Assembly (NCBI GenBank): GCA_020162035.1
Contig: JAIUNM010000013.1
Span: 1 to 64,000 of the forward strand
DNA length: 64,000 bases
Origin: Bacteroidota bacterium
Lineage (GTDB): Bacteria > Bacteroidota > Bacteroidia > B-17B0 > Aurantibacillaceae
Direction of reading: 5' to 3'
The first letter of the stretch is position 1. Every line of letters begins with the position of its first letter. The notes below the pieces were generated by a model. The model made no database searches. It was not told the origin of the DNA and worked only from the letters and a program-made list of their open reading frames with translations. Below, one piece after another: positions 1-64,000 of the stretch. Both the position numbers and the translations under genes were made by a program.

Positions 1-1860
1 TGGGGCTGTTGCTACCAAACTTGTATTACTAAACTGGCATACGTTTGGCGTTAAGTTTATTGCAACTGGGCTTGTGGCTACTACAGATAGATTGCTTACT
101 GCTGTTGATGTACATACAAGAGTGGTTTGTGAACTTGTAAAAAATGCAGTTGTAGTGTAATTACCTGCATGTGTAGGCATTAAATTATTAATTGTTGTGT
201 TTTGTAATGTGCTTGTGTATGCCGCTGGACCAGACCAACTGTAACTAGTTGCACCAAATGCTGTAGTTGTAAGCGTAACACTTGATCCTTGGCAACGGGT
301 ATATGTTGAGCTAGAAGGTGTAACTGTGTTTATGATTACAACTAATAAACTGCTATCTTTTTTACAGGATAAAACTGTGTTAATGATAGAGGGTGTGTTA
401 GGTGCTGTAGTATAAATTGTACTTGCTAAACTTTGAGTGTAATTATAAGCTGCAGTACCACTATATGTACCAGCATTTAAAGAAGTAGAATTTGCAATTG
501 AAGGGTTTTGTAGATTTGAAGCAAAACTATTTGGGCCTGTCCAAGAGTAATTAGCTATTACAGATTGGCCAGCCGCCGCAACAGTTGGGTTTATTGGGGT
601 TAAAGAGAAGTTTAAAGTTGAACCTTGACACGTTGGTGCATTAACTGCAAAAAGAGATAAAGTTGGAGTTTGTTTAACCATAACTTGAACTGTGCTTGCG
701 CATGCGCCAACTGTACCATTTGTGCCTGCATAAACACTATAAATACCACTAGCCAAACTACTTGGGTTTGGTGTTAATAAATTATATGTTGAAATTACAG
801 TACCAGGACCAGGGCTTGTTTGTGTAAAATAATTTCCTACTGTAGGAGTAATAGGAGGATTAATAACAGATGCCGTTGAATTTACAATACTATTAAAACC
901 ATTTGGGCCTGTCCATGAAAATGTTAAAACAGCAGGAGCTGCAGTATGAGACACTTGTGCAGTTAAACTAAATGTGTTTAAATTTGGTGCAGTACGTGTA
1001 CACATTGCATAACTTTCGTTTACAGCAGTTTTAATACCTGGTATATAATAAACAGTAATGTTTCCGTTACCATTTTGTGCTGCACCAGCACATAACGACC
1101 CAGCAGGAACTAAACTTGAACCGCCGCCGCCGCCGCCGCCGCCATTGGCACCAGTGCAACAACCATCGTTTCCGCCGCCGCCGCCGCCATAATAACCACC
1201 GCCGCCGCCACCGCCAGATGCAGTTTGCCAAGGGCCACCTTGACCACCTTGACCAAGAGTACCTGCAGAGCCACCTGGAGGAGTTGCAGCCCATGGTGTT
1301 CCACCAGCGCCACCTGCAAATTGAGTACCACCTTGACCACCAGCGCCAAATGTATTACAGCCATTTGCTCCATTATTACAATTTGCATTTCCACCGCACA
1401 CTTGAGTGGATCCACCCCCTCTGCCTCCACCACCACCAGCTACAATAATTCTAGTAGCTAAAGCTGCGCCTGTTCTTACATCAGAAGCTCCACCACCACC
1501 CCAAGATGCGTATCCTGCAGAACCACTTGATGCTTGACCATTACCGCCACCATTAAAACCACCTGACGCAGCACCTTGAGTACCCATACCGCCAACATAA
1601 ATTTGAAAAACTTGTCCTGGTGTAACAGGAACAGTAGCTTGAACAGCAGCACCTAAACCACCATTAGCTCCGCCACCTTTTGCTCCTCTAACTACAAATG
1701 TAACATGAGGTACACATAATGTAACTGGTACAGTAAATGTTTGAACACCTCCTGTAAAGTTAAAGCTAACAGAAGTGGCTTGCGTACTTATTAATGATAA
1801 AGGCTGTGAATGTAAATTATAAAAACCTAATAAAATTAAAAATATAATAATCTTTTTCAT
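1..1860 (-). CDS. Glycine-rich, Ig-like repeat secreted surface protein (3' part beyond window)
   Basis: The frame is open without a stop from the ATG at 1858-1860 to base 1, so at least 620 residues are present and the C-terminus is missing. It starts with a signal peptide (MKKIIIFLILLGFYNLHSQ). Residues about 45-265 are extremely glycine-rich, with runs of 7-8 Gly encoded mostly by GGC. Three Ig-like units follow, about 115 residues apart, marked by WTGPNGF near 313, WTGPNSF near 437 and WSGPAAY near 540. In Bacteroidota such architectures are typically exported adhesins, often T9SS cargo; the sorting domain would lie outside the window, so this is inference. A TACCTTTG box lies just upstream. 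Its function is unknown; surface attachment is the most likely role. Confidence 0.8.
   Translation of the reverse strand, partial: MKKIIIFLILLGFYNLHSQPLSLISTQATSVSFNFTGGVQTFTVPVTLCVPHVTFVVRGAKGGGANGGLGAAVQATVPVTPGQVFQIYVGGMGTQGAASGGFNGGGNGQASSGSAGYASWGGGGASDVRTGAALATRIIVAGGGGGRGGGSTQVCGGNANCNNGANGCNTFGAGGQGGTQFAGGAGGTPWAATPPGGSAGTLGQGGQGGPWQTASGGGGGGGYYGGGGGGNDGCCTGANGGGGGGGGSSLVPAGSLCAGAAQNGNGNITVYYIPGIKTAVNESYAMCTRTAPNLNTFSLTAQVSHTAAPAVLTFSWTGPNGFNSIVNSTASVINPPITPTVGNYFTQTSPGPGTVISTYNLLTPNPSSLASGIYSVYAGTNGTVGACASTVQVMVKQTPTLSLFAVNAPTCQGSTLNFSLTPINPTVAAAGQSVIANYSWTGPNSFASNLQNPSIANSTSLNAGTYSGTAAYNYTQSLASTIYTTAPNTPSIINTVLSCKKDSSLLVVIINTVTPSSSTYTRCQGSSVTLTTTAFGATSYSWSGPAAYTSTLQNTTINNLMPTHAGNYTTTAFFTSSQTTLVCTSTAVSNLSVVATSPVAINLTPNVCQFSNTSLVATAP
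1121..1143. repeat. CCG/GGC trinucleotide tract coding polyglycine
   Basis: There are nearly eight uninterrupted CCG units, read as GGC glycine codons on the minus strand. Shorter tracts of the same kind follow around 1174-1187 and 1197-1216. They stand out in a very AT-rich region and could change length by slippage without breaking the frame. Confidence 0.8.
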
Positions 1861-2162
1861 GTAATTTCTTTACTCAAAGGTAGGTTAAAAATAAATTTCT
1901 ATAGAATTATTCACTCATTTAAAGTGTGGTTTTAATAATTTACTTAACCTAAATTTTAACAAATCTTAAAGTTTATATTTTAAATTTTGAAAATCAACAG
2001 ATTAAATTAAGCAGGAAACTTAATTTTTTATTTATTTTAATTCGAAAAAAATATATAAATTACTGATTTTAAACGTTTTAAATAAAATAAATGAATTTTA
2101 ATAAAAAAATTATCTAAAGGCATTTAATAAGGAACAAAACTCTGTTTTTTTTTCGATAAAAT
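1861..2162. other. AT-rich intergenic region
   Basis: About 300 bp between two leftward genes, very rich in A and T. Apart from the promoter-like box near 1875, I see no ORF, RNA gene or strong hairpin. Confidence 0.6.
1875..1882 (-). promoter_or_regulatory. Bacteroidota -7 box (TACCTTTG) of the Ig-like surface protein
   Basis: TACCTTTG on the minus strand matches the TAnnTTTG consensus and lies about 15 nt before the start codon. No clear -33 TTG is seen at the expected distance. Confidence 0.45.
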
Positions 2163-2885
2163 TTACCAAAGTAAAAATTGCTCGTCCCACATTGGTTTAA
2201 ACCATTTTTCTTTACCAAACCTGCTTTCCATATCTAATTTTACTTCGGAAATTGTTTTTACTTTTTTCTTTTTGGGTGTTTGAAGATCTGAGGCTGCTAT
2301 TAAAGGTTGTAACTCAATTTTTTTAGCAAAATAAATAACCCCACCATCTTCGGTTGCTAAACCAAGAATTGTGCCTGGTAAACCTGTGTAACTCTCGGGG
2401 CCAACAGATGGAGTTAAATCATAACTAAACCATGCATAAATTTTTGTAGTGTCGTTAGCTTGCCAAATGGCTTTTCGACAATTGTAACCAGCAATTTTTC
2501 TTGTTCCATCTGTAATTTTCCAAGTTCTTTTTATAATGCTATCTTTTAAATAAAGTTCTTCGCCCCACATATTTTTTATTAAAAACCTAGTTTTAGAATT
2601 TAAATTATGATACGTAGTGTTTTTTTGTGTTAACCAATCCATTTGTTCCCTAATGTCGCTTTCTTGTGGTTTAAATACAGATAAAGAATCTGAAATAATT
2701 AATTCAAATACATCTATTTTAATTTTATTTTCTTCTTTTATCCAATCTTTAGTTCGTTCGCCTTTATACTTTTTAAATAAATTAGTTTTACGCTCAAATA
2801 TTATTTTAGCATTTGTAACTTGGGCAGATAAATTATATCCAATCAAAAAAACAAAAAATGTATTAATCCATTTCATCTTCATCAT
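2163..2885 (-). CDS. GLPGLI family protein
   Basis: A 240-residue exported protein with an N-terminal signal peptide ending near LSAQ. It carries the family motif around residues 165-185 (YTGLPGTILGL, then EDGGVIYFAKKI), the defining element of the GLPGLI family (Porph_ging). The biochemical role is unknown, but members usually sit beside an outer-membrane beta-barrel receptor, as here. The gene overlaps the 3' end of the upstream barrel gene by 23 bp, suggesting translational coupling. Several in-frame ATGs occur at the start (codons 1, 2 and 4), so the exact start is uncertain by up to three residues. Confidence 0.85.
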   Translation of the reverse strand: MMKMKWINTFFVFLIGYNLSAQVTNAKIIFERKTNLFKKYKGERTKDWIKEENKIKIDVFELIISDSLSVFKPQESDIREQMDWLTQKNTTYHNLNSKTRFLIKNMWGEELYLKDSIIKRTWKITDGTRKIAGYNCRKAIWQANDTTKIYAWFSYDLTPSVGPESYTGLPGTILGLATEDGGVIYFAKKIELQPLIAASDLQTPKKKKVKTISEVKLDMESRFGKEKWFKPMWDEQFLLW

Positions 2886-5613
2886 TTTCTTTTGTTTTTT
2901 GGCTGTTAAACTTATACGTTAACCTTAATAAAATGTAACGTTTTATTATTTGCGTTTTTGTATCTGTAATTTGATTTGCATAAACAGTACGTTGGTTGTT
3001 TATGTTTTGATTTAAAATATCATTTGCTTCTATTGCAACAATTAAGTTTTCATTTTTTAAAAATGTTTTATTTAAAGTTGCATTCCAAATTACATAATTA
3101 ATGTTATACCCATTTGCTCTGTTGCCATTATTGGTATATACTGCATCTGTTGTTATATTAAAGTTTTTAGGTAATTTAAAATATATGTTTGCATTTAAAT
3201 CATATGTATAGTATGGTTGATTAGTAAGTGAATTAATTTGTGATTTTGGTAAATTGTAAGAGTAACTTCCGCCAATGCGTATTTGATAATTATCTTTTTC
3301 TTTAATAAAATTTAAACTTGGATTAATCCCTAAATTTTGCTGTTGGTTTTTTTGCGCATTAATGTAATTAATATTGTTAGAAAAATTGCTAGATAAATTA
3401 TAATCGATTTTTAAAAACTTTTTAAATATTGGGAACCCTCCACCAAACCATAAGTTAGAATAAAAATTACCATTTTGCACATTAATATATTCTGATGTTA
3501 CTTTACCAAAATTATCGTAAGAACTAATGTTTGCAACTTGATTAATTGAATTGTTGTAATTTGCTCCAGTATAAAAACTTACCTCGCTAATTCCTTTCCA
3601 AAAATAATAATCGATGTTTACGTTATTGTTGTAAGTTGGTTTTAAATTTGGATTACCAATTACTATTCTATTAGGATCTGTATTATCAATAACTGGTTGC
3701 AGTTGTTGTAAACTAGGGGGACTTGCGCTTGCAGTGTACCTTAAATTTAAATTACTACCTTGGTTAAACCTAAAGGTTGCGCCTGCTGTAGGTAAAATAA
3801 AATTAAATGATTTTGATAAATTAGTGTTAGTTGTAATATTATTGTTTAATAAAGTTATGTTTCTATAAGCTGCGCCTATTGAAAATCTATATTTTTTAAC
3901 ATCGTAAATTAATTTGCTCATGGCTCGATGCAAAATACGAGTATTTGCAAAATTGTTTGATTGTAAAGGGTTAATAACATCAGTGCCTACACTATCTTTG
4001 TCTAATGTGTTTCTGTTATTATTGGTTAACGTGTGTATAAACTGATAGTTTAAATCTAATTTAATTTTTTTAGTTAGCGGTTCGATGTAGTTTATTGAAA
4101 CATCTTGTTGTTGTTTAGTGTTTAGTTCTGTTCTTTTTTGTAATAAAAGTTTATTTGGTAATTGGTTATTAAAATAGGTGAAATCTGTTTGCAGTGTTGA
4201 ATTGGTTAAAGAGTTAGAAAAATCGGGTTTATACCCAAAATTTAACTCGCGATTTTTTTTCATAAATTTCCTGAATATTCTAAAATTTAAATTATAATTT
4301 GTGCTATATCCATTGCGTTTGTTAGTAATTTCTGTACTGCGCGTTAACTTATCATCTGAGCTAATAAATTCGTCTCTTTTATAATTATTAGAATATTTTT
4401 CGCTATAGTCGTAATGAGGTTTAATGTTTACTTCGGTCAAGCTATCTAATTTAAAATTTACTTTTGCATTTGCTGTGTGCATTTGGTTGTTAGAAAAATT
4501 ATTTACAACCTGTTTGTTTGTATAACTTGTATCTTCTAAAAAAAATTGGTTATTAGTTTCTGAACCTGAGTTTAAAATACCATTGTTGTATGTATAATCA
4601 AAATTATATTTAGTGTTTTTACCTATTTTGTTGTTATAATAAATACCGGTTTTTAAAGTTTTAGGGATACCAGTACCTGTTTGCGAACCGTTAGACTGCC
4701 ACCCTCCAGTTTCTTCGTTAAAACTCCATGGTTGTTCGTTATCTAAACCAAATTTATCATTATCTTGCCAATTAAAACTACTTTTTGGTGTATTAGAGGT
4801 TAAGCCAAATACACTAAATTTTTTTTGTTTTTTAAATCGGTTAAATAACAACTCGCCTTCGTAAAATTTTTGAAAATCGCTTGCAGCAGATGTTTTGCCA
4901 AAATAGCCTTTTTTAGCATCTTCTTTTAATTTTAAGTTTACAACTTTAACGGTTTCATCGGTGCTTTCGCTATTTTCGTTTTTCTTTTCAAAAACTTGTA
5001 CGGTTTCTATAGTGTTTGCGTTTAAGTTACGTGTTGCTGAAGTTGGGTCGCTTCCAAAAAACTCATCGCCATCAACTAATACTTGGTCAACTTCCTTACC
5101 TTGTATAGTAATTTTGCCCGTGGCATCTACTTTCATGCCCGGTAGTTTTTTTAGTAAATCCTCTACCGTTGCGTTGGGTTTAGTTTTAAAGCTATCGGCG
5201 GTAAATTGTAAGGTATCGCCTTTGTAATACATTTTATCTCTATACGCTAAAACTTCTACCTCTTTAAGCTCAACACTTTTAGGAGGCAACACAATGTTTT
5301 TAATATTAAATACAGTATCATTTACAGATGGTACAATTAAATATGTTTTATCATTAAAGCTTGGGTGTGCAACTACAACTATGTAAGTATCTAAAGGTAC
5401 TTTAATAGGTTTAAAAATGCCGTTTATATTGCTGCGCGAGTGGTTTATTAAAGTACTATCTTTAAACTTAATTAGCATTAACAAGGTATTTGGTAATGCG
5501 TTTTTTTGAGTGCTATCTTGCTTTAAATTACCGTAAAATGTTATGTTTTGAGCCTGTGTAAATTGAAATAAAACAATTGCAATTAAGGAAAGTAAGGCTT
5601 TTAATTTTGGCAT
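2863..5613 (-). CDS. Outer-membrane beta-barrel protein, TonB-dependent receptor-like
   Basis: A 916-residue exported protein with a signal peptide (to about FTQAQ, residue 22). A carboxypeptidase-regulatory-like beta-sandwich (about 25-120) is followed by a plug-like segment containing VEDLLKKLPGMKVDATGKITIQG (about 150-175) and LVDGDEFFGSDP. The rest, from about 240 to the end, alternates short beta strands rich in Asn, Tyr and Ser, as expected for a 22-strand barrel. It belongs to the 'outer membrane beta-barrel family' common in Bacteroidota. No TonB box was identified. The overlap with the downstream GLPGLI gene implies one transcript and a joint role. The substrate cannot be inferred. 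Confidence 0.85.
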   Translation of the reverse strand: MPKLKALLSLIAIVLFQFTQAQNITFYGNLKQDSTQKNALPNTLLMLIKFKDSTLINHSRSNINGIFKPIKVPLDTYIVVVAHPSFNDKTYLIVPSVNDTVFNIKNIVLPPKSVELKEVEVLAYRDKMYYKGDTLQFTADSFKTKPNATVEDLLKKLPGMKVDATGKITIQGKEVDQVLVDGDEFFGSDPTSATRNLNANTIETVQVFEKKNENSESTDETVKVVNLKLKEDAKKGYFGKTSAASDFQKFYEGELLFNRFKKQKKFSVFGLTSNTPKSSFNWQDNDKFGLDNEQPWSFNEETGGWQSNGSQTGTGIPKTLKTGIYYNNKIGKNTKYNFDYTYNNGILNSGSETNNQFFLEDTSYTNKQVVNNFSNNQMHTANAKVNFKLDSLTEVNIKPHYDYSEKYSNNYKRDEFISSDDKLTRSTEITNKRNGYSTNYNLNFRIFRKFMKKNRELNFGYKPDFSNSLTNSTLQTDFTYFNNQLPNKLLLQKRTELNTKQQQDVSINYIEPLTKKIKLDLNYQFIHTLTNNNRNTLDKDSVGTDVINPLQSNNFANTRILHRAMSKLIYDVKKYRFSIGAAYRNITLLNNNITTNTNLSKSFNFILPTAGATFRFNQGSNLNLRYTASASPPSLQQLQPVIDNTDPNRIVIGNPNLKPTYNNNVNIDYYFWKGISEVSFYTGANYNNSINQVANISSYDNFGKVTSEYINVQNGNFYSNLWFGGGFPIFKKFLKIDYNLSSNFSNNINYINAQKNQQQNLGINPSLNFIKEKDNYQIRIGGSYSYNLPKSQINSLTNQPYYTYDLNANIYFKLPKNFNITTDAVYTNNGNRANGYNINYVIWNATLNKTFLKNENLIVAIEANDILNQNINNQRTVYANQITDTKTQIIKRYILLRLTYKFNSQKTKENDEDEMD

Positions 5614-5761
5614 ACAAAATGGTTATAATACTTTCCTTTAAATTGGTTACAAAATAATTATACCAAAACTATAAATTTTTTTTATTGATTACATTAACTA
5701 GTTAATTTAAGTTTAAGAAAGAATGTTAAAATAAATGACGATAAATTATAGATGATTATAA

Positions 5762-6349
5762 CTACTCTCCTCCCATCATCTTTCTTACATACTTACCAAT
5801 TATATCAAACTCTAAATTTACAGTATCGTTAATTTTTAAGTGTTTAAAACTTGTATGGTTAAATGTGTAAGGTATAATACAAACACTAAATGTATTTATT
5901 AAACTATCTACTACTGTTAGGCTTACTCCGTTAATTGTAATACTTCCTTTTTGTACTGTTATAAAATTTTTATGTATTGGGTGCTCAAAGGTAAATTTAA
6001 AACTTCCGTTTAAATCTTCAATTTTAACACATTTAGCTACTGTATCTACGTGGCCTTGTACAATGTGTCCATCAAACCTGCCGTTTGCTGGCATACAACG
6101 TTCAATATTTACAACATTGTTAACTTGTAAGTGGTTTAAGTTTGTTTTATTTAGTGTTTCTTCAATAGCTGTAACTTTATATGTATCTCCTTTAATTTCT
6201 ACTACGGTTAAACAAACCCCATTGTGCGCCAAGCTTTGATCTATTTTTAATTCGTTTGTAAACTTGCAAGAGAATATAAAATGTTTGTTTGTGCCTTCGC
6301 TTGTAACACTTTTTAAAGTGGCTATATCTTCAATTATTCCGGTAAACAT
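5762..6349 (-). CDS. ribE: Riboflavin synthase, alpha subunit
   Basis: A 195-residue protein, the usual length for this family. It converts two molecules of 6,7-dimethyl-8-ribityllumazine to riboflavin plus the pyrimidinedione substrate, the last step of riboflavin synthesis in the cytosol. It starts with the diagnostic MFTGIIE. The two homologous lumazine-binding barrels are visible: the first contains NGVCLTV (about 43-49) and the second contains NGVSLTVVDS (about 139-148), with GHIVQGHVD between them. The gene stands alone, with a hairpin terminator just upstream that isolates it from the preceding gene. The older symbol ribC is also used for this enzyme. Confidence 0.95.
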   Translation of the reverse strand: MFTGIIEDIATLKSVTSEGTNKHFIFSCKFTNELKIDQSLAHNGVCLTVVEIKGDTYKVTAIEETLNKTNLNHLQVNNVVNIERCMPANGRFDGHIVQGHVDTVAKCVKIEDLNGSFKFTFEHPIHKNFITVQKGSITINGVSLTVVDSLINTFSVCIIPYTFNHTSFKHLKINDTVNLEFDIIGKYVRKMMGGE

Positions 6350-6366
6350 AAAAAATACAATTACAA

Positions 6367-6398
6367 AAAAGCCCTTTTAGTAAACTAAAAGGGCTTTT
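6367..6398 (-). terminator. Rho-independent terminator, 14-bp stem
   Basis: A perfect 14-bp inverted repeat (AAAAGCCCTTTTAG / CTAAAAGGGCTTTT) with a 4-nt TAAA loop. It lies immediately downstream of the leftward gene ending at 6415 and upstream of the riboflavin synthase gene. Confidence 0.9.
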
Positions 6399-6414
6399 GA
6401 TTATTAAAACATTA

Positions 6415-7233
6415 TTATTTTTTTACGAATTCGCCCATTGTGCAATCGTAATTTAAGAAATAGCCACCTTTAGGTAAATTACTAACATCTAACTTGCTGC
6501 CAAATCCTTTTTTAACAATGTTGCCATATTGGTCGTAAACTTCAAAATTAGTTTCCATTGCTTTATCAGATTTTCCTTTTTCAAAAAAGTTTACATCTTT
6601 GCTTGCTTTTAAAGGTGCGAAATCAATTGCAGGTACATCGCTCATTAAATCTACGGCTTTACTTAAACGTGGTTGCCCTGTATAATCTGTTTGGCGTACA
6701 CGAATTTGATTTTTACCCGAGTGCGGCGCAATTTTAAATTCGTAATCGTTACTTACAGGAGTTCCTTTACCTTCAACTTCGCCTACTTTTACCCATTTGT
6801 TCCATTTAAATTGTTCAACTGCAAAAGAAAGTTTACCTGTTTCAGATTTAGTAGTCCATTTAATGGTTCCGTCTTTAGCGGCTGTCATAGCAATAACCTC
6901 AAAAGTACTTTTTGGTTTTAAAACCTCGGGGTTTAATACTTTTGGTTTACAACCTTCTTTATGTTTAATTTTAATTTCAACTTTATCGCCAATATTTAAC
7001 TTGTGCGATTTCATATCAATTTCAAAAGCGCTTGAGTTAGTTTCATCGGTAGTAATGTTCCCGTTAACCAAAACCTCAGTTACACAAAAACCAACACCTG
7101 CACTATTTCCATATGGGTTTTGAACGTATAGATTTTTTCCTTGGTAATTACCTTCTAAAATAATGATGCCTTGTGCTTTTGAAATAACAAATGTATTAAA
7201 GCAAAGTAAAGCAACTATAAATAATTTTTTCAT
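6415..7233 (-). CDS. Secreted protein with T9SS-like C-terminal domain, function unknown
   Basis: I chose the ATG at 7233 because it begins a clean signal peptide (MKKLFIVALLCFNTFVISKAQ); the frame opens five codons earlier at 7248. The mature part of about 250 residues reads as beta-rich modules: an N-terminal segment with a Cys-containing 'GVGFCVTEVLVNG' stretch, a fibronectin-like middle (about 110-195, ending SGKNQIRVRQTDY), and a short C-terminal module with 'YDQYGNIVKKG' and 'NLPKGGYFLNYD'. That last part resembles type A T9SS sorting domains, although the protein is small. It is a single gene, closed by the hairpin at 6367-6398. The function is unknown. Confidence 0.75.
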   Translation of the reverse strand: MKKLFIVALLCFNTFVISKAQGIIILEGNYQGKNLYVQNPYGNSAGVGFCVTEVLVNGNITTDETNSSAFEIDMKSHKLNIGDKVEIKIKHKEGCKPKVLNPEVLKPKSTFEVIAMTAAKDGTIKWTTKSETGKLSFAVEQFKWNKWVKVGEVEGKGTPVSNDYEFKIAPHSGKNQIRVRQTDYTGQPRLSKAVDLMSDVPAIDFAPLKASKDVNFFEKGKSDKAMETNFEVYDQYGNIVKKGFGSKLDVSNLPKGGYFLNYDCTMGEFVKK

Positions 7234-7333
7234 TAGTGTATCCATCATTCTTAAGTATGCAATATTATAATCATTTTTTTGAATTACAAAATAAATTTTT
7301 AACTAAATTGGTTTATACTTGGTGTTTTTTTAC

Positions 7334-7341
7334 TAATTTTG
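7334..7341 (+). promoter_or_regulatory. -7 box (TAATTTTG) for the peptide-binding lipoprotein
   Basis: TAATTTTG matches TAnnTTTG 22 nt before the start codon. A TTG at 7308-7310 is 23 nt upstream, at the long end of accepted spacing. Confidence 0.5.
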
Positions 7342-7362
7342 GTAAAATAAGCCTTTTAACCT

Positions 7363-9057
7363 ATGCAAATATATAATAAAACTACTTTTTTAAGTGTTTC
7401 TGCCCTCTTATTGTTGTTTTCTTGCAAAAACAGCGATAGTTCTATTAATGAAAACACGAATAGCTTTAAAGGCGGAAACAAAGTTGTTAGAATTGCAGAA
7501 GTTGTCCCAGTTAAAAACACATTTCCTCATCAAATAATAAATTATGTAGAAGGAATTGTAATTGCTCAAATGCACGAAGGATTACTAAAAATGAATCCTA
7601 AAGACATGACCATTATGCCAGGTATAGCAGAAAAATGGGACGTTTCGGCTGATGGCAAAACTGTTGTGTTTACTTTGCGAAAAAACGCAAAATTTCAAGC
7701 TAACGAAGGATTTGAGGCAAAACCAATTACAAGTAAAGATGTAAAATTTACTTTTGAATTATTGTGTACAGAAGGGAATAACAATGTTCATTACGAAACA
7801 GTTTGTAAAGATAGAATTGTAGGAGCAAATGATTTTAGAGATAAAAAAGCTACTACAATTACAGGTTTTAAAATTATTGATGATTATACTTTTAGTATTC
7901 AATTAATAAATAATGCTTCAATTTTTTTAGAAATTCTTACAAACCCTGTTGCATCAATAATTAGCGAAGAGGCTTATAAAACACAAAAAGATAAATTAGT
8001 AATTGGTGCAGGACCTTTTATATATGATACTAAAGCCAGTACACCTAAACATTTTGTTTTTTATAAAAACATAAATTATTATGCAGTTGATAAAGACGGT
8101 AATCCTTTACCTTACTTAGATTCGGTTATTGTAGATGTTTTAGCAAACACAGAAGAATCTTTAATTAAATTTAGAGAAGGGAAATACGATCACATAGGTT
8201 CAGTGCCAAGTAATCAGTTAAAAAATATTGTAGAAAGTAATATTAATGAGTTTAAAGGGAGTCCACCAAAATTTATAATAGACCAAAGGCCTGAAATGAT
8301 AAGTAGTTACTATACTTTAAATATAAATAAGGCACCATTAAATGATATTAAAGTAAGACAAGCCATTAATTACGCTATTGATAAAAACAAAATAATTGAT
8401 AAAGTTTTATTTGGGCAAGCATACGGGCCTGCAATTTATGGCTTAGTTCCTCCATCATTTTCGTATTATAAAAATTCTGAAATTAAAGGTTATGATGTTG
8501 ATATTGAAAAAGCAAAAAAACTTTTAAGCGAAGCGGGATTTGCTGATGGTAAAAATTTTCCGGAATTGCAACTAATAGTTAATGGCGGAAACACACGAAA
8601 CAACAGTGTAGCAGCCGAAATTCAAAAACAATTAAAAACAAATTTAAATATAAATGTTACGTTTGAATCTATGGCAAGTGGCGATAAATATCAATTTCAA
8701 TTAGATGGTAAAGGCGATATTTTTTCTGATGGATGGGTTGCAGATTATCCAAGCCCCGAATCCTTTTTATCGGTTTTTTACGGAGCAAATATTAAACCAA
8801 ACGAACCTCATCGTTACCCAAATACAATGGCTTACAATAATAAAGAATATAATAATTATTATGAACAAGGCCGTAACGCATCAAGTAGGGATAGTGCAGC
8901 TAAATATTTTGTAAAAGCAGACCAAGTTTTAATGAACGATGCCGTAATAATTCCTTTAATATATGAGAGTAACTGTAGGTTAGTAAGTAATAAGTTAAAA
9001 AATTATTTTTCTAGCCCGTTAAGAAATTTTGATTTTACTAAAGTAAAAGTAGATTAA
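7363..9057 (+). CDS. ABC transporter substrate-binding lipoprotein, family 5 (oligopeptide type)
   Basis: A 564-residue periplasmic solute-binding protein of the OppA/DppA family (SBP_bac_5). The lipobox LLLFSC puts the lipidated Cys near residue 21. Typical family features follow: 'IAQMHEGLLKMNPKDMTIMPGIAEKWDVSADGKTVVFTLRKNAKF' in the first lobe (approximately 67-110), 'VRQAINYAIDKNKII' (approximately 330), and a final segment placing the peptide-binding cleft. No permease or ATPase gene is adjacent, so the partner transporter must be encoded elsewhere. The ligand, probably a peptide, is inferred from the family only. Confidence 0.88.
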   Translation: MQIYNKTTFLSVSALLLLFSCKNSDSSINENTNSFKGGNKVVRIAEVVPVKNTFPHQIINYVEGIVIAQMHEGLLKMNPKDMTIMPGIAEKWDVSADGKTVVFTLRKNAKFQANEGFEAKPITSKDVKFTFELLCTEGNNNVHYETVCKDRIVGANDFRDKKATTITGFKIIDDYTFSIQLINNASIFLEILTNPVASIISEEAYKTQKDKLVIGAGPFIYDTKASTPKHFVFYKNINYYAVDKDGNPLPYLDSVIVDVLANTEESLIKFREGKYDHIGSVPSNQLKNIVESNINEFKGSPPKFIIDQRPEMISSYYTLNINKAPLNDIKVRQAINYAIDKNKIIDKVLFGQAYGPAIYGLVPPSFSYYKNSEIKGYDVDIEKAKKLLSEAGFADGKNFPELQLIVNGGNTRNNSVAAEIQKQLKTNLNINVTFESMASGDKYQFQLDGKGDIFSDGWVADYPSPESFLSVFYGANIKPNEPHRYPNTMAYNNKEYNNYYEQGRNASSRDSAAKYFVKADQVLMNDAVIIPLIYESNCRLVSNKLKNYFSSPLRNFDFTKVKVD

Positions 9058-9091
9058 TTGCTCAATTATTTAATATAAAACAATAAGTACA

Positions 9092-9364
9092 ATGAATAGA
9101 ATAATGGTAGTTATTTCTCTTTCAATAGAAGGGATACAGACTATAATTGCAAACCCAGAGTTGCCTAAAAAAGAAATGGAGTTTGTAAATAAATGGAAGG
9201 CAGAAAATATATTAGAAAGTTTTTTTATTTCTGTTTCTAAAAAAGATGCGGTACTTATTTTTCAAAACATAGATGAGGTTAAAACAAAAGAATTAATTGA
9301 ATCGCTACCTTATTTCCCGTACATGTCTAAAATAGAATATCATAATTTAAATAAACAGTTTTAA
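9092..9364 (+). CDS. Small conserved protein, muconolactone-isomerase-like fold
   Basis: A 90-residue cytosolic protein starting MNRIMVVISL. The pattern of strands and helices (IMVVISL, then a helix, then LESFFISVSKKDAVLIFQ, then VKTKELIESLPYFPYMSKIEYH) resembles the dimeric alpha/beta-barrel seen in muconolactone isomerase and YciI-like proteins. The catalytic role is unknown. It starts 34 nt after the peptide-binding lipoprotein on the same strand and may share its transcript. Convergent with the next gene. Hypothetical apart from the fold impression. Confidence 0.6.
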   Translation: MNRIMVVISLSIEGIQTIIANPELPKKEMEFVNKWKAENILESFFISVSKKDAVLIFQNIDEVKTKELIESLPYFPYMSKIEYHNLNKQF

Positions 9365-9370
9365 ATAATA

Positions 9371-10096
9371 TTAAGAATTTTTTAATGTTTTTTCTAAATA
9401 TTTTTGGCTAGGCATTAAACTGTTTTGAATTCTTCTTGCATATCTAATACTACTAATAATTTCTTCGTTTTTTTCTTCAATAATATGCTTTTGCTTTTCA
9501 ATTTCTTTTAGCCTCAACTCAGCCTCTTGTTCGGCTTTTTTACGTAAAATAATTTCTTTACTAAATAATCTGTTCCATAAAATTAAACAAATTGCTAATA
9601 ATAATAAGCCGGTATCTAACATTATGTTAGCACCAGGCCAATGCATTTTTTTAAATAAATATCCTAATATTAAAGCTCCTGCGCTAATTAAATCGCCAAA
9701 AGATAATAAATACGAATGCCATCGTTTACTTGCGTATTGATTCCATTTTTCTATTTTATTTTTAGTAAAAACTGGTAAAATACTAAAGGTTACAAATGCA
9801 AACGATAAAATAAATAAAATTGATGTGCCGGGTAAGTGTAAAAATTTAAAAAGATAAGTTATGCCTAAAAATATTATTGCAATTGTAATTGCAATTTTTA
9901 CAAATTTTTTTCTGTTAACTAATGGTTTATTTAAGTGTAAAAAAGAAATCCCTAAAAATAATGCTATTAAAGATGAACTACCAATTAACCAAGTTAAAAA
10001 TTTGCCTTCATAATTGTAAGCTATTGCAGTAAATAAAATAGATGTAATTATTATTACACCTAAAATAATAAATATTTTACCTAAAATTTTAAGCAT
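9371..10096 (-). CDS. Multi-pass membrane protein with C-terminal signalling helix
   Basis: A 241-residue protein with about six hydrophobic segments in residues 1-175. It contains two related motifs, 'YLFKFLHLPGTS' (about 101) and 'YLFKKMHWPGAN' (about 146), similar to those in GldL and other Bacteroidota membrane proteins. After the last membrane segment comes a charged coiled coil (about 178-215) ending in 'KNEEIISSIRYARRIQNSLMPS'. This last segment resembles the linker that precedes SpoIIE/PP2C phosphatase domains in Bacteroidota regulators, but here the protein stops about 12 residues later. It may be a truncated regulator or a stand-alone membrane sensor. The gene faces the preceding rightward gene. 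Confidence 0.7.
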   Translation of the reverse strand: MLKILGKIFIILGVIIITSILFTAIAYNYEGKFLTWLIGSSSLIALFLGISFLHLNKPLVNRKKFVKIAITIAIIFLGITYLFKFLHLPGTSILFILSFAFVTFSILPVFTKNKIEKWNQYASKRWHSYLLSFGDLISAGALILGYLFKKMHWPGANIMLDTGLLLLAICLILWNRLFSKEIILRKKAEQEAELRLKEIEKQKHIIEEKNEEIISSIRYARRIQNSLMPSQKYLEKTLKNS

Positions 10097-10112
10097 AAAT
10101 AAAAATACAAAA

Positions 10113-10139
10113 AAAGCAGTTCAAAAACTGAACTGCTTT
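10113..10139 (-). terminator. Terminator after ftsZ
   Basis: A perfect 11-bp stem (AAAGCAGTTCA / TGAACTGCTTT) with a 5-nt loop, followed on the minus strand by a T-rich run. It lies 23 bp downstream of the ftsZ stop and closes the division/cell-wall operon. Confidence 0.9.
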
Positions 10140-10161
10140 AAAATAAATTTTCAGCCAAAGT

Positions 10162-11778
10162 TTAATCTACATTATCGTGTAAAAATGAGTTATTTGGTTT
10201 AATTTCAATTTTTTTATCTTCGCCTTCGGTTAAAGTAAAACGAGATACTTGCGACTCTGTACTATGTGTTTTGTTTTCAAGCGCAATGTTTTTTCTTTCA
10301 AAAGCTGTTTGTTTTTCTAAAGCAGCCAAACCATCGGGGCTTTTCATTTTTAAAGTAATTTCTTTTAATTTACGAATACGCTCTTGTGCAATTTTAATTT
10401 GCTCTTCGCGCGATGCTGCTTCATTTTTTTCAGCAATTGGTGTATCGTTTATTTCAATTATACTTTCTTCTTTTACTTCATTAAATGTAAATTCTTCTAA
10501 TGTTGAATTTATTTCGATGTTTGTATTAATTGGTGTGTTATCTATCTGTTTAACTGTCATTTCAATATTGTTTTCAACGTTAATTTCAACAGATTCGATA
10601 TTAATAGTGTTTGTAGTTTCTGCAACAGGAGGCGTTAGTTCTGTTTTAGCTTCAGGTTTAACTTCAACTTCTTGTTTAATATAAACATGCGGCTCAGTTT
10701 TACTTATCTCGTCAATTATATTTGTTTGAACAACTTCATTTATTGGTTGTTCAATTTTTTCTTCTAAACTAACAATTTTTCTTTCTTTAGGGGCGGCAAC
10801 TTCAAAACCTGTAGTTTGTTTAGCTTTAAATCCGGTAGCAATAATTGTTACACTAACATTATCACCTAAAGAAGGGTCAGTTCCATACCCAGTAATTAAT
10901 TCTGCTGTTCCTCCTGCTGATTCTTGAATAAAATCTGTAATTTCTCCAAATTCATCCATATCAATATCATCGCTTCCGCTCATTATGTTTAACAATACAT
11001 GGCGAGCACCGCTAATATCATTATCATTTAACAACGGTGAATTTAACGCTTGTTCAACAGCTCTAATTGCTCTTCTTTCTCCACTTGCTACAGCAGAGCC
11101 CATTATTGCAACACCGCTATCTTTCATTACCGTTTTTACATCATTAAAATCAACATTAATGTGCATATGTAAACTAATAATTTCGGCAATACTTTTTGCT
11201 GCGCCAGTTAAAACATTATCTGCATGTTCAAATGCTTCGCTCATTTTTAAATTGCCATAAATTTCGCGCAACTTATCGTTACCAATAACAAGAAGTGTAT
11301 CAACATATTTTTTTAATTCTTCTAAACCAGCTTCAGCTTGTGCGCGGCGTTTTTTTCCTTCAAACGTAAAAGGGATTGTAACTATGCCAACCGTTAGTAT
11401 CCCTAAAGATTGAGCAATACTAGCTATTACGGGGGCAGCTCCTGTTCCAGTACCTCCACCTAAGCCAGCTGTAATAAAAACCATTTGTGTGTTTTCCCCT
11501 AAAAACTCTTTAATTTCATCAATTGATTCTAATGCAGCTTCTTTACCAACATCAGGAATTGAGCCTGCGCCAAGTCCTTTAGTAGATTTAGCTCCTAATT
11601 GTATTTTGTGATTAACAGGGCTTTTTTCTAAAGCTTGTTTATCTGTGTTGCAAATTACAAAATCAACGCCTTTAATTCCTAAGCGAAACATGTGGTTTAC
11701 AGCGTTACTTCCGCCTCCACCTACTCCAATTACTTTAATAATTGAGCTTTCTTCTTGTGGTAATTCAAATTGCATCAT
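10162..11778 (-). CDS. ftsZ: Cell division protein FtsZ
   Basis: The tubulin-like GTPase that polymerises into the Z-ring at mid-cell. The 538-residue protein shows the nucleotide-binding start [15 protein letters not shown] (about 16-30), the tubulin signature GGGTGTG (about 107-113), and the T7-loop region around '[11 protein letters not shown]' (about 208-218). The GTPase core ends near residue 320. A long variable linker of about 200 residues, rich in Glu, Thr, Asn and Ile, follows, ending in FLHDNVD, the Bacteroidota-type C-terminal peptide that should bind FtsA. It is the last gene of the operon, 51 bp after ftsA, closed by a strong hairpin. The linker makes it longer than the roughly 380-residue E. 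coli protein. Confidence 0.98.
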
Positions 11779-11829
11779 AATTGTATTTTTTAAGGGTTAT
11801 TTTTTTGGTTTGGTTATTTATTTTTAATT

Positions 11830-13188
11830 TTATTCGACATCATCTCTTATCCAGTCTTGTGTTTTTTCAAGTAAATTGGTTAAAAATGAACCTATTCTTT
11901 TTTGTGAATGACCCACAACTTTTTTCTCTTCTTTAGCATTTTCAACTTGTTGGTTTGCTTGTTTATTATCTATAGTTGCTTTATTAGAGTTTAATGTACG
12001 TTTTGCGTCTCTTTCGTATTTCTCTATCCCTTTCATCACTAAACCTACACCAGTTGCAAACAAGGGGTTTTTTAACTTATCGTCGTTTCCGGCTAAATGT
12101 TCGTTTGGAGTACCAATTCTACAATCCATACCTGTTGTAAGCATTGCTAATTGAGATAAATGTTTTAACATAGCTCCACCACCTGTTACAACAATGCCCG
12201 CTGACAATTTACGCTCAAAGCCACTGCTTTTAATTTCATATAACACAAACTCTAAAATTTCTTCCATACGAGCTTGTATGATTTGTGCTAAAAATTTAAC
12301 TGAAATTTCTTTTTGTGGCCGGCCTCTTAAGCCAGGGATAGAAATAATTTCATTTTCTTGGTTTTCATTAGCTAAAGCAGAACCAAATCTAACCTTTAAT
12401 TGTTCGGCTTGTGCTTTTATAATTCCACAACCTTCTTTAATGTCTTCTGTTATAATATTTCCTCCAAACGGAATAACTGCAGTATGACGAATGATGTTAT
12501 CGTAAAAAATTGCTACATCTGTTGTACCACCACCAATATCAACTAAAACAACACCTGCTTCTTTTTCTTCATCGCTTAAAACTGCATCTGCACTTGCTAA
12601 AGGTTCTAAATGTAAATCAACTGTTTCTAAGCCTGAACGATTTACGCATTTAAAAATGTTTTTAACAGCGCTAACTTGTCCTGTAATAATATGAAAATTC
12701 CCTTCTAATCTAATACCTGCATGGCCAATTGGATTACGTATTCCAATTTCATTATCAACAATATATTCTTGTGGTATAACATGTATAATTTCTTCGCCTG
12801 GACTCATTACCAAACGGTGCATGCTGTCAATTAAAGTATCAATATCTTTTTGAGACACTTCATCTTCTAAACTTTGGCGAGTTAACATGCCACGATGTTG
12901 CATACTTTTAATATGTTGCCCTGCAATGCCTACAACAACTTCTCCAATATCAACGTTTGCTGCATTTGCTGCTAAAGCAATTGCTGCTTTAATGCTTGCT
13001 ACAGTTTGTTCAATATTTACAACAACTCCACGGTTTACGCCTAACGATTCCGTTTTTCCAATACCTAAAATTTCTACTTTACCATGTTCGTTTTTTTGAC
13101 CAACTATGGCAGCAATTTTAGTAGTTCCAATATCTAAACCCACTACTAATTCTGATGATAAATTGTTTGGTTGCGTGTTGTTTTCCAT
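11830..13188 (-). CDS. ftsA: Cell division protein FtsA
   Basis: Actin-like ATPase that tethers FtsZ to the inner membrane. The 452-residue protein has the phosphate-1 loop VVGLDIGTTKIAAIVG (about 15-30), the SHS2 (1C) domain region near 85-170, phosphate-2 VLVDIGGGTTDVAIF (about 214-228), and the adenosine motif IVVTGGGAMLKHL (about 330). The tail ends in an amphipathic-looking segment (about 430-448: RIGSFLTNLLEKTQDWIRDDV), as expected for the membrane-targeting helix. It lies between ftsQ (2-bp gap) and ftsZ, the canonical order. Confidence 0.97.
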   Translation of the reverse strand: MENNTQPNNLSSELVVGLDIGTTKIAAIVGQKNEHGKVEILGIGKTESLGVNRGVVVNIEQTVASIKAAIALAANAANVDIGEVVVGIAGQHIKSMQHRGMLTRQSLEDEVSQKDIDTLIDSMHRLVMSPGEEIIHVIPQEYIVDNEIGIRNPIGHAGIRLEGNFHIITGQVSAVKNIFKCVNRSGLETVDLHLEPLASADAVLSDEEKEAGVVLVDIGGGTTDVAIFYDNIIRHTAVIPFGGNIITEDIKEGCGIIKAQAEQLKVRFGSALANENQENEIISIPGLRGRPQKEISVKFLAQIIQARMEEILEFVLYEIKSSGFERKLSAGIVVTGGGAMLKHLSQLAMLTTGMDCRIGTPNEHLAGNDDKLKNPLFATGVGLVMKGIEKYERDAKRTLNSNKATIDNKQANQQVENAKEEKKVVGHSQKRIGSFLTNLLEKTQDWIRDDVE

Positions 13189-13190
13189 AA

Positions 13191-14015
13191 CTAATTAATG
13201 CTTGTTTTTTTTGTTCCTACAATTATGTTTTTATATTTAATATTTATTACGGAATATTTATTCCAACTATTTGTTTTTGTTAAACCTTCTTTATAAAATA
13301 CTTTTAGTTTATTAAATTTTTCTTCGATGTTTGTGGCTTGACCAAAAATAATTTTATGGTCGCCCATTACGGGTATTAATTCAATTTCTTTATTTTTAGT
13401 AACATTAATTTGATGTATTAATGCCATTAAAGTTGAGTCTTGATTTATATACGTTGTTAAATCCCATAAATCATCTAACACACTAATTTGGTTGTAAGTT
13501 GGGTTATTTTTTATTTGTGTTACTGTAAAATCGCTTCGTCTTGCATATGGCTCATTTATTAGCCCATTAGCAACTAATACGCGAGCAGTATAATTTTCGC
13601 TTAAGGGCATTAATTTTGATTGTGAATCAATGTAGTAACTTTCGCCATCTTGGTTTATAATGCGAAGTATTGGCTTGCGTTGTTCAACATCAATTTTTAA
13701 TTCACCATTTAGATCTGCACTAATTTCGGCATTTGCAACAGAAGGATGATTGTTTAATGCTTTTTCGAGTAAAGGAATGTTAATGTTTTTATACTGATTA
13801 TTTAAGAGTAATTCATTTCTTGAATTAAAATAATCTTGAACATCTGTTTCGTTTAAAAAACTATTTTCGGTTGGGTTAGTAATGTTAATGTTAATTGAAT
13901 TAACGATTAGATTTTTTTCTTGTTTATTGATAAAAGATAAAGATAAAGCAATGCCACAAACTGCAAAACACCATGCAATTACAACAAATACTTTTTTATA
14001 ATTTATTTTTTTCAA
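13191..14015 (-). CDS. ftsQ: Cell division protein FtsQ/DivIB
   Basis: A 274-residue bitopic membrane protein of the divisome. A short basic cytoplasmic start (MKKINYKK) is followed by one membrane helix (about 9-29) and a periplasmic part. The POTRA-like segment (about 38-105) contains 'NETDVQDYF' and 'LEKALNNHPSVANAEISADLNGELKIDVEQRKPILRI'. The sequence is divergent, as in other Bacteroidota, but this motif and the position between murC and ftsA make the call firm. It overlaps the murC stop by 4 bp (ATGA type), which indicates translational coupling. Confidence 0.92.
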   Translation of the reverse strand: MKKINYKKVFVVIAWCFAVCGIALSLSFINKQEKNLIVNSININITNPTENSFLNETDVQDYFNSRNELLLNNQYKNINIPLLEKALNNHPSVANAEISADLNGELKIDVEQRKPILRIINQDGESYYIDSQSKLMPLSENYTARVLVANGLINEPYARRSDFTVTQIKNNPTYNQISVLDDLWDLTTYINQDSTLMALIHQINVTKNKEIELIPVMGDHKIIFGQATNIEEKFNKLKVFYKEGLTKTNSWNKYSVINIKYKNIIVGTKKTSIN

Positions 14016-15412
14016 ATTTTATTTTTTAATATTTTTTCAATGGGTTCAACTAATCCATCTATATCACCAGCACCCATAGTAACAAGTACTTCAATGTTAT
14101 TATTTTTCACATAATCCAGCACTTCTTCTTTTGTAACTAATTTTTTATTGTTGCAAGTTACTTTGTTTAATAACCAACTTGAGTTAACGCCTTCAATTGG
14201 CAATTCTCTTGCTGGGTAAATTTCTAAAAGTAAACACTCATCTAACAAACTTAAGCTTTCAGCAAATCCTTCAACAAAATCTCTAGTTCTTGTAAATAAA
14301 TGTGGCTGAAAAATACCAGTTACTTTTTTGTTTGGATAGATTTTTTTTACAGAGCCTATTGTTGCTTTTAACTCTTCTGGATGATGCGCATAATCATCTA
14401 TAAAAACAACAGAGTTACTTTTAACTCTATAATCAAACCTACGTTTAACGCCATTAAAAGAACGTAATGCATTTTTTATAACATCTGCACTTACACCAAG
14501 TAATTGAGCAACCGCAACAGCAGCAATAGAATTTTCAACATTATGTAACCCAGGTAAGCCAAGTGTTACATTGTTAATAGGTTCTATTGAACTTTTAATA
14601 TTATAAACGAAATTGGCGTCTTCAATTTTTATTGAATCCGCACAATATTCCGTATCTAAATTTAAGGAGTAGACTAAACGTTTCGAAGTGAGCTTCAAAT
14701 CGTTATCAACATTTTTTTTAACAACTAAAGTGCCATTAGCTGAAACACATTTGCTAAAAAGTAAATACCCATCTTTTACATGTTGTTCATCTCCGTATAT
14801 ATCTAAATGATCAGCGTCAACACTTGTAATTATTGCTATTTCGGGTTTTAATGTTAAAAACGATCTGTCATACTCATCTGCTTCAACAACAAAAAAAGAA
14901 TTAGTATTATTTATATCACCAAGTAAAATATTAGTGTTGTAATTATTTGAAATACCTCCCATAAAAGAAAAACAGTTAAAGGATGCGCATTTTAAAATAT
15001 GAGTTACTAATGTTGTTGTTGTTGTTTTGCCATGTGTGCCAGCAATTGCAATAGTTCTAAATTGACTGCTTATTTCGCCTAAAACTTGTGAGCGTTTTAA
15101 GATAGTATAATTTCTTTCTTGTAAAAAAATATACTCTTTATGTATTAAAGGAATTGCAGGTGTGTAAATCACTAAAACTTCGTCTTTAGTGTAATTTTTT
15201 AATAATAAATTTAGAGAAGCTACATCTTCGTTGAAATGGCAAATTATTCCTTCGTTTTCTAACTGTGTGGTTAATTTAGTTTTTGTTTTATCATAACCAA
15301 TTACTTCTTTTTTATAATGATTAAAAAAACGAGCTAAAGCACTCATGCCAATACCGCCAATGCCTATAAAGTAGTAAAGTTTATAGCTTAATATGCTTTT
15401 TGTTAATGTCAA
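14012..15412 (-). CDS. murC: UDP-N-acetylmuramate--L-alanine ligase
   Basis: Adds L-Ala to UDP-MurNAc, the first amino acid of the peptidoglycan stem peptide, using ATP in the cytosol. The 466-residue protein has the N-terminal Rossmann motif FIGIGGIGMSALARFF (about 15-30), the Mur ligase P-loop AGTHGKTTTT (about 120-129), the 'EADEYDRSF' region (about 176-184) and 'DDYAHHPEE' (about 319-327) of the C-terminal domain. It overlaps murG and ftsQ by 4 bp each. It follows murG, as is usual in Bacteroidota. Confidence 0.97.
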   Translation of the reverse strand: MTLTKSILSYKLYYFIGIGGIGMSALARFFNHYKKEVIGYDKTKTKLTTQLENEGIICHFNEDVASLNLLLKNYTKDEVLVIYTPAIPLIHKEYIFLQERNYTILKRSQVLGEISSQFRTIAIAGTHGKTTTTTLVTHILKCASFNCFSFMGGISNNYNTNILLGDINNTNSFFVVEADEYDRSFLTLKPEIAIITSVDADHLDIYGDEQHVKDGYLLFSKCVSANGTLVVKKNVDNDLKLTSKRLVYSLNLDTEYCADSIKIEDANFVYNIKSSIEPINNVTLGLPGLHNVENSIAAVAVAQLLGVSADVIKNALRSFNGVKRRFDYRVKSNSVVFIDDYAHHPEELKATIGSVKKIYPNKKVTGIFQPHLFTRTRDFVEGFAESLSLLDECLLLEIYPARELPIEGVNSSWLLNKVTCNNKKLVTKEEVLDYVKNNNIEVLVTMGAGDIDGLVEPIEKILKNKI

Positions 15413-16521
15413 TCTTTATTTTTTTTAATTAATTTTAATACTTCGGCAGCAATTGTTTTTGTTGCATTTGGATATGCCATTTTAACTACATTTAAACTTA
15501 ATTGATTTAACTTTTCGTTATCGTTTATTAAATCTAATGCAGTTTTTACTAAAGAATGGTTTGCGTCAAAATCTTTAACCAAAATTGCTGCTGAATTTTG
15601 TTGCAATGCTAATGCATTTTTAGTTTGATGGTCTTCTGCAACATTTGGCGAAGGAACCAAAATACAAGGTTTACCTATAACACAAATTTCGGAAATAGAA
15701 CTTGCTCCTGCCCTTGATATTACCAAATCGCAAGCTGCATATGCCAAATCCATTCGTGAAATAAAATCAAATGCTTTAATGCCGTTTTCTTTATAATTTT
15801 TTACACTTTCATTTGCAATTGAAATGTATCCTTTGCCTGTTTGCCAAATTAATTGATAATTAGCCTCAAAAATATTTTTAAGCCCTAAGTTTATTGCTTC
15901 ATTAATTGTACGCGCACCTAAACTACCCCCAATAACTAATATTGTTTTTTTTTCGGAATTTAAACCAAAAAACGCTAAAGCTTCATTTCTTTTTGAGTTT
16001 ATATTAAATAAATCTTGACGAATAGGATTTCCCGTAATTAATATTTTTTCTTTTGGAAAGTATTTATCCATATTTGGATATGCAACACAAATTTTATTAA
16101 CTTTTTTTCCAAGAATTTTATTAGTTAAACCTGCATACGAATTGCCTTCGTGTATTAAAGCAGGAATATTTTTTGCGGTTGCCGCTTTAATTATTGGTCC
16201 GCTTGCAAACCCACCAGTACCCACCACAACGTTAGGATTAAAATTTTTAATTATTTGTTTAGTTTGAAAATAACTTTTTATTAATAAAAAAGGTAATTTA
16301 AAATTTGACAATGTGAATTTTCGTTGTAAACCTGCTATTGAAACGCCAATAATTTTATAACCAGCTGCAGGAACTTTTTCCATTTCCATTTTACCAATTG
16401 CGCCAACAAATAAAATTTCGGCATTAGGTATTGTGTTTTTAATTTCGTTAGCAATTGCAACTGCTGGAAAAATATGACCTCCTGTTCCTCCTCCACTTAA
16501 CAAAACTTTTATTGGTTCCAT
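15409..16521 (-). CDS. murG: UDP-GlcNAc:lipid I N-acetylglucosaminyltransferase
   Basis: A peripheral membrane GT-B glycosyltransferase that converts lipid I to lipid II. The 370-residue protein opens with LLSGGGTGGHIFPAVAIA (about 7-24), the glycine-rich loop of MurG, has 'HEGNSYAGLTNK' (about 125-136), and the second-domain motif VIGGSLGARTIN (about 198-209) plus 'SRAGASSISEI' (about 269-279) that bind the UDP-sugar. It is separated from ftsW by 2 bp and overlaps murC by 4 bp. Confidence 0.97.
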   Translation of the reverse strand: MEPIKVLLSGGGTGGHIFPAVAIANEIKNTIPNAEILFVGAIGKMEMEKVPAAGYKIIGVSIAGLQRKFTLSNFKLPFLLIKSYFQTKQIIKNFNPNVVVGTGGFASGPIIKAATAKNIPALIHEGNSYAGLTNKILGKKVNKICVAYPNMDKYFPKEKILITGNPIRQDLFNINSKRNEALAFFGLNSEKKTILVIGGSLGARTINEAINLGLKNIFEANYQLIWQTGKGYISIANESVKNYKENGIKAFDFISRMDLAYAACDLVISRAGASSISEICVIGKPCILVPSPNVAEDHQTKNALALQQNSAAILVKDFDANHSLVKTALDLINDNEKLNQLSLNVVKMAYPNATKTIAAEVLKLIKKNKD

Positions 16522-16523
16522 TT

Positions 16524-17678
16524 TTAAACAGTTTCTAAATTTTCGATTGTTTCGTTAGTATTATTTTTGCTTACACTTAAAATAATTCCTAATGTTATCA
16601 TTGTAAAAATCATTGAGGTACCACCCATACTTATTAAAGGTAAAGGTTGCCCAGTTACTGGAAATAAATTAACTGCAACCGCCATATTAACAAGTGCTTG
16701 AAAAACTAAACTAAAAGTTAAACCTATTGCCATTAAACCACCAAAAGGTTTATCGTTTTCGCGTAAAATTCTAATACCTCTAAACAATAAAATCATGTAT
16801 AAAAAGAGTAAACCAAACCCAATAAATAACCCATACTCTTCTATAATAATTGCATAAATAAAATCTGATGATGCTTGAGGTAAAAATGCGCGTTGTGTAC
16901 TATTTCCTGGTCCTTTTCCAATTACACCACCAGTTGCAATTGCAATTTTAGCTTGTTCGCTTTGATAATTACTTTGTGTATCGCCACTTGAAAAATTTTC
17001 GATACGAGCTTTCCATGTAAATGCACGTTTAGATGGGAAAGTACTAGGAGAAAACCAAATCCATGAAATTAAAATTGTGCCTGCTAATAAACAAATACCA
17101 AGAATTTTTAGTAATATTTTATAATTTATTCCACCAAAAAACATAAGCATTAAGCAATTAAAAAATAAAATTGCAGCTGTTGAAAAATTTGCAGGTAATA
17201 TTAAAACACAAATTATGCTAATTGGAATCATTAAATGTTTAATTACTTCTTTTAATGTGTTTAATGATTTACCTTTAAGAGCAATAATTCTGGCAACATA
17301 AATAATTAACACCAGTTTTGCTAAATCTGATGATTGAAATGTTAGTTTTAAACCTGGTATTTCAATCCATCGTGATGCATCGCCAGCACTTACGCCTTTT
17401 GCTAAAGTGTAAATTAATAATGGAATACAAATTAAAAAGCCAATTTGAGATATTCTGCTAAACAGCGTGTACTTTAATTTGTGAACTAAATATGCAACTA
17501 AAAAACCTATACATACAAAAATGAATTGTTTAAGTAAATAAAATTCTGATTTACCTTGTTGAAATTTATGTGCAAGGGTAACAACTGCACTGTAAACAAC
17601 AAGTATAGAAAGCAGGGATAATAAAAACATTATTGCCCAAACTACTTTATCACCTTTTAAGTAATTAAAAACATTCAT
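16524..17678 (-). CDS. ftsW: Septal peptidoglycan glycosyltransferase FtsW (SEDS family)
   Basis: A polytopic inner-membrane protein of 384 residues with about ten hydrophobic segments. As a SEDS-family glycosyltransferase it polymerises lipid II at the septum together with FtsI, which lies in the same operon. Family features are visible: 'GDASRWIEIPGLKLTFQSSDLAKL' (about 94-117), 'YQSEQAKIAIATGGVIGKGPGNS' (about 237-260), 'DFIYAIIIEEYG' (about 271-282) and the C-terminal 'TGQPLPLISMGGTSM' (about 340-355). The position between murD and murG is canonical. Confidence 0.97.
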   Translation of the reverse strand: MNVFNYLKGDKVVWAIMFLLSLLSILVVYSAVVTLAHKFQQGKSEFYLLKQFIFVCIGFLVAYLVHKLKYTLFSRISQIGFLICIPLLIYTLAKGVSAGDASRWIEIPGLKLTFQSSDLAKLVLIIYVARIIALKGKSLNTLKEVIKHLMIPISIICVLILPANFSTAAILFFNCLMLMFFGGINYKILLKILGICLLAGTILISWIWFSPSTFPSKRAFTWKARIENFSSGDTQSNYQSEQAKIAIATGGVIGKGPGNSTQRAFLPQASSDFIYAIIIEEYGLFIGFGLLFLYMILLFRGIRILRENDKPFGGLMAIGLTFSLVFQALVNMAVAVNLFPVTGQPLPLISMGGTSMIFTMITLGIILSVSKNNTNETIENLETV

Positions 17679-17695
17679 AAAAAAGGAATTAAATT

Positions 17696-19045
17696 TTAAA
17701 TAGCTCTTACAGCCGCTTTAAATTGTAAGCCGCGGTCTTCGTAGTTTTTAAATAAATCAAAACTTGCACAAGCAGGAGATAATAAAACTACATCACCTTT
17801 TTTAGCAATTTTATATGATGCAGTAACGGCATCAATTGTATTGTCAGTTTCAATAATTAAATCTACATGGTTTTTAAATGCTTTAATTATTTTTTTATTG
17901 TCTTTACCTAAACAAATAATTGCTTTTACTTTAGCTTTAACTAAATCTATTAAATCGTCGTAATTGTTTCCTTTATCTTGTCCACCAGCAATCCAAACAG
18001 CAGGTTTATTCATGCTTTCAAGAGCATACCATGTTGAATTAACGTTTGTAGCTTTGCTATCGTTAATAAATTCTACACCATTAATAGAGGCCACAAATTC
18101 TAATCTGTGTTCAATATTTTGGAAATCTTGTAAACTTTCGCGAATTACTTCGTTTCTTACATTTACAATAGTGCTTGCCAAAGAGGCAGCCATGCTGTTG
18201 TAAACATTGTGTTTACCTTGCAGCGCTAGTTGTTCAATTGTCATAATTAAGGGTTGGTTTTGGTTTGGTTTATAATTAAGGGTTATTTGGTTGTTTAATA
18301 AAAAGGCTCCATCACCATCAATTGGTTGTTTGATGCTAAAAGGAATAGTGGTAGCCTCAATTTTATTATTGCTCATAAAGTTGGCTATTACTTCATCGTC
18401 TATGCAATAAATAAATTGGTTGGTTTTGCTTTGGTTTTGGGTTATTCTAAATTTTGATTTTACATAATTTTCAAATTTATAATCATATCTATCTAAATGA
18501 TCGGGGGTAATATTTAATAATATTGCAACATCTGCGGTAAAATTAAACATACCATCAAGTTGAAAGCTACTCAGCTCTAGCACATAGTAATCAAAATTTT
18601 CTTTAGCAACTTGATAGGCAAAACTTTTACCTACATTACCTCCTAAACCAACATTATAGCCTGCTTTTTTAAGTATGTGATAAGTTAATAATGTAGTTGT
18701 AGTTTTTCCATTTGACCCCGTTATACATATTTTTTTTGCTGATGTATATCTTGCTGCAAATTCAATTTCTGAAATAACTGGAATTTTATTTTCGATAATT
18801 GTTTTTACAATTTCTGTTTGTTCTGATATACCAGGGCTTTTAATAATTTCTTTTGCTTCTAAAATTTTTTGTGTTGTGTGTTGATTTTCTTCAAACAAAA
18901 TATTTTCATCTAGTAGTTGTTGTTTGTATTTGTTAGCAATATTTCCTTTATCGCTTACAAAAACGTCAAAACCCTTTTGTTTAGCTAGTATTGCACTACC
19001 TACACCGCTTTCGCCACTACCGAGTATAACTATTTTATTATTCAC
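17696..19045 (-). CDS. murD: UDP-N-acetylmuramoylalanine--D-glutamate ligase
   Basis: Adds D-Glu to UDP-MurNAc-L-Ala. The 449-residue protein begins IVILGSGESGVGSAILA (about 5-21), has the P-loop ITGSNGKTTTT (about 108-118), 'NITPDHLDRY' (about 178-187), 'FINDSKATN' (about 311-319) and the closing 'LLSPACASFDLFKNYEDRG' (about 420-438) typical of MurD. It starts with GTG at 19045, overlapping the mraY stop as TAGTG, so translation is probably coupled. Confidence 0.97.
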   Translation of the reverse strand: MNNKIVILGSGESGVGSAILAKQKGFDVFVSDKGNIANKYKQQLLDENILFEENQHTTQKILEAKEIIKSPGISEQTEIVKTIIENKIPVISEIEFAARYTSAKKICITGSNGKTTTTLLTYHILKKAGYNVGLGGNVGKSFAYQVAKENFDYYVLELSSFQLDGMFNFTADVAILLNITPDHLDRYDYKFENYVKSKFRITQNQSKTNQFIYCIDDEVIANFMSNNKIEATTIPFSIKQPIDGDGAFLLNNQITLNYKPNQNQPLIMTIEQLALQGKHNVYNSMAASLASTIVNVRNEVIRESLQDFQNIEHRLEFVASINGVEFINDSKATNVNSTWYALESMNKPAVWIAGGQDKGNNYDDLIDLVKAKVKAIICLGKDNKKIIKAFKNHVDLIIETDNTIDAVTASYKIAKKGDVVLLSPACASFDLFKNYEDRGLQFKAAVRAI

Positions 19046-20310
19046 TATCTTAATTTAAGTGTTACAAAAGTTAATACAGCTAACATAATTCCTATAATAA
19101 AAAACCGCATAACTATTTTAGATTCGTGAAAACCTAATTTTTGGTAATGATGGTGAAGTGGGGCCATTTTAAATAAACGATGCGTTTGAGCATACTCTAA
19201 ACCACGACGTTTTTTTTGATACTTAAAATAATAAACTTGTAATATAACCGATATATTTTCAACCAAAAACACTCCACATAAAATTGGAATTAATAGTTCT
19301 TTACGAATTGCTATGGCATAAACTGCAATAATACCGCCAATTGCTAATGAACCTGTATCGCCCATAAATACCTGTGCTGGAAAAGAGTTGTACCATAAAA
19401 AACCTACACATGCGCCAATAAATGCGGCCATAAAAACTACTAACTCGCCTGAGTTTGGTATATACATAATGTTAAGGTAATCGGCAAAAATGGTGTTACC
19501 AGAAACGTATGCTAAAATTCCTAATACAACTCCAATAATTGCACTTGTTCCTGCAGCTAAACCATCAATCCCATCGGTTATATTTGCTCCATTGCTAACA
19601 GCAGTTACAACTATTATTACCATGGGTATAAAAATTAACCAACCATATTTTGCACAATCATTACACATCCACGATAAAAATGAACTATAGTTTAATTCGT
19701 TATTTTTAAAAAACGGAATAGTAGTTTTAAGTGTTTTTGTTGGTTTTTCTGAGTAGAGTGGGATTTTTAAACTTTGTTGAGAGTTTGCATTATCATTCAC
19801 CCAAGCTATTTTTTCGTTATGTGTTAATCTTTCTTTAATAACAACATCTGGATGAAAGTAAAACACACAACCAACAATTAATCCAATTCCTACTTGTCCA
19901 ATTATTTTAAATTTTCCTTGTAATCCTTCTTTATTTTTTTTAAAAACTTTAATGTAATCGTCTAAAAAGCCAATACCACCAAGCCATATTGTAGATATTA
20001 TCATTAAAACAATATATACGTTTAATACTTTTGCAAATAAAAGTGTAGGAATTAGAATAGCAGCTATAATAATTATTCCTCCCATTGTTGGTGTTCCTGC
20101 TTTTTTAGTTTGCCCGTCAAGTCCTAACTCTCTAATTGTTTCACCAATTTGTTTACGGCGTATAAATTCAATAATGCGTTTACCAAAAACTAAAGAAATG
20201 ATTAAAGAAGAAATTAATGCTAAAGCAGCTCTAAAAGAAATGTATTGAAATGCGCCAGCACCTGGAAAATCGAAAACTTTATCTAAATATGTAAAAAGAT
20301 AATAGAACAT
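19045..20310 (-). CDS. mraY: Phospho-N-acetylmuramoyl-pentapeptide transferase
   Basis: An integral membrane enzyme that transfers phospho-MurNAc-pentapeptide to undecaprenyl phosphate, forming lipid I. The 421-residue protein shows '[14 protein letters not shown]' (about 70-83), the acidic '[13 protein letters not shown]' (about 113-125), '[15 protein letters not shown]' (about 244-259), '[13 protein letters not shown]' (about 312-324) and '[24 protein letters not shown]' near the C-terminus. The roughly 50-residue insertion around 155-205 is the extra loop that makes Bacteroidota MraY longer than the roughly 360-residue E. coli form. It overlaps murE and murD by one base each. Confidence 0.97.
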
Positions 20311-21773
20311 TATATACTAAGTGTTTGAATGGTTTCTTTTAAAGTTTTAAAATCATCAAAATCGTGTTTAACTCCTTTTATTTCTTGATATTTTTCATGG
20401 CCTTTTCCTGCAATTAAAATTATATCTCCTGGTTTTGAAAATTGACATGCTGTTTTAATTGCTTCTTTTCTATCTGTAATGCGCAATGTTTTTTTAGTAT
20501 CAACTGGAGATACGCCTTTTTGCATTTGATTTAAAATTTCTTCAGGGTCCTCACTTCTTGGATTATCAGAAGTTAAGATTACCTTATCGCTGTACTCGCA
20601 AGCAATTGCAGCCATTACAGGTCTTTTTGCAGAATCTCTATCCCCACCACAGCCAACTAAAGTAATTACGTTTTCATTGCCTGTTCTAATATCTTTAATA
20701 GTTTCTAAAACATTTTTTAATGCATCTGGCGTATGTGCATAATCAACTATTCCTATAACACCACCATTAGATTTTAAATATTGGAATCTGCCTTCGACAG
20801 AGTTTAAATTACTCAGTGCGGTTAGTGTGTTAGTTTTATCTTGTTTTAAAAGCATCGCAACAGCGTAAACTGCCAAAACGTTATATGCATTAAATGTTCC
20901 AATTAATTTTACCCAAACTTCTTGGTTATTAACATTAAGCAATAAACCATTTAAATGATTTTCAATTATTCTGCATTTATAATCAGCTATGCTTTGTAAT
21001 GCATAAGTATAACGATTTGCTTTAGTATTTTGCAACATTACAATACCATTTCTATCATCTTTATTAACTAAGGCAAATGCAGTATTTGGCAATAAATCAA
21101 AAAACCTTTTTTTAGCTTTAATATACTCATCAAACGTTTTATGATAATCTAAATGATCGTGAGTAATGTTAGTAAAAACAGCTCCTGTAAAATTTATACC
21201 TGAAATTCTGTTTTGAACAACGGCATGGGAACTTACTTCCATAAAAGCATATTCACAACCTTGTTTAACCATTTCACTTAACAATTCATTTAACGACAAT
21301 GCATCTGGTGTTGTGTGTGTACTTTGAATTATTGTATTATTTATTTTGTTTTGAACTGTAGAAAGTAAGCCAACATTATAGCCTAAAGCTTTAAACAAGT
21401 TAAATAAAAGAGTAACTGTTGTAGTTTTACCATTAGTTCCGGTTACTCCAATTAATTTAATTTTTTCGGAAGGATTGTCATAATAATTACAAGCAATAAT
21501 ACCTAAGGCATAGGTTGTATCTTTAACTTTTATATAAGTAATGTTTTCGTTTAAATGGGTTGGCAATTCTTCGCATACAATTGCAACTGCTCCTGTGTTA
21601 ATTGCTTTTTCAATAAATTGATGCCCATTAACAGAAGTACCATTTATAGCAATAAATAAAGTATCCTTTTTTACATTTCTCGAATCAAATGTAACCGATG
21701 AAATGGCCGTGTGGGTAGATCCAATAACCTCTTCTAATGAAACTTTATATAATATGTCGCTTAATAATTTCAT
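20310..21773 (-). CDS. murE: UDP-MurNAc-tripeptide synthetase, meso-DAP type
   Basis: Adds the third stem-peptide residue. The 487-residue cytosolic ligase has the P-loop [13 protein letters not shown] (about 107-119), '[15 protein letters not shown]' (about 203-217), and '[11 protein letters not shown]' (about 404-414). The DNPR tetrad is the known determinant for meso-diaminopimelate, so the cell wall is predicted to be DAP-type. It follows ftsI by 6 bp and shares a base with mraY. Confidence 0.97.
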
Positions 21774-21779
21774 TTAATA

Positions 21780-23849
21780 TTAACTTAATTGAAGAATAAT
21801 TTTGTTGCCTTTATTAAATTTTTGTCCTGCTTCTATACTTTGTTTTTTAACAACACCAAAGCCTTCAATTTTAACATACACACCATTGTTTTCTAATAAA
21901 TACAAAACATCTTTAGCAGATAAACCATTTAAGTTTGGCATAATTCCTTTTTTAAGTTGTTGTTCGATATTTATTTTTACTAAGTTTATTTTAGTAGAAT
22001 CTTGTTTATTTCTTACAGTATAAACATCAGAATCGTTATTAGTAAATGGTAAAGAAAATGAGTTTGCTACTTTTGCTATTTCATCGCTTTTGGTTGTAAT
22101 TACATTTGGTACTTTGGTTAAAAAATTTTGAGGATGATTTACACTCTCAATAAAATCTAAACTATTTGAATAAACTTTTTCTGCAATTTCTTTAAATACT
22201 GGGCCTGAAACTAAACCGCCATAATAACTGCCTTGTGTTGGATTATTAATAATTACAATACAAGTGTACAAAGGCTTATCAGCTGGAAAATAACCAACAA
22301 ATGAAGCTTGATATGATACACTGTTTTGGTCTTTATAATTTCCGTTTTTTGCAATTTGTGCAGTGCCTGTTTTTCCACCAACTTTAAAAGCTGTTATATT
22401 TAAACCTTTACCGCTTCCGTTTTTTACTACACCTTCCATTAATTGTTTAGCTTTAGCAACAGTACTTGGTTTTACAATTTGTTCATCAATTATTTCGGCA
22501 CCAAAAGATTTTATTATTTTGCCGTTTTCTTTAATTGCATTTACAAAATGTGGCTTAACCATTTTGCCATTGTTTGCAATTGCATTGTATAATGTTAATG
22601 TTTGTAATGGCGTAACTAAACTTTCATAACCAATACTTATCCAAGGTAAAGATGTGCCATACCAATCTTTATCTTTAACTTGTTTAATACGTGGTATGCC
22701 TTCGCCAGGAATTGCAATTCCTAATTTTTGATTTAAATGAAATGAATTTAGCTTTGCAATAAATTGTTTGGGGTTTTTTCCAAAATATTTATTTACAATT
22801 TTACTTACACCAACATTTGACGAAGTTTCGAAAATACGTTGTGCGGTTAAAATAGGTTCCGCAGGAGGATGAGCATCTTTCATTCTTCTATCGTAATACA
22901 TACATTCTCCATTTCCTACTTGTGTTTTTTCATCTAAAGAAATTCCGAATTCATCAATTACTGCGAGCATAGAAGCTAATTTAAAAGTTGAACCAGGTTC
23001 TGTTGGGTAAGCTAATGCATAATTAAAACTTTCGGTATATAAAGTAGAATCTGTTTTTGATTTTGTTAAATTAGTTATTGCTTTAATTGCGCCTGTTTTA
23101 ACTTCCATTAACACAGCACAACCATGCGATGCTTGATTTTTTATAAGCGCTTTTAACAATGCTGCTTGTGCAACATCTTGTATATTAATATCTAATGTTG
23201 TGTATAAATCTTTTCCGTCTTTTGGGTCAACTTCATTTTCATCATTAATAGGTCGCCAAACATCTCCAGCAATTTTTTGCATTAATCGTTTTCCGCCTGT
23301 ACCTTTTAAAACACTATCGTATGCGCCTTCTAAACCAACAGGCTTAATGCCTTGTCTGGCTAAGCCAATTGTTCTTGCGGCTAAGGATTGAAATGGCCTT
23401 TCTCTTCTGTTGGTTTGAAGAGTAACTAAACCACCTCTTTTGCCTTTTTTTAAAATCGGAAATGTTTTTAATGTTTGTAAATCTTTATAAGAAACATTTC
23501 GTTTTAAAACTACATATCTATCTTTTGTGTTGCGGGCTTTTTGTAAAATTTTTAAATATTCTTTAGTGCTTTTATCTTTAAATAAATTACTTAAACATTT
23601 TGCAAGGGAGTCTTTTTTTGATTTAAATAATTTATCATCAATACTTGGTGCGTTAATATCTACTGCTACTTCATAAAAAGGTAAAGATGTTGCTAAAAGT
23701 GCGCCATTTGCATCAAAAATATTTCCTCTTGATGCTTCCATTTCAAAAACTTTAGTTGTGAAGGCTTCTGCTTTTTCGCGCCACTCATCGCCCTCTTTAA
23801 ATTGTATAATACATATTCGATACAAAATAGTTAATGCAAAAACGCACAT
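21780..23849 (-). CDS. ftsI: Septal transpeptidase (class B penicillin-binding protein)
   Basis: Cross-links septal peptidoglycan together with FtsW. The motifs of a class B PBP are present: EPGSTFKLAS with the active-site Ser (about 280), SSN (about 341), and GGKTGTAQ (about 490-497). One PASTA domain closes the protein (about 620-689). The first ATG (23849) is used here, but it falls inside the membrane helix. The frame stays open upstream and reads ...ENKKDILIRSYFVYILM..., the expected charged cytosolic start plus a full helix. The natural start is therefore probably a rare codon such as CTG at 23898-23900 or ATT at 23901-23903, overlapping the end of ftsL. The ATG coordinates are conservative. 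Confidence 0.95.
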   Translation of the reverse strand: MCVFALTILYRICIIQFKEGDEWREKAEAFTTKVFEMEASRGNIFDANGALLATSLPFYEVAVDINAPSIDDKLFKSKKDSLAKCLSNLFKDKSTKEYLKILQKARNTKDRYVVLKRNVSYKDLQTLKTFPILKKGKRGGLVTLQTNRRERPFQSLAARTIGLARQGIKPVGLEGAYDSVLKGTGGKRLMQKIAGDVWRPINDENEVDPKDGKDLYTTLDINIQDVAQAALLKALIKNQASHGCAVLMEVKTGAIKAITNLTKSKTDSTLYTESFNYALAYPTEPGSTFKLASMLAVIDEFGISLDEKTQVGNGECMYYDRRMKDAHPPAEPILTAQRIFETSSNVGVSKIVNKYFGKNPKQFIAKLNSFHLNQKLGIAIPGEGIPRIKQVKDKDWYGTSLPWISIGYESLVTPLQTLTLYNAIANNGKMVKPHFVNAIKENGKIIKSFGAEIIDEQIVKPSTVAKAKQLMEGVVKNGSGKGLNITAFKVGGKTGTAQIAKNGNYKDQNSVSYQASFVGYFPADKPLYTCIVIINNPTQGSYYGGLVSGPVFKEIAEKVYSNSLDFIESVNHPQNFLTKVPNVITTKSDEIAKVANSFSLPFTNNDSDVYTVRNKQDSTKINLVKINIEQQLKKGIMPNLNGLSAKDVLYLLENNGVYVKIEGFGVVKKQSIEAGQKFNKGNKIILQLS

Positions 23850-23889
23850 TAAAATGTAAACGAAATAAGAACGAATTAATATGTCTTTT

Positions 23890-24360
23890 TTATTTTCCAG
23901 AATTTTGTTTGTTTTTATATAATTCTAAACTATCTACCACTATTTTATTTGGAGGTGAAACCGATTCTTTAAGTCCTAATGTTGCAACAGATTTAGCAAC
24001 TTCACTTTGTTTACTAGCAAACATTAAATCGCTTGTTGTACTTATGTATCTTGTTTTAAGTTCTTTTAATTCGTTAGTTACTTTATTAACTTCTCTTATT
24101 TTACTATCGGCATAATAACCATTACCTATATAAAGAATAGTGATAACTGCAACAAACAACACATAAGGTAAATGTTTTACCATATTTGGGTTTGCTAAAA
24201 AAGTTCCACTAAAAACAGCAGTTAAGCCTTTAGTTAAAACTCCTTTCTTTTTAGGTTTTGGTAATTTTTCTTCTTTTTCGGCAACAATTTCTTCAACAAC
24301 ATTTTGTTCTTGTTCAAGAGCTTTAGTTTTAATTGGTATGTCTCTAAATTTATTTGCCAC
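23890..24360 (-). CDS. ftsL: FtsL-like cell division protein
   Basis: A 156-residue bitopic protein in the ftsL position between rsmH and ftsI. It has a long cytosolic N-terminus of about 75 residues rich in Glu and Lys, one membrane helix (about 76-94), and a periplasmic heptad-like segment ('IREVNKVTNELKELKTRYISTTSDLMFASKQSEVAKSV', about 103-140). This layout matches the Bacteroidota FtsL-like family rather than classical E. coli FtsL; it should form a coiled coil with a FtsB partner. The call rests on position and topology more than on sequence motifs. Confidence 0.88.
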   Translation of the reverse strand: MANKFRDIPIKTKALEQEQNVVEEIVAEKEEKLPKPKKKGVLTKGLTAVFSGTFLANPNMVKHLPYVLFVAVITILYIGNGYYADSKIREVNKVTNELKELKTRYISTTSDLMFASKQSEVAKSVATLGLKESVSPPNKIVVDSLELYKNKQNSGK

Positions 24361-24363
24361 TTT

Positions 24364-25275
24364 TTATATTTTTTCTGCTACTCTAAGTTTTGCGCTTCGA
24401 GCTCGCGTATTAATTGAAATTTCTTCGTTGGTTGGTAAAATTGGTTTACTAGTTAAGTTTTTATAAACTTTTTTTACTGTTCCATAAATGATGTCTTTTT
24501 GTTCAACACCAGTAATGTTCCCTGTTTTGATAATATTTTTAACTATCCTGTCTTCTAAGCTATGGTAAGAAATAACAACTAATCTTCCTCCATTAACTAA
24601 AAGTTCGGTGCATTGAGTTAAACATTCTTCTAATGCTATTAATTCTTGATTTACTTCTAATCTTAATGCCTGAAATACTTTTGCTAAATATTTATGGTCT
24701 TCAAATTTTGGCGTACAACTTTTAATTGCTGCAATTAATTCGTTAGTTGTGTTTATTGAGTTTTGTTGACGGGCATTAATTATTAATTGCGTTAATTTAA
24801 AAGCATTATCAATTTCGCCATAAAACTTAAACAAGTGCAACAGTTTTTTTTCATCGTAAGTATTTACAATCAATTTAGCTGTTAGTTCATCCGTTTGATT
24901 CATTCGCATGTCTAATTCAGCATCAAAACGAATTGAAAATCCTCTTGAAGCTTCGTTAAATTGATGAGATGAAACACCTAAATCGCCAAGTATACCATCT
25001 ACTTTATTTACACCATTTAATCTTAAATAATTTTTAATGTATCTAAAATTGTGTGGAATTAGCACAAAACGTTTATCATCAATTTTATTTTTATGCGCAT
25101 CAATATCTTGGTCAAATGCAAATAATTTTCCAGCATCATTTAAGCAATTTAAAATTGCTTTAGAATGCCCACCTCCTCCAAAAGTTAAATCAACATAAAC
25201 GCCATTAGGTTTAATGTTTAAATTATCAATACAGGCTTGTAAAAGAACGGGGGTGTGATAATTACTCATCTTCAC
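24364..25275 (-). CDS. rsmH: 16S rRNA (cytosine1402-N4)-methyltransferase
   Basis: A SAM-dependent enzyme, formerly mraW, that methylates C1402 in the ribosomal decoding centre. The 303-residue protein starts near YHTPVLLQACIDNL, has the SAM-binding 'YVDLTFGGGGHSKAIL' (about 28-43), 'DGILGDLGVSSHQF' (about 97-110), and the closing 'VVISYHSLEDRIVK' (about 236-249) with C-terminal 'NTRARSAKLRVAE'. The start overlaps mraZ by 14 bp, or 8 bp if the second ATG (25269) is used. It occupies the conserved second position of the operon. Confidence 0.97.
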   Translation of the reverse strand: MKMSNYHTPVLLQACIDNLNIKPNGVYVDLTFGGGGHSKAILNCLNDAGKLFAFDQDIDAHKNKIDDKRFVLIPHNFRYIKNYLRLNGVNKVDGILGDLGVSSHQFNEASRGFSIRFDAELDMRMNQTDELTAKLIVNTYDEKKLLHLFKFYGEIDNAFKLTQLIINARQQNSINTTNELIAAIKSCTPKFEDHKYLAKVFQALRLEVNQELIALEECLTQCTELLVNGGRLVVISYHSLEDRIVKNIIKTGNITGVEQKDIIYGTVKKVYKNLTSKPILPTNEEISINTRARSAKLRVAEKI

Positions 25276-25732
25276 CCAAATTAAAATTTAGCCCACCCAT
25301 TACATCAATTGCTAATTTTTCAATATCAATATCTTGTGATAAAAATTCTTCATAAACTTTTTTATCCCAAATTTCAATTACGTTATTGCTACCTAAAACT
25401 TTAATATCGCTTTGTATATTTGCGTAATCGCTTAAAGATTTTGGTAATAAAATTCTACCAGAAGAATCAGGCAAAGTGTTTGTTGCGCCTCCACTAAATT
25501 TTCTAACAAATACATCGTTTGCTTTAATTAAACGATTTAATTTGCTTAATTTTTTATTTAATTTTTCCCATTCAGAGATTGGGTACAATACCAAACATTT
25601 TTGATGTAAATTTCGGTTAATCACAAAGCCTTTATCAAAAGCCAATTCAAGTTGTCTTTTTAAATCAATAGGAAACATAAAACGCCCCTTAGCATCTACC
25701 TTGCAATCATATTCTCCTATTAAACTTGTCAT
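25262..25732 (-). CDS. mraZ: Transcriptional regulator MraZ
   Basis: A 156-residue DNA-binding protein with two AbrB/SpoVT-like halves. The first half shows 'GEYDCKVDAKGRFMFPIDLK' (about 6-25), the second 'LPDSSGRILLPKSLSDYANI' (about 87-106). In other bacteria MraZ forms a ring-shaped oligomer and represses its own division operon by binding phased direct repeats upstream. It is the first gene of the cluster here, with three GTGGTAAA repeats in front of it (see separate entry), so autoregulation is likely. Confidence 0.95.
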   Translation of the reverse strand: MTSLIGEYDCKVDAKGRFMFPIDLKRQLELAFDKGFVINRNLHQKCLVLYPISEWEKLNKKLSKLNRLIKANDVFVRKFSGGATNTLPDSSGRILLPKSLSDYANIQSDIKVLGSNNVIEIWDKKVYEEFLSQDIDIEKLAIDVMGGLNFNLGEDE

Positions 25733-25754
25733 TAACTGATTATTAACGTTTTAG

Positions 25755-25762
25755 CAAAAATA
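25755..25762 (-). promoter_or_regulatory. -7 box of the division/cell-wall operon
   Basis: TATTTTTG on the minus strand matches TAnnTTTG and is 22 nt before the mraZ start codon. The phased repeats at 25771-25808 cover the region where the -33 element would lie, which suits a repressor-controlled promoter. Confidence 0.6.
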
Positions 25763-25770
25763 AGCAAGTT

Positions 25771-25808
25771 TTTACCACTTTTTACCACTTTAATACATTT
25801 TTTACCAC
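25771..25808 (-). promoter_or_regulatory. Candidate MraZ operator, phased direct repeats
   Basis: GTGGTAAA (minus strand) occurs at 25771-25778, 25781-25788 and 25801-25808, all in 10-bp phase. The intervening phase, 25791-25798, is degenerate. E. coli MraZ is known to bind TGGGN repeats spaced with 10-bp periodicity; here the core would be TGGTA. The position directly upstream of the mraZ -7 box fits an autoregulatory operator. The repeats are seen directly; MraZ binding is inferred. Confidence 0.65.
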
Positions 25809-25828
25809 ATTGTTGAAAAAATACAGGT

Positions 25829-25845
25829 TATTAACATTGTTAATA
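25829..25845. repeat. 17-bp perfect palindrome
   Basis: TATTAACATTGTTAATA is a perfect inverted repeat around a central T, upstream of the mraZ promoter region. It could be an operator for another regulator or a small stem. No known motif is recognised. Confidence 0.5.
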
Positions 25846-25993
25846 GAAAAAATTTTTGTATACTTTTTTTAAAACGATGACCTGGAAAGCTTACTAATTA
25901 ATTAACTAAGAGATTGATTAAAAAAACAAAAGTTGAAAAATAGCTGTTTACTTTAAACACGATATTAACAAAAATTTATTATAGAAACAGAAA

Positions 25994-26025
25994 TTGTTAA
26001 AACGAAACTTAAATTTATATTTTTG
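25994..26025 (+). promoter_or_regulatory. Promoter of the acyltransferase gene
   Basis: TTG at 25994-25996 and TATTTTTG at 26018-26025 are separated by 21 nt, a good match to the Bacteroidota -33/-7 pattern. The -7 box overlaps an upstream in-frame TTG at 26023, which argues that this TTG is not a start codon. Confidence 0.6.
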
Positions 26026-26049
26026 CATTTCAATTTGAGTAAGTTTAAT

Positions 26050-26901
26050 ATGTTGGCGAAAAAATTTATAGATGTAGAAAAAATTTTAAAGGATAAATTA
26101 AAAAACAAGTATAAATTTTTACCTAAATTTTTAATTAATTGGCTTAAAAAAACATTACATGAAAACGAAATTAATGAGGGGATGGAATACTTAAACCAGT
26201 TTAAAGGTTTAGAGTTTAACAAAGAGGTTATTAAATTTTTTAATATTAAAGTAATATGCACAGGAATTGAAAACATACCAAAATCTGGTGGAGTTATTTT
26301 TGCTTCTAATCACCCATTAGGTGGTATGGATGGAATGGCAATGATTCAAGAAATTGGTAACATAAGGCCTGATGTGCGTTTTATAGTAAATGATGTTTTA
26401 AAGAGTATAAAAAATTACGATGAAATATTTGTTGGCGTAAATAAAGTTGGGAATATTAAAAGTAGAGGGAGTTTACAAACTGTTGAACAAGTTTATAGTA
26501 CAGATAGTGCCATTCTTGTTTTTCCGAGTGGCTTGGTAAGTAGAAAATTTAATGTTGGCATAAGAGATTTAGCTTGGAATAAAAGTTTTATTAATAAAGC
26601 CATTAAATATAATAAACCAATTATACCTGTATTTATTGAAGGACAAAACAGTAACTTTTTTTACAATTTTGCAAAATGGCGCAAACGCATTGGCATAAAA
26701 GCAAATATTGAAATGCTTTTTTTACCTGATGAAATGTTTAAACAACGAGGCAATACAATTAAATTGCATTTTGGAAAACCCGTAGAGCCAAGTGTTTTTT
26801 ATACCGAACGCACACCGCAAGAGTGGACTGAAATAATGTATAAATATTTATATAGTGGTAGTATTCAAAAAGGTGTTAAACTTATTGATTTTGCAAAATA
26901 A
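26050..26901 (+). CDS. 1-acylglycerol-3-phosphate acyltransferase-like protein
   Basis: A 283-residue member of the PlsC-like acyltransferase superfamily (LPLAT). I use the ATG at 26050 because the upstream TTG at 26023 lies in the promoter. The acyltransferase block I motif appears as FASNHPLGGMDG (about 83-94, His-x4-Asp), with block III-like 'VFPSGLVSR' (about 156-164) and block IV-like 'PIIPVFIEG' (about 190-198). There is no clear membrane helix. It may acylate phospholipid or an amino-lipid precursor; the substrate cannot be told from sequence. It is followed by a cytochrome c gene on the same strand. Confidence 0.8.
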   Translation: MLAKKFIDVEKILKDKLKNKYKFLPKFLINWLKKTLHENEINEGMEYLNQFKGLEFNKEVIKFFNIKVICTGIENIPKSGGVIFASNHPLGGMDGMAMIQEIGNIRPDVRFIVNDVLKSIKNYDEIFVGVNKVGNIKSRGSLQTVEQVYSTDSAILVFPSGLVSRKFNVGIRDLAWNKSFINKAIKYNKPIIPVFIEGQNSNFFYNFAKWRKRIGIKANIEMLFLPDEMFKQRGNTIKLHFGKPVEPSVFYTERTPQEWTEIMYKYLYSGSIQKGVKLIDFAK

Positions 26902-26928
26902 AGTTGTTAAGTTTACAAAAGAACAATA

Positions 26929-27936
26929 ATGAACTTTAAATTAAATTATACTACTCTCCCTTTACTTTTAGGTATAATCATTTTTTTTTCTTGTTCAGAA
27001 AACAATAAAAATAAATTGCCTGAAACAAATCAAGTTATTGTAAAAGAAGATACAATATGGCAAGTGCCAGATACAAACAATATACCTAAAAACCAATTTG
27101 GTGAATTAGTTAGGTATGGACGTAAATTATTATTAAACACAGCTTATTACATTGGCCCTAATGGTACTGTTGGTAGTTACTTAGGGAATAAAATGAATTG
27201 TAGTAATTGTCATTTACAAGCAGGCACTGTGCCTTATGGATTTAATTTTTTTAGCACCCATGCTAGATATCCACAATATAGAGGAAGAGAAAATAAAGTT
27301 TTAAGTTTGGCTGATCGTGTAAATAATTGCATAGAACGTCCTCATAACGGAAAACATTTACCCCTTAACAGTACAGAACTATTAGCAATTACATCTTATA
27401 TTAAATGGTTAGGTGAAAATGTTCCTGTAAACACAAATGTTGTTGGTGATGCACCTTATAATATTGGTTATATAGATAGAGCTGCAGATCCAGTTAAAGG
27501 AGAAAACATATATATTCAGCATTGTAAAACTTGCCATGGCGATAACGGAGAAGGTAAATTAAAAGCAAACCAAATAACCTATGAATACCCGCCTTTATGG
27601 GGAGATTCTAGTTATCAAATTGGTAGTAGTGTACATAGAATTTATAAAATGGCAAGTTTTGTTTACTGCAATATGCCTCATAATATTGCTACATATAAAA
27701 AACCAGTGTTAACAATTGAAAATGCTTATGATGTTGTTGCATTTATAAATGATGACAGAATACATAAACGTCCTAAACCAATTACTAAAGTTGATTATCC
27801 AAACATCAAAGCAAAACCTATAGATTATTTTAAAGGGCCATATTTAGACTCTTTTCCTGAAATACAACATAAATTTGGGCCATACCAACCCATTGTAGAT
27901 TTTTATAAAAAGAATAATTTAAAAATTATTTTTTAA
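26929..27936 (+). CDS. Di-heme cytochrome c lipoprotein, TsdA-like
   Basis: A 335-residue exported protein with a lipobox (FFSCSEN, Cys near 22). Two heme c attachment sites are visible: CSNCH (about 87-91) and CKTCH (about 196-200). Between them lies 'LADRVNNCIERPHNGKHLP' (about 124-142), and after the second heme 'YKMASFVYCNMPHN' (about 237-250). In thiosulfate dehydrogenases (TsdA) a Cys between the hemes and an adjacent Lys-Met pair serve as axial ligands, and both are present here. A tetrathionate/thiosulfate role is therefore possible, but unproven. It is probably anchored facing the periplasm. Confidence 0.78.
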   Translation: MNFKLNYTTLPLLLGIIIFFSCSENNKNKLPETNQVIVKEDTIWQVPDTNNIPKNQFGELVRYGRKLLLNTAYYIGPNGTVGSYLGNKMNCSNCHLQAGTVPYGFNFFSTHARYPQYRGRENKVLSLADRVNNCIERPHNGKHLPLNSTELLAITSYIKWLGENVPVNTNVVGDAPYNIGYIDRAADPVKGENIYIQHCKTCHGDNGEGKLKANQITYEYPPLWGDSSYQIGSSVHRIYKMASFVYCNMPHNIATYKKPVLTIENAYDVVAFINDDRIHKRPKPITKVDYPNIKAKPIDYFKGPYLDSFPEIQHKFGPYQPIVDFYKKNNLKIIF

Positions 27937-27945
27937 GACAAGATT

Positions 27946-29025
27946 TTATCTTTTGTTAGATTCTTTTAAGTACGTGCTAATTGCCCCACTCATGCTTGGG
28001 TTTAATGGGTTTGGTGCAAATATATCTAAACGGTAGCCTAATTCTTTAACCTTTTGCGCAACTGTGTGCCCAAAAGCAGCAATACGCGTGTTGCCTTGTT
28101 TAAAATTAGGGAAATTTTGTTTTAATGATTTTATACCAGCAGGCGTAAAAAACACCAATAAATCATAATCGTTTAGCGACTTAATATCACTTAAATTAGC
28201 GCTTATTGTTTTATAAAAGACACCTTTAGTGTAACTAAGTTTCAATTCATCTAATAAATCAACAATTTTTTCTTTATGTACATCGCTTACAGGTAATAAA
28301 AATTTTTCGGTTTTGTTTTTATTTATTACATCAACTAAATCAACTAGAGTTCCTTGTCCAAAAAATATTTTTCTTTTTCTGTACTGAATGTATTTTTGTA
28401 AATAATATGCAATTTGTTCATTTATACAAAAAAACTTCATCGAATCAGGAACTGTAATGCGCATTTCATTACACATTCTAAAATAATGATCTACTCCTAA
28501 TTTACTATTTAATACAACAGCACCGTGTGCTAAAATATCTATACGTTGTAATCTAAACTCTTGAGCGGTTAAAGGCTCTACTTTAATAAAATGCCTAAAA
28601 TTTACATTTAAATTATGTTTTTTACCAAGTAAGCAATACGGGTTAGTTTCAGGGTCTGCTGGTTTTGGCTGAGACAACAACACACTTTTAATTTTATTTT
28701 TCGGAAAATTACTTACTTCTATTTTAGGTAAAGGAGCAACAGTTATAAGAGGTTTTTTAGAGCTTTTTCTTGTCTTTTTAACTTCAGAGGGATTTTGAGT
28801 TTTAATTTCCTCCTTTACAATTTGTTTTTTTTCAACCTTAACCTTTTTTATTTTTGGTTTTATTGAAGTTTTTTTCGAAGTAATTTTTTTAGGAGCAATT
28901 TTTTTCTTTGCTACAACTGTTTTTTTAGCAGATTTTTTTTTATTTAATTGTTTAGCTTTTGGTTTTTTTACTTTAGCAGTTCCTTTTTTGTTTGTAGGTT
29001 TTTTTGCTAATTTTTTTGCTGCCAT
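27946..29025 (-). CDS. hemD: Uroporphyrinogen-III synthase with lysine-rich N-terminal tail
   Basis: Closes hydroxymethylbilane to uroporphyrinogen III in heme synthesis. The HemD domain occupies roughly residues 110-355, with 'AVVLNSKLGVDHYFRMC' (about 169), 'FFGQGTLVDLVDVI' (about 223), 'YDLLVFFTPAGIKSLKQNF' (about 290) and 'NTRIAAFGHTVAQKVKELG' (about 316). The first 90 residues are unusual: over 40% Lys with Ala, Thr and Pro, like histone H1 or the tail of HU-type proteins. Typical HemD proteins are about 250 residues. The downstream neighbour in transcription order is intergenic; the DUF4271 gene lies just upstream, a common Bacteroidota pairing. Confidence 0.85.
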   Translation of the reverse strand: MAAKKLAKKPTNKKGTAKVKKPKAKQLNKKKSAKKTVVAKKKIAPKKITSKKTSIKPKIKKVKVEKKQIVKEEIKTQNPSEVKKTRKSSKKPLITVAPLPKIEVSNFPKNKIKSVLLSQPKPADPETNPYCLLGKKHNLNVNFRHFIKVEPLTAQEFRLQRIDILAHGAVVLNSKLGVDHYFRMCNEMRITVPDSMKFFCINEQIAYYLQKYIQYRKRKIFFGQGTLVDLVDVINKNKTEKFLLPVSDVHKEKIVDLLDELKLSYTKGVFYKTISANLSDIKSLNDYDLLVFFTPAGIKSLKQNFPNFKQGNTRIAAFGHTVAQKVKELGYRLDIFAPNPLNPSMSGAISTYLKESNKR

Positions 29026-29039
29026 TTAAATATAAAATT

Positions 29040-29759
29040 TTAAAACTTTTCAATTAAAATTTTACCTAAAACTAAACTTGGTAAAATTTCAATGGCGCAA
29101 AGGTAAATAAAACTTTGTAAAATTCCTACTTTTCCACTTATTAATCCAAAACTAATTCCTTTTAACCACTTAATTAATAGGTGTATAAAAAATAAAATTA
29201 AAGCCGGAGCCAAAAGTATAAGCGGGTTTAACTTCACAATTTCAGATAATAAAACCAAAGGCAATATAATTAAACTAAAAGTTTGATTTATTATAAACGA
29301 ATAACTAGTGTATTCGTTTATTAAAGTATGTTGGTTACTTACAAATGAAATAACTTTAAATAATAAAATTTTTAGAAAATTAAATGCTAATAATATTGTG
29401 AAAAAAATAATAAATTGAAAAAAGCCTGGCAGACTAACAAACATTAAGCTATACAAAACATTTATTTTATATGCTAACAACGCTAATGAAATATTGTAAA
29501 ATAACAATAAAAAAACAGAATATGTTCTAAAAGAATTTGCCTCATCTCTTTGAATTTGACCAAATACTTGATTATTAAAAGTAGCTTGTAATATTCTCAT
29601 TAGTTTATTATAAGAATTATTTTTAACGAAAACAAAAACAGAAAGGCAAAGTATAAACAATAAACTTTGCCAAATTGTGCTTGAGCTATATAAAATTTGC
29701 TGTTCGTTATTTACAATTTTTAATAAATGATTATTAAAAATATGTGCGTTATAATTCAT
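29040..29759 (-). CDS. DUF4271 family membrane protein
   Basis: A 239-residue membrane protein with about six hydrophobic segments (near 29-47, 78-95, 98-115, 118-135, 155-175 and 180-200). It has the layout of DUF4271 proteins, whose role is unknown. In Bacteroidota these are commonly encoded directly upstream of hemD, as here (14-bp gap), so a link to heme synthesis or membrane assembly is possible. I cannot assign a reaction. Confidence 0.75.
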   Translation of the reverse strand: MNYNAHIFNNHLLKIVNNEQQILYSSSTIWQSLLFILCLSVFVFVKNNSYNKLMRILQATFNNQVFGQIQRDEANSFRTYSVFLLLFYNISLALLAYKINVLYSLMFVSLPGFFQFIIFFTILLAFNFLKILLFKVISFVSNQHTLINEYTSYSFIINQTFSLIILPLVLLSEIVKLNPLILLAPALILFFIHLLIKWLKGISFGLISGKVGILQSFIYLCAIEILPSLVLGKILIEKF

Positions 29760-29764
29760 TTCTA

Positions 29765-30718
29765 TTACAAGGCAAAGGTACGAGAAATACTGAAACCAAA
29801 TTTAATTTGTGCATTTGTCCAACTATCTGTTGTATAAGGTAAATAATTATTTTCAACTAAGCCTGTTGCATTAGTAAAAAATAAGCTAAACACGTGTCCA
29901 CCTGTTTCTAGCTCAACACCTAACGATAAAGGGTTTTTTATATTTGGGTTATTTGTAAAATAATTTCCTACATTGTAATAATAATCGCCAATTACACTCA
30001 CCCGTTTTGTTACTTTAATTCTACCCCCAAAACCAATGCTAACAAAGCCATTAACATCGGCACTATTATTATTTGTGTTTATATTTTCTTTGATAAAATT
30101 ACGGTAAACGTATGTTGGCAACAACTCTAATGATATTGCACTATTTAATTTACTTGCAATTATTAATTGACTTACATAATTTACTCTGTGCGATTCTTTT
30201 GTTGCAAAGTTTTTATTTACTCCTGCATAAATATCAGTTGTTGGCCTATGTGTATAGCCCATACTTCCATAAAAAGCTACAGAAACAGGAATACTAAAGT
30301 CTGTTGTTTGTGTTAAAAAACGCCATTTAACAGAACCATCAACTAACTTATTTAATCTACTTCGCCCTATTCCTACACTTAAATTATCTAAAATTCCATA
30401 TTCCAAGCTATTTCTAATATCAGATGCGTTATCAAATCCAAAGCCAGTTTGAGCGGCATCATTTAAAGGGTTTTTAGTTGTGTTGTCGTATGCATTTCCA
30501 AAACGGTGACTTATTCTGTAATCTAAATGTTTTTTCTTAACCGTTTCTGTTGTTTGCGCATTACCAATTTTTAAAGTTTTAAAAGTAGCATAAACTTTTT
30601 TGGGTTTAGTGTCTTTTGGCTCTTCAACTAAACTTAATAAATCATCTTGCGCATTAATTGAAGGTACAGCAGTAGTTAATAAAATAATTGCTGCAATTTT
30701 AAATTTTGTAATTTTCAT
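29765..30718 (-). CDS. DUF5777 family beta-barrel protein
   Basis: An exported protein of about 317 residues using the ATG at 30718 (MKITKFKIAAIILLTTAVPSINAQ signal peptide). The frame extends six codons further into the yceI gene. The mature part has 'RFGNAYDNTTKNPLNDAAQTGFGFDNASDIRNSLEYGI' (about 75-110) and repeated beta-strand patterns with terminal 'IKFGFSISRTF', typical of DUF5777 outer-membrane barrels. The gene overlaps or abuts yceI, which is a usual neighbour. The function is unknown. Confidence 0.75.
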   Translation of the reverse strand: MKITKFKIAAIILLTTAVPSINAQDDLLSLVEEPKDTKPKKVYATFKTLKIGNAQTTETVKKKHLDYRISHRFGNAYDNTTKNPLNDAAQTGFGFDNASDIRNSLEYGILDNLSVGIGRSRLNKLVDGSVKWRFLTQTTDFSIPVSVAFYGSMGYTHRPTTDIYAGVNKNFATKESHRVNYVSQLIIASKLNSAISLELLPTYVYRNFIKENINTNNNSADVNGFVSIGFGGRIKVTKRVSVIGDYYYNVGNYFTNNPNIKNPLSLGVELETGGHVFSLFFTNATGLVENNYLPYTTDSWTNAQIKFGFSISRTFAL

Positions 30719-30722
30719 GCAA

Positions 30723-31274
30723 TTATTTTTTCTCAAATGGTTCTAAAACACATTTATAATCTACATCAATAACCTCAGCAATATTTTTAACATATAAGGT
30801 TGGCACTTTTATATTATAATCTGCAACTTTAACTTTAAACAAGCAATCTAAAAATAATTCGTTACCAACTTTTTTAATTGTGCCAGAATAGGTTTCATCT
30901 TTAGTAACCCCATGAATTTCCATTTTACCTGTAACCGTTACTTTAGTTTCACCATCTTTAGTATAATCAATAGGTTCGTTAATTTTTCCTTTAAATGTTG
31001 CTTTAGGAAATTTTTCGCTTTCCATATAATTTTCATTAAAATGCTCTTCCATTAAAGCATTTTTAAATTTAAAATTTACAATTGTAACGGCACATTGTAA
31101 ATCGCCAGTTTTAGAATTTAAAACAACAATTGCACTTTTATTAGTAGCCTCAATATCTTCTAAAGGCGATTTACTGTAAAAGTTAACTGTAGTGCCTCCA
31201 CTTTTAGCTTTGTAAATTTGCGCATTTGTTTTTAAAGTTAATGCAACAGAAAGAATAACTAATAATTTTTTCAT
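30723..31274 (-). CDS. YceI family lipocalin-like protein
   Basis: A 183-residue periplasmic protein with signal peptide MKKLLVILSVALTLKTNAQ. The YceI beta-barrel is seen in 'GGTTVNFYSKSPLEDIEATNK' (about 27-47), 'KFPKATFKGKIN' (about 86-97), 'KVTVTGKMEIHGVTKDE' (about 107-123) and 'DYNIKVPTLYVKNIAEVIDVD' (about 152-172). The family binds long isoprenoid lipids such as polyprenyl quinones, but the ligand is not predictable here. It lies directly upstream of the DUF5777 gene and likely shares a transcript with it. Confidence 0.88.
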   Translation of the reverse strand: MKKLLVILSVALTLKTNAQIYKAKSGGTTVNFYSKSPLEDIEATNKSAIVVLNSKTGDLQCAVTIVNFKFKNALMEEHFNENYMESEKFPKATFKGKINEPIDYTKDGETKVTVTGKMEIHGVTKDETYSGTIKKVGNELFLDCLFKVKVADYNIKVPTLYVKNIAEVIDVDYKCVLEPFEKK

Positions 31275-31292
31275 AATTTTAATATACCAAAG

Positions 31293-32333
31293 TTAATTAA
31301 ATTTATTAATTAAACAAGTATTTATATACTTATCTATAACTCTAGGCCAAGCTATTTTTTGAATGTTTTCAATTTTAATCCAATTTAAATTTTTTGGCTT
31401 ATTACTTAGTTTTAACAGATAAAATTTACAGTATAAGTGTTGGTGACTTAAAACATGTTTAATAGTATTACTTTGTTCATTTATTTGATAAGCCTTAAAT
31501 GGCAACTCAGTAAAAAGTATTTCTTCATTACAATTTTTATTTTTTTCAATTAAATAAAACTCGTGTAAACCTTCCCAAATGTCTTTTTTATTCCGTTTAA
31601 AATAGGCTATTTCGTTTTTGTGTTTTACAACAAAATAATAAAAAAAGCGTGTTTTTATTTTTATGCTTTTTTCTTTTACTGGCAATGTTTTTACTTTGTT
31701 TTTTGCAAAAGCAATGCATTTGAAATTTAATGGGCAGTTAAAACAATCGGGATTTTTAGGTTTACAATACTGCGAACCAAACTCCATAATTGCTTGATTG
31801 TAAATTGCATTTTGTTTTTTATCTAGTAAAGAATCCGCTAAATCTTTAAACTTCTTTTTACCAACAGTAGAATCAATTGGGGTTTTAATTCCAAAAACTC
31901 TGCTTAAAACCCTATAAACATTTCCATCTACAACTGCATGCGGTAAATTATAAGCAAAACTTGCAATTGCAGCGGCAGTATAATCTCCAATTCCTTTTAA
32001 TTTTTTTATTTGAATGTAATTGTTCGGAAAAACACCATTAAACTCTTTTAAAATCGTATTTGCTGTAAAATGTAAATTTCTAGCTCTAGAATAATAACCC
32101 AAACCCTGCCAATCTTTTAAAACAGAATCAATATTTGCTTGTGCCAAATGTTTTAGTGTTGGATAATTTTTAAGAAATTTGTAATAATAAGATAAACCTT
32201 GATTTACTTGTGTTTGTTGTAAAATAATTTCTGATAACCATATAAAATAAGGGTTTTTGGTATTGCGCCAAGGCAAATCTCTTTTATTTAGCTTATACCA
32301 AGCAATTATATGTGCCGAAAACCAATTTTCCAC
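31293..32333 (-). CDS. mutY: A/G-specific adenine DNA glycosylase
   Basis: Removes adenine mispaired with 8-oxoguanine. The 346-residue protein has 'EIILQQTQVNQGLSYYYKF' (about 35-53) with the catalytic Glu, the helix-hairpin-helix 'LKGIGDYTAAAIASFAY' (about 109-125), the catalytic Asp in 'AVVDGNVYRVLSRVFG' (about 129-144), and the iron-sulfur ligands CKPKNPDCFNCPLNFKC (C-x6-C-x2-C-x5-C, about 191-207). The C-terminal NUDIX-like domain (about 225-340) recognises 8-oxoG. It is divergent to the HU gene. Confidence 0.95.
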   Translation of the reverse strand: MENWFSAHIIAWYKLNKRDLPWRNTKNPYFIWLSEIILQQTQVNQGLSYYYKFLKNYPTLKHLAQANIDSVLKDWQGLGYYSRARNLHFTANTILKEFNGVFPNNYIQIKKLKGIGDYTAAAIASFAYNLPHAVVDGNVYRVLSRVFGIKTPIDSTVGKKKFKDLADSLLDKKQNAIYNQAIMEFGSQYCKPKNPDCFNCPLNFKCIAFAKNKVKTLPVKEKSIKIKTRFFYYFVVKHKNEIAYFKRNKKDIWEGLHEFYLIEKNKNCNEEILFTELPFKAYQINEQSNTIKHVLSHQHLYCKFYLLKLSNKPKNLNWIKIENIQKIAWPRVIDKYINTCLINKFN

Positions 32334-32424
32334 AACTAAATACTTTAAGTTTTAAGCAAAAATGCCTTATTTTATACATATTTTAAAATAAAAAGAAAAA
32401 ATTTTATTGTTTCAATTAAAACTG

Positions 32425-32432
32425 TATATTTG
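32425..32432 (+). promoter_or_regulatory. -7 box (TATATTTG) of the HU operon
   Basis: TATATTTG matches TAnnTTTG about 48 nt before the HU start codon. The nearest TTG, at 32407, is only 15 nt upstream, so the -33 element is unclear. Confidence 0.45.
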
Positions 32433-32479
32433 CAACCCATTTTAAAATTCAAATACTTGATTTTAAATAGATTAATACT

Positions 32480-32791
32480 ATGACAAAGGCAGATATTGTA
32501 AACGAAATTTCAGAAAAAACCGGCATAGAAAAAATGGCTGTACAAGCCACCGTAGAAGCATTTATGAAAACCATAAGAAACAATATGGTTGAAGGTAAAA
32601 ATGTATATTTAAGAGGTTTTGGTACATTTTTAGTTAAAAAACGTGCCGAAAAAATTGGCAGAAATATTTCTAAAAACACAACAGTTGTAATTCCAGCTCA
32701 TTTTATTCCTGCTTTTAAGGCAAGTAAAACTTTTGCTGAAAGGGTTAAAAAAAACGTTAAGGCTGCAGAGCCTCTAAAAAATATTGATTAA
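32480..32791 (+). CDS. HU/IHF-family DNA-binding protein
   Basis: A 103-residue histone-like protein that bends DNA. It starts MTKADIVNEISEKTGIEKMAVQATVEAFMKTI, the dimerising helices, followed by 'GKNVYLRGFGTFLVKKRAEKIGRNISKNTTVVIPAHFIPAFKASKTF' (about 38-84), the beta-arm with the conserved Gly-Phe-Gly and Pro. A short C-terminal extension of about 12 residues follows. It is the first gene of a rightward operon with a TPR gene (2-bp gap). Confidence 0.93.
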   Translation: MTKADIVNEISEKTGIEKMAVQATVEAFMKTIRNNMVEGKNVYLRGFGTFLVKKRAEKIGRNISKNTTVVIPAHFIPAFKASKTFAERVKKNVKAAEPLKNID

Positions 32792-32793
32792 CT

Positions 32794-33615
32794 ATGATAA
32801 GCGCCAAAGCAACCAAATTTTATTTAATTGCTGGTGCTATTTTATTATTCGTTCTTTTATTTATTGCTCCCAAAACCAACTTTACTGCTTATAAAAGCAA
32901 GCAAGATGCTGGTCAAAAAAAAGCTGTAGCGTTTAATGAAAATGCAAACTTAAATTTATATTTAAACAATGCTACTAAAAGCTTAAATACCGAAAGTAAA
33001 TCTAGATTTGATAAACTTGTAAAACAAAATTCGTTTGATGAACTAATTACTTTTTGGTTAGAACAAAAAAGACCAGATTTAGCCGCTCACTTTGAAGAAA
33101 AAAAGGCTTTAAATCTAAATACAGATTCGGCAGCATTAAAATGTGGAAATAGGTATTATTACTCCGTTCAATTTATTAACGATGAAACCGAAGCTCCAAT
33201 TTTATTTGCTTGTGCTGCAAAAATGTTTAAAAAAGCGTTAGCTATTAATCCAACTAATTTTGATGCTAAATTAATGTTAGCCTCATGTTATGTTGAGGCA
33301 GGAAATAACCCAATGGAAGGTATTGCTTTGCTTAAAGAACTAGAAAAAACAGACAGCACAAATGTTAAGTTAAATTTAACTTTTGCTTTTTTCTCGCTAA
33401 AAAGCGGGCAAACAGACAAAGCTTTGCAACGTTTTAATAAAGTAATACAACTAGACAGTAATAATATTGAAGTTTATTTACATTTAGCAGATGCTCATGA
33501 AAAGTTAGGAAATACGGAACAAACTATTTTAGCATTAAAGCAGTATGCTAAACGCACTAAAGATGAAACTGCAAAACAAGAAATTGAGAAATATATAGAA
33601 CAATTAAAAAAATAA
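32794..33615 (+). CDS. Membrane-anchored tetratricopeptide-repeat protein
   Basis: A 273-residue protein with one N-terminal membrane helix (about 9-25) and a helical-repeat region from about 95 onward. Recognisable TPR units include 'CAAKMFKKALAINPTNFDAKLMLASCYVEAGNNP' (about 140-173), 'NLTFAFFSLKSGQTDKALQRFNKVIQLDSNN' (about 193-222) and 'EVYLHLADAHEKLGNTEQTILALKQYAKRTKD' (about 224-255). It lies 2 bp after HU. It probably serves as a scaffold; no partner can be named. Confidence 0.82.
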   Translation: MISAKATKFYLIAGAILLFVLLFIAPKTNFTAYKSKQDAGQKKAVAFNENANLNLYLNNATKSLNTESKSRFDKLVKQNSFDELITFWLEQKRPDLAAHFEEKKALNLNTDSAALKCGNRYYYSVQFINDETEAPILFACAAKMFKKALAINPTNFDAKLMLASCYVEAGNNPMEGIALLKELEKTDSTNVKLNLTFAFFSLKSGQTDKALQRFNKVIQLDSNNIEVYLHLADAHEKLGNTEQTILALKQYAKRTKDETAKQEIEKYIEQLKK

Positions 33616-33640
33616 ATTATTAACCATTAAATTATAAATT

Positions 33641-33730
33641 ATGCCAAGCGGAAAGAAAAGAAAAAGACATAAAATGGCGACTCACAAACGTAAAAAACGT
33701 TTAAGAAAAAATCGTCATAAAAAGAAATAA
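33641..33730 (+). CDS. Small basic AURKAIP1/COX24-type ribosome-associated protein
   Basis: A 29-residue protein (start at the ATG at 33641, stop TAA at 33728-33730) beginning MPSGKKRKRHKMATHKRK and ending RHKKK; nearly two thirds of the residues are Lys, Arg or His. This matches the Bacteroidota proteins annotated with the AURKAIP1/COX24 domain, related to mitochondrial ribosomal protein mS38. It probably binds rRNA in the small subunit. It sits between the TPR gene and the RNase E/G gene, and is followed by a hairpin terminator. Confidence 0.85.
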   Translation: MPSGKKRKRHKMATHKRKKRLRKNRHKKK

Positions 33731-33770
33731 CCTAATTAGTTAGGATTTCTTTAATTTGAATACAGTTAAG

Positions 33771-33799
33771 TAACAGAAAATACTTTGTGTTTTCTGTTA
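33771..33799 (+). terminator. Hairpin terminator after the small basic gene
   Basis: A stem of about 13 bp (TAACAGAAAATAC / GTGTTTTCTGTTA with one G-T wobble) with a 3-nt loop. It lies between the small basic gene and the RNase G gene, which may lower read-through rather than stop it fully. Confidence 0.7.
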
Positions 33800-33867
33800 T
33801 TGCTATTTAACGAAATCAAAATTCGATTAAATTGCCTGTATATTATTATTAATTAAAAGTTTTTAGC

Positions 33868-35424
33868 GTGAATCAAGAACTCATTATAAATTCAACGCCA
33901 AACGAAGTTGTTATAGCATTACTAAACGATAAACGTTTAGTTGAACTACACCGCGAAAAAAGCAATACACAGTTTGCTGTTGGAGATATTTATTTAGGTA
34001 AAGCCAAAAAAGTAATGACAGGCTTAAACGCCGCATTTATTGATGTTGGTTATGAAAAAGATGCATTCTTACATTATTTAGATTTAGGGCCACAAGCTAA
34101 TTCGTTAATAAAATATGTTGAACAAGTGCAAGCTGGTAAACAAAACAGTAGCAACTTAATGTATTTTAAAAACGAAACAGATATTAAAAAAGATGGTAAG
34201 ATTAATGATATTATTAAATCTGGTCAAAATGTTTTAGTACAAGTTGCTAAAGAACCAATTAGTGCTAAAGGGCCTCGTATTACCACAGAAATTAGTTTAG
34301 CGGGTAGATACTTAGTTTTAATTCCTTTTGCAGATAAAATTTCGGTTTCTTCAAAAATTAGAGATAACGAAGAAAAAAAACGTTTAAAAGAACTTATGCA
34401 CTCCATTAAACCAAAAAACTTTGGAGTAATTGTGCGCACTGTTGCCGAAAACCAAACTGTAGCCGAATTAGAAAGTGATTTAAATGAATTAACAAAGCGT
34501 TGGGACGAATGTTTTAAAATGCTTAAAACTAGCGAACCCCCTGTTAGATTACTTGGCGAAGCAGATAGAACCAATGTAATTTTAAGAGATTTTTTAAATA
34601 ATACATTTAACGCTATACATATAAGTGATCCTAAAGTTTACGAAGATTTAAAATCTTATGTAAAAACTATTGCGCCCGATAAAGTTGAAATTGTAAAACA
34701 ATACAACGGTAAAATTCCAATTTTTGATGCTTACGGAATTGAAAAACAAATAAAAAGTTTGTTTGGCAAAACTGTGCACATGAAAAGTGGCGCTTACCTA
34801 GTTATTGAACACACTGAAGCTTTACACGTTTTTGATGTAAATAGTGGGAACCGTGCAAAAAGCGATAGTAGCCAAGAAGAAAATGCTTTAGAAGTAAATT
34901 TAGAAGCTGCCGTTGAAGTTGCCCGCCAGTTAAAATTACGGGATATGGGTGGTATAATTGTAGTAGATTTTATTGATATGCATAATGCAGACAATAAAAA
35001 ACTATTATTTGACCGCTTAAAAGATGAAATGAAAAGCGACAGGGCAAAACATAATATTTTGCCTCCAAGCAAATTTGGATTAATTCAAATTACGCGCCAA
35101 CGCTTACGCCCTGAGGTTAATGTAGAAGTTTTAGAAACATGCCCAAGTTGTAGTGGAACTGGTAAAGTACAACCAAGTTTGTTATTTGTAGATCAAATTG
35201 AAAACGCTTTAAGATTTATTATTAAAGAACAAAATCAAAAAAATATAACTTTACAAGTACACCCATATATTGAAGCATTTATTAAAAAAGGTGGGTTTTT
35301 ACGAAGCAAACAATACAAATGGTATTTTGAACATAAACAATGGGTTAAGCTACAAGGTATATCAAGCTTAGGGTTTATGGAATATAAATTTTTAACAAAA
35401 GATTTAGAAGAAATTGTGGTTTAA
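33868..35424 (+). CDS. rng: Ribonuclease E/G family endoribonuclease
   Basis: Processes rRNA and mRNA. The 518-residue protein starts with GTG (reading MNQELIINSTPNEVVIALLNDKRLVELHREK), has the S1 RNA-binding segment 'VGDIYLGKAKKVMTGLNAAFIDVGYEKDAFLHY' (about 35-67), the DNase I-like catalytic core with 'FDVNSGNRAK' (about 321-330) and 'MGGIIVVDFIDMHN' (about 360-373), and the Zn-link 'CPSCSGTG' (about 429-436). The length matches RNase G (about 490) rather than full RNase E with its long scaffold tail. It is the last gene of the rightward run. Confidence 0.93.
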   Translation: MNQELIINSTPNEVVIALLNDKRLVELHREKSNTQFAVGDIYLGKAKKVMTGLNAAFIDVGYEKDAFLHYLDLGPQANSLIKYVEQVQAGKQNSSNLMYFKNETDIKKDGKINDIIKSGQNVLVQVAKEPISAKGPRITTEISLAGRYLVLIPFADKISVSSKIRDNEEKKRLKELMHSIKPKNFGVIVRTVAENQTVAELESDLNELTKRWDECFKMLKTSEPPVRLLGEADRTNVILRDFLNNTFNAIHISDPKVYEDLKSYVKTIAPDKVEIVKQYNGKIPIFDAYGIEKQIKSLFGKTVHMKSGAYLVIEHTEALHVFDVNSGNRAKSDSSQEENALEVNLEAAVEVARQLKLRDMGGIIVVDFIDMHNADNKKLLFDRLKDEMKSDRAKHNILPPSKFGLIQITRQRLRPEVNVEVLETCPSCSGTGKVQPSLLFVDQIENALRFIIKEQNQKNITLQVHPYIEAFIKKGGFLRSKQYKWYFEHKQWVKLQGISSLGFMEYKFLTKDLEEIVV

Positions 35425-35437
35425 TTGTGTGGGCAAT

Positions 35438-38400
35438 TTATTGTTTTAAAATTAATCCTTCAATTTTTTCTAATACTTCGCGTGCTTTTTCTATACTTTC
35501 CACATCTTCTACATTAAGCCATAAACGATTGTTTTGTTCTTTTAACACACAACGTTGTGGGTATTTTTGCGCAAAGGCTATAGCAGCCATAAACATAGGG
35601 CTGTTAAAATAATCGCTATCTTTTTTGCTTAAAAAATAAGTAAGTAACTTTTTATTTTTTAAAGTTAATTTTTCAAAACCTAACTGCATGGCTTTCCAGC
35701 GCATACGTACTAAATTAATTAATTCTAAAACTTCTGTTGGTAATGGGCCAAAACGGTCTCTTAAATTTTTTTCGTAAGTAATTAAATCTTCTTCTTTTGT
35801 AATATTATCTAACTCTCGATATAAAATTAGTCGTTCAGTTAAACTGTTTACATAAAGTTCAGGAATTAAAAGTTGCAAATCAGTTTCAATAACTGTTTCT
35901 TTAACAAACTGTCTGCTAAAAATTGTTTTATCAATGCCTTGTTCATTATCAATAGAGTTTTTATACCAATCTTCTTCTTTTAATTCTTCAACGGCCTCGT
36001 TTAATATTTTCATATAAGTATCAAACCCCATCTCATTTATAAAACCACTTTGTTCTCCACCTAATAAATTACCTGCGCCTCGTATATCTAAATCGCGCAT
36101 AGCAATTTGGAACCCACTTCCTAAATCGCTAAAATCAACAATTGCTTTTAAACGTTTACGTGCTTCGTCGGTTAAAGCAATTTGAGGTGGGGCTAATAAA
36201 TAACAGTAAGCTCTTTTATTACTTCGTCCAACTCTACCTCGCATTTGATGTAAATCACTTAATCCAAAATTTTGAGCTTCATTAATAATTATTGTGTTGG
36301 CATTACTTATATCTAAACCGCTTTCAATTATTGTTGTTGCAACTAAAACATCATAATCGCCTTCCATAAATCCAAGCATTACATCTTCTAATTTTTCGCC
36401 GTCCATTTGTCCATGTCCAATAGCAATGCGTGCGTCTGGAACTAAACGCTGTATAATTCCAGCTACAACTTCAATATCACTAACACGATTGTGTACTAAA
36501 AACACTTGTCCTCCTCGGTTTAATTCGTGGGCAACAGCATCTCTAATTAACTCTTCACTAAACGTGTGTAATTCCGTTTGAACAGGATAACGGTTTGGGG
36601 GTGGTGTACTTATAACACTTAAATCTCTAGCGCCCATTAAACTAAATTGTAAAGTGCGCGGAATGGGCGTTGCCGTGAGCGTAAGTGTATCTATATTAGT
36701 TTTAAAAACTTTTAGTTTATCTTTTACACCAACACCAAACTTTTGTTCTTCGTCAATTATCATTAAACCTAAGTCTTTAAACTTAATGTCTTTATTAACA
36801 AGTTTGTGCGTTCCAATTATAATGTCAACTTTACCTTCAGCTAAATTTTTTAATGTTTCTTTTTGTTGTTTTGTTGATCTAAAACGGTTAATGTAATCAA
36901 CATTACAAGGTAAATTTGCTAATCGGTTTTTAAATGTTTTAAAGTGCTGATATGCTAAAATAGTTGTAGGTACTAATATAGCAACTTGTTTACTATCGCA
37001 AACAGCCTTAAAAGCTGCGCGAATAGCAATTTCTGTTTTTCCAAAACCTACATCGCCACAAACTAATCTATCCATTGGGTGTGGTTTTTGCATATCTTTT
37101 TTTACATCAGCAGTAACTTTAATTTGATCGGGAGTATCTTCAAAAATAAAACTAGCTTCTAACTCATGCTGTAAATAATTATCTTGTGGGTAAGCATGTC
37201 CGGGTTTAGATTTTCTTTCGGCATAAAGTTTAATTAAATCAAAAGCTACTTTTTTTACATTACTTTTTGTTTTTAATTTTAAATTTTGCCAAGCAGTGCT
37301 TCCTAATTTATCTATACGCGGCACATTTCCTTCTTTACCACTATATTTACTTATTCGATGTAAGGAATGTATGCTTACATACAAAGCATCATTATCTTTA
37401 AACAGTAGCTTAACACACTCTTGTATTTTACCATTGCTATTTATTTTTTGCAAACCAGCAAAGCGTCCAATGCCATGGTCGATATGAGTTACATAATCGC
37501 CAGGATTAAGCATTAGTAATTCTTTAATTGTAAACGCTTCGGCACTTTTGTGTTTTATTTCTTTTAATTTAAAACGATGATAGCGTTCAAAAATTTGATG
37601 ATCAGTATATACTGCGATTTTTTCATCATGGTCAATAAATCCATTATGTAAATTTAAGGGCAAGTAGGTAATTATTGATTCATACGTTCTGTGCTCTTTA
37701 GCTAATAAATCGTTAAAAATTGTAATAAACCTTTGTGCTTGTTTTGTATTATCCGTTAAAAAATAATTTTGATATCCTTTTGCTTTATATTCTTTTAAAT
37801 GTGCAATAAGTAAATCAAAATTCTTATTAAAACTTGGTTGTTCAATTTGATTAAATGAAATGTTATTTTGCGATAGTTTGTTTTTTATTCCATATTCAAT
37901 ACAATTAGAGTTTTCAAAAAATGCTTTTAAATCATTAGCGTTTGAAAATAATTTAGAAGGTTCTAATTGTGCTATTTCGCCGGTGTAATTTGAAAATATT
38001 TCATTTGCTTTTTCAAACCGTTTATTAAACAGATCTAAAATATATTCTGTATCTTCAATAAAAATTGTTGTATTTTTTAAATTAAAATACTCTAAAATAT
38101 TTACTTTACTTTCGTTAAATTGATTGTTATTAAAATTTGGAATTATATTTATAAAATCAAATTTAGAATTCGAAAGTTGCGAGGCAGGTTCGAAAGATTT
38201 TATACTTTCTATTTCATCACCAAACAATTCGATACGGTAAGGTGTTTCATTTGCAAAAGAAAAAACATCTATAATTCCTCCACGAATTGCAAATTGTCCG
38301 GGTTCATAAACAAAATCTACATGTGTAAAATTGTAGGTAGATAAAAACTCAGTTAAAAAATCTACACTTAATTTTTCGCCAATTTTAATTTGAAGTGTGT

Positions 38401-38800
38401 TTTTATATAATTGCTGTTTAAAAGTTACTTTTTCGCTAATTGCTTGAGGATAGGAAATAATTATACCATTAAAATTTTCATTTGAAATTAAATTTAAAAC
38501 CTCGGTTCTTTCTTGAATATTGGCATTTGTTGTTTTTTCAATTTGATAAGGAGTTCGGTAAGTTTCTGGAAAAAATAATACTTTATTGTTTGGCAATAAA
38601 TTTTCTAAATCATTTAATAAATAAGCAGCTTTTTCTTTATCATTTGTTATAACAACTATAGATTTTTGTTGTTTTATAAAGAAATTTTGAATAAAAATAG
38701 ATAGTGCACTTCCTTTTATTCCTTTTAAATAAGAATTATTAGAAATACTTAAGTTTAATTGATTTTGAAAAAGACCTAAAAATTGATTGTTGGTTACCAT
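35438..38800 (-). CDS. mfd: Transcription-repair coupling factor
   Basis: An ATP-dependent translocase that removes stalled RNA polymerase and recruits UvrA. The 1120-residue protein has the UvrB-like N-terminus with 'IRGGIIDVF' (about 171-179), the RNAP-binding CarD-like segment 'LNPGDYVTHIDHGIGRFAGLQ' (about 430-450), the helicase P-loop GDVGFGKTEIAIRAAF (about 580-595), DEEQKFG (about 682-688), 'LTLTATPIPRTLQFSL' (about 701-716), 'QMRGRVGRS' (about 854-862), and a C-terminal TRCF domain that ends the protein. The length is typical. Convergent with the RNase G gene (13-bp gap). Confidence 0.96.
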   Translation of the reverse strand: MVTNNQFLGLFQNQLNLSISNNSYLKGIKGSALSIFIQNFFIKQQKSIVVITNDKEKAAYLLNDLENLLPNNKVLFFPETYRTPYQIEKTTNANIQERTEVLNLISNENFNGIIISYPQAISEKVTFKQQLYKNTLQIKIGEKLSVDFLTEFLSTYNFTHVDFVYEPGQFAIRGGIIDVFSFANETPYRIELFGDEIESIKSFEPASQLSNSKFDFINIIPNFNNNQFNESKVNILEYFNLKNTTIFIEDTEYILDLFNKRFEKANEIFSNYTGEIAQLEPSKLFSNANDLKAFFENSNCIEYGIKNKLSQNNISFNQIEQPSFNKNFDLLIAHLKEYKAKGYQNYFLTDNTKQAQRFITIFNDLLAKEHRTYESIITYLPLNLHNGFIDHDEKIAVYTDHQIFERYHRFKLKEIKHKSAEAFTIKELLMLNPGDYVTHIDHGIGRFAGLQKINSNGKIQECVKLLFKDNDALYVSIHSLHRISKYSGKEGNVPRIDKLGSTAWQNLKLKTKSNVKKVAFDLIKLYAERKSKPGHAYPQDNYLQHELEASFIFEDTPDQIKVTADVKKDMQKPHPMDRLVCGDVGFGKTEIAIRAAFKAVCDSKQVAILVPTTILAYQHFKTFKNRLANLPCNVDYINRFRSTKQQKETLKNLAEGKVDIIIGTHKLVNKDIKFKDLGLMIIDEEQKFGVGVKDKLKVFKTNIDTLTLTATPIPRTLQFSLMGARDLSVISTPPPNRYPVQTELHTFSEELIRDAVAHELNRGGQVFLVHNRVSDIEVVAGIIQRLVPDARIAIGHGQMDGEKLEDVMLGFMEGDYDVLVATTIIESGLDISNANTIIINEAQNFGLSDLHQMRGRVGRSNKRAYCYLLAPPQIALTDEARKRLKAIVDFSDLGSGFQIAMRDLDIRGAGNLLGGEQSGFINEMGFDTYMKILNEAVEELKEEDWYKNSIDNEQGIDKTIFSRQFVKETVIETDLQLLIPELYVNSLTERLILYRELDNITKEEDLITYEKNLRDRFGPLPTEVLELINLVRMRWKAMQLGFEKLTLKNKKLLTYFLSKKDSDYFNSPMFMAAIAFAQKYPQRCVLKEQNNRLWLNVEDVESIEKAREVLEKIEGLILKQ

Positions 38801-38808
38801 TTATCCGG

Positions 38809-38816
38809 CAAAATTA
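38809..38816 (-). promoter_or_regulatory. -7 box (TAATTTTG) of mfd
   Basis: TAATTTTG on the minus strand lies 9 nt before the mfd start codon, implying a very short leader. No -33 TTG is seen at good spacing. Confidence 0.4.
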
Positions 38817-38864
38817 ACAATTGCTGTAATTTTTATAAACTAAATTAAATTTTAACATTAGTAA

Positions 38865-38896
38865 TTTGATAATTTATTTTTGATTTACTACATTTG
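38865..38896 (+). promoter_or_regulatory. Promoter of the T9SS Omp28-like gene
   Basis: TTTG at 38865-38868 and TACATTTG at 38889-38896 are 20 nt apart, an ideal Bacteroidota promoter. The -7 box is 31 nt before the start codon. Confidence 0.75.
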
Positions 38897-38927
38897 GATA
38901 TAGAAATCAACCTAAAACCATTTAAGA

Positions 38928-40721
38928 ATGAAAAGAAAATTTACCTACTTTGGTGTAACGTCGCTGTTTGCAACGTTTGCTATGGCTCAATTGCCAGTTA
39001 GTACTACACCGCAAAATAAAAAAGTTGTGTTAGAAGAATTTACTGGTATTAATTGTCAATATTGTCCTGATGGGCATAAAATTGCTAATAATATTAAGGC
39101 GTCTAAGCCTGCTGGTGATGTTGTGTTAATAAATATACATACTGGTGGATATGCTAATCCTGGTGCTGGCCAACCTGATTACAGAACCGCTGATGGTAAT
39201 GCAATTGCTGCAATACCAGGTATGGGAATTACAGGATACCCAACTGGATCAATTAACAGAGCTGTTATGACTCCTACTGCAATAGCATGTAGCAGAAGCA
39301 CATGGGCTGGTCATGCAAATACAATTTTAAGTCAAACCTCTGCGGTAAATGTGGCTTTACAAGGCACATTAAATATTGTTACCAGAGTTTTAACTGCTGT
39401 AGCAGAAGTTTATTATACAGCGAATAGTGCAACTCCTCAAAACTCTTTAACTATTGCAATATTAGAAGATGATGTTGTTGGCCCACAAACTTCAGGTGCA
39501 ATCTGGAATCCAGCTCAAACAAATCCTGATGGAACATATAACCACCAACATATGTTACGCGATGTAATTACTGCTGGAAGTTTAGGAATTACAATTCCAA
39601 CTACTACAGTAGGTACAACTTTTACTACCATGGTAACTTACACTGTACCTACTACATTTGGTGCAGGTACGGCAACAAACTCATGTAACTTAGGCGAATT
39701 AGAATTAGTTGCTTTTGTGGCTAACAGCTCTAAAGACATTCAAACTGCAGCATATGGACCAATTACATTAACTGGTTTTGCAAACTCAATTGATGCAGCA
39801 ATGAATAATTTTAAAGTTGAATCTGAAGTTTGTTTTGGTAATATTAACCCTGAATTTAAATTTTTAAACAATGGTTCAAGCACTATTACAACTGCTGCAT
39901 TTGCCTACAAAGTAAATGGAACACCTGCTGGGACTTATACTTGGACAGGGTCAGCAGCACCTTTAAGTTATAAAACTTTTACTGTACCTACAATTAACTT
40001 TACTCCTAGTTCTTCAAATACAATTGAAGTTAATGTTGTAAGTGTTAATGGTTCTGGAGATCAAAACAGTTTAAATGATATTTATACAAAAACTGTTCCA
40101 ACAACTACAAACATTGCTCTTGATTTAAATATGACAATGAATTTTAAACAAGATCAATATGGTACAGAAAGTACATGGCAGTTTATTGACGAAGCTACAA
40201 ATGGTGTAATTTCTAGTGATGGTCCTTTTACCGATTTAGCTTCTGCAGGCACAGCAATGCACACAAAAACATTTACAATTTTACCAAACAATTGTTATGT
40301 GTTAAAAGTAGTAGACGCTTATGGTGATGGGATTAATGCTGGTTTCGGAACAGGTAACTACAACTTATTATCTGGAGCAACAACGATAATCTCATCAAAT
40401 GGTGTATACGGAAAAGGAGAAAACAGATGGGCAAAAACTACTGTTACAAGTGGAATAAATGCAAAAAATAATTCAAATTCAGATTTCTTTATTTATCCAA
40501 ACCCAAGTAACGGAACTTTTAACTTAAAAGTAAAAAACATTAACGAAGATGTTAATTTAATTATTACAAATACTTTAGGTCAAAATGTATATAACAAAAC
40601 TATTTCTGCTGAAAGCTTAGCAAATGAAACGGTTAACGCAAATTTATCTACTGGCGTTTATTACGTAAGTATTAAATCTACTAGTGGTACATTTACTAAA
40701 AAATTAACAATTAAAAATTAA
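38928..40721 (+). CDS. Omp28-related secreted protein with T9SS sorting domain
   Basis: A 597-residue protein: signal peptide to about FAMAQ (21), then a thioredoxin-fold Omp28-like domain with 'VVLEEFTGINCQYCPDGHKIANNI' (about 32-55, CxxC), a beta-rich middle with Ig-like modules (about 240-500), and a type A T9SS C-terminal domain from about 515 ('FFIYPNPSNGTFNLKVKNI' through 'GVYYVSIKSTSGTFTKKLTIKN'). It is predicted to be exported by the Por/Spr system and surface-attached. The CxxC may support redox or folding activity, but this is inference. It is followed by a hairpin and another T9SS cargo gene. Confidence 0.9.
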   Translation: MKRKFTYFGVTSLFATFAMAQLPVSTTPQNKKVVLEEFTGINCQYCPDGHKIANNIKASKPAGDVVLINIHTGGYANPGAGQPDYRTADGNAIAAIPGMGITGYPTGSINRAVMTPTAIACSRSTWAGHANTILSQTSAVNVALQGTLNIVTRVLTAVAEVYYTANSATPQNSLTIAILEDDVVGPQTSGAIWNPAQTNPDGTYNHQHMLRDVITAGSLGITIPTTTVGTTFTTMVTYTVPTTFGAGTATNSCNLGELELVAFVANSSKDIQTAAYGPITLTGFANSIDAAMNNFKVESEVCFGNINPEFKFLNNGSSTITTAAFAYKVNGTPAGTYTWTGSAAPLSYKTFTVPTINFTPSSSNTIEVNVVSVNGSGDQNSLNDIYTKTVPTTTNIALDLNMTMNFKQDQYGTESTWQFIDEATNGVISSDGPFTDLASAGTAMHTKTFTILPNNCYVLKVVDAYGDGINAGFGTGNYNLLSGATTIISSNGVYGKGENRWAKTTVTSGINAKNNSNSDFFIYPNPSNGTFNLKVKNINEDVNLIITNTLGQNVYNKTISAESLANETVNANLSTGVYYVSIKSTSGTFTKKLTIKN

Positions 40722-40726
40722 TATTT

Positions 40727-40758
40727 AAGGTGGTTGATAAAAAAATCAACCCCTTTTT
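40727..40758 (+). terminator. Hairpin terminator between the two T9SS genes
   Basis: A 7-bp stem (GGTTGAT / ATCAACC) with a 6-nt A loop, extended by AAGG pairing with CTTT past one mismatch (one G-T pair), and followed by a T-run. Confidence 0.75.
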
Positions 40759-40772
40759 AAAACTCTAATTAC

Positions 40773-41519
40773 ATGAAAAAAATTTTACTCGCTTTTTGTT
40801 GCAGTTTAAGTATATACTCATTTGCTCAAAACAGTTTGCATTTAGCAACATTAAACAATACAAAAACTTCAACTGTAACATCAATAGGTAATGGTGCTAA
40901 CATAAATGAAATTACTACATCAGGAAATACAACAACCACAAAAATTAGAGTTTACAATAATAGCGCAAGTACTAATACTTATAACTTAGTAAGAATAGAT
41001 GAGGTTTTAAACCCTAGCGCTTCAGCTTATTTTTGTATTGCTTCAAATTGTTATCCGCCTTCAACTACTAGCCTTCCTAGTAATGATTTATTAATTATTT
41101 CTTCGGGTTCGTTTGATAACAACTTTACAATTGATATTGATGAGGCTCCAACTGTTGGGTTAAGTAGAATTAGATACAAATTATATAACGTAAACAACGC
41201 AAATGATACTTTATCATTTAAGGTTAATTATAATGGTCCAACAGCTATTAAAAAACAATCTGAAACAGTTAAAACAATTGAAGTATTCCCAAATCCTAGT
41301 AATTTTATTACTTACTTAAAAATTTCATCTGCAAATAATACAAAAGGAAGTATAAAATTAATTAATAGTTTAGGTTCTATTATCTATAACAAAGATTGTA
41401 ATTTAAATACTGGAGAAAACACTGTTGAATTTTCGGTAGAATCTTTAAAAGCAGGCATGTACTTTATAGAAGTTTATGCAGATAATTCAAAAATTACCAA
41501 AAAACTAATTATAAAATAA
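40773..41519 (+). CDS. T9SS-exported protein of unknown function
   Basis: A 248-residue protein with signal peptide MKKILLAFCCSLSIYSFAQ. The middle (about 25-160) is beta-rich and Ser/Thr/Asn-rich with two Cys (about 90 and 95) and no recognised domain. Residues about 170-248 form a type A T9SS sorting domain ('VKTIEVFPNPSNFITYLKI' and 'LKAGMYFIEVYADNSKITKKLIIK'). It is surface-exported by inference. A terminator precedes and another follows it, so it is probably transcribed on its own. Confidence 0.8.
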   Translation: MKKILLAFCCSLSIYSFAQNSLHLATLNNTKTSTVTSIGNGANINEITTSGNTTTTKIRVYNNSASTNTYNLVRIDEVLNPSASAYFCIASNCYPPSTTSLPSNDLLIISSGSFDNNFTIDIDEAPTVGLSRIRYKLYNVNNANDTLSFKVNYNGPTAIKKQSETVKTIEVFPNPSNFITYLKISSANNTKGSIKLINSLGSIIYNKDCNLNTGENTVEFSVESLKAGMYFIEVYADNSKITKKLIIK

Positions 41520-41539
41520 TTAATAATTCAAATTTTCTT

Positions 41540-41570
41540 AAAAGAGGAGTCATGTGGCTCCTCTTTTTTT
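41540..41570 (+). terminator. Rho-independent terminator
   Basis: A 12-bp stem (AAAAGAGGAG plus TC, pairing with GG plus CTCCTCTTTT, including one wobble) with an ATGT loop and a long T-run. It lies 20 bp after the T9SS gene. Confidence 0.88.
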
Positions 41571-41643
41571 ATGTATAATTTGTTAAAAATAAAGTATAAT
41601 TCTGCTCAAATTATTGGCTAACTTTAGTGTTTCTTATTTTATT

Positions 41644-43869
41644 ATGATTAATTATAACGAGCAACTAACAACTGTTGAAACTGCTAAAGATTTAGGTTTA
41701 CTTCCAGAGGAATTTGAAAAAATAAAAAACACGTTAGGACGTGTGCCAAATTTTACTGAACTTTCTATTTATTCGGTAATGTGGAGCGAACACTGTTCGT
41801 ACAAAAATAGTATTACCTGGCTTAAAACTTTACCAAAAGATGGGCCACATATGCTGGCAAAAGCCGGAGAAGAAAATGCAGGCTTGGTTGATATAGGCGA
41901 TGGTTTAGCTTGTGCATTTAAAATTGAAAGCCATAATCACCCAAGTGCTTTAGAGCCATACCAAGGTGCTGCAACAGGAGTTGGCGGCATAAACAGAGAT
42001 ATTTTTACTATGGGGGCAAGACCAATTGCTCAATTAAATAGCTTACGTTTTGGAAATATTGATAGCGATAAAACAAAATGGTTAATAAAAGGTGTAACAA
42101 AAGGTATTGGCGATTACGGTAATGCGTTTGGAATACCAACTGTAGGCGGAGAAGTTTTTTTTGATGATAGTTTTAATGTTAACCCATTAGTAAACGCAAT
42201 GAGTGTTGGCATTGTAAAAAAAGGCGAAACAGTAAGTGCAATTAGTTATGGCGAAGGCAATCCTGTTTTTATTGTAGGCTCTGCAACTGGTAAAGATGGT
42301 TTAGGGGGAGCTGCTTTTGCAAGTAAAGATATAACTGAAGATAGTGCTAAAGATTTACCAGCTGTTCAAGTTGGTGATCCTTTTCAAGAAAAATTATTAT
42401 TAGAAGCTACCCTTGAAATTATTAAAACTGGAGCTGTTGTTGGCATGCAAGATATGGGGGCAGCTGGTATTGCATGCAGCACAAGCGAAATGAGTGCAAA
42501 AGGCGAACATGGTATGGAAATTTGGTTAGATAAAGTTCCTGCTCGTCAACAGGGCATGCACCCTTTTGAATTTTTATTAAGCGAAAGCCAAGAACGAATG
42601 TTAGTTGTTGTTCATAAAGGAAGAGAACAAGAAATTTTAAAAATATTTGATAAGTGGGATTTGAATTGTGAACAAATTGGTGTTGTTACAAAAGGAGATA
42701 GATTAAAATATTTTTTCAATAACCAATTAGTTGCCGATGTTCCTGCAAAATCATTAGTATTAGGAGGAGATGCTCCAATTTATAAAAGAGAATTTAAAGA
42801 ACCTGCATATTACGCTGAATCAAAAAAATTTGAAATAAACTCAATTACAGAACCAAATGATTTAAAATCTGTAATGACTCATCTTTCCTCACATCCTAAC
42901 CTTGCCAGTAAACGTTGGATATATAACCAATACGATAGCATGGTAGGAACTATTAATATGAGCACCAACAATCCAAGTGATGCAGCTATTGTAAATATTA
43001 AAGGAAGTAAAAAAGCATTGGCAATGAGTGTTGATTGTAATAGTAGATACGTAAATGCTGACCCCGAAATTGGTTGTGCTATAGCAGTTAGTGAAGCTGC
43101 GCGAAATATTGTTTGTAGTGGGGGAAATCCAAGTGCGGTAACTAATTGTTTAAATTTTGGAAACCCATATAACCCCGAAGTATATTGGCAATTTGTTGGT
43201 GCAATAAAAGGAATGGGTGCTGCATGTTTAAAATTTGAAACTCCAGTAACAGGAGGTAATGTGAGTTTTTATAATCAAAGTTCTTACGAAGGACCTGTTT
43301 TTCCAACTCCTACAATTGGCATGATTGGAATTGTAGAAGATAAAAAACATCACACAACATTAAATTTTAAAAACGATGGTGATTTAATTTATTTGTTAGG
43401 TAAACAAGTTAATGATATTGCAAGCAGTGAATATTTATATTCGTATTGTAAAATTAAAAACACCCCTGCGCCTTATTTTAATTTAGACGAAGAATTTGCC
43501 TTACAAAATGTTATAAAAAATCTTATTAAAAAAGAAATAGTTACAAGTGCACATGATATAAGTGATGGTGGGTTATTTATAGCTTTATTAGAGTGTGGAT
43601 TTTTAAAAAATTTAGGCTTTGAAATTACTTTATCTAACAACATAAGAAAAGATGCTGCATTGTTTGGCGAAGCGCAAAGTAGAGCTGTATTAAGTATTAA
43701 TCCTAAAAATCAATCTACATTTGAAGAAATTTTAAAATCGTCGAACGTACCGTTTGAATTAATTGGAAAAGTTAAAGGAAACACTGTTGTTATTGATAAT
43801 CAAAATTATGGCTTAATTACCGAATTTAAAAACAATTACAACACAAGTATTGAAAGCAGATTAAATTAA
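41644..43869 (+). CDS. purL: Phosphoribosylformylglycinamidine synthase subunit PurL
   Basis: Makes formylglycinamidine ribotide in purine synthesis with the glutaminase PurQ and PurS. I use the ATG at 41644 (741 residues) because the upstream TTG at 41614 precedes a TAACTTTA -7-like element (41619-41626). The protein shows 'YSVMWSEHCSYKNS' (about 39-52), 'FKIESHNHPSALEPYQGAATGVGGINRDIF' (about 98-127) and the second-half 'AVSEAARNIVCSGGNPSAVTNCLNFGNPYNPEVYWQF' (about 481-518). The length identifies the small PurL (PurSLQ type), not the roughly 1300-residue fused enzyme. It is closely followed by a YdcF gene. Confidence 0.95.
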   Translation: MINYNEQLTTVETAKDLGLLPEEFEKIKNTLGRVPNFTELSIYSVMWSEHCSYKNSITWLKTLPKDGPHMLAKAGEENAGLVDIGDGLACAFKIESHNHPSALEPYQGAATGVGGINRDIFTMGARPIAQLNSLRFGNIDSDKTKWLIKGVTKGIGDYGNAFGIPTVGGEVFFDDSFNVNPLVNAMSVGIVKKGETVSAISYGEGNPVFIVGSATGKDGLGGAAFASKDITEDSAKDLPAVQVGDPFQEKLLLEATLEIIKTGAVVGMQDMGAAGIACSTSEMSAKGEHGMEIWLDKVPARQQGMHPFEFLLSESQERMLVVVHKGREQEILKIFDKWDLNCEQIGVVTKGDRLKYFFNNQLVADVPAKSLVLGGDAPIYKREFKEPAYYAESKKFEINSITEPNDLKSVMTHLSSHPNLASKRWIYNQYDSMVGTINMSTNNPSDAAIVNIKGSKKALAMSVDCNSRYVNADPEIGCAIAVSEAARNIVCSGGNPSAVTNCLNFGNPYNPEVYWQFVGAIKGMGAACLKFETPVTGGNVSFYNQSSYEGPVFPTPTIGMIGIVEDKKHHTTLNFKNDGDLIYLLGKQVNDIASSEYLYSYCKIKNTPAPYFNLDEEFALQNVIKNLIKKEIVTSAHDISDGGLFIALLECGFLKNLGFEITLSNNIRKDAALFGEAQSRAVLSINPKNQSTFEEILKSSNVPFELIGKVKGNTVVIDNQNYGLITEFKNNYNTSIESRLN

Positions 43870-43873
43870 AAAT

Positions 43874-44638
43874 ATGTTTTTTTATATATCTAAAATATTG
43901 GGATTTTTAATATCCCCAATGGTTTGGGTATTTGCACTTTTAATTTGGTCATTTATAACTAAAATAGAGAGTAAAGCAAAAAAACTAAGAATTGTAGCGC
44001 TTAGTTTACTTTATATTTGCTCAAACTCATTTTTTGTTGATGAACTTTTTAGGTGGTACGAACCTGCTCCGCCAGATTTTGATTATTCAAAAAAATATAC
44101 TGGAGCGATTGTATTGGGTGGAATTGGGTCTATAGATATGCGCTTACAAAAAATAGATTTTAGACATTCTGTTGACCGCTTACTACAACCTTTACCGTTA
44201 GTTTATACAAAAAATGTTGAGAAAATTATTTTTACAGGTGGGAGTGGAAGCATTGAAAGTCCAGAAAAAAAAGAAGCATTATTTGTGAAAAAATATTTAA
44301 GAAGTATAAATTTTCCTGATAGTTCAATAATTATAGAATATAATAGTAAAAACACTTATGAAAATGCAATTTTTACAAAACGAATTATTGATAGTTTAAA
44401 TAGTAACGGAAATTATTTACTTGTTACATCAGCTTACCACATGCCCAGAAGCCTTGCTGTATTTAAAAAAGCCGGTTATAAAAACTTAACTCCATTTATT
44501 ACTAATAAATTAAGTGGCCCTAGAAGATTTACTTTTGATCATTTATTAATTCCTAACAGTGAAGCTTTGTTTTCTCTTAATTATTTATTACATGAGTGGG
44601 TTGGATATTTTGTGTATAAATTAAAAGGTTATGCTTAA
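43874..44638 (+). CDS. YdcF family (DUF218) membrane protein
   Basis: A 254-residue protein with two N-terminal membrane helices (about 5-22 and 35-50). The DUF218 domain spans about 75-235 with 'GAIVLGGIGSID' (about 77-88), 'VEKIIFTGGSGSI' (about 116-128), 'NTYENAIFTKRIID' (about 157-170) and 'YLLVTSAYHMPRSLAVFKKAGY' (about 177-198). Relatives (SanA, ElyC) act in cell-envelope synthesis, but the precise reaction is unsettled. It starts 4 bp after purL and overlaps the next gene by 8 bp. Confidence 0.85.
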   Translation: MFFYISKILGFLISPMVWVFALLIWSFITKIESKAKKLRIVALSLLYICSNSFFVDELFRWYEPAPPDFDYSKKYTGAIVLGGIGSIDMRLQKIDFRHSVDRLLQPLPLVYTKNVEKIIFTGGSGSIESPEKKEALFVKKYLRSINFPDSSIIIEYNSKNTYENAIFTKRIIDSLNSNGNYLLVTSAYHMPRSLAVFKKAGYKNLTPFITNKLSGPRRFTFDHLLIPNSEALFSLNYLLHEWVGYFVYKLKGYA

Positions 44639-45908
44639 AATAAACGAAGAATTGCTTCAATTTATTTGGCAAAATAAAATAATTGGTAAAACTAAATTTT
44701 ATAGCATTAATAATACAGAAATAGATGTTATAGATTTTGGTGCAAAAAACAACGATTCAGGTCCTGATTTTTTTAATGGAAAAATTAAATTAAACAATAT
44801 TATTTTAGTTGGAAACATTGAAATACATGTAAAAACAAGCGATTGGAATAAACACAAACATTATAATGATAGTGCATACAACAACATAATTTTACATGTT
44901 GTTTTTGAACATGATAAAAACATTCAACAAAACATTAATAATTCAGTAGAAGTAATAGAATTAAAAAATATTATCTCAGAAGAACTTATAAATACATATC
45001 AAAATTTAATTAAAAGTAAAACCAAGCTTCCGTGTTCTAATTTTTTACCAGAAGTTAATTCAATAAAATTTTCGAATTGGTTGCAAAGGTTATGTGTAGA
45101 AAGGTTAGAAAACAAAACAATATATATAGAAAATTTATTTAAAGAATTTAAAGGCGATTATCATCAAACATTATATACAATATTATTGCGCTCGTTTGGT
45201 TTTAAAACTAACGCCATGCCATTTGAATTATTGGCAAAACACTTACCACTTAATGTATTATTAAAGCATAGCGATAATTTATTTCAATTAGAATGTTTAT
45301 TACTTGGTTCAGCAGGTTTTTTAAATGAAACTTTTAAAAACAAATATGCATCACAATTAAGTAATGAATTTACTTTTTTACAAAATAAATATAATTTAAT
45401 TTCTTTAAATAAAACTATTTTTAAGTTTTCTAAAATGAGGCCTGCAAACTTTCCTACAATAAGATTAGCACAATTTGCTGCGTTATTTCACAAAAGCTTT
45501 TCTAAATTATGTTCGATAGAAAATTATATAAATATTAAAAACGAATTAAACTTTGAAACCTCAAAATATTGGCAACAACATTACAATTTAACTGATGAAG
45601 CTTCTCCTATAAAATTAAAATTCGGAAACGAATCTTTAAATAAATTAATTATAAATGCTTTTGTGCCTTATTTATTTTTTTATTCGAAAGCAACTAACAA
45701 ACAGCATTTATGCGATAATGCGATTAAATTATTAGAAGATTGTGAATGGGAATCAAATCAAAAAACAAAGCATTTTTTAAGTCATAAAAACATTTTAAAC
45801 TCTGCAGTAGAAAGTCAAGCATTAATACAATTGTTTGATAATTATTGCACAAAAAGAAAATGTTTAAATTGTAGTGTAGGAACAGAAATATTAAAAGCCA
45901 CAGTTTAA
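44631..45908 (+). CDS. DUF2851 family protein
   Basis: A 425-residue cytosolic protein. The family signature is at the N-terminus: 'LQFIWQNKIIG' (about 9-19), 'NNDSGPDFFNGKIKL' (about 40-54) and 'GNIEIHVKTSDWNKHKHYNDSAYNNIILHVV' (about 61-91). The rest is helical. A C-terminal cysteine pair occurs in 'CTKRKCLNCSVG'. DUF2851 proteins are widespread in Bacteroidota and have no established function. The start overlaps the YdcF gene by 8 bp, so the two are translated together. Confidence 0.85.
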   Translation: MLKINEELLQFIWQNKIIGKTKFYSINNTEIDVIDFGAKNNDSGPDFFNGKIKLNNIILVGNIEIHVKTSDWNKHKHYNDSAYNNIILHVVFEHDKNIQQNINNSVEVIELKNIISEELINTYQNLIKSKTKLPCSNFLPEVNSIKFSNWLQRLCVERLENKTIYIENLFKEFKGDYHQTLYTILLRSFGFKTNAMPFELLAKHLPLNVLLKHSDNLFQLECLLLGSAGFLNETFKNKYASQLSNEFTFLQNKYNLISLNKTIFKFSKMRPANFPTIRLAQFAALFHKSFSKLCSIENYINIKNELNFETSKYWQQHYNLTDEASPIKLKFGNESLNKLIINAFVPYLFFYSKATNKQHLCDNAIKLLEDCEWESNQKTKHFLSHKNILNSAVESQALIQLFDNYCTKRKCLNCSVGTEILKATV

Positions 45909-45919
45909 TATTTATTTTG

Positions 45920-47335
45920 TTAATAAACTAAAACTTTTGGTTCAAGCATATCTTGTATTGCGTATTTTATACCCTCGCGTCCTAACCCACTCTCTTTAAT
46001 ACCTCCGTATGGCATATTATCAAACCTTAATGTTGGTACATGATTATGAATAATTCCTCCAACTTCTACTAAATCAAAACATTTATTTAATTCAATTTTA
46101 TTACTTGTAAATACACCGCATTGTAATCCAAATTTTGAGTCATTAACTTTAGTAATTGCATTTTCTATTTTGCCAGAATATTTTTCAACACATATTATTG
46201 GAGCAAATACTTCTTCAGCATTTACCAACATTGTTTTATTAGTGTTAGTTAAAATTGTTGGCTCAAAATAATTTTCATTTCTTTTACCACCACAAATTAA
46301 TTTTGCTCCTTGTTTAATGGCTTTATTAGTCCAATTTTCAGCACGAATAGTATTTTGTTCATCAATCATAACACTTATTTGTGTTTTAATAGAAAGTGGA
46401 TTGCCTGAAATTAGTTTTTCTGTTTTTTCTTTCATTAATTTCAAAAACAAATTATAATGTTTATTATGCACATAAAAACGTTGTGCATGAATGCAAATTT
46501 GACCACTATAAGCAAAAGCGCCCATTATGCATTTATCAATAATTAAATTGGGTTTACAATTTTTACTAATAATAGTTGCCGCGTTGCCACCAAGTTCTAA
46601 AACAATTTTTTTCTTTCCACAATTATTTTTAATTGCCCAACCAACCTCTGGCGAACCTGTAAAGCTTATTAAATTAATTTTATCATTCGTAACTAAACAA
46701 TTTCCAACTTCTCTATTCATAGGTAAAACATTAACCATACCTTTTGGTAGTTTGGTTTTAGCAATTATTTTAGCTAGGGCTAAAATTGATAAAGGTGTTG
46801 TGCTTGCGGGTTTTAAAATTATTGGGCATCCAGATGCAATAGCAGGTGCAATTTTATGAACAGCTAAATTTAGTGGAAAATTAAATGGTGAAATTCCAGC
46901 AACTACTCCTATTGGAAAATATTTTACAGTTCCTTTTTTACCTTTGCCATTAGGTAAAACATCAAAGTTTAAACTTTCTTTGGGTAAATTATAAACCTCA
47001 TCAGAAGCAATTTTAAATGTTACAATGCTTCTTTCAACTTCTGCTAAAGCGTACATTAATGGTTTCGCGCTTTCTTTACTAATTAGTTCGGCAAAATAGT
47101 TTTTTTGTTGTTCGAGGGTTTTATAAATTAAAGTTAAGGCTGTATGTTTTTGTTTAGGAGTTAAATCCTTACATTTTGTTTTAATTTTATTTGTAAAAGT
47201 TATAGTTTTATTTAAAATTGATTTATCACACAAATAGGTTTTTGCGAAATGTTGATTGGTGTATTTTTCAGTAACAATTAAGCTATTATTTGTAGTAATA
47301 AATTTACCATTTACATAAGGTTTAAAAACTTTCAT
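45920..47335 (-). CDS. NAD(P)-dependent aldehyde dehydrogenase
   Basis: Oxidises an aldehyde to an acid. The 471-residue protein has 'GVVAGISPFNFPLNLAVHKIAPAIASG' (about 143-169), the cofactor loop 'FTGSPEVGWAIKN' (about 225-237), the catalytic Glu in 'VLELGGNAA' (about 245-253) and the catalytic Cys in 'SGQICIHAQRFYVH' (about 277-290). The closest group by eye is the non-phosphorylating G3P or succinate-semialdehyde type, but the substrate cannot be fixed. It stands alone, convergent to DUF2851 and divergent to the helicase gene. Confidence 0.88.
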   Translation of the reverse strand: MKVFKPYVNGKFITTNNSLIVTEKYTNQHFAKTYLCDKSILNKTITFTNKIKTKCKDLTPKQKHTALTLIYKTLEQQKNYFAELISKESAKPLMYALAEVERSIVTFKIASDEVYNLPKESLNFDVLPNGKGKKGTVKYFPIGVVAGISPFNFPLNLAVHKIAPAIASGCPIILKPASTTPLSILALAKIIAKTKLPKGMVNVLPMNREVGNCLVTNDKINLISFTGSPEVGWAIKNNCGKKKIVLELGGNAATIISKNCKPNLIIDKCIMGAFAYSGQICIHAQRFYVHNKHYNLFLKLMKEKTEKLISGNPLSIKTQISVMIDEQNTIRAENWTNKAIKQGAKLICGGKRNENYFEPTILTNTNKTMLVNAEEVFAPIICVEKYSGKIENAITKVNDSKFGLQCGVFTSNKIELNKCFDLVEVGGIIHNHVPTLRFDNMPYGGIKESGLGREGIKYAIQDMLEPKVLVY

Positions 47336-47376
47336 AATCTAATAACAAGTAAAAAAGATTTAAATTGTAAATTTAT

Positions 47377-47384
47377 TAAATTTG
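47377..47384 (+). promoter_or_regulatory. -7 box (TAAATTTG) of the helicase gene
   Basis: TAAATTTG matches TAnnTTTG but lies only 7 nt before the ATG at 47391. If used, the transcript would be nearly leaderless. It also overlaps the in-frame TTG at 47382. Confidence 0.35.
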
Positions 47385-47390
47385 TTTATA

Positions 47391-49877
47391 ATGCAACAAT
47401 TAGAAATTAATGAAAAGTTTGAAGAGGTTCTTAACTTTATAAATAATACAAACGAAAATATATTTTTAACTGGCAAAGCCGGAACTGGCAAAACTACTTT
47501 GCTAAAATATATCAAAACTAAAACACATAAGAGAATGGCAATAATTGCTCCAACTGGTGTAGCTGCAATTAATGCCGGAGGAAGCACAATACATTCATTT
47601 TTTCAATTTAATTTTGGTTCTTTTATTCCTGTTATTAATTCAAACAATGAAATTGATATTACTAAATCTTTTAAAAATAGTTTTAATTATCGAAGGCAAA
47701 AATTAGCTATTTTAAAAAATTTAGAGTTATTAGTAATTGATGAAGTAAGTATGGTTCGTGCTGATATGATGGATCAAATAGATATTACTTTAAGAAATAT
47801 TAGAAAAAACTTTAAGGATTCTTTTGGGGGAGTTCAAATTTTATTAATTGGCGATATGTTTCAATTACCTCCTGTTGTTAAAAATGATGAAATTGAATCG
47901 CTTAAAAAAATATACGATAGTTTTTATTTTTTTAACAGTAAAGTTATTCAATCTCATTTTCCTGTTTATATCGAATTAAATAAAATATACCGACAAAAAG
48001 AACAACAGTTTGTTGATGTTTTAAATGCTGTTAGAACTAATATGGTTAACGATGAAATTTTAAACGATTTAAATAAAAAATATGATACAAACATTTTAAA
48101 ATCTGAATTTGAAAAATGTATTACCTTAACTACACACAACACAAAAGCTGACAAAATTAATGAAGAAGCATTAAAAAATTTAAACACAAAAGAATTTGTA
48201 TTTAAAGCAAAAATAAAAGGTTTATTTAACGAAAATGCATACCCAGTTGATGAAACATTAAAATTAAAAGTAGGTACAAAGGTTATGTTTTCAAAAAACA
48301 ACTCCGAAAAAAATTATTATAATGGTAAAATTGGTTATGTTACAAGTTTTAAAGATGATTTTGTGTTTGTAAAGTGTGAAGAGGATTACAGCGAAATTAA
48401 AGTGGAAACTGAAGTTTGGAATAATGTAACTTATGAATTAAACGAACAAACAAAAGCAGTTGAAGAAAAAGTTTTAGGTTCATTTACGCAATTACCTTTA
48501 AGATTAGCGTGGGCTGTAACCATACACAAAAGCCAAGGATTAAGTTTTGATAAGGTGATAATTGATGCCGCTGAAGCATTTACAGCCGGACAAGTATATG
48601 TAGCTTTAAGTAGATGCAGGAGTTTAGATGGTTTAAAATTAAGTTCTAAAATTAGAAGAGAAGTTTTATTTAATGATGAAAAAATACTTAATTTTTCGAA
48701 GAAAAAATTAGATGATAAAAATATTATTGATTTGTATAAAGTTTCAGAAAAAAAATACTTTGAACATTTACTTTTACAACTATTTAATTTTACAGATATT
48801 AAAAATTCATTTACAGAATTAAAGAGTATAATTTATTTTCACAAAAAACAATTAAATGCAGAACATGAAAATTGGTTATCTAACTTTAATGAGATTTTTA
48901 ATAAAGAGATGGAGGTTGCTGCTAGGTTTAGTTTGCAGTTACAAAATTTAATTTTGCAAACAAATCAAATTAACCATGAAACATTAACAGAACGTTTATT
49001 TAAATCAGTAAATTATTTTGATGTTTGTTTAATGGATTTATTAAAACAATTAAAAGAAAATACAATTAATACGGAGAGTACCGAAACAGCCGAAGAAATT
49101 AACGAACTTTTAAATGAATTATTTGAGTTGATTTTTGAAAAAAGAACTTACATTAATACCCTATCTCAGGGCTTTAACCATTCTAAATTAATTAATGCTA
49201 AATTAAATATTAAATTTCCTGATGAACATATAAATATTTATGTAGCTAAAAAGAAAGTAAAAGCAAATGAAAACTCTAAAAACAATTCGCTTAATCAAAA
49301 ATTAACTGATTTAAGAAATAAACTTTGTAACGAACTAAATTTGCCTGTTTTTAGAGTTGCAAATTCAAAAACGTTAAAAGAATTAAGTGAACGTATGCCA
49401 AGTAATGAATCGGAATTAATAGAAATTAGTGGTTTTGGTAAAGCAAAAATTAACTTATTTGGGCAACGTTTTTTAGATATTATTAATAAATATAAAGAAG
49501 AGAATGATATTTCATCAGAATTTAATTTTTCTCATATTGAACCTGATAAAAAAAATAAAAAACCTAAAAACACAAAATCAAAGGGTGCAACTTATGAAAC
49601 AACTTTAAAATTAATTGAAAGTGGAATGGGTATAGAAGAAATTAGTTTAGTTCGAAAATTAAGTATAACTACAATTGAAGGGCATGTTGCAGAACTTATA
49701 AGAGAAAAATTATTAGATATTAATCAATTTGTAAAAGCTGAAAGAATACAAATTATAGAAAAAATTATAAATGAAAATTCAGAATTAAAAACACTTAATT
49801 CAATAAAAGATAAATTACCTGATGATTTTACATTTAGCGAAATAAAAATGGCATTAAGTGCTTTACAAAGTAATTAA
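47391..49877 (+). CDS. Pif1-like helicase with HRDC and HTH domains
   Basis: An 828-residue superfamily 1 helicase. I chose the ATG at 47391; a TTG lies three codons earlier. The P-loop is TGKAGTGKTTLLK (about 25-37), followed by 'IAPTGVAAINAGGSTIHSFF' (about 48-67), Walker B 'LVIDEVSMV' (about 113-121), and 'TIHKSQGLSFDKVIID' plus 'GQVYVALSRCRSLDGL' (about 378-415). The second half adds an HRDC-like domain (about 640-705) and a winged/helix-turn-helix module (about 725-775) before the C-terminus. The type is widespread in Bacteroidota. It probably unwinds DNA during replication or repair. It overlaps pgeF by 15 bp at the 3' end. Confidence 0.88.
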   Translation: MQQLEINEKFEEVLNFINNTNENIFLTGKAGTGKTTLLKYIKTKTHKRMAIIAPTGVAAINAGGSTIHSFFQFNFGSFIPVINSNNEIDITKSFKNSFNYRRQKLAILKNLELLVIDEVSMVRADMMDQIDITLRNIRKNFKDSFGGVQILLIGDMFQLPPVVKNDEIESLKKIYDSFYFFNSKVIQSHFPVYIELNKIYRQKEQQFVDVLNAVRTNMVNDEILNDLNKKYDTNILKSEFEKCITLTTHNTKADKINEEALKNLNTKEFVFKAKIKGLFNENAYPVDETLKLKVGTKVMFSKNNSEKNYYNGKIGYVTSFKDDFVFVKCEEDYSEIKVETEVWNNVTYELNEQTKAVEEKVLGSFTQLPLRLAWAVTIHKSQGLSFDKVIIDAAEAFTAGQVYVALSRCRSLDGLKLSSKIRREVLFNDEKILNFSKKKLDDKNIIDLYKVSEKKYFEHLLLQLFNFTDIKNSFTELKSIIYFHKKQLNAEHENWLSNFNEIFNKEMEVAARFSLQLQNLILQTNQINHETLTERLFKSVNYFDVCLMDLLKQLKENTINTESTETAEEINELLNELFELIFEKRTYINTLSQGFNHSKLINAKLNIKFPDEHINIYVAKKKVKANENSKNNSLNQKLTDLRNKLCNELNLPVFRVANSKTLKELSERMPSNESELIEISGFGKAKINLFGQRFLDIINKYKEENDISSEFNFSHIEPDKKNKKPKNTKSKGATYETTLKLIESGMGIEEISLVRKLSITTIEGHVAELIREKLLDINQFVKAERIQIIEKIINENSELKTLNSIKDKLPDDFTFSEIKMALSALQSN

Positions 49878-50561
49878 AGCCCACATTCTGCCTGTTTTTC
49901 CTTTATCTTGTCTATAACTAAAAAAATCGTTTTCAAATGTACATCGGTTCATTGTCCATATATTTTTAGGCTCAATATCACATTCAAAAAGTACTTGTTT
50001 ATTAGCTTTAATTAAATCTATTTTATTTTCTGAAATTATATTTTTATTAAAACCATTATTTAAAAATTCTTCAATTACCTCTTTTCCAACTTCAAAGTTA
50101 TTTTGAGATATTCCTTGACCAATAGCAACATAAATTTCTTTTTTATCCGCACCAAGTTCGCACATTTTTTCGATTGTGTTTTTTGCAATCTTGCTCACTG
50201 TTCCTCTCCAACCTGCATGTGCGGCACCAATAACATTATTTATTTTGTCGTAAAATAAAATTGGATAACAATCGGCTATACTTATGGCTAAAATTTTTCC
50301 CGTTTCATTTGTAACAAGAGCATCTCCTTCTTGTTGACCGTTTTTAGCAACACAAACAATGTTGCTATGTATTTGTTTTAAATTACAAAGATTATCTATT
50401 GATAAATTTAATTTTTTAAGAGCAATCTTTCTATTTTCTAAAATTAGTTCTGGGTCATCATCTGAGCCTCCTAAATTTAATCCATTAAATGGTAATTTTG
50501 ATAAACCTCCCCAACGTGTTGTAAACGCGTGAGTGCATGAAATATTTTCAGCAAATATCAA
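49863..50561 (-). CDS. pgeF: Peptidoglycan editing factor PgeF (purine nucleoside phosphorylase-like)
   Basis: A 232-residue member of the YfiH/multicopper-laccase-domain family. It removes misincorporated L-Ser from peptidoglycan precursors in E. coli, and homologues also act on adenosine. The zinc-site motifs are visible: 'NLKQIHSNIV' (about 60-69), 'ISIADCYPILFYD' (about 93-105) and 'IGAAHAGWRGTV' (about 110-121). It starts directly after pyk (no gap) and ends with a 15-bp overlap with the convergent helicase gene. Confidence 0.92.
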   Translation of the reverse strand: MIFAENISCTHAFTTRWGGLSKLPFNGLNLGGSDDDPELILENRKIALKKLNLSIDNLCNLKQIHSNIVCVAKNGQQEGDALVTNETGKILAISIADCYPILFYDKINNVIGAAHAGWRGTVSKIAKNTIEKMCELGADKKEIYVAIGQGISQNNFEVGKEVIEEFLNNGFNKNIISENKIDLIKANKQVLFECDIEPKNIWTMNRCTFENDFFSYRQDKGKTGRMWALITL

Positions 50562-51989
50562 TTATTGTATATAACTTAATTTCATCATATTGGTTCTGCC
50601 TTTTTCTTTCATTGGCATACTTGCAATATTAATAACTAAATCATCGTCTTTTACAAAGCCTTGTTCTTTAATATAATTTTTTAAGTCTGTTATGGTTTCA
50701 TCTGTGCTTTCATATTTATTATAATAAAACCCGCGTATGCCCCAAATTAAACTTAAAGTAGTTAGTAAAGGTTTATTATCTGTAAAAATAAACACGTGTG
50801 CTTTTGGTCGGTGACTACTTAATTTAAATGCGGTGTAACCACTATTTGTCATGCTTATAATTGCTTTTGCGCCTGCATGATGCGCCATAGAACAAGCCGA
50901 GTAACAAATACTATCTGTAATATAAGTAATTGTTTTTATTTGTGGTGTATGTTCTTTATAATAAATTGTATCTAATTCTTCTACTTGTGTAATTATTCTA
51001 CGCATAATTTCAATTACTTTAACCGGGTATTTTCCAACACTGGTTTCTGCGCTTAACATTACTGCATCTGCACCATCCATAACAGCGTTAGCTACATCAT
51101 TAACTTCTGCGCGTGTTGGTGTATAACTAGTAATCATGCTTTCCATCATTTGCGTAGCAATAATAACAGGTTTACCAATTTCAACACATTTTTGTACAAT
51201 CATTTTTTGTAATAACGGCACTTGTTCCATTGGTAACTCAACTCCTAAATCTCCACGTGCAACCATAATGCCATCAGTAACATCTATTATGTTTTCAATT
51301 TCTTTTATGGCTTCGGGTTTTTCAATTTTAGCTATAACTTTAGCGCGTTTATTTCTGTTTCTAATTATATCTTTTAAATCAACTACATCTGTTACGCTTC
51401 TTACAAAAGATAAACCTATCCAATCAAAATCGTTTTGTAAAGCAAAGTCTAAATCTCTAATATCTTTTACAGTTAAACAAGGTAAAGATATTTTAGTGTT
51501 AGGTAAATTAACTCCTTTTTTAGATGATAGTGTTCCGCCAACTAAAATTTTACACACCACTTCGTCTTTGCCATTTGTACTTACAACTCGTAAATGTAAT
51601 TTGCCATCGTCTAATAAAACAATTTCATCTACTTTTACATCTTGTGGAAATTGCGGGTAAGTAATGTAAATTTTATTTTCATCGCCTTCGCATTCTTTAG
51701 TTGTAATGGTAATTAATTTATCGGTTTCTATAACAACCGAATTGTTTTTTATTACACCTATTCTTAATTTAGGCCCTTGTAAATCGGCTAAAATGCCAAC
51801 GTGCCTGTTTAACTTTTTATTTAATGTTCTAATGTTCGCAATTAAATCTTCAACGGCTTTATAATCGCCATGGCTAAAATTAATTCGACAAATATCTAAG
51901 CCTTCGTTAAACATGCCTTCAAGCACATTTATATCTGCAGTTGCTGGCCCCATGGTTGCAACTATTTTTGTTCTGTTAAAATGATTCAT
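50562..51989 (-). CDS. pyk: Pyruvate kinase
   Basis: Converts phosphoenolpyruvate and ADP to pyruvate and ATP at the end of glycolysis. I use the ATG at 51989 (475 residues, starting MNHFNRTKIVATMGPAT), because the upstream 13 codons are not conserved-looking. Motifs include 'RINFSHGDYKAVEDLI' (about 33-48), 'GVNLPNTKISLP' (about 159-170), 'IAKIEKPEAIKEI' (about 224-236) and 'MVARGDLGVELPMEQVP' (about 246-262). It is followed without a gap by pgeF and preceded by leuS. Confidence 0.96.
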   Translation of the reverse strand: MNHFNRTKIVATMGPATADINVLEGMFNEGLDICRINFSHGDYKAVEDLIANIRTLNKKLNRHVGILADLQGPKLRIGVIKNNSVVIETDKLITITTKECEGDENKIYITYPQFPQDVKVDEIVLLDDGKLHLRVVSTNGKDEVVCKILVGGTLSSKKGVNLPNTKISLPCLTVKDIRDLDFALQNDFDWIGLSFVRSVTDVVDLKDIIRNRNKRAKVIAKIEKPEAIKEIENIIDVTDGIMVARGDLGVELPMEQVPLLQKMIVQKCVEIGKPVIIATQMMESMITSYTPTRAEVNDVANAVMDGADAVMLSAETSVGKYPVKVIEIMRRIITQVEELDTIYYKEHTPQIKTITYITDSICYSACSMAHHAGAKAIISMTNSGYTAFKLSSHRPKAHVFIFTDNKPLLTTLSLIWGIRGFYYNKYESTDETITDLKNYIKEQGFVKDDDLVINIASMPMKEKGRTNMMKLSYIQ

Positions 51990-52090
51990 AGTACAAATTA
52001 TAAGTAAAGATAAGAATAAATTGCACAATAAAATGTTTTATTAAAACCCTTTAGAGTTATAAAATCATTAAATAAGTTTTAAATTTAAAA

Positions 52091-54877
52091 CTATACTACA
52101 ATGTTTACAATTTTTTTAGGCACAATAATTATTTTTTTTGGCGTTGCGCCTGCTAATTGTTTTATAACCTCATCGCGTTGCATAATTTCTTTTTCAATTT
52201 CTTGAACTGTTAAACTTGCTGGTAACTGTATTTGAAAGCGCATTTTACCATTAAATGAAATTGGATAATTAAAACTATCATCAACTAAATATGTTTCGTT
52301 GCAAATTGGAAAATTTTCAAAAGCAATACTTTCTGTATGTCCTAATTGATGCCATAACTCTTCGGTTATATGCGGCGCATAAGGTGAAAGTAAAATTAAT
52401 AATGGTTCTATAATTTTTCGTTTGTTACATTTTAAATCAGTTAACTCATTAACACAAATCATAAAATTACTTACGCTAGTGTTAAACGAAAAACGTTCAA
52501 TGTCTTCGGTAATTTTTTTAATGGTTTTGTGCAAGGTTTTTAATTCTTCTTTAGTTGGTTCATCTTCAGAAATTAAAAATGCACCTGTGTTATAAAACAA
52601 TCGCCATAATTTTTTTAAGAAACCACTAACACCTGTAATACCATTTGTGTTCCAAGGTTTACTTTGTTCAAGCGGACCCAAAAACATTTCGTACAAGCGT
52701 AAAGTATCCGATCCAAATTTTTCGCAAATATCATCTGGAGTTACCACATTAAATTTTGATTTGGACATTTTTTCTATTTCAACTCCACAAATATATTTCT
52801 CGTCTTCTAAAATAAACTCTGCATTTTTATAATCTTCTCGCCAATTTTTAAATGCTTCAACATCTAAAATATCATTGTTTACTAAATTAACGTCAACGTT
52901 TATTGAATAAGTGGAATAATTGTTTTTAAGTCCATTAGATACAAATTTGTTTGTGCCATTTACTCTATAAATAAAATTACTTCTACCCTGAATCATTCCT
53001 TGGTTAATTAATTTTTTTGCTGGTTCGTCAATATTAATATAACCAAGGTCTTTTAAAAATTTTGTCCAAAATCTAAAATACAATAAATGGCCTGTTGCGT
53101 GCTCGCTGCCACCTATATACAAATCAATTTCTTTCCAGTAGTTAAGTAAATTTTTATCAGCAAACTGCAAACCGTTAGTGGCATCCATGTATCTTAAAAA
53201 ATACCAACTACTACCAGCCCAACCAGGCATAGTGCTTTTTTCATATTCGTATTGGTTATCTTTTTTCCAATCAATTGCTCTGCCTAATGGTGGTTCGCCG
53301 GCTTGCGTTGGTAAGTATTTATCAATTTCAGGCAACAGCAATGGCAACTCGCTTTCATTTAGTGCATAAGGTATATCGTTTTTATAATAAATAGGGATTG
53401 GTTCGCCCCAATAGCGTTGTCTTCCAAAAACAGCATCGCGCAAACGGTAATTAGTTTTTCCTTTACCTGCCCCACTTTTTTCTAATTCAATAATTGCTTG
53501 CTTAATTGCATTTTTAACATCACAATCATTTAAAAAGTTTGAGTTTATTAGTGTCCCTTCTTTTTCTGTCCATGCACTTTTATTAATGTCGTGTTCGGTT
53601 GTTGGTTTAATAACTTGATTAATTTCTAAACCAAAATGTTTTGCAAATTTAAAATCGCGTTCGTCGTGCGCTGGCACAGCCATTACTGCTCCAGTTCCAT
53701 ATCCAACCAAAACATAATCGCCCACCCAAATAGGAATTTTTTTATTTGTAAATGGATGTAAAACATAACTACCTGTAAATACACCACTTATTTTATCTAC
53801 AGTTGCTTGACGGTCTAACTCGCTTCTGTTTTTAGATATTGTTACATATTCATTAACGGCATTTTTATTTTCTTGTGTTGTTAGTTCATTTACAAATTCA
53901 TGTTCGGGTGCAATTGTAACAAAGGAAACGCCAAAAATAGTATCTGGTCGAGTGGTAAAAACTTCTAAATTATTTTCTGAATTTTCAATTTTAAAAAATA
54001 TACTTGCGCCTTCTGATTTACCAATCCAATTACGTTGGGTTTCTTTTAAACTTTCGCTCCAATCTAAAGTTTCTAATCCATCTAATAAACGTTGTGCGTA
54101 GGCAGAAATGCGCATGCTCCATTGTTTCATTAATTTTCTTTCAACTGGGTGGCCACCGCGTTCGCTTAATCCATCTTTAATTTCGTCGTTAGCAAGAACG
54201 GTACCTAAAGCCGGACACCAGTTTACAAAAGAATCGCCAAGGTAAGCTAATCTAAAATTCATTAAAATATCGCTTTTCTTTTTTTCATTGAATGAATTCC
54301 ATTCGTTTGCAGTAAACGATTCTACTTCTTTTTCAATATCTCCAGTTAAAGGCGGTTCTGTTTTACAGTTGTAACCATTCGTTTCAAAATGTTTTATTAA
54401 AGTTTCAATAGGTTCAGCTTTGTTACTTTTTAAATTGTACCAGCTGTTAAAAATTTGAATGAAAATCCATTGAGTCCATTTATAGTAATTAGGGTCAGAT
54501 GTTTTAACCTCTCTATCCCAATCAAACGAAAAACCTATTTTATCTAACTGTTCGCGGTAGCGTGCAATATTTTGTTGTGTTGTTATAGCAGGGTGTTGGC
54601 CGGTTTGAATTGCATATTGCTCTGCAGGCAAACCAAAACTATCGTAACCCATTGGGTGTAAAACATTAAACCCTTTATGGCGTTTGTAACGTGCCATAAT
54701 ATCGCTTGCAATATAACCTAAAGGATGCCCAACATGTAAGCCAGCACCGCTTGGGTAAGGAAACATATCTAACACATAATATTTGGGTTTAGTTGAATTA
54801 TCTTGAGCTTTAAAAGTTTTATTGGTTGCCCAATATTTTTGCCATTTTTTTTCTATATCGGTAAAGTTGTATTCCAT
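52091..54877 (-). CDS. leuS: Leucyl-tRNA synthetase
   Basis: Charges tRNA-Leu. I use the ATG at 54877 (928 residues, starting [16 protein letters not shown]), six codons after the open frame's first ATG. The class I motifs are '[18 protein letters not shown]' (about 42-59, HIGH) and EKMSKSKF (about 700, KMSKS). The editing domain lies between (about 230-440, including 'TTRPDTIFG'). The first 50 nt of this coding sequence occur a second time at 58251-58300, near purC, so the gene's upstream DNA is not ancestral. The promoter at 54893-54922 belongs to the inserted segment. Confidence 0.96.
54828..54877 (-). repeat. 50-bp direct repeat, copy B (5' end of intact leuS)
   Basis: Bases 54828-54877 equal 58251-58300 at 49 of 50 positions; the only difference is T at 54834 versus A at 58257. 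Both copies end exactly at the leuS start codon and have the same orientation. This copy is continuous with the complete leuS gene. Confidence 0.95.
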
Positions 54878-54892
54878 AATTTTAAAGGAATA

Positions 54893-54922
54893 CAAAGATA
54901 GGATTTTAGCTTATTTTACAAA
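54893..54922 (-). promoter_or_regulatory. Promoter now driving leuS, inside the inserted segment
   Basis: On the minus strand TTTG (54919-54922) and TATCTTTG (54893-54900) are separated by 18 nt, a good Bacteroidota promoter. It ends 16 nt before the leuS start codon. Because it lies in the island between the direct repeats, leuS no longer depends on purC read-through. Confidence 0.65.
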
Positions 54923-54978
54923 GTTTGTTATACAACCTTCATTTAGCAGTTTTTTGTTGCTTATGGCGCTTAAGAGTT

Positions 54979-55605
54979 TTATTTGCTGTTAGTTGAATTA
55001 ATTTTATTGTAATATTCCTTCTTGTACATCTTTTTTCGAAATCTGTATAATATGCTAATTTCTCCATTAGCAAACCAACGATTTACATCATAATTAAAAA
55101 GGCTAGTTGTATAATGTGCGCCTATCAAAAACTTAAAAGAAATTTTTTGTTTAGGAAAAGTGTATCTACAACCAATATTGTAAATTAATATAAGATTATC
55201 TTTAATTAGATTGTAAGCATTGTTACTCGTGTCTATTGGGTAGCGTTGACCTTTAAATCGATATATGTTAAGGGAGGCAGATGAACCGGTTTCGAATTGA
55301 AAGTGATTTCCAATTAGCAAATGAAAAGGTTGTACATTAACTCCAAGAAATAATGGATTATAGATAGTTTGTTTGCCAATATATTTATTGTAGGTTCCCG
55401 CATTAAAATTAATTTGTGATCCAAATGACAGACTTTCATTAATAGCGGTTAGTCGTTCAACACCAAGTGAGATTAACTCTAAGCGTGATCCGACACTAAG
55501 TTGTATATTGTATTTTGAGAAAATTAAAGTGTCTTTACTTAATTGCGAATGCAATTGTAATGACAATAAAATAATACTAGTAATATACTCTAATTTTCTT
55601 TTCAT
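54979..55605 (-). CDS. Small exported, probably beta-barrel protein (island)
   Basis: A 208-residue protein with a signal peptide ending near LHSQ (21). The mature part has alternating short strands ('YNIQLSVGSRLELISLGVERL', 'SLSFGSQINFNAGTY', 'NPLFLGVNVQPFHLLIGNHFQFETG', 'FKFLIGAHYTTSLF', 'NGEISILYRFRKKM'), suggesting an eight-strand outer-membrane barrel. No family is recognised. It overlaps the upstream gene by 29 bp and forms an operon with it. It is the last gene of the inserted segment. The function is unknown. Confidence 0.65.
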   Translation of the reverse strand: MKRKLEYITSIILLSLQLHSQLSKDTLIFSKYNIQLSVGSRLELISLGVERLTAINESLSFGSQINFNAGTYNKYIGKQTIYNPLFLGVNVQPFHLLIGNHFQFETGSSASLNIYRFKGQRYPIDTSNNAYNLIKDNLILIYNIGCRYTFPKQKISFKFLIGAHYTTSLFNYDVNRWFANGEISILYRFRKKMYKKEYYNKINSTNSK

Positions 55606-56188
55606 CGTAATTTATTCTACTAATGCCAAAACCTATTGAGAAACTAGGAAACACAAAAAAATTGAGATTACTTAATGGATCGTAGGTAGGAAACAAAGAA
55701 GCTGAAATTGAGAACGGGTTTTTCTTAAAATTATAGCGACAAGCAATTAACCCTTGAAGTTGAATTATATAATGAAAATCGCCAAAAGAAATATAGCTTT
55801 TAGTTCTGCCAATTGGGTCCCCCCAAATTAAAGCAGGACCTAACCCAAATTCACAAACAAAATTTCTTTTAGAGATTGATTCAATATAGAAAAATACATT
55901 TGAAAACTTGTACTTACCACTCAATTTTGGAAATAAGGATATATTTTCATCATCTTTGTTTATGCCTAAAAAAAGACGGAAATAACTTGCGGACTTACAC
56001 TTTTTTTTAAACATAATTGAGTAATTTAGGTTAATCCCTTTATAAAATAGACTTGTAAGCTCAGTACTTAAATATGTTTTATGCACTGAGCTATACTTTA
56101 TTGTCTTATAATTCAAGCTATCTGGCTGAGAGATCAAAGGAAAATAAAAAACAACTACTATAAGAGCTATAAATGTTATTTTAATCAC
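55577..56188 (-). CDS. Small exported protein, probable beta-barrel (island)
   Basis: A 203-residue protein with a signal peptide ending near LISQ (20). The body has beta-strand-rich stretches ('SYFRLFLGINK', 'FVCEFGLGPALIWGD', 'YIIQLQGLIACRYNFKKNPFSISASLFP', 'FSIGFGISRINYD') resembling an outer-membrane barrel. It resembles the next gene in size and layout, but the sequences are not obviously homologous. It overlaps the PKD-type gene by 8 bp and the downstream gene by 29 bp, so the three are likely co-translated. The function is unknown. Confidence 0.65.
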   Translation of the reverse strand: MIKITFIALIVVVFYFPLISQPDSLNYKTIKYSSVHKTYLSTELTSLFYKGINLNYSIMFKKKCKSASYFRLFLGINKDDENISLFPKLSGKYKFSNVFFYIESISKRNFVCEFGLGPALIWGDPIGRTKSYISFGDFHYIIQLQGLIACRYNFKKNPFSISASLFPTYDPLSNLNFFVFPSFSIGFGISRINYDEKKIRVYY

Positions 56189-57878
56189 CTATACTCAAAG
56201 TGCTCGAAAGACCCCACGCTGAGGCATTTGAACTCATTCCATTAGTCAATATATAATATTTACAGGATCCAGCATTCCATGTTGAAGTTTTAAACCACCA
56301 ATTTTGACAATTTGGACCTGGGTTAAGAGCTGTAGGCGTTCCACTGCAAGCTTGAGTAGTTGGCAAAACTAAGCAAGGTGAGAAGAAGTTGCCGACTAAA
56401 TCCACACAACCGAAAGCATTAATAGGAGTCCAAGTTCCTCCAAAGATGTTTTGAATTTTATGATATGTTTTTAATTCACTTGTAAATTTACCACCAACTG
56501 CGATTGTGTTTGAGAGTTTAAGTTTGTGTGAGATCCTTAGATTATTATCTAAATTGGTTGTCCATTTATCCTTTTCAACATCTTTTTTGTCACAAGAGGG
56601 GTTTGTATTGTTAGCTGGTTGAGTGAACTTAATTTTAAATGGCGTTGTAATTGAACAATTGCCATAAGTGATTGTAATACTGGCATTATATTCAGTATAT
56701 ACGTTAAACGGGAAGGTTTTTGTGAAATTATGCCAATCATTAGCATATAAAATAGTACTTTGTGTAGTCCCATCTCCCCAATTAATAAAACAGCTTATTG
56801 CAGAATTAGAAACGTAGTTGGATAAATTTATAAAAGCATCGAAATCTGCATCAAAACTTGGTAAATTTGTGCTTATACCAGATACATTAACGTTTCCACA
56901 TGAGTTTCCACCATTTGGATTCCCACCTCCATAACCACCGCCTGAAGATCCACCGCAATTATTTCCAAAAGAATCATAAACAGTAACGCTAACTGTATAA
57001 ACTCCGTTTTCACCTACGTACCTATGAGTAGGATTTCTTTTATAACTCACATAACCATCACTAAATTGCCAATAATAGTTAAAGCCTTCTGCTTCTGTGC
57101 CACCAATATTTGTGCTGTAAGATATTCTACCTTGTTCGCTTGGTGTCGATTGCACAAAAATTACCCCGCAGTTGACATTAAAAATGTCTGTTGACTCTAT
57201 AATAATATCTGGACTAATAACTGGAGGAGCAGATGACGCTAACAAACCATTCTCAGGTTCAAATGATGGCACAGTGATTCTTGGTAACTTATTGTTTTGT
57301 CTTATGTAATTAACTGTTTCAACGCTAGCATTCTTAATTAAGATGTTTTTTTCATTCATTATTTTGATAACATCATTTCCAATTTTTATTTCTTTGAATT
57401 GGTTAAACAATGCTCCCTCAAGCTCTGGTAAATTACCTTGCAGATTTCTTGGGTTTTCTGCTGACTCTGGCAAATTACCTGCATTCAAAAACAATCTTTC
57501 TTGTTCATTTAACGTACTTCTATAAGAAATAAAGTTCGGGAACAGTTTTTCGAAATCATCATATCCCGGTAAATAAGGAACATGGTCAATCCTTTTCGGA
57601 TCAATTTGTTGTCTAATGTTTTGGGATAATGACATTGTTCGATAATACTCTGAAACTCTATAACTAAAATCAATATTTTTTAAAAGGACTCTTTTTATTT
57701 TGTTTGGTGGAAAATTCATACGAAGGAAGGTCAATAATACAGTATCTGATAATGGAGAATTTCTCCTTAAAAGTTTGATAATATTTTGTGGAATATCTGA
57801 GGTATTATTATCATCTTCTTCTGTATCATTATTGTTAAAGTCACCTATATTACATCCTTGCAAGGCATTTAATAGCAT
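56181..57878 (-). CDS. PKD-domain protein, 3' part of a split lipoprotein gene (island)
   Basis: The first in-frame ATG is at 57878, giving 565 residues without a signal peptide. The open frame in fact continues upstream to 57965, then meets TAG at 57966-57968. Above that stop, the same frame encodes a lipoprotein signal (separate entry). PKD-like modules are visible at about 240-300 ('YYWQFSDGYVSYKRNPTHRYVGENGVYTVSVTVYD') and about 345-415 ('SCFINWGDGTTQS' and later). A Gly/Asn-rich linker (about 303-325) separates them. The C-terminal 110 residues have several Cys pairs. It is probably the main part of a surface lipoprotein now cut off from its export signal, unless the stop is an error. 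Confidence 0.65.
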   Translation of the reverse strand: MLLNALQGCNIGDFNNNDTEEDDNNTSDIPQNIIKLLRRNSPLSDTVLLTFLRMNFPPNKIKRVLLKNIDFSYRVSEYYRTMSLSQNIRQQIDPKRIDHVPYLPGYDDFEKLFPNFISYRSTLNEQERLFLNAGNLPESAENPRNLQGNLPELEGALFNQFKEIKIGNDVIKIMNEKNILIKNASVETVNYIRQNNKLPRITVPSFEPENGLLASSAPPVISPDIIIESTDIFNVNCGVIFVQSTPSEQGRISYSTNIGGTEAEGFNYYWQFSDGYVSYKRNPTHRYVGENGVYTVSVTVYDSFGNNCGGSSGGGYGGGNPNGGNSCGNVNVSGISTNLPSFDADFDAFINLSNYVSNSAISCFINWGDGTTQSTILYANDWHNFTKTFPFNVYTEYNASITITYGNCSITTPFKIKFTQPANNTNPSCDKKDVEKDKWTTNLDNNLRISHKLKLSNTIAVGGKFTSELKTYHKIQNIFGGTWTPINAFGCVDLVGNFFSPCLVLPTTQACSGTPTALNPGPNCQNWWFKTSTWNAGSCKYYILTNGMSSNASAWGLSSTLSIGD

Positions 57879-57965
57879 TTGGGTATTACCATTGTCAAAA
57901 GCATATTGATTTGCATCATTCTGAATCTTTGCTAATGTGGCTTTATATTGATCAATGCTTTCAAA

Positions 57966-58160
57966 CTAAAGCATTTGAAAGTTTGATTTATATTTGATGT
58001 TTCCTAGACCACTAATCATTCGCGAAGCTAAAATAGAATTTCCTAAATAAGGTGATTCTTCGGAACTGTCTAGTAGCTTTTTGTCTTTTTTACATCCTAA
58101 TAAACTTACGATTATTTCCATTTGAATAGTAGTAATAAATAAAAAATTGGATTTAATCAT
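57966..58160 (-). pseudogene. 5' fragment of the split PKD-type lipoprotein gene
   Basis: 64 codons ending in TAG at 57966-57968. It carries a lipoprotein-like start with the lipobox SLLGC (Cys near 23) followed by a KKDKK stretch. It is in the same frame as the 565-residue PKD gene, and the frame between them (57879-57965) contains no other stop. A promoter at 58185-58219 sits in front of it. Together the pieces would make one lipoprotein of about 659 residues. A nonsense mutation is the simplest explanation. Confidence 0.65.
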
Positions 58161-58184
58161 GATTATTTAATATTAATTGTTTTT

Positions 58185-58219
58185 CAAATATAGTATTTTT
58201 TTAAATATTTTAATCCAAA
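58185..58219 (-). promoter_or_regulatory. Promoter of the island operon
   Basis: TATATTTG (minus strand, 58185-58192) with TTTG (58216-58219) 23 nt upstream. It is 24 nt before the start of the lipoprotein fragment at 58160, which supports that start. Confidence 0.5.
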
Positions 58220-58250
58220 GTACAATTTCGCAATAAAAATTATATTCGCA

Positions 58251-58300
58251 GCCCAAAATTTTTGCCATTTTTTTTCTATATCGGTAAAGTTGTATTCCAT
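58251..58300 (-). repeat. 50-bp direct repeat, copy A (leuS start next to purC)
   Basis: Second copy of the first 50 nt of leuS; see 54828-54877. It is located 20 bp downstream of purC, in the orientation expected for an ancestral purC-leuS operon. The single mismatch is at 58257. Confidence 0.95.
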
Positions 58301-58320
58301 TAAGTATTTTTTTAAGATTT

Positions 58321-59256
58321 TTAAAGAGCTTTAATGATGCTACTTTCTACATCAATTAAAACATTGGCATAATCTGCTTTTACAAATGTTTTTCCAGTAA
58401 CTTTTTCATAAAGTTCAATATATCTGTTGCTAATTTCTGTAATCCATTCCTCGCTCATGGGCGGAATGGCTTGCCCATCTTTCCCTTGAAAACCATTTTC
58501 AATTAACCAGCGGCGAACAAATTCTTTACTTAATTGTTTTTGCTCTTCGCCTTTTTGTTGACGGTCTTCATAGCCTTCTTTATAAAAATAACGGCTACTA
58601 TCAGGCGTATGAATTTCGTCCATTAAAGTTATTTCGCCATTATATAAACCAAATTCATATTTAGTATCTACAAGTATTAAACCCATTTTATTGGCTATTT
58701 CTTGGCCACGAGCATATAGTGCAAGAGTATATTTTTCTAATTGCTCATAATGCTCTTTACTTACAATGCCTTGTTTTATAATTTCTTCTTTACTTATGTC
58801 TTCATCGTGCCCTTGGCTAGCTTTTGTAGTTGGCGTAATTATAGGGTTTGGCAACTTGTCGTTTTCTTTTAGTCCATCGGGTAAAGTTACTCCACATAAT
58901 GTTCGCAAACCGTTATTGTATGTTCGAGCAGCGTGTCCGGCTATATAACCACGCACAACCATTTCAACTTTAAAAGGTTGGCACATTTTACCAATACTAA
59001 CGTTTGGATGTGGGCTTGATAATAACCAATTTGGAACTATATCTTTTGTTGCATTTAAAAACTGTTCGGCTATTTGATTTAGCACTTGTCCCTTATAAGG
59101 AATTCCTTTTGGGAGCACCACGTCAAACGCACTAATTCTGTCGCTTGCAATCATAACTAATTTATTATTTGCTATGGTGTAAACATCGCGTACTTTTCCT
59201 TTATAGTAGTTGGTTTGATTAGGGAATTTAAAATTTGTTATATCTAGTGTTTTCAT
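58321..59256 (-). CDS. purC: SAICAR synthetase
   Basis: Phosphoribosylaminoimidazole-succinocarboxamide synthase, step eight of purine synthesis. The 311-residue protein has '[33 protein letters not shown]' (about 17-49), '[21 protein letters not shown]' (about 94-114) and '[30 protein letters not shown]' (about 195-225). The length matches the longer yeast/Bacteroidota type rather than the 240-residue E. coli form. It follows the GHMP kinase gene by 5 bp. Directly downstream lies a broken leuS start. Confidence 0.96.
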
Positions 59257-59261
59257 TTTTA

Positions 59262-60287
59262 TTATTCAATTGTCCAGGTTATTAAACCTTCTTGTGTAAA
59301 TTTAAATGGTTGTGTTTTTCCGCCATGTTGTACTATTGCATTGGCAACTTTATTTTTAGTTGTAGCGGGGCAATAAAAAAACATAAATCCACCACCACCA
59401 GCTCCACTAATTTTGCCGCCAGTTGCGCCATTACTTATAGCTGTATTATAAATAGAATCTATTAACTCATTAGAAATACTGTTAGCCATTTGTTTTTTAT
59501 TTTGCCAACCAAAATGTAAAATATCTCCAATTTTATTAAGATTACCAACTAAAAGAGCCTGTTTCATTTGAATGGCTTGTTCTTTTAAATTGTGCATGGC
59601 ATCAATACTTGTTTGATTTTTATTGTTTACATTATTAACCTGTTCGTTAATAATGTTAGCTGATAAACGCTGCGTTGCTGTAAAATACAATAATAAATTG
59701 TGTTCCAATTCATAAAAAATATTTGGTTTTAGTTGCAAAGGGTTTACAATTACTTTATCGTTATTTAAAAATTCTAAAAAATTTATGCCACCAAATGTTG
59801 CTGCATATTGATCTTGTTTACCGCCAGCCATTTTTAAATCAATACGCTCTATTTCGTATGCAAGGTGTGCAATATCGTATTTACCTAAAGGTAATTTTAA
59901 CCACTCTACAAAAGCGCCTAAAATAGATACAACAATAGTTGATGATGTACCAAGCCCAGAGCCTTGAGGAGCTTCAATATAACTGGTTAACCTAAAGCTT
60001 AAAGGACTTAAATTAAATTGTTTTATTATTCTATTATAAACACCAATAAATAACTCAAAACCTTCAAAAAGTTGCAGTTCATGCGTTGAATTAATTTCTA
60101 ATTTATTTTCGGTGCCATCTATTACAAATTCTATTTTACCATTGTTTAAAGGTTCAATGGTTGCATAAGAATATAAATCTATTGTTGCATTTAAAATAGC
60201 TCCGCCAAACAAGTCGGAGTAAGGGCTAACATCTGTGCCACCACCTGCTAAACCTATACGTAAAGGAGCTTTGCTTCTAATTATCAT
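59262..60287 (-). CDS. GHMP-family sugar kinase (D-glycero-D-manno-heptose 7-phosphate kinase-like)
   Basis: A 341-residue GHMP kinase with '[29 protein letters not shown]' (about 4-32), the ATP loop '[17 protein letters not shown]' (about 108-124), and the C-terminal motif '[21 protein letters not shown]' (about 289-309). It resembles HddA, which makes heptose bisphosphate for surface glycans. The GGGTD motif suits that subgroup. The precise sugar is inferred. It overlaps the nucleotidyltransferase gene by 11 bp and precedes purC. Confidence 0.85.
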
Positions 60288-60738
60288 TTTCTAAATTTTC
60301 AATATCGTTTATGTCTTTTGCTCTACCGCTAGCTTTTTTATTAATTATAAGATTTCGTAAATTAATGATTTTAATTGGTAGTTCATCTAAGTTAGTATTG
60401 ATAGCCTCTTTATAAACTTGCTCAAAAGAAATTCCTGAAATTTTTTTTATAATTTCAATACTAACAGGAGCTCTACCAAAAGTAAAAACGGTGATTTCAT
60501 CATTATTTAAAAAATTATTTTCGGTCATATCAAACAAAGATAAACCAAAGTTAGAAAAAGCAATTTTTAAATTTTCGTAATTTTTTTCTGTAAGTTCAAC
60601 AAAAATATCTAAATCACCAGTAGTTCTTGGGTAGCCATGATAAATTACCGAATATCCTCCAATTAAAACATATTTAACATTTGCATCGTTTAATGCTAAC
60701 ACAAAATCTCTAAAATCTTCGTTAAAAATATTTCCCAT
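60277..60738 (-). CDS. Minimal nucleotidyltransferase-like protein
   Basis: A 153-residue protein with the nucleotidyltransferase signature 'YVLIGGYSVIYHGYPRTTGDLDIFVE' (about 23-48): the GG motif followed by Asp-x-Asp. Such proteins are related to MNT and AbiEii-type enzymes; some are antitoxins or toxins, others have unknown targets. A 61-residue gene directly upstream is its likely partner (5-bp gap). The cassette sits between yajQ and the kinase gene. The activity is not known here. Confidence 0.75.
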   Translation of the reverse strand: MGNIFNEDFRDFVLALNDANVKYVLIGGYSVIYHGYPRTTGDLDIFVELTEKNYENLKIAFSNFGLSLFDMTENNFLNNDEITVFTFGRAPVSIEIIKKISGISFEQVYKEAINTNLDELPIKIINLRNLIINKKASGRAKDINDIENLENDN

Positions 60739-60743
60739 TTTAA

Positions 60744-60929
60744 TTATCTTATTTTAAAATAAGTTTTATCAAATCTAGGAGGAGAATTTAACTTATGATT
60801 ATAAGAAACACTTTGTAAATAATGAAAAATTTCAAAAAGTTGTTTTAACGTGAAATTTTTATAAAATAAAGATTCCTTTTTGTTATTAATTAACTTTCCA
60901 CATGAAAAAGCGCTCCTATCTAATTTCAT
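60744..60929 (-). CDS. Small partner protein of the nucleotidyltransferase
   Basis: A 61-residue protein. Its second half has the pattern 'FTLKQLFEIFHYLQSVSYNHKL' followed by 'PPRFDKTYFKIR'. Short proteins ending in a P-x-x-(D/R)-(K/R)-T-x-F-x-x-R-like tail are often found next to such nucleotidyltransferases in Bacteroidota; I recall the pattern but cannot name a family. It lies 7 bp after yajQ and 5 bp before the transferase. A toxin-antitoxin or regulatory pair is possible. Confidence 0.6.
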   Translation of the reverse strand: MKLDRSAFSCGKLINNKKESLFYKNFTLKQLFEIFHYLQSVSYNHKLNSPPRFDKTYFKIR

Positions 60930-60936
60930 TTATTTA

Positions 60937-61425
60937 TTATTTCATATTTATAAATTGTAAAGGCACCTCGTAATCTCCTTTTCTGCATATTGCAATTACG
61001 GCTTGTAAATCATTAATACTTTTACTTGTTACTCTTATTATGTCATCCATAATTTGAGCTGTTACTTTTAATTTTGAGTCTTTAATATCTTTCATTATTT
61101 TTTTACAAGCCTCTTTTTCTAATCCCTGCCTAACTTTAATGTCTTTTTTAATCATTGGGCCACTTGGGTAATGTTCTTTACTTTCATCTAAACCTCGGGG
61201 GTCTAAGCCTTGTTTAATCATACGGCTATGTATAGCATCTAAAATTGCATCTAAGCGCATATCATTTTCAGTTACAATATTAACAAGTAAATCTTTTTTG
61301 TTTAATTCGATAGTGCTTTTGCTATCTCTAAAATCCCATCTATTTAAAATATCTTTTTTAGCAACATTAATAGCATTATCCATTAATTGTACATCTAATT
61401 TACTTGAAATATCAAACGAAGGCAT
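60937..61425 (-). CDS. yajQ: YajQ family nucleotide-binding protein
   Basis: A 162-residue cytosolic protein using the ATG at 61425 (MPSFDISSKLDVQLMDNAINVAKKDILNRWDFRDS), the family's usual start; the frame opens ten codons earlier. Other motifs are 'ENDMRLDAILDAIHSRMIKQGLDPRGL' (about 50-76) and the C-terminal 'VTSKSINDLQAVIAICRKGDYEVPLQFIN' (about 132-160). YajQ proteins bind nucleotides such as cyclic di-GMP and RNA, and act in regulation and biofilm control in other bacteria. It is the first gene of this leftward run. Confidence 0.92.
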   Translation of the reverse strand: MPSFDISSKLDVQLMDNAINVAKKDILNRWDFRDSKSTIELNKKDLLVNIVTENDMRLDAILDAIHSRMIKQGLDPRGLDESKEHYPSGPMIKKDIKVRQGLEKEACKKIMKDIKDSKLKVTAQIMDDIIRVTSKSINDLQAVIAICRKGDYEVPLQFINMK

Positions 61426-61431
61426 ATTTAT

Positions 61432-61439
61432 TAAATTTG
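61432..61439 (+). promoter_or_regulatory. -7 box (TAAATTTG) of the VanX-like gene
   Basis: TAAATTTG matches TAnnTTTG about 43 nt before the TTG start at 61483. Confidence 0.45.
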
Positions 61440-61482
61440 GCTTAAATTTAACCATTTTAAAGGCAATTTTGTAACTATTTTT

Positions 61483-62220
61483 TTGAAGAATTTTAAAGTC
61501 ATATTAATATTTTGTTATTGTTTAATTTATGCTTGTACTCAAATTGAAATTAAGGGTAAAACTGCACATCAACCTTTAACATTTACAGATAAAATAAAAT
61601 TAAAAACGCCTTATATTAACCCACTTGAAACACTTTATGATAGTTTAGGGTTTGTAAATATTAATAAATTAAACGAGCGGATTATTTGTAAATTGGCATA
61701 TTCTGATACTTCTAATTTTTTAAAAATTAATTTATACAAAGGGTTAAAACATGCTTTTTTACCTAAAGAAATTGCTGAAAAGTTAATTAAAGCGCAAAAT
61801 TATCTTGATAGTTTAGGTAATTATACTTTAATAATATATGATGCCGTAAGGCCTTTACACATACAAAAATTAATGTGGGATAGTTTAAAATGGCCCTCTG
61901 CAAAAAAATATGGTTATATTGCTCCACCTAATGCTCACAGTTTACACAATTATGGGTGCGCTGTAGATGTAGGGATTGATAGTGCAGGATTTGAATTAGA
62001 TATGGGCACTAAGTTTGATAGCTTTGATTCATTAAGCGCGCCTGCCTATGAATGGTTATTTTTAAAAAATAAAAAATTGAGTAAAACACAACACACAAGA
62101 CGAACAATTTTAAGAAAAGCAATGCATAAAGCTCAGTTTTATGGAATAACAAGTGAGTGGTGGCATTTTAATTATTGTACTTTAGAACAAGCAAAAGCCA
62201 ATTTTATACTAGTTAAATGA
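61483..62220 (+). CDS. D-Ala-D-Ala dipeptidase-like lipoprotein (VanX/DdpX type)
   Basis: A 245-residue M15D zinc peptidase that would hydrolyse D-alanyl-D-alanine. The start is TTG at 61483, since no ATG occurs before the signal peptide. The lipobox is LIYACT (Cys about 18). The catalytic motifs are visible: 'DAVRPLHIQKLMWDSL' (about 121-136), 'SLHNYGCAVDVGI' (about 154-166, with His and Asp zinc ligands) and 'EWWHFNY' (about 225-231, with Glu and His). Enzymes of this type either recycle peptides or confer glycopeptide resistance; the role here is unclear. It overlaps the next gene by 4 bp. Confidence 0.88.
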   Translation: MKNFKVILIFCYCLIYACTQIEIKGKTAHQPLTFTDKIKLKTPYINPLETLYDSLGFVNINKLNERIICKLAYSDTSNFLKINLYKGLKHAFLPKEIAEKLIKAQNYLDSLGNYTLIIYDAVRPLHIQKLMWDSLKWPSAKKYGYIAPPNAHSLHNYGCAVDVGIDSAGFELDMGTKFDSFDSLSAPAYEWLFLKNKKLSKTQHTRRTILRKAMHKAQFYGITSEWWHFNYCTLEQAKANFILVK

Positions 62221-63431
62221 AATCAAAAATAAATATTGTAATTGTTGGGGGTGGCGCTTGTTCATTAATGCTTGGTTGCGAATTAAACCCTTCAATTTTT
62301 AACGTATCTGTTTACGATGCAAATGTTGCGGTTGGTAGAAAATTTTTGGTTGCTGGTGCTGGTGGATTAAATATTACGCATTCAAAAAAACCAAATGAGT
62401 TTATTGAAATGTACACCCCTAATAAATTTTTAATAGATGCTTTTAATTCGTTTAACAACATTGATTTACAACATTGGTTAAAAAATAAATTAAATATTTC
62501 AACTTACGTTGGCACAAGTGGTAAGGTTTTTCCAACAAAAGAAATTAAACCTATTGAGGTGTTAAATGCTTTTATAAATAAATCTAAATTAAACAATGTA
62601 AATTTTCACAATAAACATACTTGGTTGGGATTTAAAAAAAACGCATTATTATTTAAAAAAGAAAATACTGAAGTTTTAATAGAAGCAGATGTTGTAATAT
62701 TTTGTTTAGGAGGTGCAAGTTGGCCAGTTACAGGTAGTAATGGAGTTTGGTTAAATAATTTTACAGAACATAAAATTGAAACTTTAACGTTTGAAGCAAG
62801 TAATTGTTCAGTTGAAATAAAATGGCCAACAGATTTAATAAATCTAATTGAAGGAAAACACTTAAAAAATTGTTCATTTAAGGTAAATGAAAAAACAATT
62901 AAAGGCGAAGTTGTAATAACAAAGTTTGGTTTAGAAGGAAATGGTATTTATGGTTTAAGCACATTAATAAGAGAGGGATTAAAGAAAAATAATTTTTGTG
63001 ATTTGTTTATTGATTTTAAACCGCAACAATCTAAAGAATTTGTAATTAAAAAATTAAATGAATCTAAGTACAACAATCAAACAAAAAAGTTAAGTGAAAT
63101 TTTAAAATTAAGCACTGTTCAAATTCATTTAATTAAGCATTTTTTAACTAAAGAAGATTTTTTAAATAACGAAATTTTAGCTCATAAAATAAAACATTTT
63201 CATTTAAGTATATCTAGCTTTGGCTCCATTGAAGATGCAATATCAACTGTAGGAGGTATTTCATTAAAAGAAATAAATAAGTATTTCGAGTTTAAAAAAT
63301 TACCTAATCATTTTGCAATTGGCGAAATGCTAAATTACGACGCACCAACAGGAGGCTATTTGCTTCAATCTTGTTTTAGTATGGCTTATTTTTTATCAAG
63401 CCATTTAAATGCTAAACATTTAGAAAAATAA
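62217..63431 (+). CDS. HI0933-like flavoprotein
   Basis: A 404-residue flavin-dependent oxidoreductase of the BaiN/HI0933 family. The FAD-binding fold starts at 'IVIVGGGACSLMLGCEL' (about 7-23), followed by 'AVGRKFLVAGAGGLNITHSK' (about 38-57) and 'VVIFCLGGASWPVTGSNGVW' (about 160-179), and the C-terminal 'HFAIGEMLNYDAPTGGYLLQSCFSMAY' (about 365-391). The substrate is not defined for the family. It overlaps the VanX-like gene by 4 bp. Confidence 0.9.
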   Translation: MKSKINIVIVGGGACSLMLGCELNPSIFNVSVYDANVAVGRKFLVAGAGGLNITHSKKPNEFIEMYTPNKFLIDAFNSFNNIDLQHWLKNKLNISTYVGTSGKVFPTKEIKPIEVLNAFINKSKLNNVNFHNKHTWLGFKKNALLFKKENTEVLIEADVVIFCLGGASWPVTGSNGVWLNNFTEHKIETLTFEASNCSVEIKWPTDLINLIEGKHLKNCSFKVNEKTIKGEVVITKFGLEGNGIYGLSTLIREGLKKNNFCDLFIDFKPQQSKEFVIKKLNESKYNNQTKKLSEILKLSTVQIHLIKHFLTKEDFLNNEILAHKIKHFHLSISSFGSIEDAISTVGGISLKEINKYFEFKKLPNHFAIGEMLNYDAPTGGYLLQSCFSMAYFLSSHLNAKHLEK

Positions 63432-63491
63432 TATAAAAACAAATTTTCCACAATGGTTTATAACTTTTATGTCATTTTAATCGTTTTAGTT

Positions 63492-63499
63492 TAAATTTG
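63492..63499 (+). promoter_or_regulatory. -7 box (TAAATTTG) of the enoyl-CoA hydratase gene
   Basis: TAAATTTG matches TAnnTTTG 18 nt before the ATG at 63518. No clear -33 element was seen. Confidence 0.45.
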
Positions 63500-63517
63500 T
63501 GGCAAACAAAATTAATT

Positions 63518-64000
63518 ATGGTGGCAACAACAGAATATATTTTAAGTGAAGTAAAAAACGGTGTGTTAATTATAACTATTAATCGCCCCGATAAATTAAA
63601 TTCGTTAAACAAACAAACTATTGAAGAACTACATGATACCTTGGTTGAAGCAGAAAATATTAACGAAATAAATGCTATAATATTAACTGGTGCCGGACAA
63701 AAAGCCTTTGTGGCAGGTGCTGATATTGCTGAGTTTGCAAATTTTTCGATAGAACAAGGTAAACAACTAAGTTCAATTGGTCATTTTAAAATATTTAATT
63801 TTATAGAAAACTATAGCAAACCAATAATTGCAGCCGTTAACGGTTTTGCCTTGGGTGGCGGGTTAGAATTAGCAATGGCGTGCCACATTAGAGTAGTTAG
63901 CGATAATGCTAAAATGGGGTTACCTGAAGTTAGTTTAGGTGTTATTCCTGGTTATGGTGGTACTCAACGCTTAGCTCAATTAGTTGGAAAAGGTAAAGCT
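63518..64000 (+). CDS. Enoyl-CoA hydratase/isomerase (partial, runs off the window)
   Basis: 161 codons are visible, starting MVATTEYILSEVKNGVLIITINRP and ending in the crotonase core. The oxyanion-hole motif is seen as 'FVAGADIAEFA' (about 67-77), then 'AVNGFALGGGLELAMACHIR' (about 107-126), and 'GLPEVSLGVIPGYGGTQRL' (about 135-153) with a catalytic Glu. It is a short-chain enoyl-CoA hydratase of fatty acid beta-oxidation or branched-chain breakdown. The C-terminus lies beyond the window. Confidence 0.9.
   Translation, partial: MVATTEYILSEVKNGVLIITINRPDKLNSLNKQTIEELHDTLVEAENINEINAIILTGAGQKAFVAGADIAEFANFSIEQGKQLSSIGHFKIFNFIENYSKPIIAAVNGFALGGGLELAMACHIRVVSDNAKMGLPEVSLGVIPGYGGTQRLAQLVGKGKA

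Follow-up and report, generated by a model that had tools for sequence, protein, structure and literature searches.

Phased GTGGT repeats upstream of mraZ as the very probable MraZ operator of a Bacteroidota dcw cluster

The window analysed here, a 64,000-nt stretch of a Bacteroidota genome (family Aurantibacillaceae), carries on its minus strand a contiguous dcw cluster that begins with mraZ (start at 25732), continues with rsmH and runs down to ftsZ at 10162. Given this mraZ-to-ftsZ arrangement, the cluster reads away from a set of short direct repeats at its head, in the predicted promoter region of mraZ, where an MraZ operator would be expected (Table 1). Within the cluster, ftsL and ftsQ were assigned by position alone, with no NCBIfam match, and the models for the dcw PBP and FtsW scored under their cut-offs. 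On the opposite side of the repeats lies a divergent gene for a GlsA-type lyso-glycine lipid O-acyltransferase (26050-26901; NF053697 above cut-off).

Table 1. Features of the dcw cluster and of the region upstream of mraZ (window coordinates)
Feature	Coordinates	Strand	Basis
mraZ, 156 aa, two MraZ domains	25262..25732	-	Pfam PF02381; TIGR00242 above cut-off; AF2 model and PDB match
Rest of dcw cluster: rsmH, ftsL-position ORF, PBP/ftsI-like, murE, mraY, murD, ftsW-like, murG, murC, ftsQ-position ORF, ftsA, ftsZ	10162..25275	-	profile matches
Probable -7 promoter element TATTTTTG (TANNTTTG), 16 nt past last GTGG, as in relatives	25755..25762	-	match to -7 consensus; recurrence in relatives
MraZ box 4 (promoter-proximal), GTGGTAAA	25771..25778	-	sequence; family-genome specificity scan
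MraZ box 3, GTGGTAAA, at -33 position	25781..25788	-	sequence; family-genome specificity scan
Decayed phase (box 2), ATGTATTA	25791..25798	-	sequence; family comparison
MraZ box 1 (distal), GTGGTAAA	25801..25808	-	sequence; kept across family loci
DnaA-box-like TTTTCAACA, 2 nt ahead of box 1	25811..25819	-	word enrichment; pattern match
Second DnaA-box-like element TTATTAACA	25828..25836	+	pattern match

MraZ is a very widely conserved bacterial transcription factor. The protein encoded in the window has two PF02381 stretches, each domain with a DxxxR motif, and residues D13, R17, D89 and R93 are invariant among 46 sequences. Its model matches the solved M. genitalium MraZ with its own promoter (9R4J) and with a four-box promoter (9SZ7), as their entry titles describe them; our literature search found no paper on the 2026 MraZ structures. 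In the phylum sample, PF02381 found no match in 13 genomes; nine of these come from a single family (f25), where MraZ may have been lost. As regards other regulators, PMC3998124 describes LexA binding at a mraZ from a gut metagenome.

The first-pass annotation had described three copies of GTGGTAAA at multiples of 10 bp (25771, 25781 and 25801) and a decayed phase at 25791, coordinates that proved exact, with the boxes on the minus strand. Like an MraZ operator, the site thus consists of multiple GTG(G) units repeated directly with a 10-bp period. By itself the GTGGTAAA word is unremarkable, occurring seven times in the window versus 3.5 expected, a number reached in 7 of 100 shuffles. Phased GTGGTN5GTGGT without mismatch matched once in the whole 3.17-Mb genome, at the mraZ site, and matches with one mismatch stayed at about the level of the reversed control. 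Among the 31 family loci, 27, the window included, have four phases, with the second reading ATGG (16), GTGG (5), GTGT (4) or ATGT (2); these spellings indicate a four-box array in which box 2 is weak.

Conservation was assessed at 203 mraZ loci retrieved by genome searches with PF02381, reduced to 201 genomes by removing the second copies of two: 31 of the window family (its own included), 100 further genomes of the class and 70 of other classes of the phylum. PF02381 matched in 84/87, 234/247 and 149/158 genomes of overlapping sets, and upstream DNA was obtained for a subset of the MraZ-bearing genomes, its loci picked partly in order of score and partly by hand to widen the sample; one selection of 69 places yielded 60. 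In the 250 bp ahead of mraZ, two GTGG words at a separation of 10 or 20 bp were found in 30/31 genomes of the family, 89/100 of the class and 57/70 of other classes, versus means of 0.04, 0.39 and 0.72 in shuffled upstream regions and 0, 3 and 3 in the first 250 bp of genes. In the Bacteroidota sampled, where the first-pass annotation had suggested looking, 10-bp-phased GTGG arrays upstream of mraZ are widespread (176/201 genomes, with separations peaking at 10, 20 and 30 bp), their T spelling varying by lineage; no phased pair was found upstream of mraZ in 25 of the 201 loci. One record titled Verrucomicrobia (L182) has a Bacteroidia-type MraZ and operator, and may be a mislabelled assembly.

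We also searched in the other direction, from the site to the genome. A search of 87 family genomes for AAGTGGTAAAAAGTGGTAA with up to two mismatches gave 98 matches, and 75 genomes had a site near mraZ. All 63 matches with at most one mismatch (overlapping matches counted apart) lay within 1.1 kb of mraZ, as did 19 of the 35 with two mismatches; the other 16, located elsewhere, were fewer than the 29 matches of the reversed control. A scan of named genomes for AAGTGGTAAAAAGTGGTAAAA, blind to mraZ, gave at least 120 stretches; among the 120 matches listed, 109 were on the same strand within 400 bp upstream of mraZ, four were upstream on the opposite strand and four (L160, L192, L194 and L230) were cut at the end of the sequence stretch. 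As would be expected of its operator, the site accompanies mraZ in relatives and is rare in the remainder of the genome, and because the AAGTGGTAAAAAGTGGTAA and AAGTGGTAAAAAGTGGTAAAA matches concentrate at mraZ, a single main target of MraZ is probable in the family. Three further matches among those listed (L168, L181 and L241) have no mraZ in the locus and may be either additional MraZ targets or chance occurrences.

For the promoter, we take TANNTTTG to be the -7 consensus, with the spacing that goes with it. With the -7-like TATTTTTG where it is, box 3 would then sit at -33, in agreement with the overlap of the repeats with the mraZ -33 region noted earlier from the sequence, although the placement is by eye and follows a general promoter consensus. 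No TTTG was seen at the -33 position of the window, placed in the same way. The geometry recurs in relatives: TANNTTTR occurs within 36 nt after the array in 27/30 family and 69/89 class arrays but in 0/57 of other classes, and at 15-16 nt past the array in 26 of these 27 and 50 of these 69. Conversely, 44/57 other-class arrays have TTGAC no more than 60 nt upstream of their first box (36 of them at 30-40 nt), versus 3/89 in the class and 0/30 in the family. By these two spacings, the array has changed its place at the promoter: in E. coli and, according to PMC7761207, in Burkholderia it lies in the start region, and from there it has moved in the family and class to the -33 region upstream of a TANNTTTR -7 box.

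A second element accompanies the array. Once the boxes were masked, the words with the strongest enrichment in the mraZ upstream regions of family and class included TATTAACA, TATCAACA, TTTCAACA and TATCCACA, which merge into TTWTYMACA, a pattern close to the DnaA box, whose canonical consensus we take to be TTATNCACA. In the 120 bp ahead of the first box, TTWTYMACA is present at 29/30 loci of the family, 81/100 of the class and 10/70 of other classes, versus shuffle means of 2.0, 5.4 and 2.5; one family locus (L005), with N runs over the upstream region, was excluded here and from the inverted-array counts below, leaving 30 of 31. It recurs in 51 of 59 held-out loci, which were high-scoring and previously unused, some congeners having been skipped by hand, and are neither random nor phylogenetically separate from the first set. 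DnaA may thus be a second regulator, with TTWTYMACA as its box and the dcw promoter reading both MraZ and replication status, a reading that we hold tentatively and rate just short of probable. The canonical form TTATNCACA occurs in 16/100 class loci versus 0.88 in shuffles, and TTATCCACA itself in 12/100 versus 0.1; moreover, at L331, TTATCAACA and two copies of TTATCCACA lie upstream of a gene recognised by eye as dnaN. Nonetheless, the commonest TTWTYMACA forms differ from the canonical one, as do both window copies, TTTTCAACA and TTATTAACA, and a same-strand TTATCMACA pair within 30 bp was found in only three of nine genomes, with none in the window's own genome or its sister. The region of the dnaA gene in the window's own genome, considered as oriC, was discarded in that no box cluster was found there. 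The spacing from the end of TTWTYMACA to GTGG (mostly 2-3 nt, or 12-13) is phase-locked and would also fit an extended MraZ operator. An inverted MraZ half-site is disfavoured, because the reverse strand of TTWTYMACA mostly reads GTTG or GTTA and not GTGG. The broad pattern has 32 occurrences in the window. At L330, on a chromosome of single-contig scale, five copies of TTATCCACA lie between two ORFs (2002-2169), a candidate replication origin.

Turning to the spelling of the boxes themselves, those of E. coli read TGGGN, whereas the window site reads TGGT. The TGGGN spelling does not define the operator family, because Mollicutes sites allow G or T: the published consensus (AAAGTGKN3)3, K being G or T, already covers the window sequence, as given in PMC5282649. 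The base after GTGG is T in 87 of 94 family boxes (A3, C3, G1), T126 G89 A23 C6 in 244 class boxes and G110 T21 C5 A4 in 140 boxes of the other classes. The T that the first-pass annotation had taken for a Bacteroidota-specific variant is therefore real and lineage-biased, but its restriction to the phylum is not supported: other classes mostly use G, part of the class uses G, and T is used at L159, L200 and L201, where MraZ is of a different kind and the records are titled differently, and is allowed by the Mollicutes consensus. On these counts across family, class and other classes, T is best described as a lineage preference within the known recognition code, and the sequence is not new. 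The preference could merely reflect AT-rich base composition with MraZ unchanged, which we consider unlikely. Uncorrected, T fraction and GC correlate at -0.48, and the family is AT-rich; after phylogenetic contrasts, however, residue 19 of MraZ was significant and GC was not (p=0.13 by itself, p=0.16 with residue 19 in the model), and at 35-45% GC the split persists, with G49 T8 in the other classes and T79 G48 in the class.

Residue 19, a Met in the window, lies in the AF2 model on a short strand (17-19) directly after DxKGR. Among 497 MraZ position-residue pairs, Met19 was the top correlate of T fraction (independent contrasts, p=1.8e-5, on a tree of MraZ itself with residues 9-21 omitted; contrasts on binary traits are approximate). 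The T/G tests that follow exclude loci without an array (25/201) and ties (22/176). Class loci with Met split 25 T/4 G versus 15 T/29 G with other residues (p=1.1e-5), and those of other classes 3 T/1 G versus 2 T/45 G (p=0.0019). With the hypothesis fixed beforehand, held-out class genomes gave 19 T/2 G for Met versus 13 T/14 G for the others (p=0.0023). Residue 19 remained significant with GC as covariate in all 225 loci (p=9e-7), in 52 held-out loci (p=0.007) and in 57 of other classes (p=0.003), GC itself being non-significant in each of these sets. When every locus that has an array is counted together, Met gave T74 G7 with five ties, Leu T22 G19 with nine ties and, ties apart, Ala G27 T0, Asn G11 T0, Ser G15 T4 and Val G9 T4; Leu leaned towards T in the held-out set (11 T versus 6 G). 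Exceptions noted by eye were Ser with T at L159 and L200, and Ala with T at L201. On the pooled counts, Met19 therefore tracks T as a tendency and not as a strict code, with Leu neutral or mixed. Lys11 (CKVD in the class, S/T elsewhere), picked by eye as another possible determinant of T or G, was rejected (contrasts, p=0.31; uncorrected Fisher p=0.026). It is probably near residue 19 that MraZ reads the base after GTGG; strand alternation would place this residue on the same face as Arg17. One residue tracking one operator base would offer a direct mutational test of MraZ-DNA recognition.

Taken together, position, phase, conservation and near single-site specificity make it very probable that MraZ controls the dcw cluster through these repeats as its operator. 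The computed evidence comprises the array with its phasing, its conservation, the near absence of further copies and a constant spacing to the -7 element; from it we infer binding, repression and ring geometry, and consider it highly probable that an MraZ ring binds this dcw operator over the -33 region and represses mraZ and the downstream division and wall genes. Octamers are described for related MraZ proteins in PMC7761207 and PMC5282649. The ring would lay neighbouring subunits on the GTGGTAAAAA boxes, one helical turn apiece, with Met19 paired with T (Ala, Ser, Asn and Val would pair mostly with G, and Leu with either). Bound MraZ would cover the -33 region directly upstream of the TANNTTTG -7 box, so that repression of its own gene and of the genes downstream would presumably come from blocked polymerase binding at -33. 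It is very improbable that the repeats are instead phased A-tracts, forming bent DNA or an UP-like element that aids the promoter, with GTGG incidental: family flanks are indeed A-rich (A at 78-94% of flanking places, the base after GTGG excepted), but in the other classes the A-runs weaken (31-71% at the same places) while GTGG arrays persist (GTGG being 100% by array definition), and E. coli mraZ has the same GTGG phase at a different place relative to the promoter. For S. aureus, where a G-rich motif is described downstream of the mraZ promoter, a G-quadruplex has been proposed (PMC11796246); that the guanine repeats form one here is a negligible prospect, as the window boxes read GTGGT with no GGG run and most family boxes have T for G.

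The MraZ operator proposed here resembles that of Mollicutes, (AAAGTGKN3)3 (Fisunov 2016, as cited in PMC5282649 and PMC8475190), in its AAAGTGG direct repeats with 3-nt spacers and 10-bp period upstream of mraZ, and differs from it in that T is nearly fixed at K in the window family, the array lies just upstream of the TANNTTTG -7 box and TTWTYMACA stands in front. In the M. genitalium chromosome the operator sequence occurs solely at the mraZ promoter, according to PMC8475190. Burkholderia cenocepacia has four 7-nt repeats with 3-nt spacers within an EMSA fragment shifted by MraZ; unlike the window array, they lie downstream of the -10 box and over the transcription start (PMC7761207). In E. 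coli K-12 (L123), GTGG boxes are found upstream of mraZ in the same 10-bp phase; they are spelled GTGGG, and, unlike in the window, the array is downstream of a TTGACA -35 and a Ser takes the place of Met19 (by eye). No report of an MraZ site in Bacteroidota was found among the top-ranked matches of our literature search, from which subscription journals are mostly missing. The operator itself is of a known kind with a lineage-typical spelling; new, and all of them computational, are the tendency at residue 19, the shift of the array at the promoter, the accompanying TTWTYMACA element and a second, inverted array.

The inverted array was identified, with the main array masked, by scanning the 450 bp upstream for two opposite-strand GTGG words at a 10-bp separation, and it is present at 1/30 loci of the family, 23/100 of the class and 17/70 of other classes, versus 0, 3 and 1 for a second pair on the same strand and shuffle means of at most 0.4. 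It was also found in 21 of the 59 held-out loci and, by the same test, not at the window locus. Among the 39 inverted arrays that accompany a main array, 38 have exactly two boxes and 38 lie 61-218 bp upstream of it, the one at L095 being downstream; no helical phasing between main and inverted arrays was seen in these 39. Their presence is independent of a divergent ORF (Fisher p=0.79 and 0.76, with crude ORF calling), and service to a divergent gene was rejected as their role, although control of divergent transcription is possible; our guess is that they act as loop-forming auxiliary operators. Control of the dcw cluster in the class might then be a composite switch, in which Met19 MraZ on a T-type operator blocks -33, a DnaA box, upstream at a nearly constant distance, links the promoter to replication and an MraZ ring holds a DNA loop by way of the inverted array (roughly 60-220 bp upstream, in about one lineage in five), a scheme that we regard as somewhat unlikely in its entirety. 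If true, the DnaA-box-like partner and the inverted array would provide testable routes from replication and DNA looping to division-gene expression. Loci with inverted GTGG arrays include L074, L156, L167, L231, L265, L271, L040-L043, L046, L050 and L058.
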